64,000 nucleotides of DNA from Salipaludibacillus neizhouensis (GTDB lineage Bacteria > Bacillota > Bacilli > Bacillales > Salisediminibacteriaceae): positions 965,187 through 1,029,186 of the forward strand of contig NZ_KZ614147.1 of the NCBI RefSeq assembly GCF_002886185.1. The letters run 5' to 3'. Numbering within the stretch: the stretch's first letter is position 1; the number at the start of each line of letters is the position of its first letter. The position numbers and the translations under genes were made by a program. Positions 1 to 64,000 of the stretch are shown here, one piece after another. The notes under the pieces were generated by a model that was not told where the DNA came from, did no database searches, and saw only the letters and a program-made list of their open reading frames with translations.

Positions 1-37
1 AACAATCATTATCTCATATAAGCTGTTAAAACGGCTT

Positions 38-53
38 TGTAAACGTTTTCCTA
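38..53 (+). promoter_or_regulatory. Possible CcpA cre box (weak)
   Basis: TTGTAAACGTTTTCCT resembles the catabolite-responsive element WTGNAARCGNWWWCAW, failing at the final CA. It lies upstream of the predicted promoter of the oligosaccharide importer. Catabolite repression is typical for such loci; the site is inferred from consensus only. Confidence 0.4.
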
Positions 54-86
54 ATATGAGTCTGTAGAGATGATTATATACGAAAC

Positions 87-132
87 TTGTGATAGCCCTG
101 TAAACTGAAAATATAATAACCACGTTGTTATT
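87..132 (+). promoter_or_regulatory. Promoter overlapped by an 18-bp LacI-type operator
   Basis: TATAAT at 112-117 is a good -10; TTGTGA at 87-92 could be a -35 with rather long spacing. Overlapping the -10 and start region is AATAACCACGTTGTTATT (115-132), an 18-bp palindrome with one mismatch and a central ACGT. The same palindrome occurs at 17186-17203 beside the LacI-family gene of this locus. A repressor bound here would block transcription of the importer operon. Confidence 0.65.
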
Positions 133-193
133 GTGAGTTGATTCAAATAAAAGGGGGATTGGAAATTAAGTTTAGTCGCATCATTTTCAAATT

Positions 194-207
194 TGTAACC
201 GTTATCA
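194..207 (+). promoter_or_regulatory. CcpA cre box
   Basis: TGTAACCGTTATCA matches the cre consensus TGWAANCGNTNWCA at every defined position. It lies downstream of the predicted promoter and about 85 bp before the importer start codon, the usual position for roadblock-type carbon catabolite repression in Bacillaceae. Confidence 0.6.
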
Positions 208-291
208 TTTATTTTTTACATGTATATGTAGAGGGGCATTTGCCAGAGAAAAACGAAATTCGCACCTATTAAAAGAAGGAGAGTGAATGGC

Positions 292-1854
292 ATGAAAAGA
301 ATCAAATTATCTAAAAGGTTGGCAGTAGTTGGAACAGTTACGTTGTCGTCGATGATTTTAGCTGCATGTGGTGGAAACAATGAGGGAAACACAGAGGCAA
401 ATGCAAATGCTGATGCTTCAAATAACAGTGAAGTAAGTACAGAGGAGTTGGATGATGAGCCGGTAACGATTGAAATGATGGCGAACTTGCACACTCCAGA
501 AACGCCTGGTGATTTCCTTAAAGATAAATTAGAAGAAAAGTATAATGTAGAGTTAGATATTCAATGGGTACCGGATGGTAACTATGAAGAGCGTTTAAAT
601 ACGGCTTTCGCTACCGACACATTACCAATGGTTGTACCGATGGGATTTGATATGTTTAATCAATTTAAAGATCCGATTCGGGCCGATCAGTTCTGGGAAA
701 TTGAACCTTATTTAGAGGAGTTCGAAAACCTTTCAAAACTAAACCCGGAAATACTTGATAACACACGTGTTGACGGCAAACTTTACTCGCTTTATCAAGG
801 GCGCCCGCTATCAAGACAAGGTGTCATTTATCGAAAAGACTGGGCGGATAATCTAGGAATTGAAGAACCAACAACTACAGAAGAATTCATGGAAATGGCT
901 CGAGCCTTCACAGAAGATGATCCGAATGGTTCAGGTTCTGATGACACAATAGGGCTGACAGATCGCAGTGATCTCGTCTACGGTGCTTTTAAAACGATGT
1001 CTTCTTGGTTTGGTACACCGAATAATTGGGGAGTAGTTGACGGAGAGGTTAAACCGGAATTTATGTTTGACGAGTATATCGAAACGATGGATTTTGTAAA
1101 AGAAATGCATTCTAATGGCTATATGAACCAGGATTTTCCGGTTACAAGTAAAGATGATCAGCAAGCGATGTTTAAAAACGGTGGTGCTGGTATTTATGTA
1201 GGCTCAATGGGTGACGTACTTAGTATTCATACTGATGCTACTGAATTAAACCCTGATGCTGAATATGGCGTATTCAATTATGTAGAAGGACCAGATGGGG
1301 AATATAATGTTTGGGCAATCCCTGGATTTGGAAGTGTCGTATTATTCCCTAAGTCTGCTTATGAAGATGAAAATGAACTGCGCAAAGTTCTTGCCTTTTA
1401 TGACAAGTTAATGACTCCTGAAGGTGCTAACCTTTTAGTATGGGGAGAAGAAGGTAGACACTATGAAATGGAAGGTGAAGGAGTTAACTGGATTGAGGAT
1501 AATCTGAATGAAGTCGACAATGATATACGCCCGTTTTTATCACTTGAAATTGGTGAGCCGGCAACAAGCGGACGTTATGAAATGGCTTCCACATACGACG
1601 TGAAAGCGGAAGCAGATAAGTTAACGATCGAAAATGAGGAATATCTTGTTCATGATCCGACAATTACACTTGATTCTGAAAGTCACATTACTTACGGTGA
1701 CCGTTTAGATCAAATGATGAATGATGCTACGCACCAATATATGCTCGGTCAAATTGACTTAGATGAATTCAACGCGACTGTAGAAGAATGGAAGAGTGAA
1801 GGTGGAGAAGCAATTATGGCTGAGTTTACAGAAAGCTATCAAGCGCAACAATAA
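292..1854 (+). CDS. Extracellular solute-binding lipoprotein of an oligosaccharide ABC importer (LplA/YtcQ-like)
   Basis: This is a binding protein of about 520 residues that should capture pectin or rhamnogalacturonan oligosaccharides at the membrane surface. The N-terminus is basic, followed by a hydrophobic stretch and the lipobox LAAC, then an acidic, Asn-rich linker. The length and the repeated aromatic/acidic segments fit the large LplA/YtcQ class of family-1 binding proteins. ATG 292 is preferred over GTG 283 because AAGGAGA (276-282) overlaps the GTG but sits 9 nt from the ATG. The two permeases at 3075 and 4085 are its partners and no ATPase gene is nearby. The substrate is inferred from the neighbours. 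Confidence 0.85.
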   Translation: MKRIKLSKRLAVVGTVTLSSMILAACGGNNEGNTEANANADASNNSEVSTEELDDEPVTIEMMANLHTPETPGDFLKDKLEEKYNVELDIQWVPDGNYEERLNTAFATDTLPMVVPMGFDMFNQFKDPIRADQFWEIEPYLEEFENLSKLNPEILDNTRVDGKLYSLYQGRPLSRQGVIYRKDWADNLGIEEPTTTEEFMEMARAFTEDDPNGSGSDDTIGLTDRSDLVYGAFKTMSSWFGTPNNWGVVDGEVKPEFMFDEYIETMDFVKEMHSNGYMNQDFPVTSKDDQQAMFKNGGAGIYVGSMGDVLSIHTDATELNPDAEYGVFNYVEGPDGEYNVWAIPGFGSVVLFPKSAYEDENELRKVLAFYDKLMTPEGANLLVWGEEGRHYEMEGEGVNWIEDNLNEVDNDIRPFLSLEIGEPATSGRYEMASTYDVKAEADKLTIENEEYLVHDPTITLDSESHITYGDRLDQMMNDATHQYMLGQIDLDEFNATVEEWKSEGGEAIMAEFTESYQAQQ

Positions 1855-1885
1855 TCATTTAGCTGATCTGTAAAATGTAAAATCA

Positions 1886-1932
1886 AGGAGGTCTCATCAT
1901 GGTATTAAAGACCATGGAGACCTCCATTTTTT
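1886..1932 (+). terminator. Rho-independent terminator or attenuator after the binding protein
   Basis: GGAGGTCTC pairs with GAGACCTCC around an inner ATGGT/ACCAT stem, followed by ATTTTTTT. It lies between the binding-protein and pectinesterase genes. Partial read-through would give the usual excess of binding protein over permeases. Confidence 0.8.
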
Positions 1933-1962
1933 TAATAAAAGACGGCTACGCCGTTTTTCTTA
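1933..1962 (+). repeat. Tail-only copy (A) of the ~130-bp structured repeat
   Basis: TAATAAAAGACGGC, then TAC, then GCCGTTTTTCTTA matches the 3' end of the structured repeat seen complete at 14041, 16030, 26865 and 52687. The GACGGC/GCCGTT hairpin followed by T's looks like a small terminator. It ends 2 nt before the AGGAGG of the pectinesterase gene. Confidence 0.6.
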
Positions 1963-1978
1963 TAGGAGGAATATGATT

Positions 1979-2866
1979 ATGATTCTTATCGTTAATCAAG
2001 AAAAGCAAGGGGAGGAAAATTGTTTTACATGTATTCAAGACGCTGTAAATTACTTGCGACCTCATGGATTGGAGGCAGTCACGATTAAAGTGGCGCCAGG
2101 AATCTATCGGGAACGAATCATGATACCGCCACATTTAACTGAGATAAACTTCATGGGATCTGGAGAAAACGAGACGATAATTGTGAATGGATTAGGGGCG
2201 AAAGATAAAGACACCCTAGGGAATCCACTAGGAACTTTCAAGACTGCTACGGTAGAAATATTCAGTGATGACATATCTTTTTCTAATTTGACGATAGAGA
2301 ATGATGTTGGCGTTGGGGAAAAGTATGGTCAAGCATTGGCAGTAGCGGCACACGGAGAAAGAATCGCATTTGAAAACGTGAGCCTTATAGGTTATCAGGA
2401 TACTTTTTATTCAAGCAAGGGAACGCAGCGTTTTTTACATTGTCGAATAGAAGGGGATGTTGATTTCATCTTTGGGGGAGGATCCGTGGTATTTGAAGAT
2501 TGTGTCATTCATTCAAGAAGAAATGGATACATTACTGCGGCTAGCACACCAAAAGATGCTCTGTCAGGATTTGTATTCTTGCGTTGTGAACTTACCGCTG
2601 ACAATGAAGCTGATAAAGTATACCTAGGAAGGCCATGGCGCCCATATGCACATACGGTGTTCTACGATTGTAAGTTGGGACGTCACATTTTAACAGCCGG
2701 CTGGGATAATTGGCGAAATGAGGCGAATGAACAAACGGCAAGATATACAGAAATACATTCCCATGGAGAAGGAGCTTCTGAAGAACGTGTCCCATGGTGT
2801 AATAATTGGTTTGAAAAAGACAGTCATTTGATTGAAGATTATTGTAACCGTTTACAAATCAAGTAA
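1979..2866 (+). CDS. Pectinesterase (CE8), apparently cytoplasmic
   Basis: This enzyme de-esterifies methyl-galacturonate residues of pectin fragments. Family signatures are clear: GYQDTFY (oxyanion and catalytic region), DFIFGGG with the nucleophilic Asp, and LGRPW with the conserved Arg, all on a right-handed beta-helix of about 295 residues. No signal peptide precedes the fold, which begins almost at once (ILIVNQEK), so it probably acts on imported methylated oligomers. AGGAGG at 1964-1969 sits 9 nt before ATG 1979 but only 3 nt before ATG 1973, favouring the later start. It lies between the binding protein and the permeases. Confidence 0.9.
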   Translation: MILIVNQEKQGEENCFTCIQDAVNYLRPHGLEAVTIKVAPGIYRERIMIPPHLTEINFMGSGENETIIVNGLGAKDKDTLGNPLGTFKTATVEIFSDDISFSNLTIENDVGVGEKYGQALAVAAHGERIAFENVSLIGYQDTFYSSKGTQRFLHCRIEGDVDFIFGGGSVVFEDCVIHSRRNGYITAASTPKDALSGFVFLRCELTADNEADKVYLGRPWRPYAHTVFYDCKLGRHILTAGWDNWRNEANEQTARYTEIHSHGEGASEERVPWCNNWFEKDSHLIEDYCNRLQIK

Positions 2867-3074
2867 TCATTATCTTAGTTCGCTTTAAAATAACCTGTTG
2901 TATCAACGGTTTTGATAATCAATATATCATAATGATTATAGATGTTACCTCTATTCTATTTTAATGTATGGAGTATAAGACAAGTTAGTTATTCCATTTT
3001 CAAGTCGTCAATTCAGTTGTTCGTTAGGTAAAAAAATTTTAGTTAACTTCTAAGGGAGAAAGGGTGATGAAAAA

Positions 3075-4058
3075 ATGAGTGGGCCAAATTTAAACTACAA
3101 TCAAAACACGGAACCAGTCTTCCTGTCAAAACAGGAAAAACGGCAAGTTAAAAAACAAGAAATGATAAAAAGCATCAAAAAGAACAAGTTGCTCTATTTA
3201 ATGCTCGTACCAGGATTAATTTACTTTTTCATCTATAAGTACATTCCGATGTATGGACTTATTATCGCATTTAAGGATTACAAACCATATTTGGGGATTT
3301 TAGCATCCGATTGGGTAGGATTAGAACACTTTATAAGGTTATTCCAAGGAACCGATTTTTGGATCATATTCCGAAATACGTTAACCTTATTCGGTTTACA
3401 GTTAGTCGTGTTTTTCCCGATACCAATTATCTTATCGCTGATGTTAAATGAAATAAGATCGAATTGGTACAAGAGAAGTGTTCAGACGTTAATTTATATT
3501 CCTCACTTTATGTCATGGGTTGTCATTGTATCGATTAGTTACGTCGTACTAACACTTGACGGGGGGATTGTAAACGGTTTATTAGAAATGATGGGCTTCG
3601 GTCCAATCAATTTCTTAATGAGTTCTGAGTGGTTCCATCCAATGTACATTATACAAGTTATTTGGCGAGAAGCAGGTTGGGGGACGATTATATTTTTGGC
3701 AGCTATCTCAGCTGTAAATATAGAATTATATGAAGCGGCACGGATGGACGGTGCAGGAAGACTCCGCCAAATGTGGCATATCACACTTCCATCGATCCGT
3801 AGTGTCATTGTCGTATTGTTAATCTTGAAAATAGGAGATGTTCTTGAGCTAGGTTTTGAACACGTTTACTTGTTATTAAATGGTTCTAACAGAGAGGTTG
3901 GAGAAATATTTGATACTTACGTGTATACGGCTGGGTTAAAGCAAGGGCAGTTCAGTTATGCGACAGCGGTTGGTTTCTTTAAAGGTATTGTAGGCTTAAT
4001 CTTAGTTATGTTAGCCAACAGGCTCGCTAAGAAATTCGGTGAAGAGGGCGTTTATTAA
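3075..4058 (+). CDS. ABC sugar importer permease 1 (LplB/YteP-like)
   Basis: This is a 327-residue inner-membrane permease with about six membrane segments after a charged cytoplasmic N-terminus (Lys-rich, residues 15-40). The EAA-type loop EAARMDGAGRLRQMWHITLP (near residues 220-240), which docks the ATPase, is present. Proteins of this type carry complex oligosaccharides with an LplA/YtcQ-like binding protein and normally share a general ATPase such as MsmX. Permease 2 follows after 26 nt in the same operon. About 200 bp of AT-rich DNA precede the gene with no obvious terminator. Confidence 0.9.
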   Translation: MSGPNLNYNQNTEPVFLSKQEKRQVKKQEMIKSIKKNKLLYLMLVPGLIYFFIYKYIPMYGLIIAFKDYKPYLGILASDWVGLEHFIRLFQGTDFWIIFRNTLTLFGLQLVVFFPIPIILSLMLNEIRSNWYKRSVQTLIYIPHFMSWVVIVSISYVVLTLDGGIVNGLLEMMGFGPINFLMSSEWFHPMYIIQVIWREAGWGTIIFLAAISAVNIELYEAARMDGAGRLRQMWHITLPSIRSVIVVLLILKIGDVLELGFEHVYLLLNGSNREVGEIFDTYVYTAGLKQGQFSYATAVGFFKGIVGLILVMLANRLAKKFGEEGVY

Positions 4059-4084
4059 AACGACAGAAGAAGGAGGAAATTACT

Positions 4085-4960
4085 ATGCTAGAAGATCGGT
4101 CAGTCAGTGGCAGACTCTTTAATGTTTTTAATATTACATTGTTAGGCATTATTGCACTATTAACAATATTGCCGTTCTTACATGTTGTTGCTGCGTCTTT
4201 TACAACGAGTGCAGAACTTGCGGCAAGACGATTTGTATTAATTCCAACAGTCTGGAGTTTAGATGCGTATCGATATATCTTTTCTACAGATACGATTATG
4301 AAGGCAATGGGAGTCTCGATTTTTGTCACCGTTGCAGGGACCTTGTGGAGTATGTTTATGACGACACTTATGGCCTATGGTTTATCAAGACGTGATTTAC
4401 TTGGACGAGGTAAAATTCAGTTTTTGATCATTTTCACAATGCTGTTTAACGGTGGGATGATTCCAACATTCCTCATTGTGCAGCAAACAGGCTTGATGAA
4501 CTCGTTAGCCGCATTAATTATTCCAGTTTCCATTAATGCATTTAACATGATCATTTTGAGAAGTTTCTTTCAAAATGTACCGACAAGTTTAGAGGAATCA
4601 GCAAAAATTGATGGCTGTAACGATTTTGGAATTTTATTCAGAATTGTATTACCGATATCAAAACCTGCGTTAGCAACGATATCACTTTTTTATGCAGTAA
4701 CGTATTGGAATACGTATATGCACGCGATTCTTTATATAAGCGATTCAGCTAAATGGCCGGTGCAAGTTCTCCTAAGACAGATTGTCGTACTGGCAAGTGG
4801 ATTGAACTATGACGGCGGGGAATATACCAATATACCACCACCGGAACAAACAGTCAAAATGGCCACGATTGTGGTTGCTACGATTCCAATTTTGATCGTC
4901 TATCCATTCTTACAGAAGTACTTTGCCAAAGGGGCTCTATTAGGGTCAGTAAAAGGATAA
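4085..4960 (+). CDS. ABC sugar importer permease 2 (YtcP-like)
   Basis: The second half of the importer channel, 291 residues with six hydrophobic segments. The EAA loop reads EESAKIDGCNDFGILFRIVLP, and the C-terminus ends GALLGSVKG, typical of this MalG-like subfamily. AGAAGGAGGA ends just before ATG 4085, spaced normally. With the binding protein at 292 and the permease at 3075 it makes a complete transporter lacking only an ATPase, which must be encoded elsewhere. Confidence 0.9.
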   Translation: MLEDRSVSGRLFNVFNITLLGIIALLTILPFLHVVAASFTTSAELAARRFVLIPTVWSLDAYRYIFSTDTIMKAMGVSIFVTVAGTLWSMFMTTLMAYGLSRRDLLGRGKIQFLIIFTMLFNGGMIPTFLIVQQTGLMNSLAALIIPVSINAFNMIILRSFFQNVPTSLEESAKIDGCNDFGILFRIVLPISKPALATISLFYAVTYWNTYMHAILYISDSAKWPVQVLLRQIVVLASGLNYDGGEYTNIPPPEQTVKMATIVVATIPILIVYPFLQKYFAKGALLGSVKG

Positions 4961-4980
4961 TATCTATATGAAGGTTATTT

Positions 4981-5090
4981 AGAAGAATTACCGCTCTCTT
5001 TCCGTGGGCGATCTGCGAGCCGCCTCGAGCAAACGAACGCTCGGGAGTCTCGCTTGGATCATTCTTCCACAGGAGTCTCACGGATTTGAA
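4981..5090 (-). repeat. GC-rich intergenic repeat, third family (copy 1)
   Basis: On the minus strand this reads through GCTCGAGG, CCACGGAAAGAGAGCGG and TAATTCTTC. The same blocks recur at 13948-13987 and 40970-41116. It is richer in GC than its surroundings and has no coding frame. Similar dispersed 'CCGCGGAAAGCGAG' repeats are known from Bacillaceae genomes. It separates the importer genes from the catabolic genes. Confidence 0.6.
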
Positions 5091-5139
5091 AACCTTAATA
5101 TTTTGAAGCGAAACAACCAGTAAAAAGGAGGTGGATACC

Positions 5140-6243
5140 GTGAGTGAAAAAGCACTTTTAGACGAATTGGAAAATCAGTTTGAAGGGTTTTATTCTTGGC
5201 TCTGGAACCAATACGACAAAGAAAGTGGAGGATTCTATTACGCAAAAAGCTCAAGACACACAGGCGGGTTTCCTCCCGATATAGAGTCAACCTCTCAGGC
5301 AATTAATATTATGGTAAGAAACGAATTTTTTTCAAAACTCCCTCAAGAAATGATTAAAAGTATTACCCGTTTCTACCAGGCAAAACAAGATCCAGAGAGC
5401 GGTTATTTTTATGATGAAAATCCATTGATGAAACAAGATGAAGTGATGGTTCACCGGGCATTAAGCTACGCGACGGGTGCTTTAAGAAGACTTGGTAGTC
5501 AGCCATTGTATCCTCTTCCCGTTGAAGCGAAGGCAGCTCCTGCGTACACGAAAAGCCCGGAATCTTACTTAGAAAAATGGAAAAGTATTGATTTATCCAA
5601 TAGCTGGAGAGGTTGTGATTTAATAGCGACTTCTTGCGTGTACATTTCTCTTATGGAAAAGAACAGCCGGCAGAAATTTCTAAGGGAAGCGGAAGCCTAT
5701 CTCGCTTCGATCCAAAATCAAAAGACCGGTTTTTGGGGCGAAGGAAGTTTATATGAACAATTGTCTGGAACTTTTAAGCTTCATACGTTTTATTCGCGTC
5801 ACCAAATCGAGATGCCAAACAAAGAGCTGATCTATCAAACTGTTCTCGAGACGCTTCGTCATGAGGAAGCATTTGATATGTGTTACAGCCGTAATCCACT
5901 AGATTTACTTCATTACATTCGTTTGCCTATTTCAAAAGAAGAGCGTCTTGAAATTGTTGAGATTACGGTTAACAACATCCGTCAATTTAAACGGGATGAT
6001 GGCGGTTTTTCAAGAGAAAGACATGCTTCCCCTCCGGCTCCAAATGTGGCTCAAGTCAAACCCGGACATGATTATCCAAATATGCCCCCAGCAGTGAATC
6101 TTGGCAGAGGATTGGTAGAAGGAGACATGAATGCCAGTACGCAAGCGACGCTTATTAGAATGCGGTGCCGTGAACTGCTTGGAGAAGACCCAACCGTTCC
6201 GGTTAAAGGGGCGGCTCAATTTTTCGGAGAAGGGACCATCTAA
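5140..6243 (+). CDS. Unrecognised protein of the pectin locus, probable alpha/alpha toroid
   Basis: I do not recognise a named family. The 367-residue protein has recurrent turn motifs at helix ends (GGFYYA, SGYFYDE, TGFWGEGS, GGFSRERH), including a QW-like QNQKTGFW, as in (alpha/alpha)6-toroid enzymes such as terpenoid-cyclase-like or GH88/105-like folds. A conserved-looking tail has HDYPNMPP and GDMNASTQAT. There is no signal peptide or membrane segment. GTG 5140 is preferred because AGGAGGT (5126-5132) overlaps the GTG at 5131. The stop overlaps the next start (TAATG), so it is translationally linked to the MFS carrier. A role as a hydrolase, lyase or epimerase on imported oligomers is inference. 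Confidence 0.75.
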   Translation: MSEKALLDELENQFEGFYSWLWNQYDKESGGFYYAKSSRHTGGFPPDIESTSQAINIMVRNEFFSKLPQEMIKSITRFYQAKQDPESGYFYDENPLMKQDEVMVHRALSYATGALRRLGSQPLYPLPVEAKAAPAYTKSPESYLEKWKSIDLSNSWRGCDLIATSCVYISLMEKNSRQKFLREAEAYLASIQNQKTGFWGEGSLYEQLSGTFKLHTFYSRHQIEMPNKELIYQTVLETLRHEEAFDMCYSRNPLDLLHYIRLPISKEERLEIVEITVNNIRQFKRDDGGFSRERHASPPAPNVAQVKPGHDYPNMPPAVNLGRGLVEGDMNASTQATLIRMRCRELLGEDPTVPVKGAAQFFGEGTI

Positions 6244-7472
6244 TGTCTTGGTTTTCTTTGCAGAAAGAAAAACGATTATCATCCCTGGCAGTCACAACGT
6301 TAATGAATCACACAATCTTTCATTTCGGGAATTCTCTGTCGCTCATTTTTCTTAATTTATATTTGTGGCGGTTGACAAATGATTTATGGATCAATGGTCT
6401 TTTTAACTTAATCGCAATTCTTACCCAAGCAATGATGACACTCTCAATCGGGAAGGTTGCGAAACAAAAGGATCGCTTGACGATATACCGATACGGGATC
6501 TTGCTAACGGCACTGTTTTATTTTGCGATACTACTGACACAAGAGCATATCGTTGAATTTTTCTATCTATTTGCGATTTTGCGGGGAATCGCGCAATCGT
6601 TATATTGGTTAGGGTATTTTACACTCATGTTTGAAGTTTCCAATGATTTGAACCGTCACCGGTATCTCGGGTGGAATCAAATCACCATGGGATCCGCTAA
6701 TTTAATTGGACCTGCAGCATCAGGTGCGATCATCAGTCAATTTGAAGGGCTAAGTGGTTATTTGATTGTGTTCGCAATGGCCTTCGTCATGTTCACGATC
6801 GCCACGTTTGGCAGCTTTAGGATGAAAAGAATGACGACGCATCACCGCGAATATTATATGAAGTATTTACCACTAATAATGAAAAGAGCACCTGGTTTTA
6901 AACGGGCGTTAATCGGTTGGTTTATCATCGGATTTCCACAAGGGATTTTAATGTATGTCCCTCCGATTTTGCTGTACACGATTTTACTCGAAGAAAGCAC
7001 GGTTGGTTATTTAAATGTGCTGTTCTTATTCATCTCAATCTTAGCGAGTTACGTCATATCTCGGATTGCTGATGTTAGTAAAACACGTAGTTATTTAACA
7101 GTGGCAGCAATTGGATTTATCGTGTCTGTACTCGTGTTGTTTATTGATATCACGATTTGGACCTTTATCGTGTTTATGGCGGTAAGCGCGATTTTTAAAC
7201 CGATACAGGCAAATGCCTATGCTGCTCATTATTTTCAATGGCTAGGAGTGATCCCACTGAAAGATCATTTCCGGGTGGAAAGTGTCGTACTTAGAGAAAC
7301 GATTACAAACGCGGGACGTGGTTTCGGAATTATTGTGTTTATGGTATTTGCACAAGAACTTAACACAGACACCATTCCGTGGGTACTGGCAGCCGTCTTA
7401 GGCATGCAATTATTTGTACCACGGCTAATTGAAGAAACACCAACACTTATTTCAAGGAGGAATGAACAATGA
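6243..7472 (+). CDS. MFS transporter of the pectin locus
   Basis: A 409-residue polytopic membrane protein with about 12 hydrophobic segments and a basic central loop (FRMKRMTTHHREYYMKY) between two halves, as in the major facilitator superfamily. It starts within the stop codon of the preceding gene and its own stop overlaps the cupin start, so all three are translationally coupled. It may carry galacturonides, unsaturated uronates or rhamnose, or export a by-product. The cargo cannot be told from sequence alone. Confidence 0.85.
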   Translation: MSWFSLQKEKRLSSLAVTTLMNHTIFHFGNSLSLIFLNLYLWRLTNDLWINGLFNLIAILTQAMMTLSIGKVAKQKDRLTIYRYGILLTALFYFAILLTQEHIVEFFYLFAILRGIAQSLYWLGYFTLMFEVSNDLNRHRYLGWNQITMGSANLIGPAASGAIISQFEGLSGYLIVFAMAFVMFTIATFGSFRMKRMTTHHREYYMKYLPLIMKRAPGFKRALIGWFIIGFPQGILMYVPPILLYTILLEESTVGYLNVLFLFISILASYVISRIADVSKTRSYLTVAAIGFIVSVLVLFIDITIWTFIVFMAVSAIFKPIQANAYAAHYFQWLGVIPLKDHFRVESVVLRETITNAGRGFGIIVFMVFAQELNTDTIPWVLAAVLGMQLFVPRLIEETPTLISRRNEQ

Positions 7473-7792
7473 GCGAACTAGATACGTGGGAACAAGTGAA
7501 TGAAAAGGTAATGCGGAAAATACACGAGCCTGGAGAGGCATTGATGGCGATGGAGGTAAGATTTGCTCAAGGTGGTGTAGGAGCGGAGCACTCACATCCG
7601 CATGAACAGTTGACGTATTGTTTAGAAGGTAAGCTCGAATTTACATTGAATGGTGAAAAACGGGTGATTTCAGCTGGAGAGTCCCTTGTCATTCCAGGCG
7701 GCACGGTGCATGATGCTCTTGCTCTGGAGAAAAGTCGCTTATTGGATATCTTCACTCCTCTTCGCGAAGATCTGTTGAATAAAAATGACTGA
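7469..7792 (+). CDS. kdgF: Cupin, KdgF-like pectin-degradation protein
   Basis: A 107-residue single-domain cupin. Motif 1 is HSHPHEQLTYCLEGKLEF, giving metal ligands His, His, Gln; motif 2 is PGGTVHDALALE with the third His; then DIFTPLREDLL near the C-terminus. KdgF proteins convert unsaturated galacturonate monomers, freed by lyases or GH105/GH88 enzymes, into the linear ketouronate entering the KDG pathway, and share this ending. ATGA overlaps the stop of the MFS gene and its own end overlaps the GH43 start by 8 nt. Other small sugar-isomerase cupins remain possible. Confidence 0.7.
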   Translation: MSELDTWEQVNEKVMRKIHEPGEALMAMEVRFAQGGVGAEHSHPHEQLTYCLEGKLEFTLNGEKRVISAGESLVIPGGTVHDALALEKSRLLDIFTPLREDLLNKND

Positions 7793-9230
7793 TTATTATC
7801 AAAAAACAGTCAATGACGAGGCACTTCCAATTGTACGTGGCAATTACGCGGATCCATCGATTGTAAAAGTCGGCAACGATTATTATATGACCCACAGCTC
7901 TTATGAATATATGCCAGGCTTAATCATTTGGCACTCGACAGACCTGATTCACTGGGAAGCGGTTGGGGCAGCATTAAAGGAATTTAACGGCATTGTCTGG
8001 GCCCCGGAACTTGTTTATGAGCAGGGGGAGTTTGTCATCTATTTTCCGGCAAACCGAATGAATTGGGTCACAAAAACAAAAGACCCAAGAGGAGATTGGA
8101 GTCGACCGATTCCTTTAGAAGTCAACGTGATTGATCCGGGACATATTACGGATGATCACGGAACACGGTATTTACATCTGGCAGGTGGTCATGTTGTCGA
8201 ACTATCAGATGACGGTTTAAAAGTAGAGGGCGAACTAAAAAAGGTTTATGAGCACTGGATATACCCGAGCGACTGGATTGTAGAAGGTTGTAGCCCTGAA
8301 GGACCGAAGTTAGTAAAGAAAGCTGATTACTATTACTATACGATTGCCCTCGGAGGAACATCTGGTCCACCAACGAGCCATATGATTGTTAGTTCCAGGT
8401 CAAAGACTCCGACAGGACCTTGGGAACATTCGCCGGAAAACCCGATTATCAGGACGAAATCAAAGGATGAAAAATGGTGGTCGAAAGGCCATGGAACGAT
8501 ATTTGAAGGACCTGATGAGCAGTGGTACATCGTTTACCATGCGTATGAAGAAAATCTCCATACGATTGGAAGGCAGACATTAATTTCTCCGATTACATGG
8601 ACCGAAGATGGCTGGTATCGGGTTGATGTGGCGAATAATGAGTGGAAAGCGCTGGATGCCCCTGCGGAAAGTGTAGAAGAGAGTGCAGATCGTTTCAGGG
8701 AAGGATCTCTCTCCCTTTACTGGCAGTGGAAAAGGACCGTTCCTCTATTTCGTTATTGGTATGAACAGTCTGGACCGTTGAAAATTCTCGGTACGGCGGA
8801 TAGTGGTGATTATTCCCCGATGCTCTATATGGCAAGACATCGTTATTACACCTTTGAAATAGAAGCTAGTGTAACCGGTGATGCTGAATTACAGTTACTC
8901 GTTTTCTATGACCAGGACCATTATGTCGGAATTGGCTTCAGTCAAGACGGTATCCGAGTTTTAAGGCCTTACAAGCAAGTCGGGAAAAAGCCGGTTACTG
9001 TGAAAAATAAGATACGCTTAAAAATCATAAATCATGATCATATCGTCCGTTTTCAGTACCGCGATTCAGAAGAAGCGGAATGGCAGAACTATGATAAAGT
9101 TCTCGACACATCCGGATTAAACCACAATACATTAGGTGGCTTTTTAAGCTTGAGACCTGGCATTGAGGTGACAGGCAAAGGAAGTGCAAAGCTTTATTCC
9201 TACCACTATCAAGGGAAAAGTGACGTATAG
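7785..9230 (+). CDS. GH43 glycoside hydrolase (first of three)
   Basis: This 481-residue protein combines an N-terminal five-bladed beta-propeller (about residues 15-290) with a C-terminal beta-sandwich like those of GH43 enzymes. The three acidic residues are visible: base Asp23 (NYADPS), modulator Asp117 (VIDPGH) and acid Glu172 (SPEGP). The KGHGTIFEGP segment supplies the usual metal-site His. GH43 enzymes trim arabinose, xylose or galactose from pectin side chains. There is no signal peptide, so it should act on imported oligomers. The exact sugar is not predictable here. Confidence 0.85.
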   Translation: MTDYYQKTVNDEALPIVRGNYADPSIVKVGNDYYMTHSSYEYMPGLIIWHSTDLIHWEAVGAALKEFNGIVWAPELVYEQGEFVIYFPANRMNWVTKTKDPRGDWSRPIPLEVNVIDPGHITDDHGTRYLHLAGGHVVELSDDGLKVEGELKKVYEHWIYPSDWIVEGCSPEGPKLVKKADYYYYTIALGGTSGPPTSHMIVSSRSKTPTGPWEHSPENPIIRTKSKDEKWWSKGHGTIFEGPDEQWYIVYHAYEENLHTIGRQTLISPITWTEDGWYRVDVANNEWKALDAPAESVEESADRFREGSLSLYWQWKRTVPLFRYWYEQSGPLKILGTADSGDYSPMLYMARHRYYTFEIEASVTGDAELQLLVFYDQDHYVGIGFSQDGIRVLRPYKQVGKKPVTVKNKIRLKIINHDHIVRFQYRDSEEAEWQNYDKVLDTSGLNHNTLGGFLSLRPGIEVTGKGSAKLYSYHYQGKSDV

Positions 9231-9252
9231 AAGAAGATTTGGAGGTTAAATG

Positions 9253-10770
9253 ATGCAACTATCTGTTATAGACTTTGGGGGCGTTCCTGACGGTAAAACG
9301 TTGAATACGGATGCTTTTGCAAAAGCGATTGCTGCTATTGAAGAAGCAAATGGTGGAACGATCATTGTCCCGAGTGGCGATTATGTAACGGGACCAATTG
9401 AATTAGTTAGTCAGTTAAAGTTATACCTCGAACCAGGAGCGAGAATTCGTTTCACGGATGACTTTGAGGCATATCCTGCAACACGGACGCGCTGGTCAGG
9501 GTATGAATGCTACGGGTTTCATCCTCTTTTATTCGGCGAGAACTTAGAGGATGTAACCATCTGCGGGGAAGGGACCATTGACGGGCAAGGACAAGCCTGG
9601 TGGGACATTGCCAATGGAATTAAACAAGACCAATGGTTTGAAAACGGAAGAACGAAAGAAATTCGTGAAAAAAATGACGAGTATGTTGGTGCGTTAAAAA
9701 CGAATGTGCTGGAATGGGAGACACAGTTTTTAAGACCACCATTATTGCAGCTGCTGAATTGTAAGCGTGTAACGATTGAAGGGGTGACATTAGAGCGGTC
9801 ACCATTTTGGAATACACACCTTGTATATTGTGACCATGTCAGTGTGCGCGGCGTGACGATTAAAAATCCTGCGGACACTCCGAATGGGGATGGGCTCGAT
9901 ATCGACTCTTGTTCCAATGTTCGAATCACCGACTGTCATTTTGATGTAGGCGATGATTGTCTCTGTCTAAAATCCGGAATTAACGAGGACGGACGGCGCG
10001 TAAATCGTCCAACAGAAAATGTGGTCGTCACGAACTGCACGATGGCAAGCGGCCACGGTGGCATCGTATTCGGCAGTGAGAGTTCTGGTGGCATCAAAAA
10101 TGTCACGGTGACGAATTGTGTCTTTATCGGGACGGATCGTGGCATTCGTCTAAAGACGAACAGAGCACGTGGATCCTATATTAAACAGTTATTAATCTCG
10201 AATATTTATATGGAAGATGTGTTTTGCCCGATCGCGATTAATTCCTTCTACCGTTACGGCGTCGACGAGAATAATCCCGATATGAATGCCCCACATGCGA
10301 TTGAGGTGTCTGAAAAAACGCCGATCATAAAGGATATTTCAATTAGTCATATTATGGTTAGAAATGCACGAGCAGCGGCAGCGTTTATATATGGACTTCC
10401 GGAAATGCCGATCAGAAACCTTCACTTATCGAATATCGATGTTGAAATGACAACCGATCCGAATGAAGAAGGTGGAGAACCAGATATGGTGAAAGAGACT
10501 GTTTTAAAAGCTGGGGATGGGATGTTTATCCGGTATGTAGATGGTCTAAGTTTGAACCAAGTGAGAGTAGAAACGCGTCAAGGTTCCGCTCTGACGATTT
10601 CAGACAGTCAGGATATTGAAGTGCTTCAGTTTAAAATGAAACATCTTCATTCGAACATACCGGTCATTTCTGCTGCGAACTGTAAGGATTTTTCTATAAA
10701 CAGCAGAGAGTACCAACGAGATCCTTTCCGGTATCTACAAACCGATGATAAGACAAAGGTAGAAATCTAA
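9253..10770 (+). CDS. GH28 polygalacturonase / exo-(rhamno)galacturonase, cytoplasmic
   Basis: A beta-helix enzyme of about 505 residues with all GH28 signatures: NGDGLDID, GDDC, GHGG and RLKTN, contributing the catalytic Asp residues, His and Lys. It hydrolyses galacturonic-acid linkages. The absence of a signal peptide and the N-terminal DFGGVPDGKTLNTDAF resemble exo-acting intracellular members. GGAGGT at 9241-9246 favours ATG 9253, although ATG 9250 is adjacent. A GH43 gene follows 25 nt downstream. Confidence 0.9.
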   Translation: MQLSVIDFGGVPDGKTLNTDAFAKAIAAIEEANGGTIIVPSGDYVTGPIELVSQLKLYLEPGARIRFTDDFEAYPATRTRWSGYECYGFHPLLFGENLEDVTICGEGTIDGQGQAWWDIANGIKQDQWFENGRTKEIREKNDEYVGALKTNVLEWETQFLRPPLLQLLNCKRVTIEGVTLERSPFWNTHLVYCDHVSVRGVTIKNPADTPNGDGLDIDSCSNVRITDCHFDVGDDCLCLKSGINEDGRRVNRPTENVVVTNCTMASGHGGIVFGSESSGGIKNVTVTNCVFIGTDRGIRLKTNRARGSYIKQLLISNIYMEDVFCPIAINSFYRYGVDENNPDMNAPHAIEVSEKTPIIKDISISHIMVRNARAAAAFIYGLPEMPIRNLHLSNIDVEMTTDPNEEGGEPDMVKETVLKAGDGMFIRYVDGLSLNQVRVETRQGSALTISDSQDIEVLQFKMKHLHSNIPVISAANCKDFSINSREYQRDPFRYLQTDDKTKVEI

Positions 10771-10795
10771 TTTTCTTTGAAAAGGGGGCTTCCTC

Positions 10796-12355
10796 ATGAC
10801 CTTTAATAATCCTGTTATTCCAGGCTTTTACCCGGATCCGTCGGTGTGCAGAGTTGGAGATGACTATTATTTAGTGGCATCTACGTTTGAGTATTATCCC
10901 GGAGTACCTATTTTTACAAGCAAGGATTTAGTACATTGGCAGCAGATTGGTCATGTGTTGGATCGCCCATCACAGTTAAACTTGCAAGGTGTGCCTTGTT
11001 CAAAAGGGATTTATGCTGCAACGATCCGTTATCACGAAGGCTTGTTCTACGTTGTGACGACATTTGTTGAAAGTAAGGAAGGGAAACGACGAAACTTTTA
11101 TGTCACAGCGGAAGATCCAGCTGGTTCATGGTCTGAACCGATTTGGTTAGAGGATGCACCAGGTATTGACCCGTCTCTATTTTTTGATGACGATGGGAAA
11201 GTGTATTATACCGGTAACCGTCCACCTCCAGCCGGTCCTGAATATCCAAAGCACGTAGAAATATGGATGCAGGAACTAGACCTCGAGAAACAACAGCTCG
11301 TCGGAGAGCGTGTGTCACTTTGGGACGGGGCGCTTAAACAAATCCATGCTCAGGAAGGGCCTCGCCAATTTAAACGAAATGGGTATTATTATTTAATGAT
11401 TGCAGAAGGTGGAACGGGATTTACTCATTCTGTCACGATCGCTCGAAGTCAGACTATCGAGGGACCATATGAGGTTTGCAAACACAATCCAATTCTGACG
11501 CATAGACACCTGGGATCTTCCCATCCGATTACAAATGTTGGCCATGGTGAGCTGGTCGAGACGCAAACAGGAGAATGGTGGATGTTCTGTCTCGGCTCAA
11601 GACCTTATGGAGGTTATTACCGGAATTTAGGGCGTGAAACGTTTCTAGCACCGGTAGTTTGGGAGAATGATTGGCCGGTTGTCTGTCCAGGACAAGGGAA
11701 AATCGAGTTTGTCATGAAGCGTCCGCAATTAGCCGTAAAGCGATGGGATTCAATTCCAGCGTGTGATCATTTTTCAGGACCACAGTTGCGGGATGAGTGG
11801 ATGATGATCCGAACACCGAATGAGACTAGTTATTCCTTAACTGAGAGGCCCGGTTATCTCAGGTTATATGCGAGAAATGAGAGAATATCGGAAGCGGTTC
11901 ATCCTAGTTTTATTGGGAGAAGACAGCAGCATCAAAGTTTTGCTGTTGCGACAAAAATTGACTTCAAACCAAAACATACGGAAGAGGCAGGGATCGTCCT
12001 TTTCCAAGACACGGACCATCACTACCGATTTGTGAAAAGGTGGCAAGATGGGGAAGAAAAAGTATGTTTATTTCAACGGGACCGTGGTGTGGAAACGATG
12101 ATTGCGGCGCAGCATTTTTCCGAGCAGATCTTTTACTTGAAAGTGGAGGCTCACGGTCAGGAGTATCGATTCTCTGTTGGTTTTGGTACTGAACAATGGA
12201 TTACCGTTGCCGAAAAAGTTGATGGTCGAATTCTCAGTATCGATCATGCCGGCGGATTTACCGGTGCAGTGATCGGTATATATTGCAGCAGCAATGGGGA
12301 TTCGTCTAATCAAACCGCTGATTTTGAATGGTTTGAATATCAGTCAATTGAATAA
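10796..12355 (+). CDS. GH43 glycoside hydrolase (second), beta-xylosidase-like
   Basis: 519 residues: a GH43 propeller (residues 5-300) and a C-terminal beta-sandwich (about 320-515) of the type found in beta-xylosidase/arabinosidase subfamilies. Catalytic positions are Asp14 (FYPDPS), Asp125 (GIDPS) and Glu187 (AQEGP). NVGHGELVET carries the metal-site His. No secretion signal is present. The downstream GH43 gene starts 13 nt after its stop, so they are in one operon. It likely trims xylose or arabinose from imported RG-I or xylogalacturonan fragments. Confidence 0.88.
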   Translation: MTFNNPVIPGFYPDPSVCRVGDDYYLVASTFEYYPGVPIFTSKDLVHWQQIGHVLDRPSQLNLQGVPCSKGIYAATIRYHEGLFYVVTTFVESKEGKRRNFYVTAEDPAGSWSEPIWLEDAPGIDPSLFFDDDGKVYYTGNRPPPAGPEYPKHVEIWMQELDLEKQQLVGERVSLWDGALKQIHAQEGPRQFKRNGYYYLMIAEGGTGFTHSVTIARSQTIEGPYEVCKHNPILTHRHLGSSHPITNVGHGELVETQTGEWWMFCLGSRPYGGYYRNLGRETFLAPVVWENDWPVVCPGQGKIEFVMKRPQLAVKRWDSIPACDHFSGPQLRDEWMMIRTPNETSYSLTERPGYLRLYARNERISEAVHPSFIGRRQQHQSFAVATKIDFKPKHTEEAGIVLFQDTDHHYRFVKRWQDGEEKVCLFQRDRGVETMIAAQHFSEQIFYLKVEAHGQEYRFSVGFGTEQWITVAEKVDGRILSIDHAGGFTGAVIGIYCSSNGDSSNQTADFEWFEYQSIE

Positions 12356-12368
12356 GGAGGGACATAAG

Positions 12369-13916
12369 ATGGAAGACAGGTTTATCTGGAAAAGTGATTT
12401 AGGAAATGGGCGATATCAGAATCCGATTCTGTATGCGGATTATTCGGATCCAGATGTGGTCCGAGTGGAGGATGATTTTTATCTGATCGCTTCAAGTTTT
12501 AACATGTCACCTGGGATTCCAGTGCTTCATTCGAAAGACTTGGTAAACTGGTCGATTATCAACCATGTCACGGTTGATTTCCCGGATTCGAGTTATGACC
12601 GTGTTCGTCACGGCGATGGTCTATGGGCACCGAGCTTGCGTTATCACGACGGTTGGTTTTGGATGTTTATTGGCTGTCCGGATGAAGGGATCTTCATGAG
12701 TAAGACGAAGGATCCGAATGGTACTTGGATTCCGCTTCATTTAGTGAAAAAGGCTAATGGCTGGATAGATCCTTGTCCTTTTTGGGATGAGGATGGAAAA
12801 GCCTATCTTGTTCATGCCTTTGCGAGAAGCCGAATCGGTTTTAAACATAGACTACAAGTATGTGAGATGGCTCCAGATGGAGAAAGCCTTCTTTCCGAGG
12901 GAGAAATCATCTTTTTTGATGAGGAACGTCATCCGACAATCGAAGGACCGAAAATGCACAAACGAAATGGTTTCTACTATATATTTGCCCCAGCCGGAGG
13001 TGTGGAGTTCGGCTGGCAAACCGTGCTTCGTTCCCGATCTGTATGGGGACCGTACGAAGATAAAATTGTCATGGAGCAAGGGGATAGCATTACAAATGGA
13101 CCTCATCAAGGTGGATGGGTGACTACGGAAGACGGGGAAGACTGGTTTATCCATTTTCAGGATAAAGGTCCTTATGGTCGAGTTACCCATCTGCAACCGA
13201 TGCAATGGCAGGATGATTGGCCAGTGATTGGTCAATTGGATCCTTCGACAGGAAGAGGCGTACCGGTAACTGAATGGCAAAAACCGAACGTTTCCTCTGC
13301 TGTGGATATCACTGTACCAGCAACTTCAGATGATTTTAGCGGTGGAAATCTCGAAAAACAGTGGCAATGGCGCGGCAATCAAAAACAAGAGTGGTATACG
13401 TTGAAGGATGACAGTTTAATTCTCTTTTGTCGAGCCCAGCCTTTGGGCGTTCATGATCTTTACGATACTCCGCAAATTTTAACGCAAAAAATTCCGGCAC
13501 CTTCTTGTACGTTTGAAACGGTCATTGATTTTCATGGGGAGCAGCCCGGTGACTCTTTTGTTTTCGGAATGTTTGGGTATCAATATAGCGGATTAGTTGT
13601 GACGAAGGAAGCAAAGGAAACGATTCTCTATCTTATGAATGGGGATTCTGATCAGAGTTTTCCACGAGAGAAACGGGAGCGGGTTTGTGCAATGACAAAT
13701 CATGAGGACCTTTATTTTAGGCTGGAATTAAAAGACGGTGGGGAATGTCAGTTGTTTTTTAAGGAAAGAAAAGATGCACAATTTGAGCCGATTGGTTCTT
13801 CGTTTCAAGCAGTGAAAGGGCACTGGGTAGGTGCTCAAATCGGTATCGGTTCTTTTCATGAACAGGCAAGGAAAAGCGATGGATTTACAAGGGTACATTC
13901 CTTTTGGATAAACTGA
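12369..13916 (+). CDS. GH43 glycoside hydrolase (third), xylosidase/arabinofuranosidase-like
   Basis: 515 residues with the same layout as the preceding enzyme: propeller with Asp27 (DYSDPDV), Asp in WIDPCPF and Glu in IEGPKM, then a beta-sandwich with DDFSGGNLEKQWQW. ATG 12369 is chosen because AAGGAGG (12354-12360) lies 8 nt upstream; an in-frame extension to 12294 would lie inside the previous gene. There is no signal peptide. Having two neighbouring GH43s of the same build but divergent sequence suggests different side-chain linkages. Confidence 0.88.
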   Translation: MEDRFIWKSDLGNGRYQNPILYADYSDPDVVRVEDDFYLIASSFNMSPGIPVLHSKDLVNWSIINHVTVDFPDSSYDRVRHGDGLWAPSLRYHDGWFWMFIGCPDEGIFMSKTKDPNGTWIPLHLVKKANGWIDPCPFWDEDGKAYLVHAFARSRIGFKHRLQVCEMAPDGESLLSEGEIIFFDEERHPTIEGPKMHKRNGFYYIFAPAGGVEFGWQTVLRSRSVWGPYEDKIVMEQGDSITNGPHQGGWVTTEDGEDWFIHFQDKGPYGRVTHLQPMQWQDDWPVIGQLDPSTGRGVPVTEWQKPNVSSAVDITVPATSDDFSGGNLEKQWQWRGNQKQEWYTLKDDSLILFCRAQPLGVHDLYDTPQILTQKIPAPSCTFETVIDFHGEQPGDSFVFGMFGYQYSGLVVTKEAKETILYLMNGDSDQSFPREKRERVCAMTNHEDLYFRLELKDGGECQLFFKERKDAQFEPIGSSFQAVKGHWVGAQIGIGSFHEQARKSDGFTRVHSFWIN

Positions 13917-13947
13917 GGTGAGTGTTTTGTAGGGAGGTGCTTGAATC

Positions 13948-13987
13948 CGCGGATCATCCACGGAAAGCGAGCGGTAATTCTTCCAAT
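13948..13987 (+). repeat. GC-rich repeat, third family (copy 2, partial)
   Basis: GCGGATCATCCACGGAAAGC followed by GAGCGGTAATTCTTCC matches the core of the copies at 4981-5090 and 40970-41116. It is a truncated copy lying directly before the structured repeat at 14041. Confidence 0.6.
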
Positions 13988-14009
13988 TTTCAGTGATAAC
14001 AAAGACACA

Positions 14010-14177
14010 AAATTTTTTAAAGACTGCAATGCAGTTTTTCTTAGAAGTTAATAATTTATAAGTTGACAGCTATCTTTACGCCACACGCATCAAGGGAAGT
14101 TCGCCTTGATGCTTAAATGATGGTGGCTTTAAAGATCACGCTGTATTTAATAAAAGACGCTTTGCGTTTTTCTTAGA
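14010..14177 (+). repeat. Structured ~130-bp repeat, copy B, preceded by an extra tail hairpin
   Basis: The element runs from about 14041 to 14177. Outer strands CAGCTATCTTTACGCCAC and GTGGCTTTAAAGATCACGCTG pair with each other. The inner stem is GCATCAAGG/CCTTGATGC. The tail hairpin GACGC/GCGTTTTTCTTA ends 14 nt before the GH105 start. Just upstream, 14010-14035 carries a related tail hairpin (GACTGC, AAT, GCAGTTTTTCTTA). The inner-stem base pair changes relative to copies D, F and G are compensatory. Confidence 0.8.
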
Positions 14178-14190
14178 GGGGGAAATATGA

Positions 14191-15306
14191 ATGGGTAATC
14201 AAACACTATACCAAGGTAAAACGGCTATGGAATGGGCAGAGATTGCGAGTGAGTCTTTAATGAAGCAGTATGATGAGCCACTGCAGCTGCCACCGGCAAA
14301 TCGTTGGCATTATCATCAAGGTGTATTTCTTTGTGGGGTATTGGATGTCTGGAGAGATACGGGGAAAGAGGCGTATTACCAATACGTGAAAAAGTATGTC
14401 GATGATCTCGTCGATGAAGAGGGGAATTTTTATTTTCGGCGTGATGAACTGGATGCTATTCAGCCAGGGTTATTGCTTTATCCACTTATTGAAAGAGAAG
14501 ATGATAAACGCTATAAGGTTGCATTGGACAAATTAAGAAACCTACTGGAAACAGTTAATCGGACAAAATCAAATGGTTTGTGGCATAAAGATAAATACCC
14601 TTACCAAATGTGGCTGGATGGTCTCTATATGGCAGGTCCTTTTACGATGCAATATGGTTTGAAGTATGATGAACCTGAACTGATCGAGTTTGTTTTACAT
14701 CAAGAAAAATTAATGCGTAGATTTACGAAAAGTGAGGCTACCGGTCTCTATCACCATGGCTGGGATGAAAGCATATCAACGGATTGGGCAGTGCCAGAAA
14801 AAGGGCATGCTCCGGAAATTTGGGGACGTGCACTAGGGTGGTATGGAATGGCTTTAACGATGTTAATAGAATTACTGCCGGAAGACCATCCTGGACGTCA
14901 GGAATTAATCGTTGTCTTAGCGGATCTGATTAAAGATTTGGTTCGATATCAGGATAAAGAAACTGGATTATGGCATCAAGTTGTCGATAAAGGGGAAAAC
15001 AAGGATAATTGGCTGGAAACGTCATGTACGAGTCTGTTCTTACTGACGATTATTCGTGCGGTTAACCAAGGATATGTTGATCAATCATACTATGAATATG
15101 CGAAAAAGGGCTATGAAGGGATTCTCAAACATAAAGTTCGTTTTGAAGGCGATCGATTAATCCTTTCAGGGGTTTGTATTGGCACGTCCATCGGTGTGTA
15201 CGATTACTATATGGAGCGTGAAACAGTAGACAATGATTTACACGGTGTAGGAGCATTTATTTTATCAAGTATTCAGATGCATCGTTATCATAAAAATCAG
15301 GTATAA
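14191..15306 (+). CDS. yteR: Unsaturated rhamnogalacturonyl hydrolase, GH105 (YteR-like)
   Basis: 371 residues of an (alpha/alpha)6 barrel that removes the unsaturated galacturonyl residue from rhamnogalacturonan oligomers made by lyases. MWLDGLYMAGP places the catalytic Asp at residue 143, the position described for B. subtilis YteR. HAPEIWGRALGWYGMAL and the Trp/His-rich substrate groove (LWHQVVD) are conserved features. It has no signal peptide, as expected for this intracellular enzyme. It follows structured repeat B and is followed 22 nt later by a small lipoprotein, the same order as yteR-yteS. Confidence 0.92.
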   Translation: MGNQTLYQGKTAMEWAEIASESLMKQYDEPLQLPPANRWHYHQGVFLCGVLDVWRDTGKEAYYQYVKKYVDDLVDEEGNFYFRRDELDAIQPGLLLYPLIEREDDKRYKVALDKLRNLLETVNRTKSNGLWHKDKYPYQMWLDGLYMAGPFTMQYGLKYDEPELIEFVLHQEKLMRRFTKSEATGLYHHGWDESISTDWAVPEKGHAPEIWGRALGWYGMALTMLIELLPEDHPGRQELIVVLADLIKDLVRYQDKETGLWHQVVDKGENKDNWLETSCTSLFLLTIIRAVNQGYVDQSYYEYAKKGYEGILKHKVRFEGDRLILSGVCIGTSIGVYDYYMERETVDNDLHGVGAFILSSIQMHRYHKNQV

Positions 15307-15328
15307 CTTCAGAAATGTAGGTGGAACG

Positions 15329-15874
15329 ATGAGGAAAATCCATTTTATCCAAATTTTCAGTGGGATCATGATACTTCTTTTGATTGGATGTGCAGGAGAA
15401 GAAGGTGAAAACTTAGAGGTACTAGTATTCTCTGAATCACTTTTTGATGAGGTTGCACAGTCTGAGATTGATGATCTAGTAGGTGACTTGTGGAATTCAA
15501 AAAGCGAAATGAAACCGGTGGAATCCCAGTTTTTTCTGCCACTTCATGAACGACTGTTAATTGAAATTGCCAGTCACAATGGCGATATTTTACTAGTAAA
15601 TGATGAAGTCTTAGATATGACTGTCGACTCAGAAGGATTATATGCCTTTGATGATTATTTTCCAGAGGATCTTTTACAGGTACCAGATGTGGTTCTAGAT
15701 TCATTGCCTGAAGATGATCAATCAAACGTTTATGCCTATCCCCTCCACCACAGCGATGTTTTTTCTGAGTTATTGAATGACGAAAAGCTTTATGCGATCG
15801 TCCCAATTTATGTTGATGATCCGGACTCGTCATTTGCATTATTGGAAGGCTTTATTGAAAAGGAAAAAAGATAA
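15329..15874 (+). CDS. Small lipoprotein downstream of GH105 (YteS-like position)
   Basis: 181 residues with a hydrophobic signal and lipobox LIGCAG, then a strongly acidic mature part with few positive charges (DDYFPEDLL, LDSLPEDDQ). I do not recognise a catalytic motif. In B. subtilis a small lipoprotein, YteS, follows yteR, so this may be its counterpart; that is based on position, signal and size rather than alignment. It would be anchored outside the membrane and could help the importer. A terminator follows about 110 nt later. Confidence 0.7.
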   Translation: MRKIHFIQIFSGIMILLLIGCAGEEGENLEVLVFSESLFDEVAQSEIDDLVGDLWNSKSEMKPVESQFFLPLHERLLIEIASHNGDILLVNDEVLDMTVDSEGLYAFDDYFPEDLLQVPDVVLDSLPEDDQSNVYAYPLHHSDVFSELLNDEKLYAIVPIYVDDPDSSFALLEGFIEKEKR

Positions 15875-15986
15875 GGGTACATTAAAAAATACATGCAATG
15901 CCTTCGTTGTTCGAGTGCTGATTATGAGAAATACACTTGTAATCGCCTTTAAAAACTGCGGTGGCCCTGTTCGTTGTTTTTAAGGA

Positions 15987-16026
15987 TGTGTCAAAAGATT
16001 TTTTGGTCTTTTGACACATTTTTTTA
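15987..16026 (+). terminator. Rho-independent terminator ending the catabolic operon
   Basis: TGTGTCAAAAGA pairs perfectly with TCTTTTGACACA across an 8-nt loop, followed by a run of T's (16019-16026). It closes the GH105-lipoprotein unit before the converging LacI gene. Confidence 0.85.
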
Positions 16027-16029
16027 GGA

Positions 16030-16190
16030 AGTTAAGAATTTATAAGTTGACAGCTATCTTTACGCCGCGCGTGTCAAGGGAAGTTCGCTTCCTTTCGAGT
16101 AGCACCTACACGCAATACGTAGGTGCTACTCGGGGGTGGCTTTAAAGATCACGCTGTATTTAACAAAAGACGGCTATGCCGCTTTTCTTA
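16030..16190 (+). repeat. Structured repeat, copy C, with replaced inner hairpin
   Basis: The outer arms (GACAGCTATCTTTACGCCGC and GGTGGCTTTAAAGATCACGC) and the tail hairpin (GACGGC, TAT, GCCGCTTTTCTTA) match the other copies. The inner stem is different: a long new hairpin GAGTAGCACCTAC/GTAGGTGCTACTC replaces the TATCAAGGG stem. The final CTTA supplies the stop codon of the converging LacI gene. Confidence 0.8.
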
Positions 16191-17159
16191 GAATTGCCGA
16201 GTTATCAGTGTTAACTCAGGCTGGAGAATCGATGTTGTGACAGGTACGTCATTTTCAATCATTTTTATTAATGAATCAACGATCGTTTCAACAATTTTTT
16301 CGAGAGGAACGCCAACTTTCATGAGTGGAATCTCTAATTTATCTACTTGAGGAAGATTGTCGTAACTGATTATCGGAATATCCTTCACACGAGGTCGGGA
16401 ATCTTCCGATAAAGCCTGAATGGATCCACGTGCTAAATCATAGCTGCCGATAATAATCGAATCGGGCAGCTCTTGTGTACTTAAAAATTTTTTCATAGCT
16501 AAATAACCATCATGTCTGTTTAAGCCTGATGTATCTGCATAAAGAGCTTGTTTTAACGGTCCGAATTGCTTTTTAATTCCTGTACAATAACCACTGAATT
16601 TATCATCCTGCAAAGCATCGTTTTCGGAGCACATTCCGACGTAAAGGATATTTTGATGTCCTTCATTAGCGAAGTGGTCAACAGCGATTCGTATGGCTTC
16701 CTGTCTATTAGCATCCACAGTTGGAAAGCATGCACCTTCAGCAATTCCGTAACTTAAAATTGGAATGGGAGAAGCTTGGATAGATGGAATATCTTTATTT
16801 TCATTAAATACTAAAATAGCATCGACTTGGAAGCGTTGAAATGTATTGACAGCTTGCTTCATTTCATTGATCGAAACGAGTGTTGTATACTGTCGATTTT
16901 CAAGGGCTTTATTTATATGTGTAAGAAGAGCAGCTTGTGCTTCACGTTCTAAACTCGACCATACGACACCGATTGTTTGTGACTTTTTTGACACAAGACT
17001 TTGAGCAGCCGCATTCGGTTGATATCCAAGTTCATTCGCAATCGCCGTAATTTTTTTCTTGGTTGGGGCTTTTACTAAGGGACTGTCTCTTAAAGCTTTT
17101 GAAACAGTCGAATAACTGACACCAGCTGTTTTTGCAATATCTTTTATCGTTACACTCAT
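16188..17159 (-). CDS. LacI-family transcriptional regulator of the pectin locus
   Basis: 323 residues. The N-terminal helix-turn-helix and hinge are classic (TIKDIAKTAGVSYSTVSKAL, then NELGYQPNAAAQSL), followed by a periplasmic-binding-protein-like effector domain. It lies convergent to the catabolic operon and divergent from the hydrolase gene at 17276. The palindrome GGTAACAACGTTGTTATC lies 27 nt upstream of its start, and a near-identical one is in front of the importer at 115. It probably represses both and itself, released by an imported oligogalacturonide or rhamnogalacturonide. The stop codon comes from structured repeat C. Confidence 0.88.
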   Translation of the reverse strand: MSVTIKDIAKTAGVSYSTVSKALRDSPLVKAPTKKKITAIANELGYQPNAAAQSLVSKKSQTIGVVWSSLEREAQAALLTHINKALENRQYTTLVSINEMKQAVNTFQRFQVDAILVFNENKDIPSIQASPIPILSYGIAEGACFPTVDANRQEAIRIAVDHFANEGHQNILYVGMCSENDALQDDKFSGYCTGIKKQFGPLKQALYADTSGLNRHDGYLAMKKFLSTQELPDSIIIGSYDLARGSIQALSEDSRPRVKDIPIISYDNLPQVDKLEIPLMKVGVPLEKIVETIVDSLIKMIENDVPVTTSILQPELTLITRQF

Positions 17160-17185
17160 GATAGCAACCCTCCTGATATACCAGT

Positions 17186-17203
17186 GGTAACAACGTTGTT
17201 ATC
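17186..17203. promoter_or_regulatory. LacI-type operator, second copy
   Basis: GGTAACAACGTTGTTATC is an 18-bp palindrome with one mismatched pair, centred on ACGT, in the divergent intergenic region between the LacI-family gene and the hydrolase gene. TTGTTA at 17197-17202 with TATATA about 18 nt further could be the promoter of the hydrolase gene, placing the operator over its -35. It shares the AACNACGTTGTT core with the palindrome at 115-132. Confidence 0.7.
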
Positions 17204-17275
17204 GCTGTCCTATTTTTAGTATATAGTCAGTATATGAATAGTTCAATAAATTAGCTTAAAAAGGAGAGGAATATA

Positions 17276-18259
17276 ATGGCTGAAAATACATGGGCTCCTA
17301 CTGATTATTATCAGCAATTAATAGAACCGCCTAAAAGTAATCATACGCAAGAAAACTGTGAACTCATTAAAAAACTAGATGAGTCTTTAGGTGAATTTGC
17401 ATTTACCGGAGACATAACGATAAATCGTGTGATGAGCCGTTCGGATGAAGGAGATTATCTAAAAGAGTATGTGGAGGTGATCTCCGAAGACCACGGCGCC
17501 TTTCCGATGTATATTCTTACTCCGAAAAAGGATAAAGAGCGCTATCCGGCAGTCATTGCGCTTCACGGTCATGGCAAGTATGGACAGGAAGCGGTTCTAG
17601 GTGTTGATGAAGAAGACGGAGAAATTCACCACCAATTTGGTGTTTCTCTCGTTCAAAAGGGATTTAAAGTATTTATCCCAGAAATAATCGGTTTCGGAAA
17701 AAGGCGTTTAAAACGTGATATATCAGAAGGAAATCTCTCTTCTTGCTCAAGACTCGGAACCGCTTTACTCCTTAAAGGGAAAACTTTAGCAGGAAAAAGA
17801 GTAGCAGAAGTTCGATCTTTACTGCGGTTGATACAGGAAGATCCTGTCGTTGACTCGAACCGGATAGGAATTGTCGGGTTTTCAGGTGGCGCCCTTATCG
17901 CTGCTTACTCCATGATTTTAGCGAAGGAAATTCAAGGTGGTGTATTGTCGGGATTCCCTAGTACGTTTCAGGGAAGTATATTGGATCGCGTTCACTGCAT
18001 TGATAATTACATTCCACATATGTATGAGGATGCCGATTTACCTGAATGGCTTATGCTCATTGCTCCGCGACCGTTGTATTTTGAATGCGGAATTCATGAT
18101 AAAGTGTTCCCGCGAAACGCAGCAGAAACGGCAATTCGAGAAGTTAATCAGCATTACCAAAAGTATGACAATGGCTCATTTTTTGGATTTGACCAATTTG
18201 ACGGAGGGCATGAAGTGTCAGGAGAAAAAAGCTTTGAATGGCTTCGTAGGATGGTGTAG
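17276..18259 (+). CDS. Alpha/beta hydrolase (dienelactone hydrolase/acetyl-esterase-like) of the pectin locus
   Basis: 327 residues with an alpha/beta-hydrolase fold. HGHG precedes the nucleophile elbow GFSGGA (Ser), and the late segments ECGIHDKVFP (acid) and FDGGHE (His) complete the triad. There is no secretion signal. Similar multi-domain esterase-like hydrolases (YtaP type) remove acetyl or feruloyl groups from sugars. Divergent from LacI and sharing its operator, it probably deacylates imported pectin oligomers. AAGGAGAGGA precedes ATG 17276 at good spacing. A REP half site lies 10 nt past its stop. Confidence 0.8.
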   Translation: MAENTWAPTDYYQQLIEPPKSNHTQENCELIKKLDESLGEFAFTGDITINRVMSRSDEGDYLKEYVEVISEDHGAFPMYILTPKKDKERYPAVIALHGHGKYGQEAVLGVDEEDGEIHHQFGVSLVQKGFKVFIPEIIGFGKRRLKRDISEGNLSSCSRLGTALLLKGKTLAGKRVAEVRSLLRLIQEDPVVDSNRIGIVGFSGGALIAAYSMILAKEIQGGVLSGFPSTFQGSILDRVHCIDNYIPHMYEDADLPEWLMLIAPRPLYFECGIHDKVFPRNAAETAIREVNQHYQKYDNGSFFGFDQFDGGHEVSGEKSFEWLRRMV

Positions 18260-18268
18260 GCAAGGAAA

Positions 18269-18290
18269 CAAGGGGACGGTTCTCTGCTTC
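18269..18290 (+). repeat. REP half site 1
   Basis: ACAAGGGGACGGTTCTCTGC and TTC: the first occurrence of the repeat core GGGACGGTTCTCTGCTTC, 10 nt after the hydrolase stop codon and in the same orientation as the gene. Confidence 0.85.
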
Positions 18291-18333
18291 ATTTTGAACA
18301 AGGATCAGGTTGTTTTCATTAAATAAGGCGATG

Positions 18334-18363
18334 AAAAAGAAGAGGATGCCCTCTTCTTTTTTT
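18334..18363. terminator. Bidirectional Rho-independent terminator
   Basis: AAAAAGAAGAGG and CCTCTTCTTTTT form a stem with a tight 4-nt loop and T's on both strands. It lies between the converging hydrolase and YheC/D-like genes and could serve both. Confidence 0.8.
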
Positions 18364-18422
18364 GTTTGTAACGGGGAGAAATCATTGTATGTGTTTGAGA
18401 TATTTGACGCTGTACGAAAATA

Positions 18423-20018
18423 TTATTTCCAAAATGCCCACCATTTCTTTGTCTGTTTATCTTCTCTCTCTTTGCTGGTAACTAACAGTTTTTTTGTTTC
18501 CTTTAATTCTCGTAAATTTTCCGTTATCCTGTTATCACGTTCCTCCATTCTTCTCATTTTTTCATCTGTGCTTTTACGGTGCTGATCTATTTTCTCGAGA
18601 AGGTCTTTGTTAAATTCCTCATTATTGATGACGAGATTCTTTTTTTGTTTATCTTCTCGCGCTTCGCTGGCTGCTAGTAATTTCTTTGTGTCCTGTAACT
18701 CACGTAAAGTTCCTATCAGTTTGTGTTCATTTTCCTCTGCATTTTTGCGGTGCTCTTCTATTTTCTCAAGAAGGCCTTTATTATCTTGCAAATTGTTATT
18801 AGATAAAGGTGAACCAGCAAGAAGTTGTCTGCTAGTATTATTTATTTTACTTATCTCTATCCTATTGGTTGCTAAAGAGCGTGCATATTTAAAAGGGGTA
18901 TTATATATATCCCTTGTCAATTTAGAATAATTTATTCGTTTCACAATTTTTCTTTGAGGTTTACCATTTACTTCAATAAGCCATGCCTTACCTTGTTGAT
19001 CTAAACCAAAATCTACACTCAGCTCGCCTAAATGGCCAATTTGTCTTTCTAGTATTTGTGCAATTTGTATACCTAAGGTTTTCATGTTTTTTATTTTATC
19101 TACAGAAAGGTTGTTATTACACTTAATGGTATTATTTAAGCTTTTTATTTCTGTACACATATTAGTAACGTAAGATGTAGAGGTACCAAGTCTACTAAGT
19201 CCTCCAGTAACTTTCCAATTACCTTGCTCATTTTTTTGTACATACATCCGTATATCATAAATTTTTTGATTGGTTTGATCGAGAGGAATAAAATTTTGTA
19301 CTAAAAACCTCTCGTTTTTAATTAATTCATTGATACTTTTTATGAAATCCTCGGGATTCAAAGTATTTATTTTTGCCGGCACTAAAAACCTTTCGTCATT
19401 CATTAATTCAGGCTGCTTTTTTATATTCGTTTTATTAGCTTCATCTAATAGTGTATTCCTGTCTGAGGATTCTAGATTTTCTTGAGGAATTTCCTCATTA
19501 GTAATATTCTTGTGTATATTAATGTATAATCTGAATTTATTATCATCAGTCTGTTCAATCAAGTAAACACGCTTACCTAAACTTCCTTTACAAGGTTTAA
19601 GAATAAGTTTCCGATAGGTTGATAATAGTTTTAATAATTGGCTACTTTGAAATAGATACGTATCCGGTAAATGGCTTCCTATAGAACTTTTTTGCAATAT
19701 TTGATGCATCGTCCACTTGTCAAATCTAGTAATGCAATTAAATACTTTTCCTTTTCCAATAACTCCTTCAATTTTACTTACCAACTGGCGCTCCGATGAA
19801 TAAGACCGATTATAGACAGCTCCAGGGAAAGGACAACTTTTCTTTTCCCATTTGGTACCATTGAAGAAAAAACCTCGAATTCGTTTTTTAGACCAGTTTA
19901 TTCCTTTAGAATTAAATACTAATAAATCGACATTTAAAGACTTAGTTCTCTCAAAATCTCGTACCCTTCCAGGGTTTCTCACTAAGACACCAATCAAAGT
20001 TTTTTTAGCCACAGGCAA
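18423..20018 (-). CDS. YheC/YheD-family ATP-grasp (spore-coat-associated) protein with duplicated coiled-coil tail
   Basis: 531 residues. Residues 1-390 resemble the YheC/YheD endospore coat-associated ATP-grasp family: IGVLVRNP, an early RSYSSERQ segment, a nucleotide loop LILKPCKGSLGKRVY and the metal site WLIEVNGKP. Residues about 420-520 are a Glu/Lys/Arg-rich coiled coil with two tandem units, each beginning LLEKI(E/D)(E/Q)HRK and ending REDKQ. The protein ends KKWWAFWK, an aromatic-basic tip that might touch membrane. The start is TTG 20018 with GGAGGT 5 nt away. A small gene at 20467-20228 precedes it on the same strand. The ligase substrate is unknown. Confidence 0.82.
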   Translation of the reverse strand: MPVAKKTLIGVLVRNPGRVRDFERTKSLNVDLLVFNSKGINWSKKRIRGFFFNGTKWEKKSCPFPGAVYNRSYSSERQLVSKIEGVIGKGKVFNCITRFDKWTMHQILQKSSIGSHLPDTYLFQSSQLLKLLSTYRKLILKPCKGSLGKRVYLIEQTDDNKFRLYINIHKNITNEEIPQENLESSDRNTLLDEANKTNIKKQPELMNDERFLVPAKINTLNPEDFIKSINELIKNERFLVQNFIPLDQTNQKIYDIRMYVQKNEQGNWKVTGGLSRLGTSTSYVTNMCTEIKSLNNTIKCNNNLSVDKIKNMKTLGIQIAQILERQIGHLGELSVDFGLDQQGKAWLIEVNGKPQRKIVKRINYSKLTRDIYNTPFKYARSLATNRIEISKINNTSRQLLAGSPLSNNNLQDNKGLLEKIEEHRKNAEENEHKLIGTLRELQDTKKLLAASEAREDKQKKNLVINNEEFNKDLLEKIDQHRKSTDEKMRRMEERDNRITENLRELKETKKLLVTSKEREDKQTKKWWAFWK

Positions 20019-20227
20019 TTAACACCTCCAATTCTTTGATAATCTTAAATTCCTTGAAATAACTAGAAAATAGGAAATTTATCAATTTAATAACGTTTTT
20101 TATAGTGATCTTATAGGTAATGCTTAAGATACTATGTAGAGGGGTTACTGTAGCTATAGTTTGTTATGACTACAAGCAACCCACTTCATTTCCCCAAAAT
20201 GAAAAAATACCTCTACTCTATTTAAAT

Positions 20228-20467
20228 TTAGACTTCTTCAGCCTGAATCAATAGAGTAACCAATCCAATAGCTGCTACATCAATGGTAGTTTCAAAATCC
20301 ATTGCCGGGCAATCCACTTCAACAGGGACCCCAAGCACTTCTATATCAACAAACCCATTTGCTGCAGGAAACTCGACGTTTGCAAAAACTGTGACTGGTT
20401 CAAGTAGATCAACTCCATCAATTGCTGTAATTTGCACAGTAACTGAACATAAACCTACTACACCCAT
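20228..20467 (-). CDS. Small hydrophobic beta-rich protein upstream of the ATP-grasp gene
   Basis: 79 residues, acidic and Val/Ile-rich with alternating hydrophobics (VTVFANVEFP, VDIEVLGVPVEV) and two Cys. There are no charged Lys or Arg residues at all, which is unusual. An AGGAGGAGG ribosome site lies just upstream of ATG, strongly supporting translation. I do not recognise a family. It sits about 210 bp upstream of the YheC/D-like gene on the same strand, so it might be a coat component made with it, but no function can be assigned. Confidence 0.7.
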   Translation of the reverse strand: MGVVGLCSVTVQITAIDGVDLLEPVTVFANVEFPAANGFVDIEVLGVPVEVDCPAMDFETTIDVAAIGLVTLLIQAEEV

Positions 20468-20583
20468 TTATTATTCCTCCTCCTAAAATATTTCTTGTTA
20501 CATTAATAAGGTATGTTTTTTAAATAGTACTGCCTGTTGGTTTGACCAGTGAATGGAGAATAAAGGCTAAAAAACTAGGATGG

Positions 20584-20636
20584 AAACAAAGGGACGGTTC
20601 GCTGCTTCAAGGAAGCAGCGAACCGTCCCTTTGTTT
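20584..20636. repeat. Full palindromic REP 2
   Basis: ACAAAGGGACGGTTCGCTGC / mirror AAGCAGCGAACCGTCCCTTTGT, an almost perfect palindrome with a compensated C/G change (TTCGCTG) relative to the common TTCTCTG. It lies between the divergent small-protein and amidase genes. Confidence 0.9.
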
Positions 20637-20826
20637 TGCCCTTTGCCTCCTCCTTTTTTCCGAGTGGTGTGTACATATTGATAGCAAGGGTGTTTATTCA
20701 CCGTCTGCATAATATATGGCGAGCCTACGTGGCTAATGCCGTTTCATGTCTTGAATTTCTACATGTAATGATAGAAAGGAGTGGAGGTATCAAAGTTTAA
20801 ACGGTAAAAAATAAAGAAAGGCGAGG

Positions 20827-21861
20827 ATGAGTGTGAATAGAATCATTTGTTTAGATGCGGGCCATGGCGGTAAGGATTCGGGAGCAACCGGTTATGGACT
20901 TAGGGAAAAGGATCTTTGTTTAGAGCGAGTACTCAGGATGAAACAATTATTTGAACGGAAATATCGAGGTTCGACGGTTTTACTGACGCGAAACACGGAT
21001 GTATTTTTAGAGCTTGGTGAACGAGTTCAAGTGGCGAATGAGGCGGGGGCTGACGTCTTTATAAGTGATCACAAAAATGCGTTGAATGGCTCGGCACGTG
21101 GGTTTGAAAGTTTTATTTGGAATGGCGGAGTTAGTCCGTCTACTCGTAAACTTCAGGCCACTGTTCATCAACATGTGATTGGCGCTTTGAAGCGATATAA
21201 CATGCCCGATCGGGGTAAAAAGCAAGCGGATTTTAGTGTGGTCAAGGGTTCAAACATGCCTGCTGTTCTTCTTGAAGAGGGATTTATTGATCATGAAACA
21301 GACAATAGTTTGTTGCGGCAAACGGATTTCAAAGAAGCTTATTGTCAAGCTGTCGTGGAAGGGGTAGCGGAATATCTAGGGTTGCAGACGAAAAAGGATA
21401 GTAGGAATTCGGCGACGAGTAAAGAGGATAAACAGGATGTCTTGGAACATCGGGAAATCGCATTACAGCCAACAGGTGCTTTCGCAACGATCCAGTCCAC
21501 TCTAAACAGGCGTTATAATCTAAGTATTACAATAGACAATTTGTTCGGTCCTGAAACACGAGAGGCTTTCGTAAAAGGATTACAAACAGAGTTGAACAAA
21601 CAATATAATCGAGGTCTGACTGTAGATGGGGTGTTTGGGCCGAAAACAAAAGCATCGTGCGTGAATATTCGAGAAGGCGCGAGTGGAAATATAACATGGA
21701 TCCTCCAGGCAATTCTGTATTGCTTAGGGTATCAATTAGGTGAAATTGATGGAGAGTTCGGGATAAAAACAAGAGAAGCAGTAAAGACATTCCAGCGAGA
21801 CACAAAACTCAAAATCGATGGTATTGCCGGTAAAGAAACCTTTCAAAAGTTGTTTGGATAG
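20827..21861 (+). CDS. N-acetylmuramoyl-L-alanine amidase with C-terminal peptidoglycan-binding repeats
   Basis: 344 residues. Residues 1-195 are an Amidase_3 (zinc) domain: DAGHGG (His ligand), GLREKD (Glu ligand), ISDHKNA (third ligand His; the usual SxHxNA here reads SDHKNA) and LLEEGFI (catalytic Glu). Residues about 215-344 hold peptidoglycan-binding modules (DNLFGPETREA, DGVFGPKTKA, DGEFGIKTREAVKTFQ). No signal peptide is visible, so release may be by mother-cell or cell lysis, as for sporulation or phage-like amidases. Palindromic REPs flank the gene on both sides. Confidence 0.88.
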   Translation: MSVNRIICLDAGHGGKDSGATGYGLREKDLCLERVLRMKQLFERKYRGSTVLLTRNTDVFLELGERVQVANEAGADVFISDHKNALNGSARGFESFIWNGGVSPSTRKLQATVHQHVIGALKRYNMPDRGKKQADFSVVKGSNMPAVLLEEGFIDHETDNSLLRQTDFKEAYCQAVVEGVAEYLGLQTKKDSRNSATSKEDKQDVLEHREIALQPTGAFATIQSTLNRRYNLSITIDNLFGPETREAFVKGLQTELNKQYNRGLTVDGVFGPKTKASCVNIREGASGNITWILQAILYCLGYQLGEIDGEFGIKTREAVKTFQRDTKLKIDGIAGKETFQKLFG

Positions 21862-21864
21862 GCG

Positions 21865-21915
21865 CAAGGGGACGGTTCTCTGCTTCCTAAAAGGAAGCAG
21901 AGAACCGTCCCCTTG
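21865..21915. repeat. Full palindromic REP 3
   Basis: CAAGGGGACGGTTCTCTGCT and its inverted complement, with a short TAAAA spacer. It fills the 60-bp gap between the converging amidase (ends 21861) and hydrolase (ends 21922) genes, and probably acts as a bidirectional transcript end. Confidence 0.9.
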
Positions 21916-21921
21916 TCACCT

Positions 21922-22755
21922 TTAAAGTTCACTAACTGCTTTACGAATCCGAACGAGAGACTCTGAAAGTCGCAGTGGACTATGATTAAGGGATTTGTCT
22001 GAATATAATAGAATATCTACATCACCTGCAAACCAAGAATCTTCTAATTTTTCCAGTCCTAAAATAAATTCATTCAAGTGGTTATTTAAATCCCTCTGAC
22101 TGGAAGTATTTTGCAAATATTTTATTTTAGGGATATATTGATGTTTATTGAAAAACTCGATAACACTTAATCGTGATTTGTAAGAATGAACCACTTCATC
22201 TCTAGTTAATGAAGGAAAAGAAAAGTTAAATGCTGTATTGACATGCCCTTTGTAATAATTCCAAACAATAGTTTGAGGATTATTAACCAACGCAGTTGTA
22301 TCCTTTAAAAGTGTACCTAACATCAGTGACATAAAACCCCCAGCGGAACTACCGTATAACAACGTTTTAGAAGGTTTTAATTTAGCCATTGAAAGTATCG
22401 TTTGCAGGATAGAAGCAATATCCTCTATGTAATGACTTTGTTCATTTCCAATTCCCCAGCCCATATTCATTTGACCTAAATATAATGTTGGATCGTTATA
22501 ATATATAAGATTTTCATTAAAATGCTCTATCCACTTGTGTCGATGAAAAATAGGTGGTTTAAGTTCAGAGGTGGCATCATAAGCACCAGAACCAAACACA
22601 ATTGTTCTATCACTTTCTTTATTTAACCTAATAAGAAATTCAAATTTTACACTATCTTTTACAACCTCTAATACGATAGGTTCATTGTAGTTAGGAAAAA
22701 TAGAATCCGTTAACTGAGCGTAATCAACTGAAACCTTCTTCAACTTATCAATCAT
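21922..22755 (-). CDS. Alpha/beta-hydrolase-fold protein, possibly surface-glycan related
   Basis: 277 residues. LLYGSSAGGFMSLMLG is a nucleophile-elbow-like GxSxG motif, and an early strand reads RTIVFGSGAYD. The general layout recalls accessory hydrolase-fold proteins encoded beside capsule or glycosyltransferase genes (XcbB/Asp2-like), but I cannot confirm the family. There is no signal peptide. Its start has modest ribosome-site support (AGGAGGTAGTC region just upstream). REP 3 lies 6 nt past its stop. Confidence 0.65.
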   Translation of the reverse strand: MIDKLKKVSVDYAQLTDSIFPNYNEPIVLEVVKDSVKFEFLIRLNKESDRTIVFGSGAYDATSELKPPIFHRHKWIEHFNENLIYYNDPTLYLGQMNMGWGIGNEQSHYIEDIASILQTILSMAKLKPSKTLLYGSSAGGFMSLMLGTLLKDTTALVNNPQTIVWNYYKGHVNTAFNFSFPSLTRDEVVHSYKSRLSVIEFFNKHQYIPKIKYLQNTSSQRDLNNHLNEFILGLEKLEDSWFAGDVDILLYSDKSLNHSPLRLSESLVRIRKAVSEL

Positions 22756-22945
22756 GACTACCTCCTAAATCATCTTTCCCTATGAATGGAAAACAAGGGG
22801 ATGGGTGGATCTGTGTTTAATTTTCTGTGTGATTACGACGACAACAATAAGCGACTGACAGCTTTAATTACTATATACTATTTTTTTGAAATAGTCTTAA
22901 TAATTATTAAATCCCCGATATTCTGCTAATTTAAACAGGCTAAGA

Positions 22946-23001
22946 AAAACAAGGGGACGGTTCTCTGCTTCCTAGGAAGCAGAGAACCGTCCCCTTGTTT
23001 T
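22946..23001. repeat. Full palindromic REP 4 (perfect 56 bp)
   Basis: A perfect palindrome centred on CCTAGG, with each arm containing ACAAGGGGACGGTTCTCTGC. It is the most intact REP dyad of the window and lies between the divergent hydrolase (start 22755) and PAP2 (start 23069) genes. Confidence 0.95.
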
Positions 23002-23068
23002 GTGATTAAAAAACGGTGGAAAAGGGGACTTTATAAAGTAGCTATCGTGTTTTTAGAGGAGGATTACG

Positions 23069-23761
23069 TTGATTTTTAAAGGTACAAGACTTTCAGAGCT
23101 TACAAAAATGTCTATTATTTTGATTTTAGGTGTCATTATTATCATTGGTTCTTCTGCTTATTTTTTTGCGGAATTAGCGGAGGGAATACTTGAGGAAGAG
23201 TCTTTCTTTATCGATGAATTTGCAGTCAGTGTTTTGAACAGTTTTGACCAAAGCTTTTTAGCATCGGTGATGGCCGCTGTTACGGAAGCAGGTTCTGTGA
23301 CGTGGATATCGATTGGTTCTGCGGTTTTAGCTGTATACTTGCTATTTTTTTCAGGTTTCAGTAGATGGGTAGCCGTTTTTTTCTTGGTTAATATCGTTGG
23401 CATAGGTTTGTTAACGCAAGGAATGAAAGTGGCTTTTGCGCGGGAAAGACCGGAGTTATTAGAGCAATATGACGGAATAGGCTTTAGTTTTCCAAGTGGC
23501 CATTCAACAGGTTCACTAGCATTTTACGGGTTTATAGTTTATGTCATTTTTGTTTCGAACATGAATACTGCACTAAAATGGGTGATAAACAGTTGTTTCT
23601 TTTTTTTAATTGTAATGATTGGACTTACGAGAGTATATCTTGGCGTCCATTACTTTAGTGATGTACTAGCTGGGTTTTCTTTCGGACTAGCCTGGTTAAC
23701 AGTCTGTATCATGTTACTCGAAGTCACCCTCTGGAGCCAAAGGAAGAAGAAGGTGTCATAG
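23069..23761 (+). CDS. PAP2-family membrane phosphatase
   Basis: 230 residues with about six membrane segments and the full acid-phosphatase signature: KVAFARERP (KX6RP), PSGH, and TRVYLGVHYFSDV (with the His-Asp pair). Such enzymes dephosphorylate undecaprenyl pyrophosphate or phosphatidic/phosphatidylglycerol phosphate at the outer face of the membrane. The start is TTG 23069, 5 nt after AGAGGAGGA. The stop TAG overlaps the next REP half site. Confidence 0.85.
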   Translation: MIFKGTRLSELTKMSIILILGVIIIIGSSAYFFAELAEGILEEESFFIDEFAVSVLNSFDQSFLASVMAAVTEAGSVTWISIGSAVLAVYLLFFSGFSRWVAVFFLVNIVGIGLLTQGMKVAFARERPELLEQYDGIGFSFPSGHSTGSLAFYGFIVYVIFVSNMNTALKWVINSCFFFLIVMIGLTRVYLGVHYFSDVLAGFSFGLAWLTVCIMLLEVTLWSQRKKKVS

Positions 23762-23778
23762 GGACGGTTCTCTGCATC
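23759..23778 (+). repeat. REP half site 5
   Basis: TAGGGACGGTTCTCTGCATC. The TAG is also the stop codon of the PAP2 gene. Confidence 0.8.
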
Positions 23779-24117
23779 TTTTTGATGGATTGGAAAATGA
23801 AATGAACGTACGGAACTTTGAAACGAATAGTGAATCTTCTTGAAATAATATATAAGGAGAAGGGGTGTCTGGAAAGGGAAAGGAATTTTTCGGGGCATTT
23901 TCCAGTCCCATAATATTGATAGCGCTCTATCAAGGTGATATGATGGCATGAATGAATATCTATAATAGTAGTTTTTGAGTTGATAAGGTTTTTAAAAATT
24001 TAGATGTTTTATTAATTATTTTATATCCAAGCCTCATGAAAGCAATTGGGTTGGATTTATCAATAAATACAATGATATACATCTATCATTGATAAAATTG
24101 TTATTCGGCATGTTGAG

Positions 24118-24202
24118 TTGAACTACCCACCACTTAACTGCTCCTGCGAGCTGTTTGAAGTGGGGGATTCCTAAGAACACTAGCGTAACCGCCAGTTATG
24201 GA
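24118..24202 (-). ncRNA. Putative omega RNA / right-end structure of the TnpB element
   Basis: Directly downstream of tnpB, the segment has the stem CCCACCACTT/GAAGTGGGGG and a second GGCGGTTACG-type arm, the position where TnpB guide (omega) RNAs are processed from the tnpB transcript. The guide would be read from DNA just beyond 24118. RNA evidence is lacking; position and structure follow the known IS605-TnpB arrangement. Confidence 0.5.
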
Positions 24203-25375
24203 TTAGGCTATCCCCGTCGCACCGACGGTTAGAAGTCTTATAGCTTCGTTTTTTAGATTTAATCCTGCGTTAATATCGCGGTCGTGATGTACTCCACAAA
24301 CACAAGTCCATTCACGTAAAACTTGATCTTTAACGTCTTTATTTTTATAGCCGCAGCTCGAACACAACTGAGAGCTAGGGAAGGTTTTACTCACTTCCAC
24401 TACTGTCTTCGCGTACCATTCAGCCTTGTACTTTAACAGGCTCTTGAATTGATACCAAGACACATCAGCGATCGATTTAGCGGTCTTCTTATTTTTCATC
24501 AGCTTCGATACTTGCAGACTCTCGATTCCGGTAATATCGTGGTTTTTGATAATATCCGTAGAGGTCTTATGCAAAAAATCTGTACGCTTGTTTTCGATCT
24601 TTTCGTGAATTCGAGCAACTTTGATTCGTTGCTTGTTCCAGTTACTAGAACCGATTACTCGTCTTGAAAGTATCTGTTGGGCTTCTGCTAACTTTTGCTC
24701 GAACGAATGAAAGTAACGGTTGTTTCTGTATCTTGTTCCATCCGCAAGGATAGCGAAGTCTTTCAGCCCTAGATCAACTCCTGTGTTAGCGTTTGTTTTC
24801 CGTAGTTCAACTACTTCTGTTTCCGCTAAGATAGATACAAAATACTTTCCACTTGGATGACGTCGAATGGTTACATTGATAATCCGCCCATCTACTTCAC
24901 GACTTTTGGCAAACCGAACAAGACCAAGCTTAGGCAACTTGATGTGTTTATCAAGGACTGCAATATTCCCATTTGTTTGCTTGGTCATATAGGATTGGAC
25001 CTTATTCTTTTTAGACTTGAACCTTGGCGCGTCGTTTTGCTTCTTATAATAGCGCTGGTAAGCATCGGCTAAATTTTCAACGGACTTTTGAAGGGAAATA
25101 CTATCTACTTCTTTTAAGAAAGGATAATGTTCTTTCAAATGTCGAACAGCTTTTACCGAGTCGTATTTATTGAAAAATTCCCCTTTCCAATTGTTTGAGG
25201 GTAATTGACCGTTTTGCGCCATTTCTTCGACAATATACCAGTAAGCATCTTTTTGCTTCTGCTTACCGAGGAAAAAATTGAACACGAATCTGGAGCATCC
25301 AATCGTCTTATTGATCAACTCCACTTGTCTTTTATTAGGGAAAACACGAAATTTAAACGCCTTTTTCACTAGCAC
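24203..25375 (-). CDS. tnpB: RNA-guided nuclease TnpB (OrfB of IS200/IS605)
   Basis: About 390 residues. The RuvC-like active site is complete: DLGLKDFA (Asp), GIESLQ (Glu) and [10 protein letters not shown] (Asp). The zinc finger CSSCGY ... [10 protein letters not shown] (CxxC...CxC) lies between the last two. The N-terminus [16 protein letters not shown] is typical. Because GAGGTGAG overlaps GTG 25384, the GTG at 25375 (giving MLVKKAF) is a better start. No frameshift was seen, so it may be active. Confidence 0.92.
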
Positions 25376-25542
25376 TGAACTCACCTCGTTTTATAGGGAC
25401 GTTTGTTCTAATTATACCATGACAGTGAGTGTTTTTGCTATCGCCAACCGCCATTCATCTCCCCCTTATCGATGGGTTAAAAGCCCTTCTCGCGATTGAA
25501 GAGGGAGTCTTCTGTAAGAAAACGATAAAAGGAAGTGTAAAA

Positions 25543-26388
25543 ATGGATCTAAAGACAGCCTATAAAATAATGGGTATTCCAGAAGACGCATCAATCGATC
25601 AATTAGAGAAGCAATACATGCTTTGGATTAGAAAAGAAAAGGCACAGCAAGATCAAAGGCAAGAAGGCGCTCAGGCGGATAATAATTCTATTGATATGGA
25701 TAAGATTACAGAAGCATATTATCTGATTAAAAATCCTGATTCCGATTTTACACGGCCTGAAGAAGAGGAAACGAACGAAAGAATTGGGTTTTTAAACTTT
25801 TATAAATATCATTTAATTGGACTCCTTCTTTTTATTAGTATAGTTGGGTATTTCGTGTACAATTTTATTGATCATAGAGCTGAAGAAGCAGCAAAGGCTA
25901 ATCTTCCTACCCCGGACTTTGAGGTTTTGATTATGGGTAATTTCGATATCCATTTGGAAAACATTCCGTTGTTAGAAGATAGAATAAAAAAGGAATTTCC
26001 AGAATGGAAGAATGTAAAAATCAACTATGAACAATCATCTGTCGGTGATGATATTCAAATAGACTTTGCCAAGAGACCAGCATTGCTAATGACTCTGCGT
26101 GAAAATACCCCAGATTTGTATCTCGTCGATGCTGAACACTTTGATATCCTGTTCGATTATGAACTATTTGCACCTATTAACATGGGTGACGAGCTTACGG
26201 AAAAAGAGGATAACGATACATTTTGGTATAACCAATTAGATGGAGAAAGTGAACAGTTATATGGAGTGGATATGGCGGATAGTGCTATTTTTAGTGCATT
26301 TGAGTTCGGAAACGATGAAGTAATTGCCGCAATTCGAGACGCCAGTCCAAAACAAGAAAATGCACAGGAATTTATCAAACAGAGGTAA
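25543..26388 (+). CDS. Membrane protein with DnaJ-like N-terminus, function unknown
   Basis: 281 residues. Residues 1-75 look like a J-domain remnant (AYKIMGIPEDASIDQLEKQY ... ITEAYYLIKNP), but the HPD tripeptide that stimulates Hsp70 is absent. One membrane helix follows (near 95-115, YHLIGLLLFISIVGYFVYNF), then an outside domain of about 165 residues with acidic character. ATG 25543 has AAAAGGAAG at the right distance; the in-frame extension to 25429 has no ribosome site. A REP half site lies 3 nt past the stop. Confidence 0.75.
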   Translation: MDLKTAYKIMGIPEDASIDQLEKQYMLWIRKEKAQQDQRQEGAQADNNSIDMDKITEAYYLIKNPDSDFTRPEEEETNERIGFLNFYKYHLIGLLLFISIVGYFVYNFIDHRAEEAAKANLPTPDFEVLIMGNFDIHLENIPLLEDRIKKEFPEWKNVKINYEQSSVGDDIQIDFAKRPALLMTLRENTPDLYLVDAEHFDILFDYELFAPINMGDELTEKEDNDTFWYNQLDGESEQLYGVDMADSAIFSAFEFGNDEVIAAIRDASPKQENAQEFIKQR

Positions 26389-26390
26389 AC

Positions 26391-26412
26391 ATAGGGACGG
26401 TTCTCTGCTTCC
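26391..26412 (+). repeat. REP half site 6
   Basis: ATAGGGACGGTTCTCTGCTT and CC, beginning 3 nt after the TAA of the J-like gene and in gene orientation. Confidence 0.85.
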
Positions 26413-26500
26413 ATTTGACTGAGCATATGTGTGTGGATAAGCTGTCTGACTTGGCTCTAATTAAATGAAAAAGACTGCAATGACAATTTAATAAATAGAC

Positions 26501-26552
26501 AAGCCCGAGTGATCAAGTATGAAGGAAAGCACTTCAATACTTGGGCTTTTTT
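26501..26552 (+). terminator. Rho-independent terminator with nested stems
   Basis: CAAGTATGAAG pairs with CTTCAATACTTG (one bulge) and the flanking AAGCC with GGCTT, followed by TTTTTT. It ends the J-like gene transcript. The rest of 26389-26864 shows no gene. Confidence 0.75.
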
Positions 26553-26864
26553 GTGTTTGTACAGCAAATTTGGTGACGGTAGAAGGAATATAAATGAAAA
26601 AGTACCATAAGCATTAGCTTATAGTCCGCTGATTATAAGCTGAGATTAAGAAAGGATTCGTTGACGTATCTGTAAATCTATCCATTCAAATCACTCATCT
26701 TTAACCTAGTTCTATATAACTATTACAATTATACATAAAAGATAGTTTTTTGAAAATTGTAGTTGTTTATTAGGATTTATATAGTAAAATAGAATTAGAC
26801 ATAAAGACTGTTAAACGTTCACTTCGGAAGGGAAAAAAGGAACCATTTTTATCTTTAAGAGATA

Positions 26865-26992
26865 AGAATTTATAAAATTAGCAGCTATCTTTACGCCACA
26901 AGTATCAAGGGAAACCCACCCTTGATACTTAAGTGATGGTGGCTTTAAAGATCACGCTGTATTTAATAAAAGACGCTACGCGTTTTTCTTAT
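26865..26992 (+). repeat. Structured ~130-bp repeat, copy D
   Basis: Outer arms GCAGCTATCTTTACGCCAC and GTGGCTTTAAAGATCACGC, inner stem AGTATCAAGGG/CCCTTGATACTT, tail hairpin GACGC, TAC-like loop, GCGTTTTTCTTA. The tail ends about 14 nt before the AGAGGTGATC ribosome site of the next gene. Confidence 0.85.
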
Positions 26993-27019
26993 TGTATATA
27001 TTGAAAAGAGGTGATCGTG

Positions 27020-27472
27020 ATGGGATTATTAGGGGAAATGACAAGAACTGCTTTCAAATTTAATAAGAACGGAGCACCGATAAGGGTTTCGAAAGATAAG
27101 ATATTACAACTATTGCAGGACAATATTAAAGACGAAAATATAAGCATTTCAGCTGTTGAATTCCACGATGGATTATTGATTGTAACTGGATCCGTCAAGA
27201 AAATCACGATGACGATTAACTTCTCAATGAGTTTGGTTCCCGAATGTACGCAAAATAGGATTATCCATTTCAGAGTGAAAAAAGTGAAACCATTTCATTG
27301 TAATTGGTTAAATAAAAAATTACTTAAAAATAAATCTCCTTATGTTTTTTATAGTAATGAAATCATTAGTTTTGATCTAAATCAAATTGAAAAGATTAAG
27401 AGTGTCCCAATCGGTAACCTTAAAAACATAGAAATTAAAGACGGAATGCTGATAGTGAAAATAGGTCTGTGA
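27020..27472 (+). CDS. Conserved-looking hypothetical protein
   Basis: 150 residues, basic, with beta-rich segments (ISISAVEFHDGLLIVTGSVK; ... NIEIKDGMLIVKIGL) that repeat the pattern 'hydrophobic strand - DG - LLIV'. The two DG(L/M)LIV strands frame a middle section, suggesting a duplicated or symmetrical lipocalin/BPI-like barrel, although I recognise no family. ATG 27020 fits AGAGGTGATC; the GTG at 27011 overlaps it. It is preceded by structured repeat D. Confidence 0.6.
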   Translation: MGLLGEMTRTAFKFNKNGAPIRVSKDKILQLLQDNIKDENISISAVEFHDGLLIVTGSVKKITMTINFSMSLVPECTQNRIIHFRVKKVKPFHCNWLNKKLLKNKSPYVFYSNEIISFDLNQIEKIKSVPIGNLKNIEIKDGMLIVKIGL

Positions 27473-27559
27473 GAGGGAATGTTTCTCTACTTCTTTTTAA
27501 CGACGGTAATACTAAAGGCAACGCAGCAAGGAATAACGCCATAATCAGGGGTTATTGGC

Positions 27560-27605
27560 TTGGAAAGAAAATAGGTGTGACGCAAAGGTAGTTGTCATGC
27601 CATAA
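27560..27605 (-). repeat. Degenerate fragment of the structured repeat
   Basis: GTGACGCAAAGGTAGTTGTCAT recalls GTGGCGTAAAGGTAGCTGTCAT, the reverse of the repeat's 5' arm at 58608-58640. The rest of the element is missing. The remainder of 27473-27853 shows nothing I can name. Confidence 0.4.
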
Positions 27606-27853
27606 AAAGTAAGTCACCCCACATTTGTCATTAGCCTTTAAATGAGATCATACACGAAAACCTGGTCATCTAATCTATCCCGCGTCAAAACCCACGACTG
27701 ATAGTAAAATATATTTCTTCAAACTTCACATACCTCCATTATTTCCTTTATAATTAAAAGTACAGTTCTTCCTTTTCTAGGGAAGGCTTTGAATCAACTA
27801 TTGACACCATGAGGATCATTCCTATAGATACTTGGAAATGAGGAGATATACTT

Positions 27854-28705
27854 ATGAGCAGAATTATTTTGTCGACAGAGAGTGGAGCAGATCTGCCACA
27901 CGATTTAGCCAGCAAACATGATGTCCAAGTCGTCCCAATGCACGTAATCATGGACGATCAAGATTATCTTGATGGTTCCTTGCCTGTACAAGATATTTAT
28001 GACTATTATGATCGCACGAAAAAAATACCGACCACTACATCAACGAATGCCTATGAATATCATGACTTTTTCGCAGAGATCAAAGCGGATTTTCCGGATT
28101 GCATTATAATTCACATTGGTTACACATCAAAAGCATCCTCGTCCTTTCAAAATGCAGTTCTGGCTTCCGAGGATTTTGAGGATCTCTTTCTAATAGACGC
28201 GTTGAACGTGACAGGGGGACTAATGGTAGTGGTGATGTATGCCGTTTCCGTATTGGAGAATGATCCTGGGATTGAACCCGCTCATTTAATTAAAAAAATT
28301 GAATCCATCGTTCCAAAAGCAAGACTCGCTTTCGTTCCGGGCAAGCTGGATTTTTTGAGAGCAGGTGGTCGTGTAAGTAATGCGGCCTATCTTGGAGGAG
28401 CTTTGTTAAAAATAAAGCCACTTATAGAATTAATTGACGGAAACCTCGTTTCAACCAAAAAGTATCGAGGGAAAATGAACCGCGTCGCCGAAAAATTGCT
28501 GTCAGATTTTCTAAACAAATACGATATCGACCGGGAACAACTGTATTTTCAATATTCCATCGGTCTTGATGAAAGTATCAAGGAGCGAATGGATGACATC
28601 GCAAAGGAAGCCGGCTTCAAAAATGTTAAATGGATTCAAGCCGGCGCGATGATCTCCACCCATGCCGGCCCCGGCGGCTTCGGCGTCGCAGGCTTGGAAG
28701 CATAG
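27854..28705 (+). CDS. DegV-family fatty-acid-binding protein
   Basis: 283 residues of the two-domain DegV/FakB fold. N-terminal ILSTESGADLP, the PTTTSTNAYEY loop that binds the fatty-acid carboxylate, HIGYTSKASSSFQNA, then FVPGKLDFLRAGGRVSNAAYL and C-terminal GPGGFGVAG. These proteins present fatty acids to a FakA-type kinase for phosphorylation. FakA is not in this window. GAGGAGATA precedes the ATG. The TAG stop overlaps a REP half site. Confidence 0.9.
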   Translation: MSRIILSTESGADLPHDLASKHDVQVVPMHVIMDDQDYLDGSLPVQDIYDYYDRTKKIPTTTSTNAYEYHDFFAEIKADFPDCIIIHIGYTSKASSSFQNAVLASEDFEDLFLIDALNVTGGLMVVVMYAVSVLENDPGIEPAHLIKKIESIVPKARLAFVPGKLDFLRAGGRVSNAAYLGGALLKIKPLIELIDGNLVSTKKYRGKMNRVAEKLLSDFLNKYDIDREQLYFQYSIGLDESIKERMDDIAKEAGFKNVKWIQAGAMISTHAGPGGFGVAGLEA

Positions 28706-28722
28706 GGACGTTTCTCTGCTTC
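28703..28722 (+). repeat. REP half site 7
   Basis: TAGGGACGTTTCTCTGCTTC (one change, GGTT to GTTT), sharing its TAG with the DegV stop codon. Confidence 0.8.
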
Positions 28723-28779
28723 ATTTTAGATTCAGAGAGACTTTCGCGATTATACGTTTATTTTAGTAGATAATTGGAT

Positions 28780-28914
28780 ATGGAATATTCAGGGGCAACT
28801 AAATTTGGGGAGACTTTAGATGCGATGTTGCTTGGTAGAGCAAAAGATGATCGTTTTCTAATCATTGATCCTTCCAAAGTTACCTGGGCACGTAACACAA
28901 GCTTTCTACGATAA
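28780..28914 (+). other. Possible gene fragment (44 codons)
   Basis: An open frame reads MEYSGATKFGETLDAMLLGR and continues to DPSKVTWARNTSFLR before a stop. The composition is protein-like, but there is no ribosome site and no recognised match, so this may be a remnant of a displaced gene. The surrounding 28723-29028 otherwise looks empty. Confidence 0.25.
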
Positions 28915-29043
28915 GTATAAGCTCGTTTGATATTCATTAAGCTACGCTGATCATCTTTGGGTGTGGTATTATTATAGTAACTATCGTTGCATTTAAGGAT
29001 TTAAAATTATTTAGAGTTCTCACAACAAAAGGGAGTGTTGGAC

Positions 29044-29232
29044 ATGTTTAAGATATTAAAAAAATTAATGAGCAGTCGGGGCAGCAGCAGTGGAAGAAAG
29101 CACCGGTCGTATAGTTCAAGTGATCGTCATTATCGCGGACGCGGAAGACAATACAGCAGCAGTGATCGACGCAGATCTTCTTCCCACGGAAGTCACCGTT
29201 ATAAAAGAAAAGGGTATGGGAGCAGCAGTTAA
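29044..29232 (+). CDS. Ser/Arg-rich mini-protein convergent with a protein kinase
   Basis: 62 residues. After FKILKKLMSS nearly everything is Ser, Arg, Lys, Tyr, Gly or His, including two repeats of YSSSDR (residues about 24 and 38) and a GSSS end. This low-complexity SR/CotG-like sequence is extremely basic and would be an ideal phosphorylation or DNA/RNA/coat-binding substrate. GGGAGTG lies before ATG 29044. Its stop codon overlaps by 3 nt the stop of the convergent Hanks-type kinase gene. Function inferred from composition and neighbour only. Confidence 0.65.
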   Translation: MFKILKKLMSSRGSSSGRKHRSYSSSDRHYRGRGRQYSSSDRRRSSSHGSHRYKRKGYGSSS

Positions 29233-30044
29233 TGCTTGTTGCTATGCAATTGAGCAATAGCTTGCGTGACATCTTCCATGATCTCAGTAATGTTCCAATA
29301 AGGTTTTTCCATACGAAGTAATCGCTTTAAAAGGTGAGACGTTTTTGGATGCAGGGTTAATTCCTCGGTCCAAGGACGTCCTTTTTTTATCCCGGAATCA
29401 TAATTAGAATAGAGTAAAAAAAGCAATAAGTCCCCTAAGTCATAAAAGTCCTCTCTTAGAAGTGCGAGCTTTGTCTCATTTGCCTTCGGATCAGATTGGT
29501 CAGACGCACTCTTCCATTGCTTGGCTAAGCCAAAGTCAATAATAGCGGGCTTGGAAGCGTCCTGCAGGATGACATTAGGGATTCGAATATCTCCGTGTAC
29601 GATTCCCGATGAATGGATACTTGCTAGAATTTGCATCAATTCATGGATTAATAGTAAGGACTCCTTTTCGGAAAACCGTTGTTTTTTGAGAAAAAGCACA
29701 TCTTCCAGGTTTATTCCCTCCATATATTCCATCGCAATAAACAGGGTATTCTCAAAAATAAAAGAGTCATATAATGTCGGAATGTTCGTCTCGTTTAATT
29801 GTGCTAGAAGGGTTGTTTCTTGTTTAAATTGTTCTTGGATGACTTTTTTGCGTTTGCTTTTTGTCATCTGTTTTACGACACAAATGCGATTGGTAGTTAG
29901 ATCTTTACATAGATAAGTCGTCCCATAGCTTCCAACCCCAAGCAACGATTGAACTCTATAGGAATGACGGATGACCGCATGACGCTTATAGTGGCGATCG
30001 ATACATAGCCGAAATAGTCGTTTGAAAAATTTAAGTATAATCAC
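29229..30044 (-). CDS. Hanks-type Ser/Thr protein kinase
   Basis: About 271 residues, almost all kinase domain. Visible are the glycine loop LLGVGSYGTTYLCKD, the ATP Lys in VVKQ, the catalytic loop HGDIRIPNVIL (HGD in place of HRD) and the metal motif DFGLAKQ. No membrane helix or PASTA domain follows, so it is a small soluble kinase like YbdM/YrzF-type Bacillus kinases. The start is uncertain: GTG 30044 (MIILKFF) is preferred after a G-rich purine tract, and GTG 30059 is also open. It is convergent with the SR-rich mini-protein, a likely candidate substrate. Confidence 0.82.
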   Translation of the reverse strand: MIILKFFKRLFRLCIDRHYKRHAVIRHSYRVQSLLGVGSYGTTYLCKDLTTNRICVVKQMTKSKRKKVIQEQFKQETTLLAQLNETNIPTLYDSFIFENTLFIAMEYMEGINLEDVLFLKKQRFSEKESLLLIHELMQILASIHSSGIVHGDIRIPNVILQDASKPAIIDFGLAKQWKSASDQSDPKANETKLALLREDFYDLGDLLLFLLYSNYDSGIKKGRPWTEELTLHPKTSHLLKRLLRMEKPYWNITEIMEDVTQAIAQLHSNKH

Positions 30045-30097
30045 CTGACCACCCCCCACCCTTCCTTAGCCTTATCCCATTATACCATCGGAAGCGC

Positions 30098-30116
30098 AGG
30101 GACGGTTCTCTGCTTC
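30098..30116 (+). repeat. REP half site 8
   Basis: AGGGACGGTTCTCTGCTTC upstream of the minus-strand kinase gene, pointing away from it. The remainder of 30117-30363 holds only AT-rich DNA before galU. Confidence 0.85.
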
Positions 30117-30363
30117 ATTTTGTTAAGGGGACCGTGAGTACATAAATTTACGAAATTTAATTTTAAAAAACAGAGTATTATATCCTGTTATTTGGTAAAA
30201 TTAATATATTGATGGATAATAGTATTAACTCTTCTCAATCATGATAGACTGTGTGACTAATTTCACATGTTAATTGTTACAAAAACGAATACATATTAGT
30301 AATCAAGCGTGAAACTTCCTTTCTTCGGATATAAAAGGGAATGATTAATCATAGGGGGCACAA

Positions 30364-31263
30364 ATGATGAGAGTGAAAAAAGCAATTATTCCTGCTGCAG
30401 GACTAGGGACAAGGTTTTTGCCGGCAACGAAAGCACAACCGAAAGAAATGCTTCCTATTGTTGATAAACCAACGATTCAATACATCGTTGAAGAAGCGGT
30501 TGCATCTGGAATTGAAGACATTATTATTATAAGTGGTCGCGGGAAGCGTGCGATTGAGGATCACTTTGATAAGTCTTATGAACTGGAAGAAACGTTATTG
30601 AAAAAAGAAAAAATGGAGCTGCTAGCGGAAGTACAAGGTATATCCAATATGGCAAATATTCATTATATCCGTCAAAAAGAACCTCGGGGACTTGGACATG
30701 CTATTGGTTGCGCCAAGCACTTCATTGGTGACGAACCTTTCGCTGTATTACTTGGAGATGATATTGTTCAGTCTGAAACTCCTTGTTTAAAGCAGCTTAT
30801 CGATGTATTTGACCGGTACAATTCTTCCGTTGTCGGGGTGCAACCCGTTTCTGATGAAGATGTTTCTAAGTACGGAATCGTATCACCAAAGTCAACAGAG
30901 GTTGAAAAGGGTGTTATTCATGTGAAGGACTTGGTTGAGAAACCAAAGCAGGAAGATTCTCCTTCTAATTTTGCGATTATGGGCCGTTACGTGTTGCGTC
31001 CGGAAATTTTTCGGATTCTGGATGAGTTGGAACCGGGAGCGGGAAATGAAATTCAATTAACGGATGCCATTAAGAAACTGAATGAAGAGCAAGTTGTCTT
31101 GGCTTACGAGTTTTCCGGTGAGCGTTATGATGTTGGTGATAAGCTGGGATTTGTCAAAGCAACGATAGATTTCGCGTTGCAAAGAGAAGATTTGCAAAAA
31201 GACGTGCTCGATTATTTGAATCAAATAACAAAGAGTTATTTGGAAGAAGAAAAACTATCTTAA
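30364..31263 (+). CDS. galU: UTP-glucose-1-phosphate uridylyltransferase
   Basis: 299 residues making UDP-glucose for wall teichoic acid, glycolipid and exopolysaccharide synthesis. The nucleotide loop [38 protein letters not shown], the LGDD metal site and EKP segment are typical. AGGGGG lies upstream; ATG 30364 or the adjacent ATG 30367 may be used. galE at 42327-43340 is the next enzyme for UDP-galactose but is not linked. Confidence 0.95.
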
Positions 31264-31408
31264 GATAAGTGATGGCACCTTACTTTAAAACTGTGGCTGT
31301 ATGGGGCTATATTGGTGGTTGCGGATAAATTCGTAAAGTCATAAGATGCCAAAACTTCTGCGAAAAAGTGCTCCTGGGGAAAAATTAAATACCCATTCAT
31401 TAATCGCG

Positions 31409-31437
31409 GCAGATATCGATTTAGGTATCTGCTTTTT
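31409..31437 (+). terminator. Rho-independent terminator after galU
   Basis: GCAGATAT pairs with GTATCTGC (7-8 bp, 7-nt loop), followed by TTTTTC. The other DNA between galU and 31703 shows only a REP half site. Confidence 0.7.
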
Positions 31438-31553
31438 CTTGTACAGTCATATCAGGTAAACCTTAATAGATAGATATTTAAATGGCATATTGGGGTAATA
31501 GATTTAAATGATACCTAGATAATCCCAGAATCAGGGGAGAAGTCCGCACGACT

Positions 31554-31573
31554 GAAGCAGAGAACCGTCCCCT
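31554..31573 (-). repeat. REP half site 9 (reverse)
   Basis: GAAGCAGAGAACCGTCCCCT, the reverse complement of the REP core, about 130 bp upstream of the SGNH gene and facing it. The forward partner is at 32544. Confidence 0.85.
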
Positions 31574-31702
31574 GCATCCACCTTGCATTCTATGTCGGTA
31601 ATAGGCGATGAAAAGTAAGAAGGATTTGAAGGAATTTAACAAGGCCATCGGGAATTAGGATAGAGTGTATCTCGCGACTTTTTGGAAAGGTGGTTATCTT
31701 TT

Positions 31703-32545
31703 TTGAAGAACTTACTTTTTATTATGTTTATCTGTTTGAGCATCGCAACTACCCTCTTTGGTTATGTTCATTACAAAGATAAGTTAGCTAACATTGCAAC
31801 TGCTGCGAAAACAGAATCGAGCGTAGTAGTGATGTCAGATTTGGGGGAACCTGAAGAACAACCAACTGAGGTGGAGGAAATGGAGAGCGAGGTTGCATTT
31901 TCTTTAGAATATGAGGAGGAAGAAACCCCGGCTGAAATAGAAGGCATTTTAGGTGATTGGGTGGAAGAGAAAAACAAAGCTAACGAAATCCGACTCAGCT
32001 TTTTAGGTTCATCTTCATTAGTAAACGACGCCGGTGAAAAAGAAAGCTGGCCGTATCTCGTTTCGTCAGAACTGGAATCTCAACTCAATAATCAAGATAT
32101 TAGTTCGACCATCATAGACGTAGGTGTAACTCTCTCTATTGATGTTATCGATTCAGACTATGTAGACATGGTGATTGAGAGTAATCCAGACATCTTGTTT
32201 GTCGAACCCTTCATTCTGAATGATGTCAATGTGATTCAAATGGAAGATACGTTAAGCAATTTGAGAATCCTGTTATCAACAATTGAAAAAGATCTTCCTG
32301 ACACGAGTGTCATTCTCATGCCTGCAAACCCTCTTGCGGACGCAGATTATTATACAGAGAAAACAACAGAAGACCTCGCTAATTTTGCGGAAAAAGAAGG
32401 TTTTGATTACGCAAACCACTGGGAAAATTGGCCAGACACCGATGATCCTGAGAATCTAAAACAATATTTAGAAAACAGTAGACCCAACACAGCAGGCCAC
32501 CAACTCTGGGCCGACTATATCGTCGAGTATTTAACGAAGCAGTAG
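31703..32545 (+). CDS. Membrane-anchored or secreted SGNH/GDSL-type hydrolase-like protein
   Basis: About 280 residues. A hydrophobic N-terminus (LLFIMFICLSIATTLFGYV) serves as anchor or signal, followed by an acidic linker rich in Glu. The SGNH-like part runs from FLGSSSLVNDAG (block I Ser, GSS in place of GDS), then PDILFVEPFILND (block III region) and ends with NTAGHQLWADYI, whose His would be block V (DxxH-like). AAAGGTGG (31686-31693) fits TTG 31703 as start. Flanked by inverted REP half sites; the TAG stop lies in the downstream one. Confidence 0.75.
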   Translation: MKNLLFIMFICLSIATTLFGYVHYKDKLANIATAAKTESSVVVMSDLGEPEEQPTEVEEMESEVAFSLEYEEEETPAEIEGILGDWVEEKNKANEIRLSFLGSSSLVNDAGEKESWPYLVSSELESQLNNQDISSTIIDVGVTLSIDVIDSDYVDMVIESNPDILFVEPFILNDVNVIQMEDTLSNLRILLSTIEKDLPDTSVILMPANPLADADYYTEKTTEDLANFAEKEGFDYANHWENWPDTDDPENLKQYLENSRPNTAGHQLWADYIVEYLTKQ

Positions 32546-32562
32546 GGACGGTTCTGTGCTTC
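32544..32562 (+). repeat. REP half site 10
   Basis: AGGGACGGTTCTGTGCTTC, overlapping the TAG stop codon of the SGNH gene. Confidence 0.8.
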
Positions 32563-33383
32563 ATTGTTATTGACGGAGAATCGTGAATAAGTGAATGCTC
32601 ATTTTTTCGGAGATGACGTAGAGAATCTCTATTTTTCCAATGAACTCTGAGTGATATATTCGAAATGTACTTAGATATTAAGTACACTGGAGCGATCGAT
32701 GATTCGGCTGAAAAGTTCAGTGAAGCATTGTTAAATAAATTAAAAAGATAGCTATTGTTCCCTGCAAAAGTTCATTTTAAATTTTTGCAGGAAACATTAC
32801 TATTTTAATGGTGAAAAATTGACTGAATTAGTATATGATAGATTTATTAAACGCGATTCTGTATTTTATTCAAATTGAGTTTTTCCTGATTAGGTAGAGG
32901 ATAATCTACTCATACATCCTGCCGCGAATAATTATGATCATTAGGAAATCAGATTTATTTATAGCAATAGCCATCGTTGTTTATCCATCGAACGATCTTC
33001 GAAGAAATACCAAAACTCCTGTGACCTTCTTTTTTCATCGCGTCATCAAACTTCCCGAAACCCTTTTATTACCCCAAAAAGTTTACCAATCAAATTTTTC
33101 TGACTTCAACCATCCCTGCAATTTAAAAACTTAAAAATCTACTAGTTCACCAATTAAACATGATCTCCTTGATATTTCGCCCCCCTTTTTATACCCCTTT
33201 GTTCCATAAAAAACCAGCACACATATTGGAGGAATGAAACGTGTCAGTAAGATTCATCAGAACATGCGTGAATATATTGAGCATAATCCCTGTCCCAATC
33301 GAAGAATGTATCGTAAATCTGCTAAAGACCATCCCCTATTTTATTATGCTGTTCCAGAATCACTTTAATTGGTTAATTCCCAA
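32563..33383. other. Non-coding stretch, about 820 bp
   Basis: AT-rich DNA with no recognised gene. A ribosome-site-like GGAGGAATGAAACGTG at 33227-33243 precedes two short overlapping frames (from ATG 33234, 44 codons, including EYIEHNPCPNRRMYRK; and from GTG 33241). Neither resembles a known protein. They might be remnants. Confidence 0.4.
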
Positions 33384-33405
33384 AGGAAGCAAGAGAACCG
33401 TCCCT
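33384..33405 (-). repeat. REP half site 11 (reverse), 5' flank of the RAYT gene
   Basis: GGAAGCAAGAGAACCGTCCC, with one extra A relative to the core, 20 bp before the RAYT start and facing it. Confidence 0.85.
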
Positions 33406-33424
33406 ATGTTTGGAGGTGATGAGC

Positions 33425-34205
33425 ATGCCTCGTGGAGCTAGGGTGAAGAGTAGGAGTAGGGTGTATCATGTGATGTTGAGGGGGGCTAACAAACAGGAAA
33501 TTTTTCATGACGATGAAGATTGCATGACATTTCTGGAGACTGTTGAAAAATACAAAATAAAATCAGAGATGGAAGTTTTCGCATGGTGTTTGATGAATAA
33601 CCATGTACATCTTCTCTTAAAGGAGGAATGAAGATATTTCTACGACGATGAAGCGAATCGGAGTGAGTTTTGTCTGGTATTATAATTTGAAGTACAAAAC
33701 TACCGGACATCTTTTTCAGGACAGGTTCAAAAGTGAAAATGTGGAAACGTATATGTATTTGCTGAGGGTAATTAGATATATCCACCAAAACCCTGTAAAA
33801 GCTGGGATAGCAAAGAGTGTTGATGAATGGCGATGGAGCAGTTGCTCTGGTTATTACGGTCAAAAAGTGAGTTTTTCAAGATTTATGTTGGATGATGATG
33901 TGATTTTGAGAATGTTTTCCGATGATGCCGCTGTCGCAAAAATGAAGTTTAAAGAATTTAACGAGAAAACGAATGATGATGAATGCCTTGATGATCGAGT
34001 AACGGAAAGAAAAAGGTTTACAGATGAAGAAGCGCGAATGGAAATCAAAAAGATTCTTGGCGAGGTTGAGATCGCACAAGTAAAAAGTCTCCCTAAGTTA
34101 AAAAGAGACATCGTATTACGAGAAACAAAAGAAGTCGAAGGAATATCCCAACGTCAAGCAGCAAGAATATTTGGCGTCTCCGCAAACCTGGTGTTTAGAG
34201 CTTAG
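33425..34205 (+). pseudogene. REP-associated tyrosine transposase (RAYT, Y1_Tnp), frameshifted
   Basis: MPRGARVKSRSRVYHVMLRG, the HUH motif MNNHVHLLL, then after a shift LKYKTTGHLFQDRFKSE and the tyrosine helix RYIHQNPVKAG: the signatures of RAYT single-strand nucleases. The first frame stops at 33629-33631 right after HLLLKEE. The coding sense continues from 33627 in the +1 frame (NEDISTTMKRIG), consistent with a loss of two bases (or gain of one) near 33626. The C-terminus (EVEGISQRQAARIFGVS) is a helix-turn-helix. GGAGGTGAT supports ATG 33425. Flanked by inverted REP half sites at 33384 and 34214. Confidence 0.85.
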
Positions 34206-34213
34206 GTAGAGCT

Positions 34214-34232
34214 TAGGGACGGTTCTCTGCAT
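34214..34232 (+). repeat. REP half site 12, 3' flank of the RAYT gene
   Basis: TTAGGGACGGTTCTCTGC, then ATC, 8 nt past the RAYT stop and inverted relative to site 11. Confidence 0.85.
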
Positions 34233-34523
34233 CGTTATATTCCATTCAACGTAGTTTTCATGAGAGGAACATCTGATAATTATACCCATTCGAATGTGAG
34301 CTACTCGATTCTTTACAGACTGGGGCTTTCTGCATATAGTTTTATAACGCAGGGGCTTAGAATAATTAATCAAATAATAAAGTCAGGCCAATGTAAGAAA
34401 AATAAAACTTCTCACATCAACCTGACTAGCAAATTTGTTTTATAAAACTGTTTTAAGATATATTTAACTTTTTACAGGTGAAACCATATTCCAATACAGC
34501 AAAAATCAGCGCAGAAGAGCCAT

Positions 34524-34673
34524 CTAAGACAGTTTGATTTTCAAAATTCTTTCTTGATGATAAATAACCTTTTTTATTAATTGGCTTCTCTTTTCAGTTT
34601 CATTTTCACCGCATCGATTATAACGGTACATATAGTAACTGCCAAAAAAATCATTCCATATTATTTTCATCAT
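34524..34673 (-). CDS. Possible small membrane-protein gene, perhaps frameshifted in a T run
   Basis: TAGGAGG with 7-nt spacing precedes ATGATG at 34673 on the minus strand. The intact frame gives MMKIIWNDFFGSYYMYRY and on to 49 residues. If the run of seven T's (complement of 34643-34649) had six, the frame would instead read MMKIIWNDFLAVTICTVI followed by IDAVKMKLKREAN, a neat 31-residue single-helix protein with a basic tail. The second reading looks more natural. No homologue is recognised. The rest of 34233-34948 is empty as far as I can see. Confidence 0.35.
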   Translation of the reverse strand: MMKIIWNDFFGSYYMYRYNRCGENETEKRSQLIKKVIYHQERILKIKLS

Positions 34674-34948
34674 CCTAATACCTCCTATTTTACTTTCGCA
34701 GAGAGGTGAAAGTTGGTAGCTGGCTGGCATAGTGAAAAACTTTAGCCCCTAAGCTTTGCGTCATCACTTTTCAGTAATTTTGCCCTTTATAATCATTATT
34801 TATGCTTTCCCCGAATACATTCCATTCAAACTTCTTCATTTGCAAAGCCACCTGTTTCTCCTATATAAAAAATATGTATATAATAGAAATAGATATGTGT
34901 TCGTTCTTCTCTGCCGGGAAAACTCTCAAAAGCTTAAACTAGATTTAA

Positions 34949-34971
34949 AAGGAAGCAGAGAACCGTCCCCA
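34949..34971 (-). repeat. REP half site 13 (reverse)
   Basis: AAGGAAGCAGAGAACCGTCC, about 36 bp upstream of the GNAT gene, facing it. Confidence 0.85.
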
Positions 34972-35006
34972 TGTCCCCACCCAATTTGTGAAAGAAGGCA
35001 CTAACC

Positions 35007-35879
35007 ATGACTAAGATGATTCGTTTATTAACCAAGGAAGATTACTACCTTTTTGAGGCGATGGATACTGGTTTGGAAAATGATTATATTAAACTATTTT
35101 TTTCTCGCCTAACGACCGCTAATAACTGTTTGTACGGACTATTTTTTGAGGGAAATCTGGCATGCGTAGGGGGTTTTACTGTTTACGCAAATCGTTATGC
35201 GATGCTTGGACGATTACGAAGCGATCGTCGTTACAGGGGAAGGTCATTTGCAACAGAAATGATGGCTTTTTTGCGGAAAAAAGCGCTTGAAATGAGCGGC
35301 ATTAAATGGGTCGGCGCGAACACCGAAGAACACAATAAACCTGCCCGTCGCGTGCTCGAAAAAATAGGGTTAACACCCCATGACGCAATGTATGTTGCCA
35401 CTTCAAAAGACATTTCTGAGCTAGAAACAGGTGTCGGCACCTGGCAACCGATTCAATCGATCACACGCAAAAAAGAATGGCTTCACAAAGAATACGTCAA
35501 GAAAACCAAACTATTCCCGTATGAATGTTATTATCCTTTTCCAGCTTCCGAAGAGTTATTTCAAGAAGAAATACTCTATAAATGGACTTTCTATGAAAAC
35601 GCAGAAAAAACCCGCTTTGTTATTACAAAGCACGATCAAAAGGAAACTCATTATCTGCATGTCGTGTACCCTTGGAGTGATTTCTCTTCACAAGAAGGAC
35701 TGTGGGAGACCATCGCACATGCGCACCGCCAATTAACTGCTCAAACGGGCGAGAATACATACATCTGGATGGATTTAACGAAGGAAGAAGTCCAAGCACT
35801 GCCACCAAACCACCCATTCGAATTCCCATCCCTCTGGACCCTGTACGGGGAAGCGAAGGGACGGTTCTCTGCTTCATAA
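35007..35879 (+). CDS. GNAT-family N-acetyltransferase, C-terminus supplied by a REP
   Basis: 290 residues. The acetyl-CoA loop is visible at LRSDRRYRGRSFATEMMAFL (about 72-91), and EHNKPARRVLEKIGL is the usual GNAT beta5-alpha4 segment. A second domain of about 150 residues follows. The last residues, EAKGRFSAS and the stop, are encoded by a REP half site (35856-35876), so the original 3' end has been replaced. Acyl acceptor unknown. Flanked by inverted REPs at 34949 and 35856. Confidence 0.8.
   Translation: MTKMIRLLTKEDYYLFEAMDTGLENDYIKLFFSRLTTANNCLYGLFFEGNLACVGGFTVYANRYAMLGRLRSDRRYRGRSFATEMMAFLRKKALEMSGIKWVGANTEEHNKPARRVLEKIGLTPHDAMYVATSKDISELETGVGTWQPIQSITRKKEWLHKEYVKKTKLFPYECYYPFPASEELFQEEILYKWTFYENAEKTRFVITKHDQKETHYLHVVYPWSDFSSQEGLWETIAHAHRQLTAQTGENTYIWMDLTKEEVQALPPNHPFEFPSLWTLYGEAKGRFSAS
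35856..35876 (+). repeat. REP half site 14, inside the GNAT reading frame
   Basis: AAGGGACGGTTCTCTGCTTC followed by ATAA: the TTCATAA end forms the last codons and stop of the GNAT gene. Confidence 0.85.
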
Positions 35880-35920
35880 CTTACTTCTCGTGATGGGACC
35901 GATAGCACCCTAACAAAAAA

Positions 35921-35942
35921 AAGGAAGCAGAGAACCGTCCCC
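35921..35942 (-). repeat. REP half site 15
   Basis: AAGGAAGCAGAGAACCGTCC; read on the minus strand it begins 6 nt after the stop of the thiZ-like gene, preserving the 'REP follows stop' orientation. Confidence 0.85.
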
Positions 35943-35948
35943 TATCTC

Positions 35949-36677
35949 CTAACGCAATTCCTGGTAAACAGCTTTTTTCCATTGCAGGAATTCTTCACTA
36001 AGCAGTAGTTCTTCCTTGCGCGGACGAGCAAATGGAATGGTGAATTCACGTTTGGTTGTTGCTGGATTGCTGGATAAAACAATAATTCGATCGGACAAAT
36101 AAATTGCTTCCTCAATATTATGAGTTACGAATAACACAGACTTTCGATTTTCTTCCCAAATCGATAACAACCATCTCTGCATTTCCAAACGGGTAAATTC
36201 ATCCAACGAGGAAAATGGCTCATCCAAGCATATAAAAGATTGAGGACTAAGCAATGACCTGACAAAAGCGACCCGTTGACGCATACCACCGGATAACTGA
36301 TGAGGGTAGGCATTTTCATAGCCAGATAACCCTGCCTTCTCAAGCATTTCACGTGCTTGGTCATAGTTTGGTTTTGCAAATAATTCCGCACCGAGCACAA
36401 CATTATCGAGAATCGTTCGCCATGGAAAGAGGGAGGAACTTTGTGGCGTGTAACTAATCGCACCGCGTTTTCCATTGATCTTCTTCCCATCCAAATAAAA
36501 AGCACCTGAATCCGGACTGTACATACCGCCGATCAAATGAAATAACGTGCTTTTTCCACTTCCCGATGGCCCAAGCAAGGAGACGAATTCCCCCTCTTTT
36601 ACCGTGAACGAAATGTCCTCTAACACCTTCTTATCAGCAAATGACTTTGTGACTTTTTCAATGACAAGCTCACTCAT
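35949..36677 (-). CDS. thiZ: ABC importer ATPase, thiamine-precursor (ThiZ-like)
   Basis: 242 residues with Walker A GPSGSGKST, Q-loop YTPQSS, signature LSGGMRQR, Walker B FICLDEPFSSLD and switch His (VTHNIEEA). It belongs to the nitrate/sulfonate/pyrimidine group of ATPases. Last gene of a four-gene operon preceded by a TPP riboswitch, which indicates import of a thiamine pyrimidine precursor. Its start directly abuts the permease stop. Confidence 0.88.
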   Translation of the reverse strand: MSELVIEKVTKSFADKKVLEDISFTVKEGEFVSLLGPSGSGKSTLFHLIGGMYSPDSGAFYLDGKKINGKRGAISYTPQSSSLFPWRTILDNVVLGAELFAKPNYDQAREMLEKAGLSGYENAYPHQLSGGMRQRVAFVRSLLSPQSFICLDEPFSSLDEFTRLEMQRWLLSIWEENRKSVLFVTHNIEEAIYLSDRIIVLSSNPATTKREFTIPFARPRKEELLLSEEFLQWKKAVYQELR

Positions 36678-36678
36678 G

Positions 36679-37443
36679 TCACTTTCCTCCCTCCGTGTTC
36701 CGCGATTTAATAAGCAACCTTTCTAGCATGACAATTAAACCGAAAAACAGCAAACATAAAACCATCACGAACCCAATCGCGACAAACACCCGATCCGTTC
36801 GGAAAGACGATTGAGCAAGCGTCATGTAAACGCCAATCCCTTGGTTTGCTCCGAGCCATTCAGAAATAACGGCCCCCATCACACTATAAGTGGCGGAAAT
36901 TTTCACTCCAGAAAAAATCGACGGTAACGCATGCGGAAACTGTAATTTAGCAAAAATTTGACGCTTCGAGGCCCCAGCCATTTGCATATAATGCAATAAT
37001 TCCGGACTCGTTTGCCGAAAACCATCCAACGTAGCAACCGTGATCGGGAAAAAACAAACGAGTGTGATAATCAGTATTTTCGGAAGCATCCCAAACCCAA
37101 ACCAAATCACTAGCAACGGCGCGAGCACAATGATCGGAATGTTTTGTGACAAAATCAATAAAGGATAAAAAGCCTGACGCACCGGCGGAAGCAAATGAAG
37201 CATCGTAGCCACAATAAGCCCAACACTCACACCGATTCCAAACCCAATAACCGACAATTTCGTCGTTGAAAACAAATGATGGTTATAGACGGACCAACTC
37301 GTTACCCCCTCTTTCACAATATCCGAAGGCGCCGGCAACAGCCATGTCGGAATCACAAACAACCGGCTGCACGCCTCCCATATAATCAGTAAAAGGATGA
37401 TGACCATTAACGGCCGCCATCCTCGAGCCAGCATTATTTTCAT
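36679..37443 (-). CDS. thiX: ABC importer permease, thiamine-precursor (ThiX-like)
   Basis: 254 residues with about six membrane segments and the coupling loop FRQTSPELLHYMQMAGASKRQI. It is similar in design to SsuC/TauC/ThiX permeases. Co-transcribed between the DUF77 gene and the ATPase. The ribosome site is weak. Confidence 0.88.
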   Translation of the reverse strand: MKIMLARGWRPLMVIILLLIIWEACSRLFVIPTWLLPAPSDIVKEGVTSWSVYNHHLFSTTKLSVIGFGIGVSVGLIVATMLHLLPPVRQAFYPLLILSQNIPIIVLAPLLVIWFGFGMLPKILIITLVCFFPITVATLDGFRQTSPELLHYMQMAGASKRQIFAKLQFPHALPSIFSGVKISATYSVMGAVISEWLGANQGIGVYMTLAQSSFRTDRVFVAIGFVMVLCLLFFGLIVMLERLLIKSRNTEGGK

Positions 37444-37594
37444 AAGCTATAGGGGCCTTGCCAGTTCTCGCAAGCACCCCGCACCTCCATTCGACTGGAT
37501 CTTTTCCAATGACTTAATAAAAACATTATTTCCGTTCATTATCAAAAAACATAGAGAGACACTCTTCATTTTGCTATTGATTGCCTCTCCTTTT

Positions 37595-37885
37595 TTACCG
37601 GTACTTCTCCGTCAATACTTCCATCGAAGCACCTTCAGGTTTATAGTACACTTTGACTTGTGAGATAATGCTTTCACTACCGAGTTCAACCATTCGATGG
37701 TTCATTTTTTCGATAATCGCAAAAAGCTCGGTTAGCTCGCCTTCCATCGTCGTTTCCAGGGGATTCACCTGGTATTTCACACCGGACTTTTCAATCACGT
37801 CAATCGCTGCATCTACATAAGGAATCACATCTTCCCCGTTTTTCGTTTTCGGGATAATTTGTATACTGACAAGGGCATTCGCCAT
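37595..37885 (-). CDS. Thiamine-binding protein of the MTH1187/YkoF (DUF77) family
   Basis: 96 residues: MANALVSIQIIPKTKNGED, then YQVNPLETTMEGELTELFAI and a final KVYYKPEGASMEVLTEKYR, the ferredoxin-like fold of DUF77 proteins that bind thiamine or its hydroxymethylpyrimidine. ATG 37885 is preferred because GAGGTG is at proper distance; an in-frame extension to 37900 has none. It lies between the binding protein and the permease of the TPP-riboswitch operon, so it may hold imported precursor. Confidence 0.82.
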   Translation of the reverse strand: MANALVSIQIIPKTKNGEDVIPYVDAAIDVIEKSGVKYQVNPLETTMEGELTELFAIIEKMNHRMVELGSESIISQVKVYYKPEGASMEVLTEKYR

Positions 37886-37900
37886 TGTAAAACACCTCAC

Positions 37901-38923
37901 TTAGTTTTTAGGTAAAAAATCATTCGTAAATGCATTCTCAGCATCCAACTCTGTTTCTATTAATTCATTCTCATACATCCAATTAGAATAGTTTTCCCAA
38001 ATCTCTTGATCTTGTATGCCCCATTGTTCCGCATCATCTTGATACTTAGGCGACAACCAAGCTTGACTGGCTTGAACCAGCTCTTCATCTAAATCAGGTA
38101 CAGCCTCTATTAAAATATCAGCAGCTTCTTCCGGGTTTTCAATTGCATATTCGTACCCTTTAGAAACAGCGGCCATGAATGCTTCGACCGTTTCCGGGTT
38201 TTCCTCAATCATGCTTTCGTTCGTTGTAATAACTGGCGTGTAATAATCAAGATCTTCAGAGTAATCAGTCAGATATTGCATATTAAGATCGATATCACGC
38301 AATTCTGCTTGGACCCCGTCCCAGGCATAATAAATCCAGGCGAAGTCAACATCACGTTCGATCGCTGTGAAAAAATCAGTATTTCCCATATTCACAATTT
38401 CCAAGTCTTCCACATCAGCGTCTTCTTGTCTCATTAATGAATCAATAACGGCTTCTTCCACAGGCGCCCCCCAGCCACCATAGGTTTTTCCGGCATAATC
38501 GGCAGGAGAAGTTATGTTTTTATCAGCAGGAGAGGCAAATCCAGATGTATTATGCTGAATGACAGCTGCGATAGAAACTATCGGGATATCCTGAATTCGC
38601 GCTTCCGTTATCGTTTCCTGGGCGCTAATCCCAAAGTCTGATTGGCCGGATGCAACAACTTGATCGGCACCGGATTCACCAGGCAAAGAAATCTCTACAT
38701 CTAATCCTTCTTCTTCAAAATATCCTTCCGCTTGTGCAACGTATAAACCAGTATGGTTCGTATTTGGTGTCCAATCAAGGACCATTGCGATTTTTTCTAA
38801 TTCCTCTGTTTTTTGCTCATTTTGCCCATTTGCTTGATTTTCTTCACTGGGCGCTTCATTTGTATTTCCACAAGCCGTCATCACGAACAGTATCGTAAAA
38901 ATTGAAAATAATTGCTTTTTCAT
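37901..38923 (-). CDS. thiY: Lipoprotein of thiamine-precursor ABC importer (ThiY/NMT1-like)
   Basis: 340 residues with signal and lipobox VMTACGN, an acidic linker, then an NMT1/THI5-type binding domain (IAMVLDWTPNTNHTGLYVAQAEGYFEEEGLDVE). This fold recognises formyl-aminopyrimidine or hydroxymethylpyrimidine. It is the first gene behind the TPP riboswitch. NMT1 proteins can also bind other compounds, but the riboswitch fixes the pathway. Confidence 0.92.
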   Translation of the reverse strand: MKKQLFSIFTILFVMTACGNTNEAPSEENQANGQNEQKTEELEKIAMVLDWTPNTNHTGLYVAQAEGYFEEEGLDVEISLPGESGADQVVASGQSDFGISAQETITEARIQDIPIVSIAAVIQHNTSGFASPADKNITSPADYAGKTYGGWGAPVEEAVIDSLMRQEDADVEDLEIVNMGNTDFFTAIERDVDFAWIYYAWDGVQAELRDIDLNMQYLTDYSEDLDYYTPVITTNESMIEENPETVEAFMAAVSKGYEYAIENPEEAADILIEAVPDLDEELVQASQAWLSPKYQDDAEQWGIQDQEIWENYSNWMYENELIETELDAENAFTNDFLPKN

Positions 38924-39094
38924 GTAGAATCCCTCCGTTTTTTCTATAAGATGTTTTGTAATAAGGTATTACTTGAATTCGCTCCCTTACGCTTTTTCGG
39001 TTTCTTTTAACATAAAAAGAAAGTGCAAGAAAGCAATTTTCTGTAAGAGGCGGTTCCGAAAAATTTGCCAAGGAACATATTTGTTTTAGTACGC

Positions 39095-39126
39095 AAAAAT
39101 GCACCCCAGGCTTAAGCCTAGAGCGC
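39095..39126 (-). terminator. Riboswitch-controlled terminator
   Basis: On the minus strand GCGCTCTAGGCTT pairs with AAGCCTGGGGTGC (13 positions, four of them G-U) followed by ATTTTTG. It lies between the TPP aptamer and the thiY-like start, as expected for transcriptional attenuation. Confidence 0.8.
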
Positions 39127-39152
39127 ATATATAGTCACATCCAAAAATTACA

Positions 39153-39245
39153 TATGTTCCCTACGCTGGTAATTAGCCAGATCAGGTTCTAAGAGTAAGT
39201 ATCTCACGGATACAATCTCAACCAGCCAACACTGGTCCCCCTACA
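39153..39245 (-). ncRNA. TPP riboswitch (THI element)
   Basis: On the minus strand the aptamer has GGGGGACCAGTG ... GGTTGAGA ... then TTAGAACCTGATCTGGCTAA and TTACCAGCGTAGGGAA, the conserved pyrimidine- and pyrophosphate-sensing blocks (CTGAGA-like and ACCTGATC...CAGCGTAGGGA). With thiamine pyrophosphate bound, the downstream terminator would form and stop transcription of the four importer genes. Confidence 0.95.
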
Positions 39246-39326
39246 TTGAAAAAAAGCTATTCAATTCAATCAAATTAAGAATCTTCACTCCTTATCTTGC
39301 CACAGATAAAAAAATAAAACAAGAGA

Positions 39327-39373
39327 GAAGGGACGTTTCACTGCTTCCAAAGGAAGCAGTGAAACGTCCCTTC
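39327..39373. repeat. Full palindromic REP 16
   Basis: AGAAGGGACGTTTCACTGCT and its inverted complement with a short CCAAAGG centre. Arms vary in a compensated way (GTTTCACTG versus GGTTCTCTG). It ends 2 nt from the stop of the PAS gene. Confidence 0.9.
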
Positions 39374-39375
39374 TG

Positions 39376-39747
39376 TTATCCCTTTAGGATGCCATATATT
39401 CCGATTACATCATCATTTACAAATAGAGGTGCCGTTTGTATGGCTAATTCAACCCGTTCTCCAGACTTATTGCGAATAGCCACCTTCGTATTTTCAATAA
39501 GTCCTTCCTCTGCTTTGATTAATAGATAGTGTAAAAGGTTGGAGTCTATTTCTTCAATAACGAGAGAATTTAATCTAGAACCGCGAAGCTCTCTGATTGA
39601 ATAACCAGTTAAATTTTCTACAGACTCATTACCGTTTAAAATAATCCCTGCTAAATCAAAAGATAGAATGGCATCGGGATTATACTGATAAAATGATTGA
39701 TAGTAGTTTTTGTTTTCTTTTAAAATCTTTTTACAAGAAATATCCAT
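39376..39747 (-). CDS. Stand-alone PAS-domain protein
   Basis: 123 residues forming a single PAS fold: YNPDAILSFDLAGIILNGNE, LTGYSIRELRG, and the late strand VELAIQTAPLFVNDDVIGIYGI. No kinase, GGDEF or DNA-binding domain is attached, so it is a lone sensor or a remnant of a larger histidine kinase. AAGGAGA lies before the ATG. The upstream region 39748-40350 shows no gene. Confidence 0.8.
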   Translation of the reverse strand: MDISCKKILKENKNYYQSFYQYNPDAILSFDLAGIILNGNESVENLTGYSIRELRGSRLNSLVIEEIDSNLLHYLLIKAEEGLIENTKVAIRNKSGERVELAIQTAPLFVNDDVIGIYGILKG

Positions 39748-40350
39748 TGTTTGTTCTCCTTATGCGTCAAAAATTCTGAGTAGAGTTACTTTCCGTTTTG
39801 ATAAAACTTGTACAGGTTACGATGGGGGATGAATTTATGAGATTGATAGGACCCAGATACACGATGTTTTTCGGACCAATATTTATGATAGCGAGAGAGT
39901 ACCAAATTTTCAACATAGTTCCTCCTCTATTTGCAATTCATTAAAACGAACAACGTAGAAAACAAATTACAGAAGTATAAAACGGAAATTATTAGTGTTT
40001 AGCTACAACATCCTAGGCATTTACTATTTTAACAGTTGTTTGTTACTCATAAAAGGGACGTTTGGTCACATTATATAGAAAAAAATAGTTTTTTTGTAAT
40101 TCTTTTGAACTATAATAAGTTATTGAACAAGTATATTGCATACTTGTTAAAAACGTTCTTAATAAAGAAATTATAAGGTGATATACTGTTTATAAATATC
40201 ATTTTTTGTTTATATTTGTGGAAAAGTGAAGTATAATGTACAAAAGACTATGGAATTTAGTCGAAAAACCACGAAATGATGTATTTTTTGTTCTGCTATA
40301 AATAAAGAAAAAATCGAATAATCTTATATAAAGGTTAGGGAGGGATTTAG

Positions 40351-40800
40351 ATGGGGAAATGGTTTGGAAAAAAAGAAGAAAAGGACCAAAATAAACTGGA
40401 AAGTATAGATCATGATTTATTAATCAAAGCATCTGCCAATAATTATGATGAAAATAAATTTTGGAGCAAGCTAAAATCAGCAGCTGTAAAAATGGGATCT
40501 AAACTTGTTTATTACAGCTTGATCCTGTTTTATACGATGAAGGATCCTAATGTTCCGACAAAGGCGAAACTAACTATCGCAGGAGCATTAGGGTATTTGA
40601 TCCTGCCGGTCGATGTCATCCCTGATATGATACCAGCTATTGGATTTACCGATGATCTGGCAATTATTGTTTATGCCATTTACCAAGTAGGATCTCACAT
40701 AGGTGAAGACACGAAAATCAAGGCTTACACAAAAATAAAGGATTGGTTTGGAGAAGGGCTGGACAATATTGACGAAAAGTTTTTGCCAACAGACAACTAA
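40351..40800 (+). CDS. YkvA-family (DUF1232) membrane protein
   Basis: 149 residues. The DUF1232 core is TKAKLTIAGALGYLILPVDVIPDMIPAIGFTDDLAII: a hydrophobic helix pair with the conserved P-D-x-I-P-D pattern. AGGGAGGG precedes ATG 40351 at good distance. The family function is not known. It is monocistronic, with a terminator 30 nt after the stop. Confidence 0.88.
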   Translation: MGKWFGKKEEKDQNKLESIDHDLLIKASANNYDENKFWSKLKSAAVKMGSKLVYYSLILFYTMKDPNVPTKAKLTIAGALGYLILPVDVIPDMIPAIGFTDDLAIIVYAIYQVGSHIGEDTKIKAYTKIKDWFGEGLDNIDEKFLPTDN

Positions 40801-40830
40801 AAAATGATTTACATTATTTAAAGCTAAAGA

Positions 40831-40879
40831 GCTCGTTTAAAAAGGTTTTCCGGACCCTTTGTTAAACAGGCTTTTTTTT
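40831..40879 (+). terminator. Rho-independent terminator of the DUF1232 gene
   Basis: GC-GTTTAA-AAAGG pairs with CCTTTGTTAAACAGGC, followed by TTTTTTTT. Confidence 0.75.
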
Positions 40880-40969
40880 ATAGATAGAAAGTATAGATTC
40901 GGATTATGTTTCTAAAAGGGGAGTTTGAAAATTTTCAGAGATAGTTGTTTCCTTTCAAAAAGAAGGGCT

Positions 40970-41116
40970 CGAATCCTCTCTAGGCTGAAGCTTTCCGTGG
41001 GGCAATGCTTCAGTCTCTATGGGGAATTTTAAATCTGCGAGACTCACAGAGCGATCGTTTGCTCGAGGAGGCTTGCGGATCATCCACGGAAAGGGAGTGG
41101 TAATTCTTCCAACTCC
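40970..41116 (+). repeat. GC-rich repeat, third family (copy 3, longest)
   Basis: GCTGAAGC...AGACTCACAGAGCGATCGTTTGCTCGAGGAGGC then GCGGATCATCCACGGAAAGG and TAATTCTTCC. It matches the reverse complement of 4981-5090 over about 100 bp and 13948-13987 at its 3' end. The remaining DNA to 41437 is AT-rich and without a gene. Confidence 0.6.
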
Positions 41117-41437
41117 TTTATAAAGAAGCAATAAAATAAATACGGAGACTCAAAGTTTATTCAAAAGACTGCCAAGGTCCTTTTTTTAGAGGTGTTTATT
41201 ATAAAAAAATATTTTAATGGGTATCCGACAAATTCTGACTGACTTTTTATTAGGTATAATGTTATGGTACTAAATAAAATATATTCAGCGAATATCGTTT
41301 ATATGGGTCTATAATCTAGTCTTTGGTACTGAATAAGATTAGACATTATAGTTTTAATAATTAGAGATATAGATTGGTATTGAGATGAATATTTTCTTCC
41401 TTCTTATGCTAAAATTAATAAGCGAAGGATGTATAAG

Positions 41438-41719
41438 ATGACAACACCACTATTAGTAGAGGCTATTGCTGTAAGAAAAGCAGAAATTGCGTATGAGATT
41501 AACGTCATTGAGACCACTCCGAGTCAGGATAAAGAAGGAGCTTTGTTTGACTTGAGTCATTATCTTCCTCGTTTACGAGCAAGACTTCAAGAAGTGGTGT
41601 ATCTGATTTCTTTCTATTCATACGAAGAACAATCTGCCATCGAACACCAATATAATGCCACTTTAGAAAAAATAAGCAACGATAATAAACTGCGTTTTAA
41701 TTATCATTTGGATCCGTAG
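41438..41719 (+). CDS. Small hypothetical protein
   Basis: 93 residues, mainly helical with heptad-like pattern (VEAIAVRKAEIAYEINVIE ... LPRLRARLQEVVYLISFYSYE ... YNATLEKISNDN). GAAGGATG fits ATG 41438. No family is recognised. A degenerate REP (AGAAACGGTTCTCAGCTTCT) overlaps its TAG stop. Confidence 0.55.
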   Translation: MTTPLLVEAIAVRKAEIAYEINVIETTPSQDKEGALFDLSHYLPRLRARLQEVVYLISFYSYEEQSAIEHQYNATLEKISNDNKLRFNYHLDP

Positions 41720-41738
41720 AAACGGTTCTCAGCTTCTT
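41719..41738 (+). repeat. Degenerate REP half site
   Basis: GAAACGGTTCTCAGCTTCT differs from the core in two or three positions, overlapping the last base of the preceding stop codon. Confidence 0.6.
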
Positions 41739-41815
41739 TTCAAGTTACTCTTAGTTCACGAGACTATCAACACTCGTAAACTCAAAATAATTTTACTAAA
41801 AAGGATTTCATAACT

Positions 41816-42274
41816 ATGACATTAAACAAAACATTCTCCTGGACAGCTGCGGTTAGCTGGATGGCATTAATCTTTTATCTATCACACCAGCCGGCAACGG
41901 AATCCAGCGAGTTGAGTACAGGCATTACAGAAGTTATTTTATCTACCGTGGAAAGTATCGCTCCGAATCTCGATGTTGATATGAGTTACTTTAATCATAT
42001 CGTAAGGAAAAATGCTCACTTTTTTGCGTATTTGACACTTGGCTTGCTGGTACTTCATGCGATGAGGCGAAGTGGTGTTCGTGGTTATCAAGGGGCAGCT
42101 TCAGCTTTAGTTATAGGTGTTCTCTATGCCATTTCAGATGAAGTGCATCAGTTGTTTATTCCCGGCAGAAGCGGGGAAGTGAGGGATGTCCTGATTGATA
42201 GCGGTGGGGCCAGTGCCGGAATTGGGCTGTATTTGCTAGTTGTTAAGATAAAAAAGATGAAAAAATCACGCTGA
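41816..42274 (+). CDS. VanZ-family membrane protein
   Basis: 152 residues, four membrane helices. Family features: FYLSHQP, RKNAHFFAYLTLGLL and SDEVHQLFIPGRSGEVRDVLID. VanZ-like proteins influence surface lipids or glycopeptide tolerance; the activity is undefined. Converges on galE with a shared terminator. Confidence 0.9.
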   Translation: MTLNKTFSWTAAVSWMALIFYLSHQPATESSELSTGITEVILSTVESIAPNLDVDMSYFNHIVRKNAHFFAYLTLGLLVLHAMRRSGVRGYQGAASALVIGVLYAISDEVHQLFIPGRSGEVRDVLIDSGGASAGIGLYLLVVKIKKMKKSR

Positions 42275-42276
42275 AT

Positions 42277-42319
42277 AAAAAAACGAGTTGCTTCCTATAT
42301 AAGAAGCAACTCGTTTTTT
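42277..42319. terminator. Bidirectional terminator between vanZ-like gene and galE
   Basis: AAAAAAACGAGTTGCTTC and GAAGCAACTCGTTTTTT form a perfect stem with an 8-nt loop, flanked by A's and T's that serve both strands. Confidence 0.88.
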
Positions 42320-42326
42320 CGATTAA

Positions 42327-43340
42327 TTATTCTCCATACCCGTGAGGATTATTTTTCTGCCATTTCCATGAGTCACGGCACATTTCTTCCATCCCTTTTT
42401 CTGCAGTCCATCCAAGACCTTCTTTTGCATTTCTAGGATCTGCATAACAGACGCCAATATCTCCGGGTCTGCGATCAACAATTTGATACGGAACCTTTTT
42501 TCCGGATGTTTTTTCATATGCTTGGACCGTTTCTAAAACGCTGTAACCTTTGCCTGTCCCCAAATTATAGACGTTAACTCCTCTAGATTTCTTAATATTC
42601 TCCAGGGCCTTTAAATGACCTTTAGCTAAATCAACCACATGGATATAATCTCTTACTCCCGTACCGTCTGTGGTTGCGTAATCATCACCAAAAACTTGAA
42701 GTTGAGGCAGTTTTCCAACCGCTACTTGTGATATATAAGGCATTAGATTGTTGGGGATTCCGTTCGGGTCTTCTCCGATTCTCCCGCTTTCATGGGCGCC
42801 AATTGGGTTGAAATACCGTAATAATGTGATTCCCCAATCAGAATCAGATACGTAAAGATCCCGAAGAATTTCTTCAATCATTAGCTTCGATCGGCCATAA
42901 GGATTCGTAGCACTCAATGGAAAGTCTTCCGAAATTGGCACACTTTCTGGCATGCCGTAAACCGTGGCGGAGGAACTAAATACGATATCTTTCACACCAT
43001 TCTCTTTCATGACTTCACAAAGCATCAGCGTGCCTGTTATATTGTTATGAAAATAATACAGAGGTTTTGCAACGGACTCTCCAACAGCTTTTAAGCCTGC
43101 AAAATGAATGACAGCATCAATTGCTTCGTTTGTAAACACGTCTTGAATATTCTCCTTATGTAAGAGGTCTCCTTCATAAAAAGGAAAGTCTTTTCCTGTA
43201 ATCTCTTTTACTCGTTTGATGGATTCAAACTTACTGTTCGATAAGTTATCTAAAACGACGATATCATACCCCGCATTTAGTAATTCGACACACGTGTGAG
43301 TCCCGATATAGCCTGCACCACCAGTAACTAAAATTGCCAT
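42327..43340 (-). CDS. galE: UDP-glucose 4-epimerase
   Basis: 337 residues of the short-chain dehydrogenase fold interconverting UDP-glucose and UDP-galactose. [10 protein letters not shown] is the NAD loop, SSSATVYG and YGRSK (catalytic Tyr-x3-Lys) follow, then [11 protein letters not shown]. It may link to galactose metabolism with the GH42 at 48186 or to polymer synthesis via galU. Confidence 0.95.
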
Positions 43341-43497
43341 GTCATTTCCCCCTGCCTTATTTTCGAATAAACCTTTTCAACATTTTACCATATATTTTAT
43401 GGATAAGGTCATTATCAAGGGGGAATTAAAAATGATTAACAAAGCAACTTATATGTTTTGAATGAATGTTGACTTTGGAATGAACAGAACCGGTAAA

Positions 43498-43527
43498 TAA
43501 AGAGGCTGATAATAGATTCAGCCTCTT
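43498..43527 (-). terminator. Terminator of the YvrJ-type gene
   Basis: AAAGAGGCTGA and TCAGCCTCTTT form a perfect 11-bp stem with an 8-nt loop just after the YvrJ stop; the T run is short. Confidence 0.6.
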
Positions 43528-43534
43528 TGCCTTA

Positions 43535-43780
43535 TTAGAGTAGCATTTCATTTTCACTTGCCAATTTAACTTTGGAGTAATCGGCGTCATAGGAATGGGT
43601 AGGTGGATACATAACTTGTCCATCATTGTTAGCTTTAGAGTAGAGAAAAGGCAGAATTTTTTGCAATTGCAGAACCGAATGATTCAATTGATCCAGCTTC
43701 TTTTCAATACGGTAAAGTAAATAAAATGTCACAACAATAGGAAATCCATATTCTCCAATGGCACTCAACCATAGTTCCAT
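43535..43780 (-). CDS. YvrJ-family small membrane protein
   Basis: 81 residues: MELWLSAIGEYGFPIVVTFY then LLYRIEKKLDQLNHSVLQLQ, one helix and a short coil, the profile of YvrJ proteins. AAAGGAGA precedes ATG 43780; a longer in-frame start at 43846 lacks support. It is the third member of the DUF1659-DUF2922-YvrJ trio on this strand, though a hairpin at 43810-43840 precedes it. Confidence 0.85.
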   Translation of the reverse strand: MELWLSAIGEYGFPIVVTFYLLYRIEKKLDQLNHSVLQLQKILPFLYSKANNDGQVMYPPTHSYDADYSKVKLASENEMLL

Positions 43781-43807
43781 GTTTGTTTTCTCCTTTCGTT
43801 GTGGGTA

Positions 43808-43840
43808 AAAACCAGAGAGGGAATTCTCTCCGGTTTCATT
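43808..43840 (-). terminator. Terminator between the DUF2922 and YvrJ genes
   Basis: On the minus strand AACCGGAGAG and CTCTCTGGTT bracket a GAATTCC-like loop, followed by TTTT. A sister sequence ends the gene at 45220. Confidence 0.65.
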
Positions 43841-43864
43841 TAGCAAAAATAGCGTACGTTTAAC

Positions 43865-44086
43865 TTACACATCAATCTCAATTGTTTGCACATTTCGTTC
43901 GACAAGTCGAGCCCCTCGTTTTGCAACAAGATCTCCTTTCGCAGAAGTTAATGCTCCTTGCGCAATAATGATATCCATTGCACTGGATATTGCAGCAGCA
44001 TCAACCGGTTCGATCGGATCATCCAAGCCGATTGTCACATTTCCTTTAAGCGTATCAGTAAATAGTAATTCCAAGCGTTTAGTCAT
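43865..44086 (-). CDS. DUF2922 family protein
   Basis: 73 residues: KRLELLFTDTLKGNVTIGLDDP, SAMDIIIAQGALTSAKGDL, ARLVERNVQTIEIDV, the standard DUF2922 pattern. Part of a common Bacillaceae gene trio of unknown function. Ribosome site AAGGAGG in the spacer to DUF1659. A partial copy of the gene occurs at 45515-45592. Confidence 0.9.
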   Translation of the reverse strand: MTKRLELLFTDTLKGNVTIGLDDPIEPVDAAAISSAMDIIIAQGALTSAKGDLVAKRGARLVERNVQTIEIDV

Positions 44087-44121
44087 GGTCGTTCACCTCC
44101 TTTTGAAAGAATGTTTTAAAA

Positions 44122-44334
44122 TTAGGCGTTTAATTCATACATGTTGTGTCGTTCGACTTTATCCAGCTCAAACTTTGTGAGAGAGGATAATGCAATCGCT
44201 GTTTGGTAAACTTCTGCGTCGGACGCACTCGGTTTTACATTTTGAAAATTGCGCGTCTGAAACTTCAGGTCCCCTTTTTCATCAAACCCAATATTAAAAG
44301 TAAGAGATAAGCGGGAGTCTAAGGCGTTGTTCAT
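44122..44334 (-). CDS. DUF1659 family protein
   Basis: 70 residues: MNNALDSRLSLTFNIGFDEK, GDLKFQTRNFQNVKPSASDA, AIALSSLTKFELDKVERH. It is the first gene of the trio. GAAAGGAGGTGATC overlaps the GTG at 44343, so ATG 44334 is the start. DUF1659 and DUF2922 are always neighbours in Bacillaceae; the role is unknown. Confidence 0.9.
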   Translation of the reverse strand: MNNALDSRLSLTFNIGFDEKGDLKFQTRNFQNVKPSASDAEVYQTAIALSSLTKFELDKVERHNMYELNA

Positions 44335-44556
44335 CGTGATCACCTCCTTTCGTTAAACAAGTACACGTAAAAGCTGGAAAAGGAGGAGGAGTAGAGGGAG
44401 ATTTTTGTTTGTAGCCGGATTGAACGAAAAATATTTGAATTTTGCAGAAATGGGAAAGGTATCTGTCATATGTGTGGAGTTAAATAGAGTCGTTAAGGGA
44501 TATTCATTAGCTTAATCGCTTGTGAGTGTTCCTATGTGAGACTATAGCAAGTCATC

Positions 44557-44591
44557 TAAGTGTCGCTAAACAGCGATGATAGCGACACTTA
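44557..44591. repeat. Perfect inverted repeat of the 'TAGCGACACT' family
   Basis: TAAGTGTCGCTA and TAGCGACACTTA form a 12-bp perfect stem with an 11-nt loop. The same TAGCGACACT word recurs at 50569, 59907, 60112 and 60422. No T run; not a terminator. Confidence 0.6.
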
Positions 44592-44729
44592 TGCAGAATA
44601 TCCTTCAATGAATGGAGCTATCGGAAGCTAAAAAACACTGAAATCTCTGCTGAATTTCATTCTTTGAGGTTGGTGATAGGGTAGATGGCTTGTTATAATG
44701 AAAAAAACAGATAGTGAAAGGAAATGAAA

Positions 44730-45074
44730 ATGGGTCCAAATATATGTAGATATTGTTTTAAAGAAATTAAAGATCGAGATCAGCTAATAACAGCATCGAA
44801 TTTTTTCCGAATCAAACCTTTTCATTATGTGTGCTTTTATGAGTTGGAGAAAGAAGTAAGCAGCTTATGGGGGTTTTGGAAACCTTTGAATGGTGTGTCA
44901 GGTAACACAAGAGCAATCATTATGGGGGCGATTGCCGTGTGGTTGTTGGCAACAGAGTCACTCGGGGACATTGGGGATTTAATTGGCGTCATTGCACTCT
45001 ATTCCGTCATTATAAGAATAATGTCCTACATCTTCTTTGAAAAGAAAATCCCAAATCTCACGAAACGAAGCTGA
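44730..45074 (+). CDS. Small membrane protein with N-terminal cysteine knuckle
   Basis: 114 residues. CRYCFKEI at the N-terminus, followed by HYVCFYELEKE, could make a zinc knuckle; two hydrophobic segments (AIIMGAIAVWLLAT, LIGVIALYSVIIRIMSYIFF) follow. No family recognised. GAAAGGA sits 7 nt before ATG 44730. The TGA stop overlaps a REP half site. Confidence 0.7.
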   Translation: MGPNICRYCFKEIKDRDQLITASNFFRIKPFHYVCFYELEKEVSSLWGFWKPLNGVSGNTRAIIMGAIAVWLLATESLGDIGDLIGVIALYSVIIRIMSYIFFEKKIPNLTKRS

Positions 45075-45093
45075 AGGGACGGTTCTCTGCTTC
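45074..45093 (+). repeat. REP half site 19
   Basis: AAGGGACGGTTCTCTGCTTC directly at the stop of the preceding gene. It is the last REP of the window. Confidence 0.85.
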
Positions 45094-45219
45094 CTAATGT
45101 TGTGGAATCTTTAACTGAATAATAATGGGGGATTTTGTTTAAGTAAGCAATAATCGGGTATTTCTAACAAGTGAAATAGAAGCAATAACTACATCTTGCT
45201 TGTTAGGAGGCAATAGAAA

Positions 45220-45357
45220 GTGGACTCGTTAAACTTAGAAAAGTTATTAGTTGAATTTAAAAATACAGCATCTAAAAATCCAGAAATTGACGCACAAGAA
45301 ATGGTACAACATATTGGAAATAGACTGCAAGATCTACAGCCGAAGCAAAGGGGTTAG
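45220..45357 (+). CDS. Small helical protein (45 residues)
   Basis: GTG 45220 with TTAGGAGGC at ideal spacing opens a 45-residue frame: MDSLNLEKLLVEFKNTASKN, then PEIDAQEMVQHIGNRLQDLQ and a basic tail. It is amphipathic and helical. A strong terminator follows 77 nt later, supporting a real transcript. No family is recognised. Confidence 0.6.
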   Translation: MDSLNLEKLLVEFKNTASKNPEIDAQEMVQHIGNRLQDLQPKQRG

Positions 45358-45433
45358 TTATTTCTATATAAATCTGCTCAATAAAGTTCAACCTAACAGT
45401 AATAAGTTGAATTTATTCTTATAGGATACAATC

Positions 45434-45465
45434 AAACCCGGAGAGAAGGCTCTCCGGGTTTTTCT
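45434..45465 (+). terminator. Rho-independent terminator
   Basis: AAACCCGGAGAG and CTCTCCGGGTTT form a perfect 12-bp stem with a 4-nt loop, then TTCTT. Confidence 0.88.
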
Positions 45466-45467
45466 TA

Positions 45468-45515
45468 AAAGTTAAGAATTTATAAGTTGACAGCTATCTT
45501 TATGCTACGCGTTTC
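45468..45515 (+). repeat. Structured repeat, copy E, internally deleted
   Basis: GTTAAGAATTTATAAGTTGA and CAGCTATCTTTATG are joined directly to CTACGCGTTTCTTA, so the inner stem and right arm are missing. Confidence 0.65.
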
Positions 45516-45612
45516 TTACATATCAATCTCAATTGTTTCCACATTTCGTTCGACAAGTCGAGCTCCTCGTTTAGCAACAAGATCTCCTTTCGCTAAACAA
45601 GTACAAGCGGCA
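45515..45612 (-). pseudogene. Remnant of a second DUF1659-DUF2922 cluster
   Basis: 45515-45592 is nearly identical to the 3' part of the DUF2922 gene (43866-43943), including the TCGTTCGACAAGTCGAG word, and is then fused to sequence like 44353-44375 (CTAAACAAGTACA), the region upstream of DUF1659. It looks like an ancient duplication that lost everything between. Confidence 0.75.
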
Positions 45613-45793
45613 GGGGAAAAAGGGGGAGGGAGGAGGAAATAATTTTTAACGAGGCGAATTCTACGGAGTTTCACAGTTTATGCTACTAGAGGCACTAAAA
45701 AACAGGCCCAATACGAGGGCCTGTTTATAGAGGTTTTATCATTTTTCTTTGCGCATTGCCTGTCCCGTATTGGAACTAGATATAGAATATTAT

Positions 45794-45967
45794 TTACTCA
45801 AAAGCAGTCTCATGAAATTCGTACAGTAAACGTGCGTCGCTTTCATTCATTTGTATTTCCTTTACCATCACATTTGGATTGGCGCTTAACCACATGCTAA
45901 CTTGTTCAAAAATTGTTGCGCATGTCAAACTAGGTTTGGAACTGGTGTCAAACGTTATTAGTTTCAT
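45794..45967 (-). CDS. Small hypothetical protein
   Basis: 57 residues: MKLITFDTSSKPSLTCATIF, EQVSMWLSANPNVMVKEIQ, acidic C-terminus. TGAGGTGATTTTT precedes ATG 45967 well. It recalls the size and MK-x-x-FD start of Cse60-type small sporulation proteins, but that is a guess. The DNA from 45968 to 46472 has only short 'GACACT' repeats and no gene. Confidence 0.55.
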   Translation of the reverse strand: MKLITFDTSSKPSLTCATIFEQVSMWLSANPNVMVKEIQMNESDARLLYEFHETAFE

Positions 45968-46472
45968 AAAAATCACCTCAATGAAAATAGTATATATATA
46001 GTTTAAACCTTTCATCATTAGAAGGTTGTTGAACGATGTTTTAAAAAATGTCTAATTTTGTTTCAGATGAAATTCGCGGTGTTTCCTGACTTAGTATGAG
46101 TAAAAATCGTCTAGTCCTTTACCTTAAAAGCCACAAAATGAGACCGTATAGAGACACTCAAACGCCACGGCTGCATCTGAATGTCACTAACTAGATACTA
46201 CGGAGACAGTCACACTAGAGTGTTTGCGTGAGTGAACCTAACTAGTGCTTTTAGCGCTACTCGGTCAGCTAGGCATTCTTGGAATGGCGCTAATCACTTA
46301 TTGCGGAGGGAGAAGACTATGAATTGCATCCGTTTACATTTGTAAATTGCTATATCAGCCTTGATATATTAACTAAATTTACAAACGAAAAGAATTTTCT
46401 TAAGAAAATTTCAACATGCTATAATAAAATTAATTTCCTAGCAATGATCTGTAGCATAAAGGTGGTGGAATA

Positions 46473-47324
46473 ATGCATTATAAAAAGGTAAGGCATACGT
46501 TTGTTACCGTGGAGGATATTCTGCCGTTGTTTGTAGAAAGTGTTGGTTACAATCCCCAAGAGCAGGATTTTAGAAGAGATGAAGGGTACCCTTACTACCA
46601 TTGGTTGCAAACAGTCGAAGGACAGGGGAGGTTTTCTTTTAACGGGCAGGAGTATATTCTGTCTGAAGGAAGAGGGGTTCTATTGAAACCGTATACACCA
46701 CATTCGTATTCTGTTTCGAAAGGGAAGTGGTCAACGGTTTATGTAACGTTTGGTGGTGCTTCTGTAGGGACTATTTTGGATTCGCTGAAATTAAATTTTT
46801 CAACTCTTTATACAGAGATGGATCAAAGTCAGTTCATTACGATCATTATGGAAATGTTGAAGATTATCGAAGAGGGATCAGAGTTCTCTAAATTAGAACT
46901 ATCTAACAGTCTATATACTTTTCTCATTAATCTCCGTAAATATGGTCAGAAAAACAATCAGCCGTCGTTATCTCACTTTTATGATAAAATACGTCCAATA
47001 GTAGAGTGGCTTGAAACAGTGTATGCAGAAGAAATAGGTCTCCAGGACATGGCTAATCATTTAAATGTCAGCTCGCAATATTTAAACAGGTTGTTTCAAG
47101 ATACGTTTAGTGTTAGTCCATATTCTTTTCTTATCCAGCTTCGAATTCGAAAGGCGAAAGAAATTATCGTTCAAAATCAAGAGATTCCATTGAAAAATAT
47201 TGCTTATCTAGTAGGTTTTAATGATGTAAGTAATTTTGTGGCAACATATAAAAAAATAGAAGAATTACTCCTAAAAAATACCGAGACCTTCAAAAAAATG
47301 AAAACACCTAGTGTCCCATTTTAG
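46473..47324 (+). CDS. AraC-family regulator with a frameshifted C-terminal end
   Basis: 283 residues: an N-terminal cupin-like sugar-sensing part (WLQTVEGQGRFSFNGQEYIL, LLKPYTPHSYSV) and two AraC helix-turn-helix motifs (LQDMANHLNVSSQYLNRLFQ; IPLKNIAYLVGFNDVSNFVA). After TYKKIE the frame continues as ELLLKNTETF, whereas the next frame gives ITPKKYRDLQKNENT then a stop at 47309-47311, the normal family ending. A one-base loss near 47259-47263 explains this. The DNA-binding motifs are before it, so function may persist. It sits beside galactan genes. Confidence 0.85.
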   Translation: MHYKKVRHTFVTVEDILPLFVESVGYNPQEQDFRRDEGYPYYHWLQTVEGQGRFSFNGQEYILSEGRGVLLKPYTPHSYSVSKGKWSTVYVTFGGASVGTILDSLKLNFSTLYTEMDQSQFITIIMEMLKIIEEGSEFSKLELSNSLYTFLINLRKYGQKNNQPSLSHFYDKIRPIVEWLETVYAEEIGLQDMANHLNVSSQYLNRLFQDTFSVSPYSFLIQLRIRKAKEIIVQNQEIPLKNIAYLVGFNDVSNFVATYKKIEELLLKNTETFKKMKTPSVPF

Positions 47325-47532
47325 CAAAGGGGATCTTATTTCCCCCTACAACTTTACTAGATGGATTAATGAATGACCGGATTATACTCCTCCATTTCCT
47401 CTTTTATTCTTTTGTGTCCCTCTTCCTTTTATAAAACGCACAGAGCATTTATGTTTAGAAAATGTTAAGAAATTTAATTAACTAAGTTTCATATGTTCAT
47501 ATAATTAAAGAATATATTCATACAAAACAATA

Positions 47533-47548
47533 AAGTAATCGATTACAA
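47533..47548. promoter_or_regulatory. Palindromic operator / cre-like site before the galactan genes
   Basis: GTAATCGATTAC (47535-47546) is a perfect 12-bp palindrome. AGTAATCGATTACA also matches the cre pattern TGWAANCGNTNWCA except at its first base. Either a LacI-family regulator or CcpA could bind. It lies about 50 bp upstream of the permease remnant. Confidence 0.5.
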
Positions 47549-47587
47549 TGGCATTATATTCTTTTATAAAAAGAGAGGGGAAATAAT

Positions 47588-48102
47588 TACTTAAATCAAA
47601 AACTAAAAGCAGACTAGAAGTTATCGGAATATATCTCATCTTTGCAGTCATGTTTGTCATTATTGCTTATCCCCTCTTTTGGGCGGTAGGAATGTCGTTA
47701 AATCCAGGTCGAAGCATGTTTTCGGCAAGTATGATTCCAGAAAATTGGAGTTTAGAACATTACAAATGGCTGTTTGTTGATGACCCAAGAGATCGGTATG
47801 TAACTTGGTATAAAAACAGCTTAATTGTTGCCGGATTCACGTCTTTCTTTTCCGTAGTTGTCGCTTTATTCCAATTTATGATGCCATTTATGGACTTTCT
47901 ACTTCCGAGAATTGTCTTGCGAAGTGAGGAAAATTTCACTTTGGCTCTTGGTTTATTTAATTTTGTTAGTAACGAATTTGATAATAACTTCACCCGTTTT
48001 GCTGCAGGAGCGATTTTATTAGCGATCCCAATTGCGCTGGTATTCTTATTCTTACAGCGATATCTCATTGCTGGATTAACAGCAGGAGGAACGAAAGGAT
48101 AA
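47588..48102 (+). pseudogene. Remnant of a galactan-oligosaccharide permease (GanQ/MalG-like)
   Basis: The frame reads LEVIGIYLIFAVMFVIIAYP then a short middle and ends TLALGLFNFVSNEF ... LQRYLIAGLTAGGTKG, the start and the end of a GanQ permease of about 280 residues. About 110 residues, including the EAA loop and several membrane helices, are missing after FSVVVAL. No start codon lies after the ribosome-site-like AGAGGGG (stop TAA just upstream), until ATG 47650. It therefore cannot make a working channel. No ganS or ganP partner is present. Confidence 0.8.
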
Positions 48103-48185
48103 CGCAAATATTGATTCGGTCTGCGTTATAAAAAGCAATCTTCTATACTGAATTCTACTAACACAACATAGAAAAAGGTGATTAC

Positions 48186-50249
48186 ATGTCTAAGAAGTAT
48201 TCTGCAATCAGTAGTAAGATTCCAAAGTTGTTACACGGTGCAGATTATAACCCCGAGCAATGGCTTAAATACCCCGGCGTTTTTGAAGAAGATATTCGTC
48301 TTATGAAACTTGCGAAATGTAACGTGATGTCTGTTGGCATTTTTTCATGGGTTTCTCTGGAACCGGAAGAGGGTAAATTTGAGTTTGGATGGCTTGATCA
48401 TGTACTTGATACGTTCGCTGAAAACGGGATTTATGTTTTTCTTGCAACGCCAAGTGGCGCTCGTCCAGCATGGCTGTCAGAAAAATATCCGGAAGTCTTG
48501 ATTACGGGGGCAAATCGCGTTCGAAATTTACAAGGGGAACGTCATAATCATTGTTACTCCTCGCCAGTATATCGGGAAAAAGTAAGTATTATTAATACAA
48601 AACTAGCAGAACGTTACGGCAATCACCCCGCAGTCATTGGTTGGCACATATCCAATGAATTCAACGGCGGATTCTGTCATTGTGATCATTGTCAGGGGAA
48701 TTTCACAGAATGGTTACAAAATCGGTACGGTTCTTTAGAAAAGTTAAATGAGGCATGGTGGACAACGTTTTGGAGTCACACGCTTACGGCTTGGTCACAA
48801 GTCGTATCACCTGCGCCGCACGGAGAAAAATCAGTCCATGGCTTGAACTTAGATTGGAAACGATTCATCACGGATCTTACGATTGATTTTGTTCGAAACG
48901 AGGTAGCCCCTCTACGAAAAGTGAATCCGGAAATCCCAGTCACAACGAACTTTATGGACGGATTTGAACCGTTGGATTACTTTAAATTTGCTGATGAGTT
49001 AGATATCATTTCATGGGATTCTTATCCTACATGGCACAGATCAGAAGAAGAGAGTGATCATGCGATCTGGATTTCCTTTAACCATGATTTGATGCGTTCA
49101 ATCAAGGGCGGAAAGCCGTTCATGCTCATGGAAAGTACGCCAAGCTTAACAAATTGGCAGGAGGTAAGTAAGCTTAAAAAACCAGGAATGCATGCACTGT
49201 CGTCATTGCAGGCAGTCGCGCACGGTTCAGATACAGTGCAATACTTTCAGTGGAGAAAAAGTCGTGGTTCTAGTGAGAAATTCCACGGAGCAGTGGTGGA
49301 TCACGTTGGACACGAGCATACGAGAATTTTCCAGGATGTCTCGGAACTCGGTCAAACCTTGTATGAGTTATCCGAAGTAGTAGGAACTAGCATTGAGCCA
49401 GAGGTTGCAATTGTATTTGATTTGGAAAACCGATGGGCGGTTAAAGATTCACAAGGACCTCGTAACATTGGGATTCACTATGAAAAGACAGTGGAAAACC
49501 ATTACAAGCCATTTTGGGAACGTGGTGTTCCTGTAGACATCATTGATATGGATAGTGACTTTTCAAAGTACAAAGTGATCGTTGCACCAATGTTATATAT
49601 GGTGAGATCAGGAGTAGGAGAAAGGTTGGAAAAGTTTGTAGATGATGGCGGAACTTTGATCACGACATATTGGTCAGGGATTGTGAATGAAAGTGATCTA
49701 AGTTTCCTTGGTGGTTACCCAGGCCCATTACGAAAAACATTAGGTATTTGGTCTGAAGAAATCGATGGTTTGCATGACGGCCAAAAAAATAGCGTTGTTA
49801 TGTCTAAAAACAACAATCTAGGTTTAAATGGAACGTTTGATGCCGTGGAGCTTTGCGATCTCATTCATACGGAAGGTGCTGAAGTTCTAGCTACCTATGG
49901 CTCTGATTTTTATGCGGGGCGTCCTGCGTTAACAGTGAATACATTTGGCAAAGGGAAAGCCTATTACGTAGCATCACGAAATGAAGAATCTTTTAATCAA
50001 GCGTTTTTTGATAAAATCATTGAAGAGTCAGGTGTTAAAAAAGTTGTGAACACAACTTTACCAGCCGGTGTTACAGCGCAAATGCGTACGGATGGGAAGA
50101 CTGACTATGTATTTATCATGAACTTTAGTTCAGAGGAACAAACTGTTCAGCTGGATGATCAGCAGTATGTGAGTGTGCAGGATAATACCACAGTAACTAG
50201 TGTGGACCTTCCACTTTACGGAATATCGATTTTAAAACGGAATAGATAG
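48186..50249 (+). CDS. ganA: GH42 beta-galactosidase (GanA-like)
   Basis: 687 residues, intact. Catalytic acid/base Glu in WHISNEFNG and nucleophile Glu in MLMESTPS are present, with the four-Cys zinc site of GH42 (CHCDHC). Domains: TIM barrel (about 15-390), trimerisation domain (400-600) and small beta domain. It removes beta-1,4-galactose from imported galactan or pectin galactan side chains. AAAAGGTGATTAC precedes ATG. The upstream permease is a remnant, so substrate import must use another system, maybe the pectin importer. Confidence 0.93.
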   Translation: MSKKYSAISSKIPKLLHGADYNPEQWLKYPGVFEEDIRLMKLAKCNVMSVGIFSWVSLEPEEGKFEFGWLDHVLDTFAENGIYVFLATPSGARPAWLSEKYPEVLITGANRVRNLQGERHNHCYSSPVYREKVSIINTKLAERYGNHPAVIGWHISNEFNGGFCHCDHCQGNFTEWLQNRYGSLEKLNEAWWTTFWSHTLTAWSQVVSPAPHGEKSVHGLNLDWKRFITDLTIDFVRNEVAPLRKVNPEIPVTTNFMDGFEPLDYFKFADELDIISWDSYPTWHRSEEESDHAIWISFNHDLMRSIKGGKPFMLMESTPSLTNWQEVSKLKKPGMHALSSLQAVAHGSDTVQYFQWRKSRGSSEKFHGAVVDHVGHEHTRIFQDVSELGQTLYELSEVVGTSIEPEVAIVFDLENRWAVKDSQGPRNIGIHYEKTVENHYKPFWERGVPVDIIDMDSDFSKYKVIVAPMLYMVRSGVGERLEKFVDDGGTLITTYWSGIVNESDLSFLGGYPGPLRKTLGIWSEEIDGLHDGQKNSVVMSKNNNLGLNGTFDAVELCDLIHTEGAEVLATYGSDFYAGRPALTVNTFGKGKAYYVASRNEESFNQAFFDKIIEESGVKKVVNTTLPAGVTAQMRTDGKTDYVFIMNFSSEEQTVQLDDQQYVSVQDNTTVTSVDLPLYGISILKRNR

Positions 50250-50260
50250 TAATGCAGTAT

Positions 50261-50295
50261 GCCTTTCCTGTTTTTTAATGGGGGAGGCGTTTTGC
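50261..50295 (+). terminator. Terminator of the GH42 gene
   Basis: GCCTTTCC pairs with GGGGAGGC (with G-U pairs), followed by GTTTTG; only moderately strong. Confidence 0.5.
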
Positions 50296-50469
50296 TTTGC
50301 AGGACGGGAAATAGAAGTTGAATTTATTCCCAATAATAAGCTTAGTAAGGTTTAATAGAAGGACACATCAAAGTTGTTTTACATTTTTAGTGTCTTTTTG
50401 ATGCAATGAGCACGATGCCGCTGGATTCTTAATTAAAAGTTTGTACAAGAAGGCAAAAACCAGATCATG

Positions 50470-50700
50470 GTTTGGTGATAAGTGACACTTGGCATTAGAG
50501 AAGCTAGTGAATGTCACTGAATGTAGTAGATAGTGACATTCAGAGGGAGAGCTGTGTCTGAGAGTCACTAAGCAACTAGTATAGCGACACTCAGTAAATG
50601 AAAGGTGAAGCGAGAGTCACTAACTGAACTTTTAGCTCAATTCAGAGGGAGAGGTAAGTCTCTGAGAGTAATTAAGCAACAAGGATAGCGATACCCACCA
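50470..50700. repeat. Array of 'GTGACACT / TAGCGACACT' short repeats
   Basis: Several variants of AGTGACACTT, GTGACATTCAG, GAGTCACTAA and TAGCGACACTCAG follow one another at 40-70 nt spacing, with two ACTAGTATAGCGA/ACAAGGATAGCGA relations. No reading frame. The same motif family appears at 44557, 46149-46300 and 59905-60480. Confidence 0.55.
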
Positions 50701-50744
50701 AAAGTAATCCTAAAAATTGCACCTATTCATGAAAATGAAAAGCA

Positions 50745-50784
50745 AAAAAGCCCAACCGTTTATTAAAAACAGTTGAGCTTTTTT
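50745..50784. terminator. Terminator of the ABC operon
   Basis: AAAAAGCCCAACCGTTT and AACAGTTGAGCTTTTTT form a stem with two mismatches; T's on both strands. It follows the ATPase stop at 50800. Confidence 0.8.
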
Positions 50785-50799
50785 GATAGGTAGGGATAA

Positions 50800-51594
50800 C
50801 TACCCCAATACAGCCTTATCGTTGGTCATTTTCTCACCGCGGATTCGTTGGAACTCTTGCAATAGTTTTTCGATCGTTAGATTTTGCTTGTCTTCACCTG
50901 AGACATCCAGAATGATTTGCCCTTTATCCATCATGATCAAGCGGTTACCAAGATCCAGTGCCTGCTGCATGTTATGAGTAACCATTAGAGTCGTTAAGTT
51001 GAATTTTTTTACAATATCAGCGGTCAGTTTAGTGATCAATTCCGCTCTGGAAGGATCCAGTGCAGCGGTGTGCTCATCGAGTAACAGCAATTTTGGTTCA
51101 GTAAATGTCGCCATTAATAACGAAAGTGCTTGGCGTTCACCACCAGATAACAGACCAACTTTAGCTGAAAGACGATTTTCGAGACCTAAGTTCAACGTTT
51201 CTAAATATTCACGGAAAATTTCTTTGCGTTTTTTGGTCACGCCGGTTTTAAAAGTTCGCTTTTTATTACGTGAATAAGCCATCGCCAAGTTTTCTTCGAT
51301 TGTCATCGACGGGGCACTCCCTGCCATCGGGTCCTGAAACACACGGCCAATCATTTGTGACCGTTTGTATTCAGGGAGATGGGTCACCGTTTTGTCATCT
51401 ATGATCACATCTCCAACGTCTGGGAGCAAAGTACCTGATACAACATTCATCATTGTTGATTTACCAGCACCATTACTGCCAATAATCGTTAAAAAATCGC
51501 CAGGTGCCAACGTAAGATTAATGTTTTCTAACGCATTTTTTTCATCAAGCGTTCCTTCATTAAATGTAAGGTTTATTTGATTAAGATGTAACAT
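50800..51594 (-). CDS. ABC transporter ATPase (TrpZ-like, ABC.X4 type)
   Basis: 264 residues: Walker A GSNGAGKST, signature LSGGERQA, Walker B LLLLDEHTAALD, switch VTHNMQQA. GGAGG lies before ATG 51594; the long in-frame extension to 51681 lies inside the permease. It overlaps the permease end by 14 nt. Together with the permease and binding protein upstream it makes the uptake system related to BMP/branched-type ABCs, in some bacteria assigned to tryptophan; substrate here not determined. Confidence 0.88.
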   Translation of the reverse strand: MLHLNQINLTFNEGTLDEKNALENINLTLAPGDFLTIIGSNGAGKSTMMNVVSGTLLPDVGDVIIDDKTVTHLPEYKRSQMIGRVFQDPMAGSAPSMTIEENLAMAYSRNKKRTFKTGVTKKRKEIFREYLETLNLGLENRLSAKVGLLSGGERQALSLLMATFTEPKLLLLDEHTAALDPSRAELITKLTADIVKKFNLTTLMVTHNMQQALDLGNRLIMMDKGQIILDVSGEDKQNLTIEKLLQEFQRIRGEKMTNDKAVLG

Positions 51595-52591
51595 TGTTAT
51601 TGCCTCCAGTACTACCGGCTTGTAACTTTTCCATCGCTGCTCGTTTTCTGAACCGTCTGCGTTTTTCTTTTTGTGCATCAATCATTTTCGGCGTGACTAG
51701 TGCAGCGATAACGATAATTGCCGTTATGAGTTTCATATCACCCGTATCTAAAAAATCGGCGCGAAGTGCTAACGTTACAACGAGTCGATACACAATCGCC
51801 CCACCAATAACCGCAAGTGTGACTCTTGCAATCGTTTTTGTACCGAAAAGTGCCTCACCGATAATAACGGAGGCAAGACCAATCACGATCATACCAATTC
51901 CCATACCTACGTCTGCAAAACCACCAAGTTGGGCGACCAGTGCCCCAGAAAATGCAACAAGTGCGTTCGACAAACCGAGACCAAAGATATAAAGAGAGTC
52001 CGTGTTTGCAGAAAAACTACGAATCATTTTTTTGTTATCACCAGTTGCTCTCAGTGCTAATCCTACCTCTGTTTTTAGAACATAATCCGTTAAGAACTTC
52101 ACGATTAAGACAACGACTAAACCTAAAAAGAGGATGCCCCATGTGCGTGGAAATATTTCTAGTCCCATAGATGCAAGTATTCCGTTTAAAAAACCATCTA
52201 AACCAATGGATTCCGAAAACGATCTAACTTGGGTGAACATGGTTGTCTCATTTAATAAGGGGACGTTGGACCTCCCCATTATTCGGAGGTTAATCGAGTA
52301 CAGTGCAATCATCATTAAAATCCCTGAGAGTAAAGGATTTACTTTTCCTTTTGTATGCAATAATCCTGTAACACAGCCTGCTGCAAACCCTGCAAAAATG
52401 GCGACTACTGTAGCAATAATCGGGGATTGTCCATTAACAATCAATACTGCTGCAACCGCTGCCCCTGTGACAAAACTTCCATCCACAGTTAAGTCAGGGA
52501 AATCCAGCACCCGGAAGGAAAGATAAACACCGAGTGCCATTAACGCATATATAATTCCTGATTCAACTGCTCCAAATGATGCAATAAACAT
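51581..52591 (-). CDS. ABC transporter permease (TrpY-like)
   Basis: 336 residues with about eight to ten membrane segments of the branched-chain/ribose-type permease class: MFIASFGAVESGIIYALMAL, FPDLTVDGSFVTGAAVAAVL, and NALVAFSGALVAQLGGFADV. It is fed by the binding protein at 52816-53898 (225 bp upstream, past structured repeat F). Confidence 0.88.
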   Translation of the reverse strand: MFIASFGAVESGIIYALMALGVYLSFRVLDFPDLTVDGSFVTGAAVAAVLIVNGQSPIIATVVAIFAGFAAGCVTGLLHTKGKVNPLLSGILMMIALYSINLRIMGRSNVPLLNETTMFTQVRSFSESIGLDGFLNGILASMGLEIFPRTWGILFLGLVVVLIVKFLTDYVLKTEVGLALRATGDNKKMIRSFSANTDSLYIFGLGLSNALVAFSGALVAQLGGFADVGMGIGMIVIGLASVIIGEALFGTKTIARVTLAVIGGAIVYRLVVTLALRADFLDTGDMKLITAIIVIAALVTPKMIDAQKEKRRRFRKRAAMEKLQAGSTGGNNNVTS

Positions 52592-52686
52592 TAAATTCCC
52601 TGCCTTTCTATAAATCTATATATAAGAGAAGCACGTGCGGGAACGTCTGCACGTGCACTGGTATTTCTAATATGCGTTTTTCTTAT

Positions 52687-52819
52687 TAGAAAATAATTTA
52701 TAAGTTGACAGCTATCTTTACGCCACGCGTATCAAGGAAAACCCACCCTTGATACTTAAGTGATGGTGGCTAAAAAGATCAAGCTGTATTTAATAAAAGA
52801 CGCTACGCGTTTTTCTTAT
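52687..52819 (+). repeat. Structured ~130-bp repeat, copy F
   Basis: Arms GACAGCTATCTTTACGCCAC / GTGGCTAAAAAGATCAAGC, inner stem GTATCAAGG/CCTTGATAC, tail GACGC...GCGTTTTTCTTA. On the plus strand it points toward the binding-protein gene's 3' end, and its terminal CTTA furnishes that gene's stop codon. For the minus-strand operon it is a spacer between binding protein and permease. Confidence 0.85.
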
Positions 52820-53898
52820 TCCATTAGTTCTGCTTGATCGTCCCAATCAGCGTGCCATTCAATCGCTTGAGCATCTGCTGCTTCTTGATTGATGAACAAT
52901 TGCATATCTGCTGGATACTCAGTAGGAATATCAGCTGTTGTTTTTTCGCCGCTAAGCACTTCAGCAGCCATTTCACCAGTACGGTACCCGATAGAATGAT
53001 AGTCAATACCAAATGTAGCAAATCCTCCTCTTTCAAGGGAGTCAGGTTCACCGACAATAAGTGGAATATCATAATCATTGGCAGTTGCAACAATCGTTTC
53101 GAGTGCTGATACAACGGTGTTATCTGTAATAATGAAAAGAACATCTGCTTCCCCGATAAGAGAATCGGCAGCTTGTTGTACTTCTGCTGATGTGGAAACA
53201 CTGCGTGTCAAGGCTTCAAGAGTGGTTCCTTCCACTGCAGCTTCAACAGCTTCAATCTGGGCAACGGAATTTTGTTCCCCAGAATTATAGATTAGGCCGA
53301 CAGTGGAATCTGCGAAATATTCATCGATAAACGATACCGTTTTTTCGATTGATTCAGGATGGAGATCCAGTACTCCAGTAATATTTTCTCCTGGCTGATC
53401 CATAGATTCAATTAGTCCAGCACCTACTGCGTCAGTGACAGATGTGAAAATAATCGGAATTTCCTCTGATGCTTGTAATGCTCCTTGGGCACTTGGCGTG
53501 GAGTTTGCGAAAATCAAGTCAACGTCATCAGCAACGAAGTTATTTGCAATGGTTGCTGCATTATTCGGATCCCCTTGAGCGCTTTGAAGGTCAAAAGTAA
53601 CTTGCTCGCCTTCAACAAAGCCGTTGTCTGCTAACCCTTCTTTAAAACCTTCATAAGCAGCATCTAAAGATGGATGTTCCACGATTTGTGATGCTCCGAT
53701 ATGTACCATTTCGGCTTCATCTGCTCCGGAGTTAGCATTTGTATTTGCTTCCTCATTTGCGGATGTGTTATTTTCTTCTTCCACTGTAGTATTAGTATTA
53801 TTTTCTTCTGTGTTAGCATCCTCATTTGTACCACAGGCAGCTAACAATAAACAACTCATCAAAGCTGTTCCAATACGTATGTCCCATTTCTTCCTCAT
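52816..53898 (-). CDS. ABC transporter binding lipoprotein (TrpX-like, ABC_sub_bind family)
   Basis: 360 residues with lipobox LLAACGT and a very acidic Asn/Glu-rich linker (residues about 25-62), then a two-lobed binding fold: IGASQIVEHPSLDAAYEGFK, IFTSVTDAVGAGLI, GFATFGIDYHSIGYRTGEMA. It feeds the permease/ATPase pair. No T-box or other leader RNA was seen upstream. The stop codon lies in structured repeat F. Confidence 0.88.
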   Translation of the reverse strand: MRKKWDIRIGTALMSCLLLAACGTNEDANTEENNTNTTVEEENNTSANEEANTNANSGADEAEMVHIGASQIVEHPSLDAAYEGFKEGLADNGFVEGEQVTFDLQSAQGDPNNAATIANNFVADDVDLIFANSTPSAQGALQASEEIPIIFTSVTDAVGAGLIESMDQPGENITGVLDLHPESIEKTVSFIDEYFADSTVGLIYNSGEQNSVAQIEAVEAAVEGTTLEALTRSVSTSAEVQQAADSLIGEADVLFIITDNTVVSALETIVATANDYDIPLIVGEPDSLERGGFATFGIDYHSIGYRTGEMAAEVLSGEKTTADIPTEYPADMQLFINQEAADAQAIEWHADWDDQAELME

Positions 53899-54168
53899 TA
53901 TATTTCCCCCTACATCTGTTTGTCAGAATTTTTTAAATGATTACACTCCATCATAATATAAGATAGGGGAGTTGTAAACGTAAATTTTTGCCACTTTAAA
54001 GTAGTAGAGAGGTTTAATTTTTATATTGAAAAATGGCGTTATTATAACGTAGCGAAAGAAGGAGATGAAACTATCGAACGAAAATCGAGAAGAGGAGTTT
54101 TAGTACAAAAACAGGAAGTTGGCTTCTCACGGAGTATTTCTAGCTCCATTTTAATCATACAATCGGTC

Positions 54169-54205
54169 AAAAGGGAAACGAGTACCTTAATCGTCTCCCT
54201 CTTGT
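54169..54205 (-). terminator. Terminator of the subtilase gene
   Basis: On the minus strand GGGAGACGA pairs with TCGTTTCCC (one mismatch, 9-nt loop), followed by CTTTTG. The remaining intergenic sequence to 53899 holds the importer promoter region only. Confidence 0.65.
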
Positions 54206-54224
54206 TATTCTTCAATTTGTTTAT

Positions 54225-56792
54225 CTAGCTTTGTTTTTTTGCATCGACCAAGAGCTTCTCGACTTCCAGTTTGAGGGAGTCTTTAATAATAGGGGCAGTT
54301 AAGATAACTTCATAACGAGAAATCGCAGTATCATAGCGCCCCTTGTTGTGTTGTTGTTTTGCCCAATCAAATAATGCCTCCGAACTAGTGTGTACACCTT
54401 CTTCAAATCGTGAATCTCCTGGATACCATTCGTAGCCTAAGACAAAGGCATTAAAAGAGTAAGATGCTTTTACCTGGGAAATTGCTGATTTGTAAAGTTC
54501 TTTTGCTTCAGGAACAGATTTATTCTCTTGAGCATATGACAGGTGTCTTTCGGTTGAAACTCTCAAGGAACTATTTAGTGCTGGTGCATTGAGAATTCGG
54601 TGGTATCGATCGATGGCGGTCTCAATTTTCCCACTATTGTGCTGTCCCCTTGCCCATATTAAAAGTGATTGAGCACTTGATTGAATTCCTTCATTAAATC
54701 GATGATCGTTAGAATAAGAATTATAGCCGTCAATATATAGTTGGAGTTTATATGAGGCTCTTGGTTCTGTCGTTGCCTGATCATAGATAACTTGAGCTGT
54801 CGGTTTACCTAACTTAGCATTAGCTAATCGATCTTCCACTTCTTTTTTTAAGGCGTCCTTAATAATTGGCGCTGTTAAAATTAGTTCGTACCGATCAATT
54901 GCAGTGCTATACCGCTCAGCATTATGCTGCAATTTTGCCCAGTCAAACAATTGCTGCGAACTAGTGTAAACGCCATTAATGAAACGCGAGTCTTCTGGAT
55001 AAAAAACGTACCCAAGGACAAATTCAGTGTAAATGGAAGATACTTTTGTTTGTGAATTTGCTGATTTGTAAATCTCGTTAGCTGTAGGAACTACTTTCTT
55101 TTCTAAAGCATAAGCAAGGTGCTTTTCGGTTGAAAATTTGATAGATTTATTTACTTCCTCTACACTAATTATCCGATGATACCGGTCAATTGCTTTTTCA
55201 AAGTTTCCACTATTTTGCTGACCTCTTGCCCAAATTAGTAAAGATTGTGCACTTGATTGAATACCGGATTTAAACCGAGAGTCATCAGGATACAATCTGT
55301 TACCCTCAATATACAGTTCCAACTTATAGGAAGCTTTTGATTCATTTCGCGCCTTCTCGTAGAGGGAATCTGCACTTAGTCTACCTGATTCAGCATCCTC
55401 AAGACGCTTTTCCACTTCCTGTTGAAGAGTGGCATCGATAACTGGTGCCGCTAGTATTTTTTTATACCGGTCAATCGCAGTTTCGAATCTCTCCAGATCA
55501 TGTTGGGTTTTTGCCCAATTAAATAACAATCTGGAACTAGCATGAATACCGTCTTCGAATCGAGAATCGCTCGGATACCATTCATATCCAGCAATATATT
55601 CATTCAGACGATGAGATGCGCTACTTTTTGATTCAGCATACGCTAACCACTCTTTAGCAGACATCGGGGCTTCAATATTGTTCAATTCAGATTCGAATGG
55701 AGATTGTACTAGACCATAACCAAAGTGTGTATCCCTTCCCGATGGCTCAAAATCTAATGCAGTTTGTTGTAAGTGTTCCCTAAGTTGAACGTGGCTAAAG
55801 GTCGGTTCCGCTTCCATTGTTAATGCCAGAGCCCCAGTCACAAAAGAGGCAGCCATGGAAGTACCGGAGTTCGTTGTATAGTTATTATTCAAATTCGTGC
55901 TTTTTATATTAACTCCCGGCGCTGCAAGTTCAATGGCAGCTCCAGTTGCTGAGAATGGTCCACGTAAATCACTTGAATCCGTTGCAGCAACAGCAATTGC
56001 AGATGAATAGCGTGCCGGGTACTCTACAGTATCACTAGAGCCGTCGTCGTTACCATTATTCCCTGCCGCTGCAACTACTAATATACCATTATCATAAGCT
56101 CTATCAACTACTTCTTTAAATAAAAACGAGTGTTGTGACGCCCCTAAGCTTAAATTAATGATGTCCATCTCATTTGAAATGGCCCACTCTATTCCTTTAA
56201 TAACATCAGATAAGCGGCCTTTTCCAGTATCATTTAAAACTTTTACCGCATATAAACTAGCGTCTGGAGACACTCCTACAACACCTACATTATTATCTTT
56301 AGCTCCAATAATACCAGCAACATGAGTTCCATGCCCGTGGTCATCTGAAAACATTGTTGGGTCCTCAGTGACAATAGATACCCCACCAGCAACCTTTAAA
56401 TCATCATGCTCTGCGATTCCAGTGTCTAGAACGGCGATTTTAACATCTTTCCCAGTATAGGAGGAAGCCCATGATCTTTGTGCTTCAATCTTATTTAATC
56501 CCCAATCAAGCTGTTGATTATTTAAATGTACCTCTTGGTTGATTTCAACTGCAAGAACTTGTTCACTTTTTTCCAACTCTTTAATGTCTTCTTCTGGTAT
56601 ATCACCGGACACCGCAGGAATATGCGTAAATGTCTCTTCAACTTCTATGTTAAAATCTTCAATAATCGTTTTATCTACATCATTTTCAAATACTATAATG
56701 ACTTTTTCAGCAGGCGAGTTCGCGAAAGCAATGCTAGCCATGGTGAAAAAACAAAAGAGCGGTAACACGAACAACAAAAAAAATTTTCTCAT
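54225..56792 (-). CDS. Secreted subtilisin-like (S8) protease with five TPR-like C-terminal repeats
   Basis: 855 residues. Signal peptide (1-25), inhibitor-like propeptide (about 28-90), and subtilase domain with Asp123 (VLDTG), His154 (HGHGTH) and Ser312 (GTSMA), plus Asn in AAAGNNG. From about residue 381 to the end five units of roughly 90-95 residues follow, each with YPxDSRF, a Ser/Gln helix, W(A)xxQ and AIDRY. They alternate in type: A (NWAKTQH/DWAKLQH), B (IWARGQ), A, B, A. The tail may bind cell wall or form a scaffold. The protease itself is a standard exported nutrient or quality-control enzyme. Confidence 0.92.
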   Translation of the reverse strand: MRKFFLLFVLPLFCFFTMASIAFANSPAEKVIIVFENDVDKTIIEDFNIEVEETFTHIPAVSGDIPEEDIKELEKSEQVLAVEINQEVHLNNQQLDWGLNKIEAQRSWASSYTGKDVKIAVLDTGIAEHDDLKVAGGVSIVTEDPTMFSDDHGHGTHVAGIIGAKDNNVGVVGVSPDASLYAVKVLNDTGKGRLSDVIKGIEWAISNEMDIINLSLGASQHSFLFKEVVDRAYDNGILVVAAAGNNGNDDGSSDTVEYPARYSSAIAVAATDSSDLRGPFSATGAAIELAAPGVNIKSTNLNNNYTTNSGTSMAASFVTGALALTMEAEPTFSHVQLREHLQQTALDFEPSGRDTHFGYGLVQSPFESELNNIEAPMSAKEWLAYAESKSSASHRLNEYIAGYEWYPSDSRFEDGIHASSRLLFNWAKTQHDLERFETAIDRYKKILAAPVIDATLQQEVEKRLEDAESGRLSADSLYEKARNESKASYKLELYIEGNRLYPDDSRFKSGIQSSAQSLLIWARGQQNSGNFEKAIDRYHRIISVEEVNKSIKFSTEKHLAYALEKKVVPTANEIYKSANSQTKVSSIYTEFVLGYVFYPEDSRFINGVYTSSQQLFDWAKLQHNAERYSTAIDRYELILTAPIIKDALKKEVEDRLANAKLGKPTAQVIYDQATTEPRASYKLQLYIDGYNSYSNDHRFNEGIQSSAQSLLIWARGQHNSGKIETAIDRYHRILNAPALNSSLRVSTERHLSYAQENKSVPEAKELYKSAISQVKASYSFNAFVLGYEWYPGDSRFEEGVHTSSEALFDWAKQQHNKGRYDTAISRYEVILTAPIIKDSLKLEVEKLLVDAKKQS

Positions 56793-56917
56793 AAGCTCCT
56801 CCTAATATCAATCTTTCCTAATACTATTAGCTTATAAGATTATAGCTTAATATCTATGATTTTGGGAGAGACTTTTCACTATATTTTATAATTTAATGTT
56901 TTTCTTTATAACTAAAT

Positions 56918-57931
56918 TTACCAGATCCACTGAGCAATCGAAAACAATATCGGAATGCCGAAAATCAAGTTAAATGGAAACGTGATGCCTAGCGCCAATC
57001 CAAGATAAATAGATGGATTAGCATCAGGAACACTTGTTTTTAAGGCTGCAGGTGCAGCGATATAAGAAGCACTTGCCGCTAGAACACCCATTAACGTGAC
57101 TCCTCCTAAGGAAAGCCCGGTTGCGGAACCGACTAATATCCCCAATACACCAAAAATAAGTGGGACACAAATTCCAAATACAACTAGTTTGAAGTCGTGT
57201 TCTTTGATCAAGTCAAGTCGTTCTCCGGCCATAATTCCCATGTTTAATAGAAACAATAAGAGAAAGCTGTTGTATAAATCAATGAATAACGGTTGAATCA
57301 CTGGAAGACTATCCTTGCCTACGACTAAACCGATGGATAGACTTCCTACCAATAACAAAACACTTTTACTGAAGAGACTTTCTTTTAAGACTTCTTTATT
57401 AACAAACGCAGAAGGAGCCGTAGCGACAATTCCTACTTTTTGATGTAAAACGAAAGGCTGTTGTTTTGCATTTTTGATCGCGCCATAAACGCATAGCGCC
57501 ACAAGGATTGCAGGAATTTCCATTAACACGACCATGGCATTCATGAAACTCTCATAGCTAGTACCCTGATTCCCTAAAAATGTGATTGCCGCGCCATAGG
57601 TGACAATACTGACGGAGCCATATGTTGCAGCTAGCCCGATCGCATTAGCACTATCCATTTTCATTGTAAAACGAAGGATAATTAATGTGAGTATTGGTGT
57701 AGTGATACCTAAAAAGAGTGTTCCAATGATTGGCTGAATGACGGTGTCGAAGCTGTAATTAGAAAGTTCGATTCCACCCTTAAGACCAATTGCTATCAAT
57801 AAATAAATGCTTAATGTTTCACTCAACCCCTTAGGGAATTTTAAATCTGATTTAAAAACAGAAGCAATGATTCCTAATACAAAGAATAAAACGACTGGTG
57901 AAAGTAAATTTTGTGTGATAATATCCAGCAT
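56918..57931 (-). CDS. SbtA-like sodium-dependent bicarbonate permease
   Basis: 337 residues, about ten membrane helices in two inverted halves. LSETLSIYLLIAIGLKGGIE, LAATYGSVSIVTYGAAITFL and VLAASASYIAAPAALKTSVP are SbtA-family features. In Bacillus it is an anion (bicarbonate) symporter candidate, useful for alkaline habitats. The DUF2294 gene at 58507 precedes it with a terminator between. Confidence 0.85.
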   Translation of the reverse strand: MLDIITQNLLSPVVLFFVLGIIASVFKSDLKFPKGLSETLSIYLLIAIGLKGGIELSNYSFDTVIQPIIGTLFLGITTPILTLIILRFTMKMDSANAIGLAATYGSVSIVTYGAAITFLGNQGTSYESFMNAMVVLMEIPAILVALCVYGAIKNAKQQPFVLHQKVGIVATAPSAFVNKEVLKESLFSKSVLLLVGSLSIGLVVGKDSLPVIQPLFIDLYNSFLLLFLLNMGIMAGERLDLIKEHDFKLVVFGICVPLIFGVLGILVGSATGLSLGGVTLMGVLAASASYIAAPAALKTSVPDANPSIYLGLALGITFPFNLIFGIPILFSIAQWIW

Positions 57932-58025
57932 GATTTTCGTGTCTCCTTTAGTATCGTAGATTATGTTAGTCCTTGAATCTGCTCTGGACGGTCGCTTTCA
58001 GCGGGTATATCCTCTTTAAACAAAA

Positions 58026-58082
58026 AAACCGACAAGAGAAAGAAAGGTGCAAGTTGCACATTTCTTCGTCATTGTCGGTTTA
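58026..58082 (-). terminator. Terminator/attenuator between DUF2294 and the permease
   Basis: AACCGACAAGAG and the mirror TTGTCGGTTT enclose a nested GGTGCAA/TTGCACA hairpin. On the minus strand the stem is followed by TTTTTTTG, about 90 nt before the permease start, so read-through could be controlled. Confidence 0.7.
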
Positions 58083-58132
58083 TCAATTACTCACCTCACT
58101 AGAGGTTTTTAAATGATCTCCCTGTATATGGA

Positions 58133-58507
58133 TTATGTTAGTTTTTTTTCAAGGTTCTCTTTCAGCATAAAAACGATAATCCGTTCACCTTTATGAACGC
58201 TAATATCCGTGTGAAAACTCTCAACAACTTCCCTTGTTATTTGGTGAATAATACCTTTAATTTGATGATTCCCTCTTTCGATTAAACTGGCTCGCATGTT
58301 TTTTATATCCAATACACCTTGTTGATCTTTAGCAAGCTCTTGTTCTGCCGGTGTAAGGATTCCTTTTAGGATCACAATAATCATATTACGAACAATATCA
58401 GTTTTGACATTGACAGATCCACGACCAAAATATTCTTTTTCCCATTGTGTTAATGCTTTACTGATTTCCGATTCCATTACACTTTTCCTGACTTCCAACT
58501 GCGCCAC
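58133..58507 (-). CDS. DUF2294 family protein
   Basis: 124 residues: EISKALTQWEKEYFGRGSVN, VRNMIIVILKGILTPAEQEL and VHKGERIIVFMLKENLE are DUF2294 features. It is commonly found near SbtA-like permeases and may be a regulatory partner. GAGGAGGC precedes the start, and structured repeat G lies immediately before it. Confidence 0.85.
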   Translation of the reverse strand: MAQLEVRKSVMESEISKALTQWEKEYFGRGSVNVKTDIVRNMIIVILKGILTPAEQELAKDQQGVLDIKNMRASLIERGNHQIKGIIHQITREVVESFHTDISVHKGERIIVFMLKENLEKKLT

Positions 58508-58526
58508 AATAAGCCTCCTCTTTCAT

Positions 58527-58640
58527 AAGAAAAACGTAGCCGTCTTTTATTAAATACAGCGTCAGCTTTCGCCACCATCATTTAAGTATCAAGGTGTGGT
58601 TTCCCTTGATACTTGTGGCGTAAAGGTAGCTGTCATCTTA
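58527..58640 (-). repeat. Structured ~130-bp repeat, copy G (reverse)
   Basis: On the minus strand: arm GACAGCTACCTTTACGCCAC, inner stem AGTATCAAGGG/CCTTGATACTT, arm GGTGGCGAAAGCTGACGCTG, tail GACGGCTACGTTTTTCTTA. The tail ends about 7 nt before the GAGGAGG of the DUF2294 gene. The arm changes are less conserved than in other copies. Confidence 0.8.
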
Positions 58641-58652
58641 TCCGTTAAAAAA

Positions 58653-58699
58653 AGGTATACTCTTTTTTAGATAACATGATATCTAAAGAAAAGTATACC
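58653..58699. repeat. 47-bp imperfect inverted repeat
   Basis: GGTATACT...TAGATAA mirrors GATATCTA...AGTATACC around a CATG centre. It lies upstream of the DUF2294 promoter side and beyond the end of the lipoprotein gene; it could end either transcript or bind a dimeric protein. Confidence 0.55.
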
Positions 58700-58931
58700 G
58701 ATAATTTTTAATCTCCGTCTTAAAACAACAGACTAAATTTTCACATTATCAATAAGTTCTATTCATAATATGCTCATTCGTCCAAGCTTTAATCGTATAT
58801 TTTCAACTATTGGATTTATTAAGTTAATATTTATATTATGAAGAAATTCGATTTTTGTCAACATTTATTTATAAACTGGAATGTCAATCTTTATAATAGG
58901 AAGCATTGTGTATCCGCATTAGTATCTATTA

Positions 58932-59762
58932 TCAGCCTATGTTTTCAACAAAAAGAACAAGGGACTTAAGTGCTTCATAGTAAGATTCCAAATCATTCCT
59001 AGGGTTCCTGTAGTTCCCGTGAATTTCTAGTTGCATTGCCTCGGTTTGATAATGGTTCCATGTGTGATTTGTAACCGTTCCTTCCGTGCTTGCCGGGAAG
59101 GTATCATTCTCATAAACACGGTTTATATTATTACCGGAAAAAATAGTAGTTAATCCTTCTACCCATTCGTTCCTTACTGTTTCGCCATAGTTTGTCCCAA
59201 TATCAACATCAAAATCTCTGTTTTCAGCTGCCCCATGTAAATCCAGTACCAAATCCACCTCATGTTCCTCGATAATTTCGCCTATTTTTTCTTTATACGT
59301 TCCACCACTCACGTAATTCCCATCTTCACCTTCGTGCGTGCTGAAAATGACGTGTGCTCCCGTAAACTCTTGTACCATCAGAGCCATAGAGCCAGTATAG
59401 ATGTCTGCATCCTTTGTATCGCCATCTCTGCGTTGACTAGTTGCATGTGGAGCAGATATTAAGACGTTAACGTCACCTGTACCTTCAATGAATACGGCTT
59501 GTTCCTCAGCATCTATGTCTCCTTTGTAAGAGTTGTCAGAGAAACGTTTTTCGTATTCAAAAAGCTGCGTTTCAAGATTACCCGATTCAAACGCTTTTTG
59601 TACTTTCTCTTCGCCTTCCCGGGTATGTATTTCAAAGGGGGCTTCTTTCGCATCATTCTCTACTGAACCTTCAGAATTTTCATCGACGCTATTTCCCGCA
59701 CAACCAATCATGGAGATCATTGAACCTAGGGCTAGTAAAACCAAGTATCTAATTCTCATCAC
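58932..59762 (-). CDS. Lipoprotein with N-formylglutamate-amidohydrolase-like fold
   Basis: 276 residues: signal with lipobox MIGCAG, acidic spacer, then VLISAPHATSQRRDGDTKDA, DLVLDLHGAAENRD and MQLEIHGNYRNP. The trio His (SAPHAT), Asp/His (DLHGA) and Glu/His (EIHGNYR) matches zinc-binding positions of FGase/carboxypeptidase-like enzymes. Surface-located, so it may trim peptides or N-acyl amino acids rather than act in His breakdown. Substrate unknown. Confidence 0.72.
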   Translation of the reverse strand: MMRIRYLVLLALGSMISMIGCAGNSVDENSEGSVENDAKEAPFEIHTREGEEKVQKAFESGNLETQLFEYEKRFSDNSYKGDIDAEEQAVFIEGTGDVNVLISAPHATSQRRDGDTKDADIYTGSMALMVQEFTGAHVIFSTHEGEDGNYVSGGTYKEKIGEIIEEHEVDLVLDLHGAAENRDFDVDIGTNYGETVRNEWVEGLTTIFSGNNINRVYENDTFPASTEGTVTNHTWNHYQTEAMQLEIHGNYRNPRNDLESYYEALKSLVLFVENIG

Positions 59763-59904
59763 TCCTAATGTTAAACCGTGCTAATTAACTTCTATAAATT
59801 ATCATTTTACCACAGAAGTAAATTTGCTCGCTACAACGGAGGAGATGAGGTTTTTGATTAGTTTAAATGGCTAGGAAAGTGTGAAGTTGAAGTTGATTTG
59901 ATGG

Positions 59905-60530
59905 CAAGCGACACTCAGAAGAAGTCGCGCAGGCTCTTATAAAAGGCGAAGCAAGAGTATAAAGCCAGTGAGCACGGCCAATAGTGAGCGAGTGTCGCTA
60001 ACCGAAGCAGATAGTGCCACTGAACCATCCAATCAGCTTGGGAGTGGAAGGAAAGAGTGAGGATAGTGCCATTCAGAGAGTCGATATTCCCTAAAAGACA
60101 CTAAACCTGAACTTAGCGACACTCACAGGACGACCGGGTACCACAGTGGAACCGAAAGGATATGTCATCAAAATATAGTCAGGAAATCATCCAAAAGGGG
60201 TCATATATGACCCCTTTTAAGATGAAAAAGCATGCAAATATGCTTTTTGAAAAGGCGAAGCAAGAGTATAAAGCCAGTGAGCACGGCCAATAGTGAGCGA
60301 GTATCACTAACCGAAGCAGATAGCGCCACTGAGCCATCCAATCAGCTTGGGAGTGGATGGAAAGAGTGTGGATAGTGCCATTCAGAGAGTCGATACTCCC
60401 TAAAAGACACTAAACCGGAACTTAGCGACACTCACAAAGCGACAGGGTCGAAGAGTGGAACCTCAAGGATATGTCATCAAAAATATAGCTGAAAAATCAT
60501 CCTAAAGGTTCATACATGATCCGAAATAGA
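59905..60530 (+). repeat. 309-bp direct duplication rich in 'TAGCGACACT' motifs, with internal hairpins
   Basis: The block starting AAAAGGCGAAGCAAGAGTAT at 59941 recurs at 60250 (offset 309). Both copies read on through GAGCACGGCCAATAGTGAGC, AATCAGCTTGGGAGTGG and CTTAGCGACACTCACA to about 60190/60500, with 10% or so differences. Between them lie a perfect 26-bp palindrome (60194-60219, AAAAGGGGTCATA mirror) and a GCATATTTGC-type hairpin (60226-60250). No reading frame. Confidence 0.85.
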
Positions 60531-60615
60531 AAGAAGAACGTTATTTTTTGATACAATTGAATTACCTAATAAAGTAGTCTCTTCAAGTACCTATTAAATA
60601 AAGGATGTGATGGAT

Positions 60616-61707
60616 ATGGTAGAAAATATTGATACGCCTGCATTAGTCGTTGATCTGGATAAAATGGATAATAATATCCGAGTTATGAGCGAGAATGCAA
60701 GACAGGCTGGGATTACACTTCGTCCTCACATAAAAACGCACAAAAGCGTGACGATTGCATTAAAACAATTACTAGCTGGGGCTGATGGGATTACCGTAGC
60801 TAAACTTGGTGAAGCGGAAGTCATGCACCAGAACGGGATTCATGATATTTTCATTGCCTATCCAATTATTGGCGCGGAGAAATTAACGAGATTAAAAAAG
60901 CTGGCAGAAAGAGCAGATATCAAGGTCTCGTTAGATAGCGTCGAAGTGGCCGGTGGAATTTCCACAGTAGCTGCGAGCATCGGGAAGAAAATCAAGGTTT
61001 ATATCGAAGTAGACACGGGGCTTGGACGCGTCGGGAAAAAATATGGTGAGGAAACTTTGTGTTTAGTAGAAGAAATTGCTAAACTGCCCAACATTGAAAT
61101 ATATGGGTTAATGACTCACGCTGGACATGCATATGCAGCAAAAAGCCAAGAAGAAATGATTGAAATAACCAGGCAAGAAGGACAATATTTAGTTGAAACC
61201 AAAACTTCAATTAAAAGCGAATTAGGTATTGAGATACCTTGTATAAGTGTAGGCTCCTCCCCAACCTCTTATATAGGGGCACATGTTGAAGGTGTAACGG
61301 AAATGCGGCCTGGAACATATGTTTTCAACGATGCAAAGTTGCTAGACCTTGGACTTGTGACAGAAGAAAATTGTGCGCTTTTGATATACGCCACTGTAGT
61401 GAGTAGGCCAGCGGAAAATCGTGCGATTATTGATGCTGGCTCGAAAACATTGACGTCGGATAAACGAATCTTTGCTGATGGATATGGTTTAATAAAAGGA
61501 AAAAATGGTTTAACAGTAAGTTGGTTATCGGAAGAACATGGAGTCATCAATCTACCTGAAGGCATTGACTTGAAAATTGGCGACGTAATAGAAATTATCC
61601 CTAATCATGTTTGTCCAACGGTTAATCTGGCAGACGAATTAATAGGAATTCGGAACGGTGAGATTGAAGAGGTGATCGCAGTAACGGCTAGAGGAAAGAA
61701 TAAATAA
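60616..61707 (+). CDS. PLP-dependent D-threonine aldolase / D-serine dehydratase-like enzyme
   Basis: About 363 residues. IDTPALVVDLDKMDNNIRVM leads to RPHIKTHKSV, whose Lys binds PLP, as in alanine-racemase-fold DSD1/DTA enzymes. IEVDTGLGRVG, GLMTHAGHAY, CISVGSSPT, then NHVCPTVNLAD with the His-x-Cys metal site near the C-terminus. It splits D-threonine or dehydrates D-serine/D-3-hydroxyaspartate. ATG 60616 (after AAGGA at 60601) is the best start; 60607 and 60610 are alternatives. Confidence 0.88.
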   Translation: MVENIDTPALVVDLDKMDNNIRVMSENARQAGITLRPHIKTHKSVTIALKQLLAGADGITVAKLGEAEVMHQNGIHDIFIAYPIIGAEKLTRLKKLAERADIKVSLDSVEVAGGISTVAASIGKKIKVYIEVDTGLGRVGKKYGEETLCLVEEIAKLPNIEIYGLMTHAGHAYAAKSQEEMIEITRQEGQYLVETKTSIKSELGIEIPCISVGSSPTSYIGAHVEGVTEMRPGTYVFNDAKLLDLGLVTEENCALLIYATVVSRPAENRAIIDAGSKTLTSDKRIFADGYGLIKGKNGLTVSWLSEEHGVINLPEGIDLKIGDVIEIIPNHVCPTVNLADELIGIRNGEIEEVIAVTARGKNK

Positions 61708-61743
61708 AGAGGAGCTTTATAAAAGCTAGCTAATATATTCTGC

Positions 61744-61787
61744 AAAACAAGGACCAGTATAATTGCATACTGAGCTTTGTTTTTTTG
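61744..61787 (+). terminator. Rho-independent terminator of the aldolase-like gene
   Basis: AAAACAAGGACCAGTAT pairs with ATACTGAGCTTTGTTTT (few mismatches), followed by TTTTTTT. From here to 62370 I see no gene. Confidence 0.75.
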
Positions 61788-62379
61788 CTTTTTAAGTCTT
61801 TTATAATGAGCATTAAGAACCGGTGAAGAAGGGTTTCATAAAATTTGTTACATGTATTAGTTTCCAAAATGAACTTTCGGACGATCAATATCAATTTTTA
61901 ATTTGCTGGTTATATTGCGAGAATAATCGAATGTCTAGAAAAATCAGGTATTATAGTCTACTTATTCAAGCGAAAAAACGTATAATTCATGAGATATACC
62001 GCTAAAGTTCCAGTATTTGTCATACTGCGATACATTACTCCTATTTTTACTCTGAATTCAACATGTTTATACCATATAGTACAAATACATTCATTTAGGT
62101 GTTTTAGTGTTTTGTGATATTTATTTAACATTTTTTATATTTTAACTGAAAAAAAGCCGTGCTATGGTTGTGAAAAGGCTTTCATTATGCCTGTAGAATT
62201 AGATCAAAATTAATGGGATGCTGTCAATAACAAACGGAAAAGTTACTAGTCTCTGTCTCATTGATCTAACCGAAGCTTTATCACCGAATTCATTTAGGCT
62301 TTGCTTTGGTGTCAAGCTAGCTCTGTTATTAACTGAATATATTCTATGTATTGAATGTTCTGTCTTTAAAACCTATTAA

Positions 62380-62393
62380 TTAAAGCGCTTACT
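62380..62393 (+). promoter_or_regulatory. cre-like site upstream of the rhamnogalacturonan lyase
   Basis: TTAAAGCGCTTACT has the AAAGCGCTTT-like core of CcpA sites with two mismatches to TGWAANCGNTNWCA. It lies 72 nt before the lyase start. Confidence 0.45.
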
Positions 62394-62464
62394 GAAAAGA
62401 TTTTATTTCAATTAGGAGGTGACTGAAATATTCTAGGAATAAAAATATAATTTGGAGGGATTTC

Positions 62465-64000
62465 ATGTATAAAAAGAATTTTGTCGTGTTTATGATTGTT
62501 GTCTTATTCATATCGACGTTTGGAAATGTTGGTTCGTTTAATCACTCAACAGCAGAGGCCAATGATGTTGAGCAGCAAAGTTTTCGATTTGATTTTGGGA
62601 CAGGCCCAGTAGCAGAGGGCTACACGCAGGTTACGAATACGATGGTATACGATAGTCAAACTGGGTACGGGATTGATAAGAATGTAGCTGAGCGAGATCG
62701 CGGAGCACCAGATGATCTCAGACGTGATTTCATTCTTGATGGGGATTATGAATTTATGGTTGATATTCCTGACGGGGAGTATTTTGTCAGAATTATTGCA
62801 GGGGATGACATTGCTTTTAACCGGACAGGTTTTACGGTTGAAGGAGAAGACAAAGGTAATATCTCTTCAAGCGCTGGCGAATATGCGGAATTAACTACTA
62901 TGACGACAGTATCAGACGAACAGTTAAATATCGACATCAGAGAAAATGGTCGGATTAATGGAATTGAAATTACACCTATGTCTGAACTAACTGGCTTAGA
63001 AGTAGAGTCTAAATCTCTTGGAATGCAAGAGTCAGTTACTTTAACTTGGGACAGCAATGATGCAGCTGTAAGCTACCAGGTTTATCGAAAAGCTGAAGGT
63101 GAAGAAACATTTTCTAAAATAGGCAGTAGTGATACAAATAACTATACCGATGAAACAGCAGAATTAGGTTATTCGTATACCTATGCAATAACATTTATGA
63201 ATGAACAGGGTATTGAATCACCAAACAGCAATGAGGTCGAGGTTGACATGTTTGATGAATCGGTCACAGTCCCGGCGGCTCCCGGTAATCTTGAGGTGGA
63301 AGATGCTACTGCCGAATCTGTGTCCATTTCTTGGAGCGACACGGATGATGCAATTAAATATTATGTCTACAGATCAAGATTTGAAGATGACAAATTTTCA
63401 AAAATTGGTGTAGCAGAGGAATCTGCATTTACAGATGATTCAATCTCCACTTTCGCACATTATTATTATAAAGTTCGAGCTGTTAATGAAGGAGGGATAT
63501 CCGAGTATTCAGACCCTCTAGAATCACCGATTGTTGCTGAACGTTTGCGGCAAATGGAAAAGTTAAATCGCGCACCAGTTGCGGTTGATACTGAAGATGG
63601 GATTTATGTCGGGTGGAAAATGCTCGGTACGGACCCACAAGAAGTGAGTTTTGACTTGTACCGTGATGGTGAAAAAATCAATGATACTCCTATTACAGAG
63701 AGTACGAACTATCTTGATGAGGGCGGGACGGTATCATCCACTTACCAAGTTCAAGTCAATAATGGTAGTGGTGAATCAGAAACGGAAACATTTGAAGTAT
63801 GGAATGAACAGTTTTCTAGTATTCCGCTTGATAAGCCAGAAGGTGGAACGACTCCCGATGGTGTAGATTTTGAATACTCCGCAAATGACGCGAGTGTGGG
63901 AGATGTTAACGGAGATGGTAACTACGAGGTCATTTTAAAGTGGAATCCGTCTAACGCACAAGATAATTCACGACCAGGGTATACCGGGAATGTTTATATA
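62465..64000 (+). CDS. yesW: Secreted rhamnogalacturonan endolyase (PL11, YesW-like), 3' end outside the window
   Basis: 512 codons are visible with no stop. A signal peptide (residues 1-36, ending STAEA) is followed by a beta-sandwich (FDFGTGPVAEGYTQV, about 40-175) like that of rhamnogalacturonan esterases/lyases, two fibronectin type III domains (about 176-260 and 270-355; YQVYRKAEGEETFSKIG and YYVYRSRFEDDKFSKIG) and the start of the PL11 catalytic propeller (NRAPVAVDTEDGIYVGWKML, ASVGDVNGDGNYEVILKW). It cleaves the RG-I backbone outside the cell to oligomers for the importer at 292. TTTGGAGGGA lies just before ATG 62465. Confidence 0.9.
   Translation, partial: MYKKNFVVFMIVVLFISTFGNVGSFNHSTAEANDVEQQSFRFDFGTGPVAEGYTQVTNTMVYDSQTGYGIDKNVAERDRGAPDDLRRDFILDGDYEFMVDIPDGEYFVRIIAGDDIAFNRTGFTVEGEDKGNISSSAGEYAELTTMTTVSDEQLNIDIRENGRINGIEITPMSELTGLEVESKSLGMQESVTLTWDSNDAAVSYQVYRKAEGEETFSKIGSSDTNNYTDETAELGYSYTYAITFMNEQGIESPNSNEVEVDMFDESVTVPAAPGNLEVEDATAESVSISWSDTDDAIKYYVYRSRFEDDKFSKIGVAEESAFTDDSISTFAHYYYKVRAVNEGGISEYSDPLESPIVAERLRQMEKLNRAPVAVDTEDGIYVGWKMLGTDPQEVSFDLYRDGEKINDTPITESTNYLDEGGTVSSTYQVQVNNGSGESETETFEVWNEQFSSIPLDKPEGGTTPDGVDFEYSANDASVGDVNGDGNYEVILKWNPSNAQDNSRPGYTGNVYI

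Follow-up and report, generated by a model that had tools for sequence, protein, structure and literature searches.

Eukaryotic SRPK/CLK kinases with their SR proteins, and PKC with MARCKS, combine a kinase with a basic, Ser-rich substrate, and MARCKS uses a phosphorylation-controlled membrane switch. These systems resemble the pair described here by analogy of working only, and homology of the substrates is not claimed. Among bacterial kinases, CotH belongs to a family other than the Hanks type. In the outer coat of the Bacillus subtilis spore, CotH is clustered with CotG and CotB, the Ser-repeat proteins that it phosphorylates, according to PMC7821199. The partner considered below differs from them in its length of about 50–95 aa, its often amphipathic N-terminus and, in one gene arrangement, its sigma-W-type promoter.

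Like the kinase studied here, the YbdM proteins of B. subtilis (also called PrkD) and Bacillus cereus (BC2258) are soluble Hanks kinases. Primers in PMC3033389 give the termini of B. subtilis YbdM, which resemble this kinase family by eye, and ybdM possibly encodes a relative. A search for the B. subtilis ybdM primer in viral contigs and in 18 group g53 genomes had no hit. A difference lies in the partner, since the literature passages on YbdM mention no mini-partner; more broadly, the open-access literature searched makes no mention of one beside the kinase. PrkC and YabT are also Hanks kinases of Bacillus, but passages on PrkC describe an extracellular sensor (PMC12583987) and those on YabT a C-terminal membrane helix (PMC6333020).

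The convergent gene pair of the window

The window, a stretch of 64,000 nucleotides from Salipaludibacillus neizhouensis (contig NZ_KZ614147.1), contains a mini-protein gene that runs towards a kinase gene, with genes for a DegV-family protein and GalU as neighbours (Table 1). The two opposed stop codons share a TTAA palindrome, and the earlier note had placed the end of the mini-protein inside the kinase stop codon; the same overlap (gap of -4) occurs in 10 of 39 convergent pairs. A generic promoter and terminator scan of the locus gave chance levels, and the AGGGAG element ahead of the mini-protein ATG could be its ribosome-binding site.

Table 1. Features in and around the kinase/mini-protein pair (positions in the window)
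Feature	Position	Strand	Remarks
Mini-protein gene	29044–29232	+	ATG start, 62 aa, basic, Ser/Arg/Tyr-rich; convergent with kinase
AGGGAG and spacer before mini-protein ATG	29030–29043	+	Ribosome-binding-like sequence; AGGGAG at 29030–29035
Soluble Hanks-type kinase	29229–30044	-	271 aa from GTG 30044; HGDIRIPN and DFG
TTAA palindrome	29229–29232		Common to both opposed stop codons
DegV-family protein	27854–28705		Neighbour of the pair
GalU	30364–31263		Neighbour of the pair
Copies of 23-bp repeat	18273–45098		13 copies within this range
Direct repeat copy	28705–28727		Brackets the pair
Direct repeat copy	30099–30121		Brackets the pair
IS200-like (Y1) transposase match	33410–33631		First of two adjacent frames (33410–34205)
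Second adjacent frame	33648–34205		
OrfB/TnpB-type IS605 transposase	24203–25384	-	Cas12f1-like domain

The small protein had been described as 62 residues of Ser, Arg and Tyr only, with YSSSDR repeats. The 62-aa frame is real and holds two YSSSDR copies, between an N-terminus MFKILKKL and a C-terminus GSHRYKRKGYGSSS that ends in KRKGYGSSS; its composition is broader. A mechanical open reading frame starts at a GTG at 29035, upstream of the ATG, and gives a 65-aa form (S19 R12 G7 K6 Y5 H4 M3 L3 D3 F1 I1 Q1) with a pI of 11.6 and a charge of about +15 at pH 7. The window protein returned 0 matches among Pfam and NCBIfam models. Only single-member matches, with E values of at least 0.027, were obtained for 22 relatives from convergent loci searched against Pfam and for 39 relatives from same-strand loci searched against NCBIfam, and the PDB holds no sequence relative of the mini-protein. 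By sequence search, the mini-protein is not listed in these two family catalogues.

The kinase could also start at GTG 30059, which would extend it to 276 aa. It matches Pfam Pkinase (PF00069) with E=5.8e-33, and no further Pfam domain was found in it; its HGDIRIPN and DFG motifs agree with the soluble kinase with an HGD loop that had been proposed. The catalytic residues, namely the VAIK Lys, the alphaC Glu, the HxD Asp, the Asn and the DFG Asp (Lys58, Glu76, Asp152, Asn157 and Asp170), are invariant across 60 kinases. Profile and catalytic residues together mark it, as far as sequence can tell, as a Hanks-type (eukaryotic-like) protein kinase. The HRDLK loop and the APE motif are canonical for Hanks kinases, yet they vary even among true members, and this family does not display the two together. 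All 144 relatives carry an HxD[LIV]R loop with Arg in place of Lys, and an APE-like motif is rare (9 of 137 partnered kinases). HRD itself is found in 90 of 98 kinases with a same-strand partner versus 2 of 39 with a convergent one, the latter mostly having HGD or HQD. AlphaFold2, run on the window kinase and L211–L213, gave no usable model (pLDDT 44.3, pTM 0.38).

The surroundings of the pair are rich in repeats and mobile elements. The window holds 13 copies of a 23-bp repeat, GGGACGGTTCTCTGCTTCATTTT, with at most 3 mismatches (0 expected), and the whole genome 90 with at most 2 mismatches, clustered in a few regions. Two of its direct copies bracket the pair. Of two adjacent frames farther along, the first matches an IS200-like (Y1) transposase; the second may, as a guess, continue it, and amid these repeats the two frames could represent a broken REP-associated transposase. 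An IS605 transposase of the OrfB/TnpB type lies on the other side (Table 1).

Distribution, arrangement and conservation

The other 7 genomes of the genus lack a close kinase and the module; their best kinase matches reach 25–28% identity and lie in frames of 675–729 aa. Within the family, a close kinase was found in 1 of 34 other genomes (48% identity). A single-sequence scan of genome contigs returned distant kinases only, at 25–34% identity. Across the order, a close kinase, defined by E<=1e-28, is present in 144 of 397 genomes.

Flanks were taken for all 144 kinases and searched with a mini-protein profile over about 1.2–1.5 kb per side, the flank of L154 reaching a contig end. A homologous mini-protein adjoins 137 kinases. 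In 98 pairs it lies upstream on the same strand, with gaps of -4 to 67 nt, and in 39 downstream in convergent orientation, with gaps of -6 to 72 nt; the 137 pairs include no other arrangement. Locus L166 adds a partner without an ATG, GTG or TTG start and raises the count to 138 of 144. In the genomes of L161 and L163 the partner sits elsewhere, and at L075 and L086 the profile search found none beside the kinase or in the whole genome. L187 and L188 have an upstream zinc-ribbon protein in place of the mini-protein (782–1147 and 797–1159, respectively; ribbons checked on L187). Both proteins contain a GHKHYQRKG- or GNRHYQRKG-like stretch with a core as in the mini-protein, and the zinc-ribbon protein is possibly a fused variant of the partner.

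An unrooted tree of the 144 kinases, built by a quick method, shows a single change of arrangement across its 137 labelled rows. The pairing and its conservation in two main arrangements are established, and the idea of a kinase with its partner gains support from adjacency and co-inheritance alike. The earlier note had named two outcomes that would count against it, namely that the genes never co-occur elsewhere or that the SR frame is unconserved; since the pair is conserved and co-inherited, neither was found.

Plasmid copies also occur. An annotated hypothetical protein in a different frame covers the convergent partner on plasmid NZ_CP033045 of Mesobacillus foraminis, and the upstream partner on the Cytobacillus spongiae plasmid NZ_CP089998 has no entry in the PLSDB table, which is incomplete. 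At L189, RefSeq WP_162990425.1 (3940–4182) is annotated over the conserved mini-protein frame (3944–4132), in a different frame.

The converse search leads to a similar set of genomes. The mini-protein profile matches 140 of the 397 genomes, 136 of which belong to the 144 kinase genomes, although this genome-wide search missed some partners found in the flanks (e.g., L085, L169, and L181). The matching genomes without a listed close kinase are G125, G207, G302 and G177. The G125 kinase is split into two parts separated by about 6 kb, the first of them followed by frames that look IS-like by eye. A kinase remnant lies at most 0.4 kb from the partner match in G302 (L193), an intact partner stands beside a broken kinase at L191, and only short or stop-bearing partner matches remain in G207 and G177. 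L191 and L193 are traces of joint decay of kinase and partner. Genomes of group f44 contain additional, kinase-free mini-protein copies (L197–L201), the one at L201 with an altered C-terminal half.

A wider kinase search matched 88 of 348 genomes, 71 of them outside the order, and 36 of these 71 loci were examined, 16 returned automatically and 20 chosen by hand. Of the 36 loci, which belong to other orders of Bacilli, 20 have a partner. It is convergent in 12 and lies upstream on the same strand in 7; in the remaining one, L247, it is found downstream on the kinase strand, as in no pair within the order. The other 16, including all 8 of group f68, showed no partner; the sequence of L243 stops at a contig edge.

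The two forms of the mini-protein have related consensus sequences. In abridged form, the convergent one reads MFKKI.K...GSS..R..Y..SSS...GS.RYKRKG..SSS and the same-strand one MLKKLLKSLLG...YSSSD...YGHHHYKKK..S.FFSS. With the HMMER bias correction off, 33 of 39 convergent and 91 of 98 same-strand proteins score higher with the profile of the other group than any of 200 composition shuffles. With the correction on and E<=1e-3, the same-strand profile matched 0 of 39 convergent proteins and the convergent profile 12 of 98 same-strand ones. Because these cross-matches are weak, homology of the two forms by sequence alone has moderate strength; the shared kinase link and the common order of motifs add to the case.

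Selection on the small frame was estimated from 33 pairs of close relatives picked by hand, 30 of which had a usable dS. Mini-gene dN/dS is below 1 in all 30 (median 0.04) and below that of the kinase wherever both were computed, apart from one pair in which the two values agree to two decimals. Purifying selection acts more strongly on the small frame than on the kinase, and the SR frame singled out earlier is conserved as a homologous frame beside 137 of 144 kinases. An antisense or low-complexity artefact, considered separately, was ruled out by the mini-gene dN/dS.

Promoters, spo0M and a possible link to sporulation

Upstream of same-strand mini-genes, the pattern TGAAAC-N16/17-CGTA occurs at 70 of 98 loci, against a shuffle mean of 0.08 and a maximum of 1. 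The spacer is 16 nt in 44 sites and 17 nt in 26, and 66 of the 70 sites end 22–70 nt before the mini-gene start. The pattern was first noticed in these same sequences, which leaves the shuffles, together with controls in reversed and reverse-complement orientation (0/98 each), as the guard. We take TGAAAC-N16/17-CGTA to be a promoter of the sigma-W type. The same-strand arrangement would then carry a predicted sigma-W-type promoter, and sigma-W probably drives it.

The site is absent from 28 of 98 same-strand and 36 of 39 convergent copies. The three convergent mini-genes with a site (L047, L054, and L083) compare with 1 of 39 in the reverse-complement control; L047 is the closest relative of the window. 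No site was found upstream of the 39 convergent kinases, nor does the window mini-gene have a TGAAAC-N15-18-CGTA-like site in 28706–29043, and the window genome has SigW. A de novo search for gapped words among the convergent loci yielded none shared by more than 7–8 of the 39. Convergent copies, that of the window included, are possibly under another regulator. Among the 36 kinases examined in other orders, 9 have the site no more than 450 nt upstream; for three of these 9 (L232, L239, and L251), no partner was found.

Across the order, 364 of 395 genomes have a SigW match. Kinase genomes without it, by eye, are G099, G161, G217, G301 and G397, the last counted from its absence among the matches listed. 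The site occurs in 0 of 4 same-strand loci from SigW-less genomes (L090, L103, L104, and L127), which would give p=0.006 for independent loci; these four come from one family and are not independent.

Within the flanks covered (about 1.2–1.5 kb per side), 44 of 98 same-strand loci encode a relative of Spo0M downstream in the same orientation and 2 of 98 encode one upstream, compared with 0 of 39 convergent loci. In the provirus-flank contigs L211–L213, spo0M also follows the kinase (PF07070 checked on L211). Passages on B. subtilis place spo0M among the most strongly sigW-dependent genes (PMC3498285) and report that a spo0M mutant has defects of the membrane and of division (PMC5325327). The frequent spo0M neighbour likens the same-strand module to the sigma-W regulon; a difference is that the word 'kinase' is absent from the main text of PMC3498285.

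The earlier note had looked to spores, by analogy with CotG phosphorylated by CotH. Under that explanation, the mini-protein would be a component of the coat, exosporium or forespore that the kinase phosphorylates as CotH does CotG. One argument for it is distribution. spoIVA is present in 382 of 397 genomes, and the kinase in 144 of these 382 versus 0 of the 15 without spoIVA (Fisher p=0.0016, uncorrected for relatedness, with 8 of the 15 belonging to one family). SigW is present in 14 of the 15, so SigW alone does not bring the module, and an envelope-stress role alone does not explain why the kinase is restricted to spoIVA genomes. Since the kinase is found only there, some link to sporulation may exist. 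The downstream spo0M genes would suit it too, as would the Ser/basic repeats, which resemble CotG and CotB in kind (PMC7821199), and the listing of ybdM as a sigma-G, core sporulation gene (PMC3416734). According to PMC6213207, all characterised kinases of B. subtilis apart from PrkD have a role in sporulation.

Promoter and domain evidence run against it. Crude patterns for sigma E, F, G, K and A were applied as regular expressions to 180 nt of upstream sequence, and nothing stood clearly above the shuffles; the highest count was that of sigma E at convergent mini-genes (2 of 39 versus a shuffle mean of 0.5 and a maximum of 2). The sigma-W pattern, by comparison, is enriched. CotH is absent from the kinase's 10 Pfam rows, which extend to an E value of 1, and the analogy with CotG and CotH is not supported. 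We regard a spore module as unlikely.

Possible membrane association and proposed mechanism

The partner is small and strongly basic and often has an amphipathic N-terminal segment followed by Ser/Tyr-rich basic repeats. The hydrophobic moment of the first 13 aa falls in the top 5% of own shuffles for 57 of 137 mini-proteins (6.9 expected) and outside it for the other 80; a C-terminal control gave 2 of 137. Kinase N-termini reach the top 5% in 25 of the 45 that could be parsed among 144. In the window, the kinase stretch IILKFFKRLFRLC is amphipathic with a strong moment (0.71), and the mini-protein has a low one (0.32 versus a family mean of 0.54). The mini-protein of L224 has a hydrophobic, transmembrane-like N-terminal stretch by eye.

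Since the two genes remain neighbours in many Bacilli, they probably form a dedicated kinase-and-target switch. The mini-protein is most likely a direct substrate, and possibly also an activator, of a kinase that appears to be sensor-less. Our main reading, to which we give a probability of about one half, is an envelope-stress module in which, we infer, the kinase phosphorylates a basic mini-protein bound to the membrane, making it an electrostatic switch. Kinase and mini-partner would constitute a dedicated module widespread in Bacilli, with both proteins probably on the inner face of the membrane. Sigma-W, the envelope-stress factor, would in most cases induce the same-strand module, frequently along with spo0M; the suggested stress role draws on promoter sequence in that arrangement. 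Phosphorylation of the Ser/Tyr runs would then neutralize charge and change binding to the membrane or to a partner. The convergent copy of the window may be used in the same way.

A more specific version, which we hold less likely than not, sees a bacterial counterpart of MARCKS and SR proteins. Here, a mini-protein induced through sigma-W by envelope stress would coat the inner membrane by its amphipathic helix, its own sensor-less kinase, induced along with it, would flip its charge by phosphorylating multiple sites and release or re-target it, and Spo0M would be the downstream effector.

Alternatively, the mini-protein could act mainly as an activator, anchor or adaptor, a basic scaffold for a kinase whose targets are others such as Spo0M or CodY. 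Fixed adjacency, with genes often touching or overlapping, would be expected of such a pair, and spo0M follows the kinase at 44 of 98 loci. Passages on related enzymes offer parallels: YabT is activated by DNA via a basic region (PMC6333020, PMC3708118), and a B. cereus kinase named YbdM phosphorylates CodY (PMC12583987). However, Ser runs with little Thr and a near-frozen sequence fit a substrate at least equally, and we consider a mainly accessory role improbable. Binding of RNA, DNA or the ribosome, tuned by the kinase as in eukaryotic SR proteins, would agree with the charge and pI of the 65-aa form, but amphipathic or transmembrane-like N-termini and the sigma-W-type promoter point to the envelope and make this quite improbable. 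An anti-phage kinase of the PD-T4-6 kind with a small accessory gene is least credible of all: the kinase domain matches PADLOC mad6 (128.8 bits) and PD-T4-6 (115.6 bits), but the best profile matches span only about residues 20–185, the mini-protein is unmatched, and defence genes, in our judgement, do not typically form a stable pair that spans an order and has a sigma-W-type promoter.

Cognate targets of bacterial Hanks kinases are, in our judgement, hard to find. In this family, genome organisation points, in well over a hundred species, to a kinase and its probable dedicated partner; sigma-W and envelope stress are the candidate inducer and Spo0M the candidate effector. If the envelope-stress module is correct, the role of soluble Bacillus kinases would become directly testable. 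Should the MARCKS/SR-like version also be true, it would describe a previously unnamed signalling module across Bacilli and a bacterial case of a charge switch of the SR/MARCKS kind.
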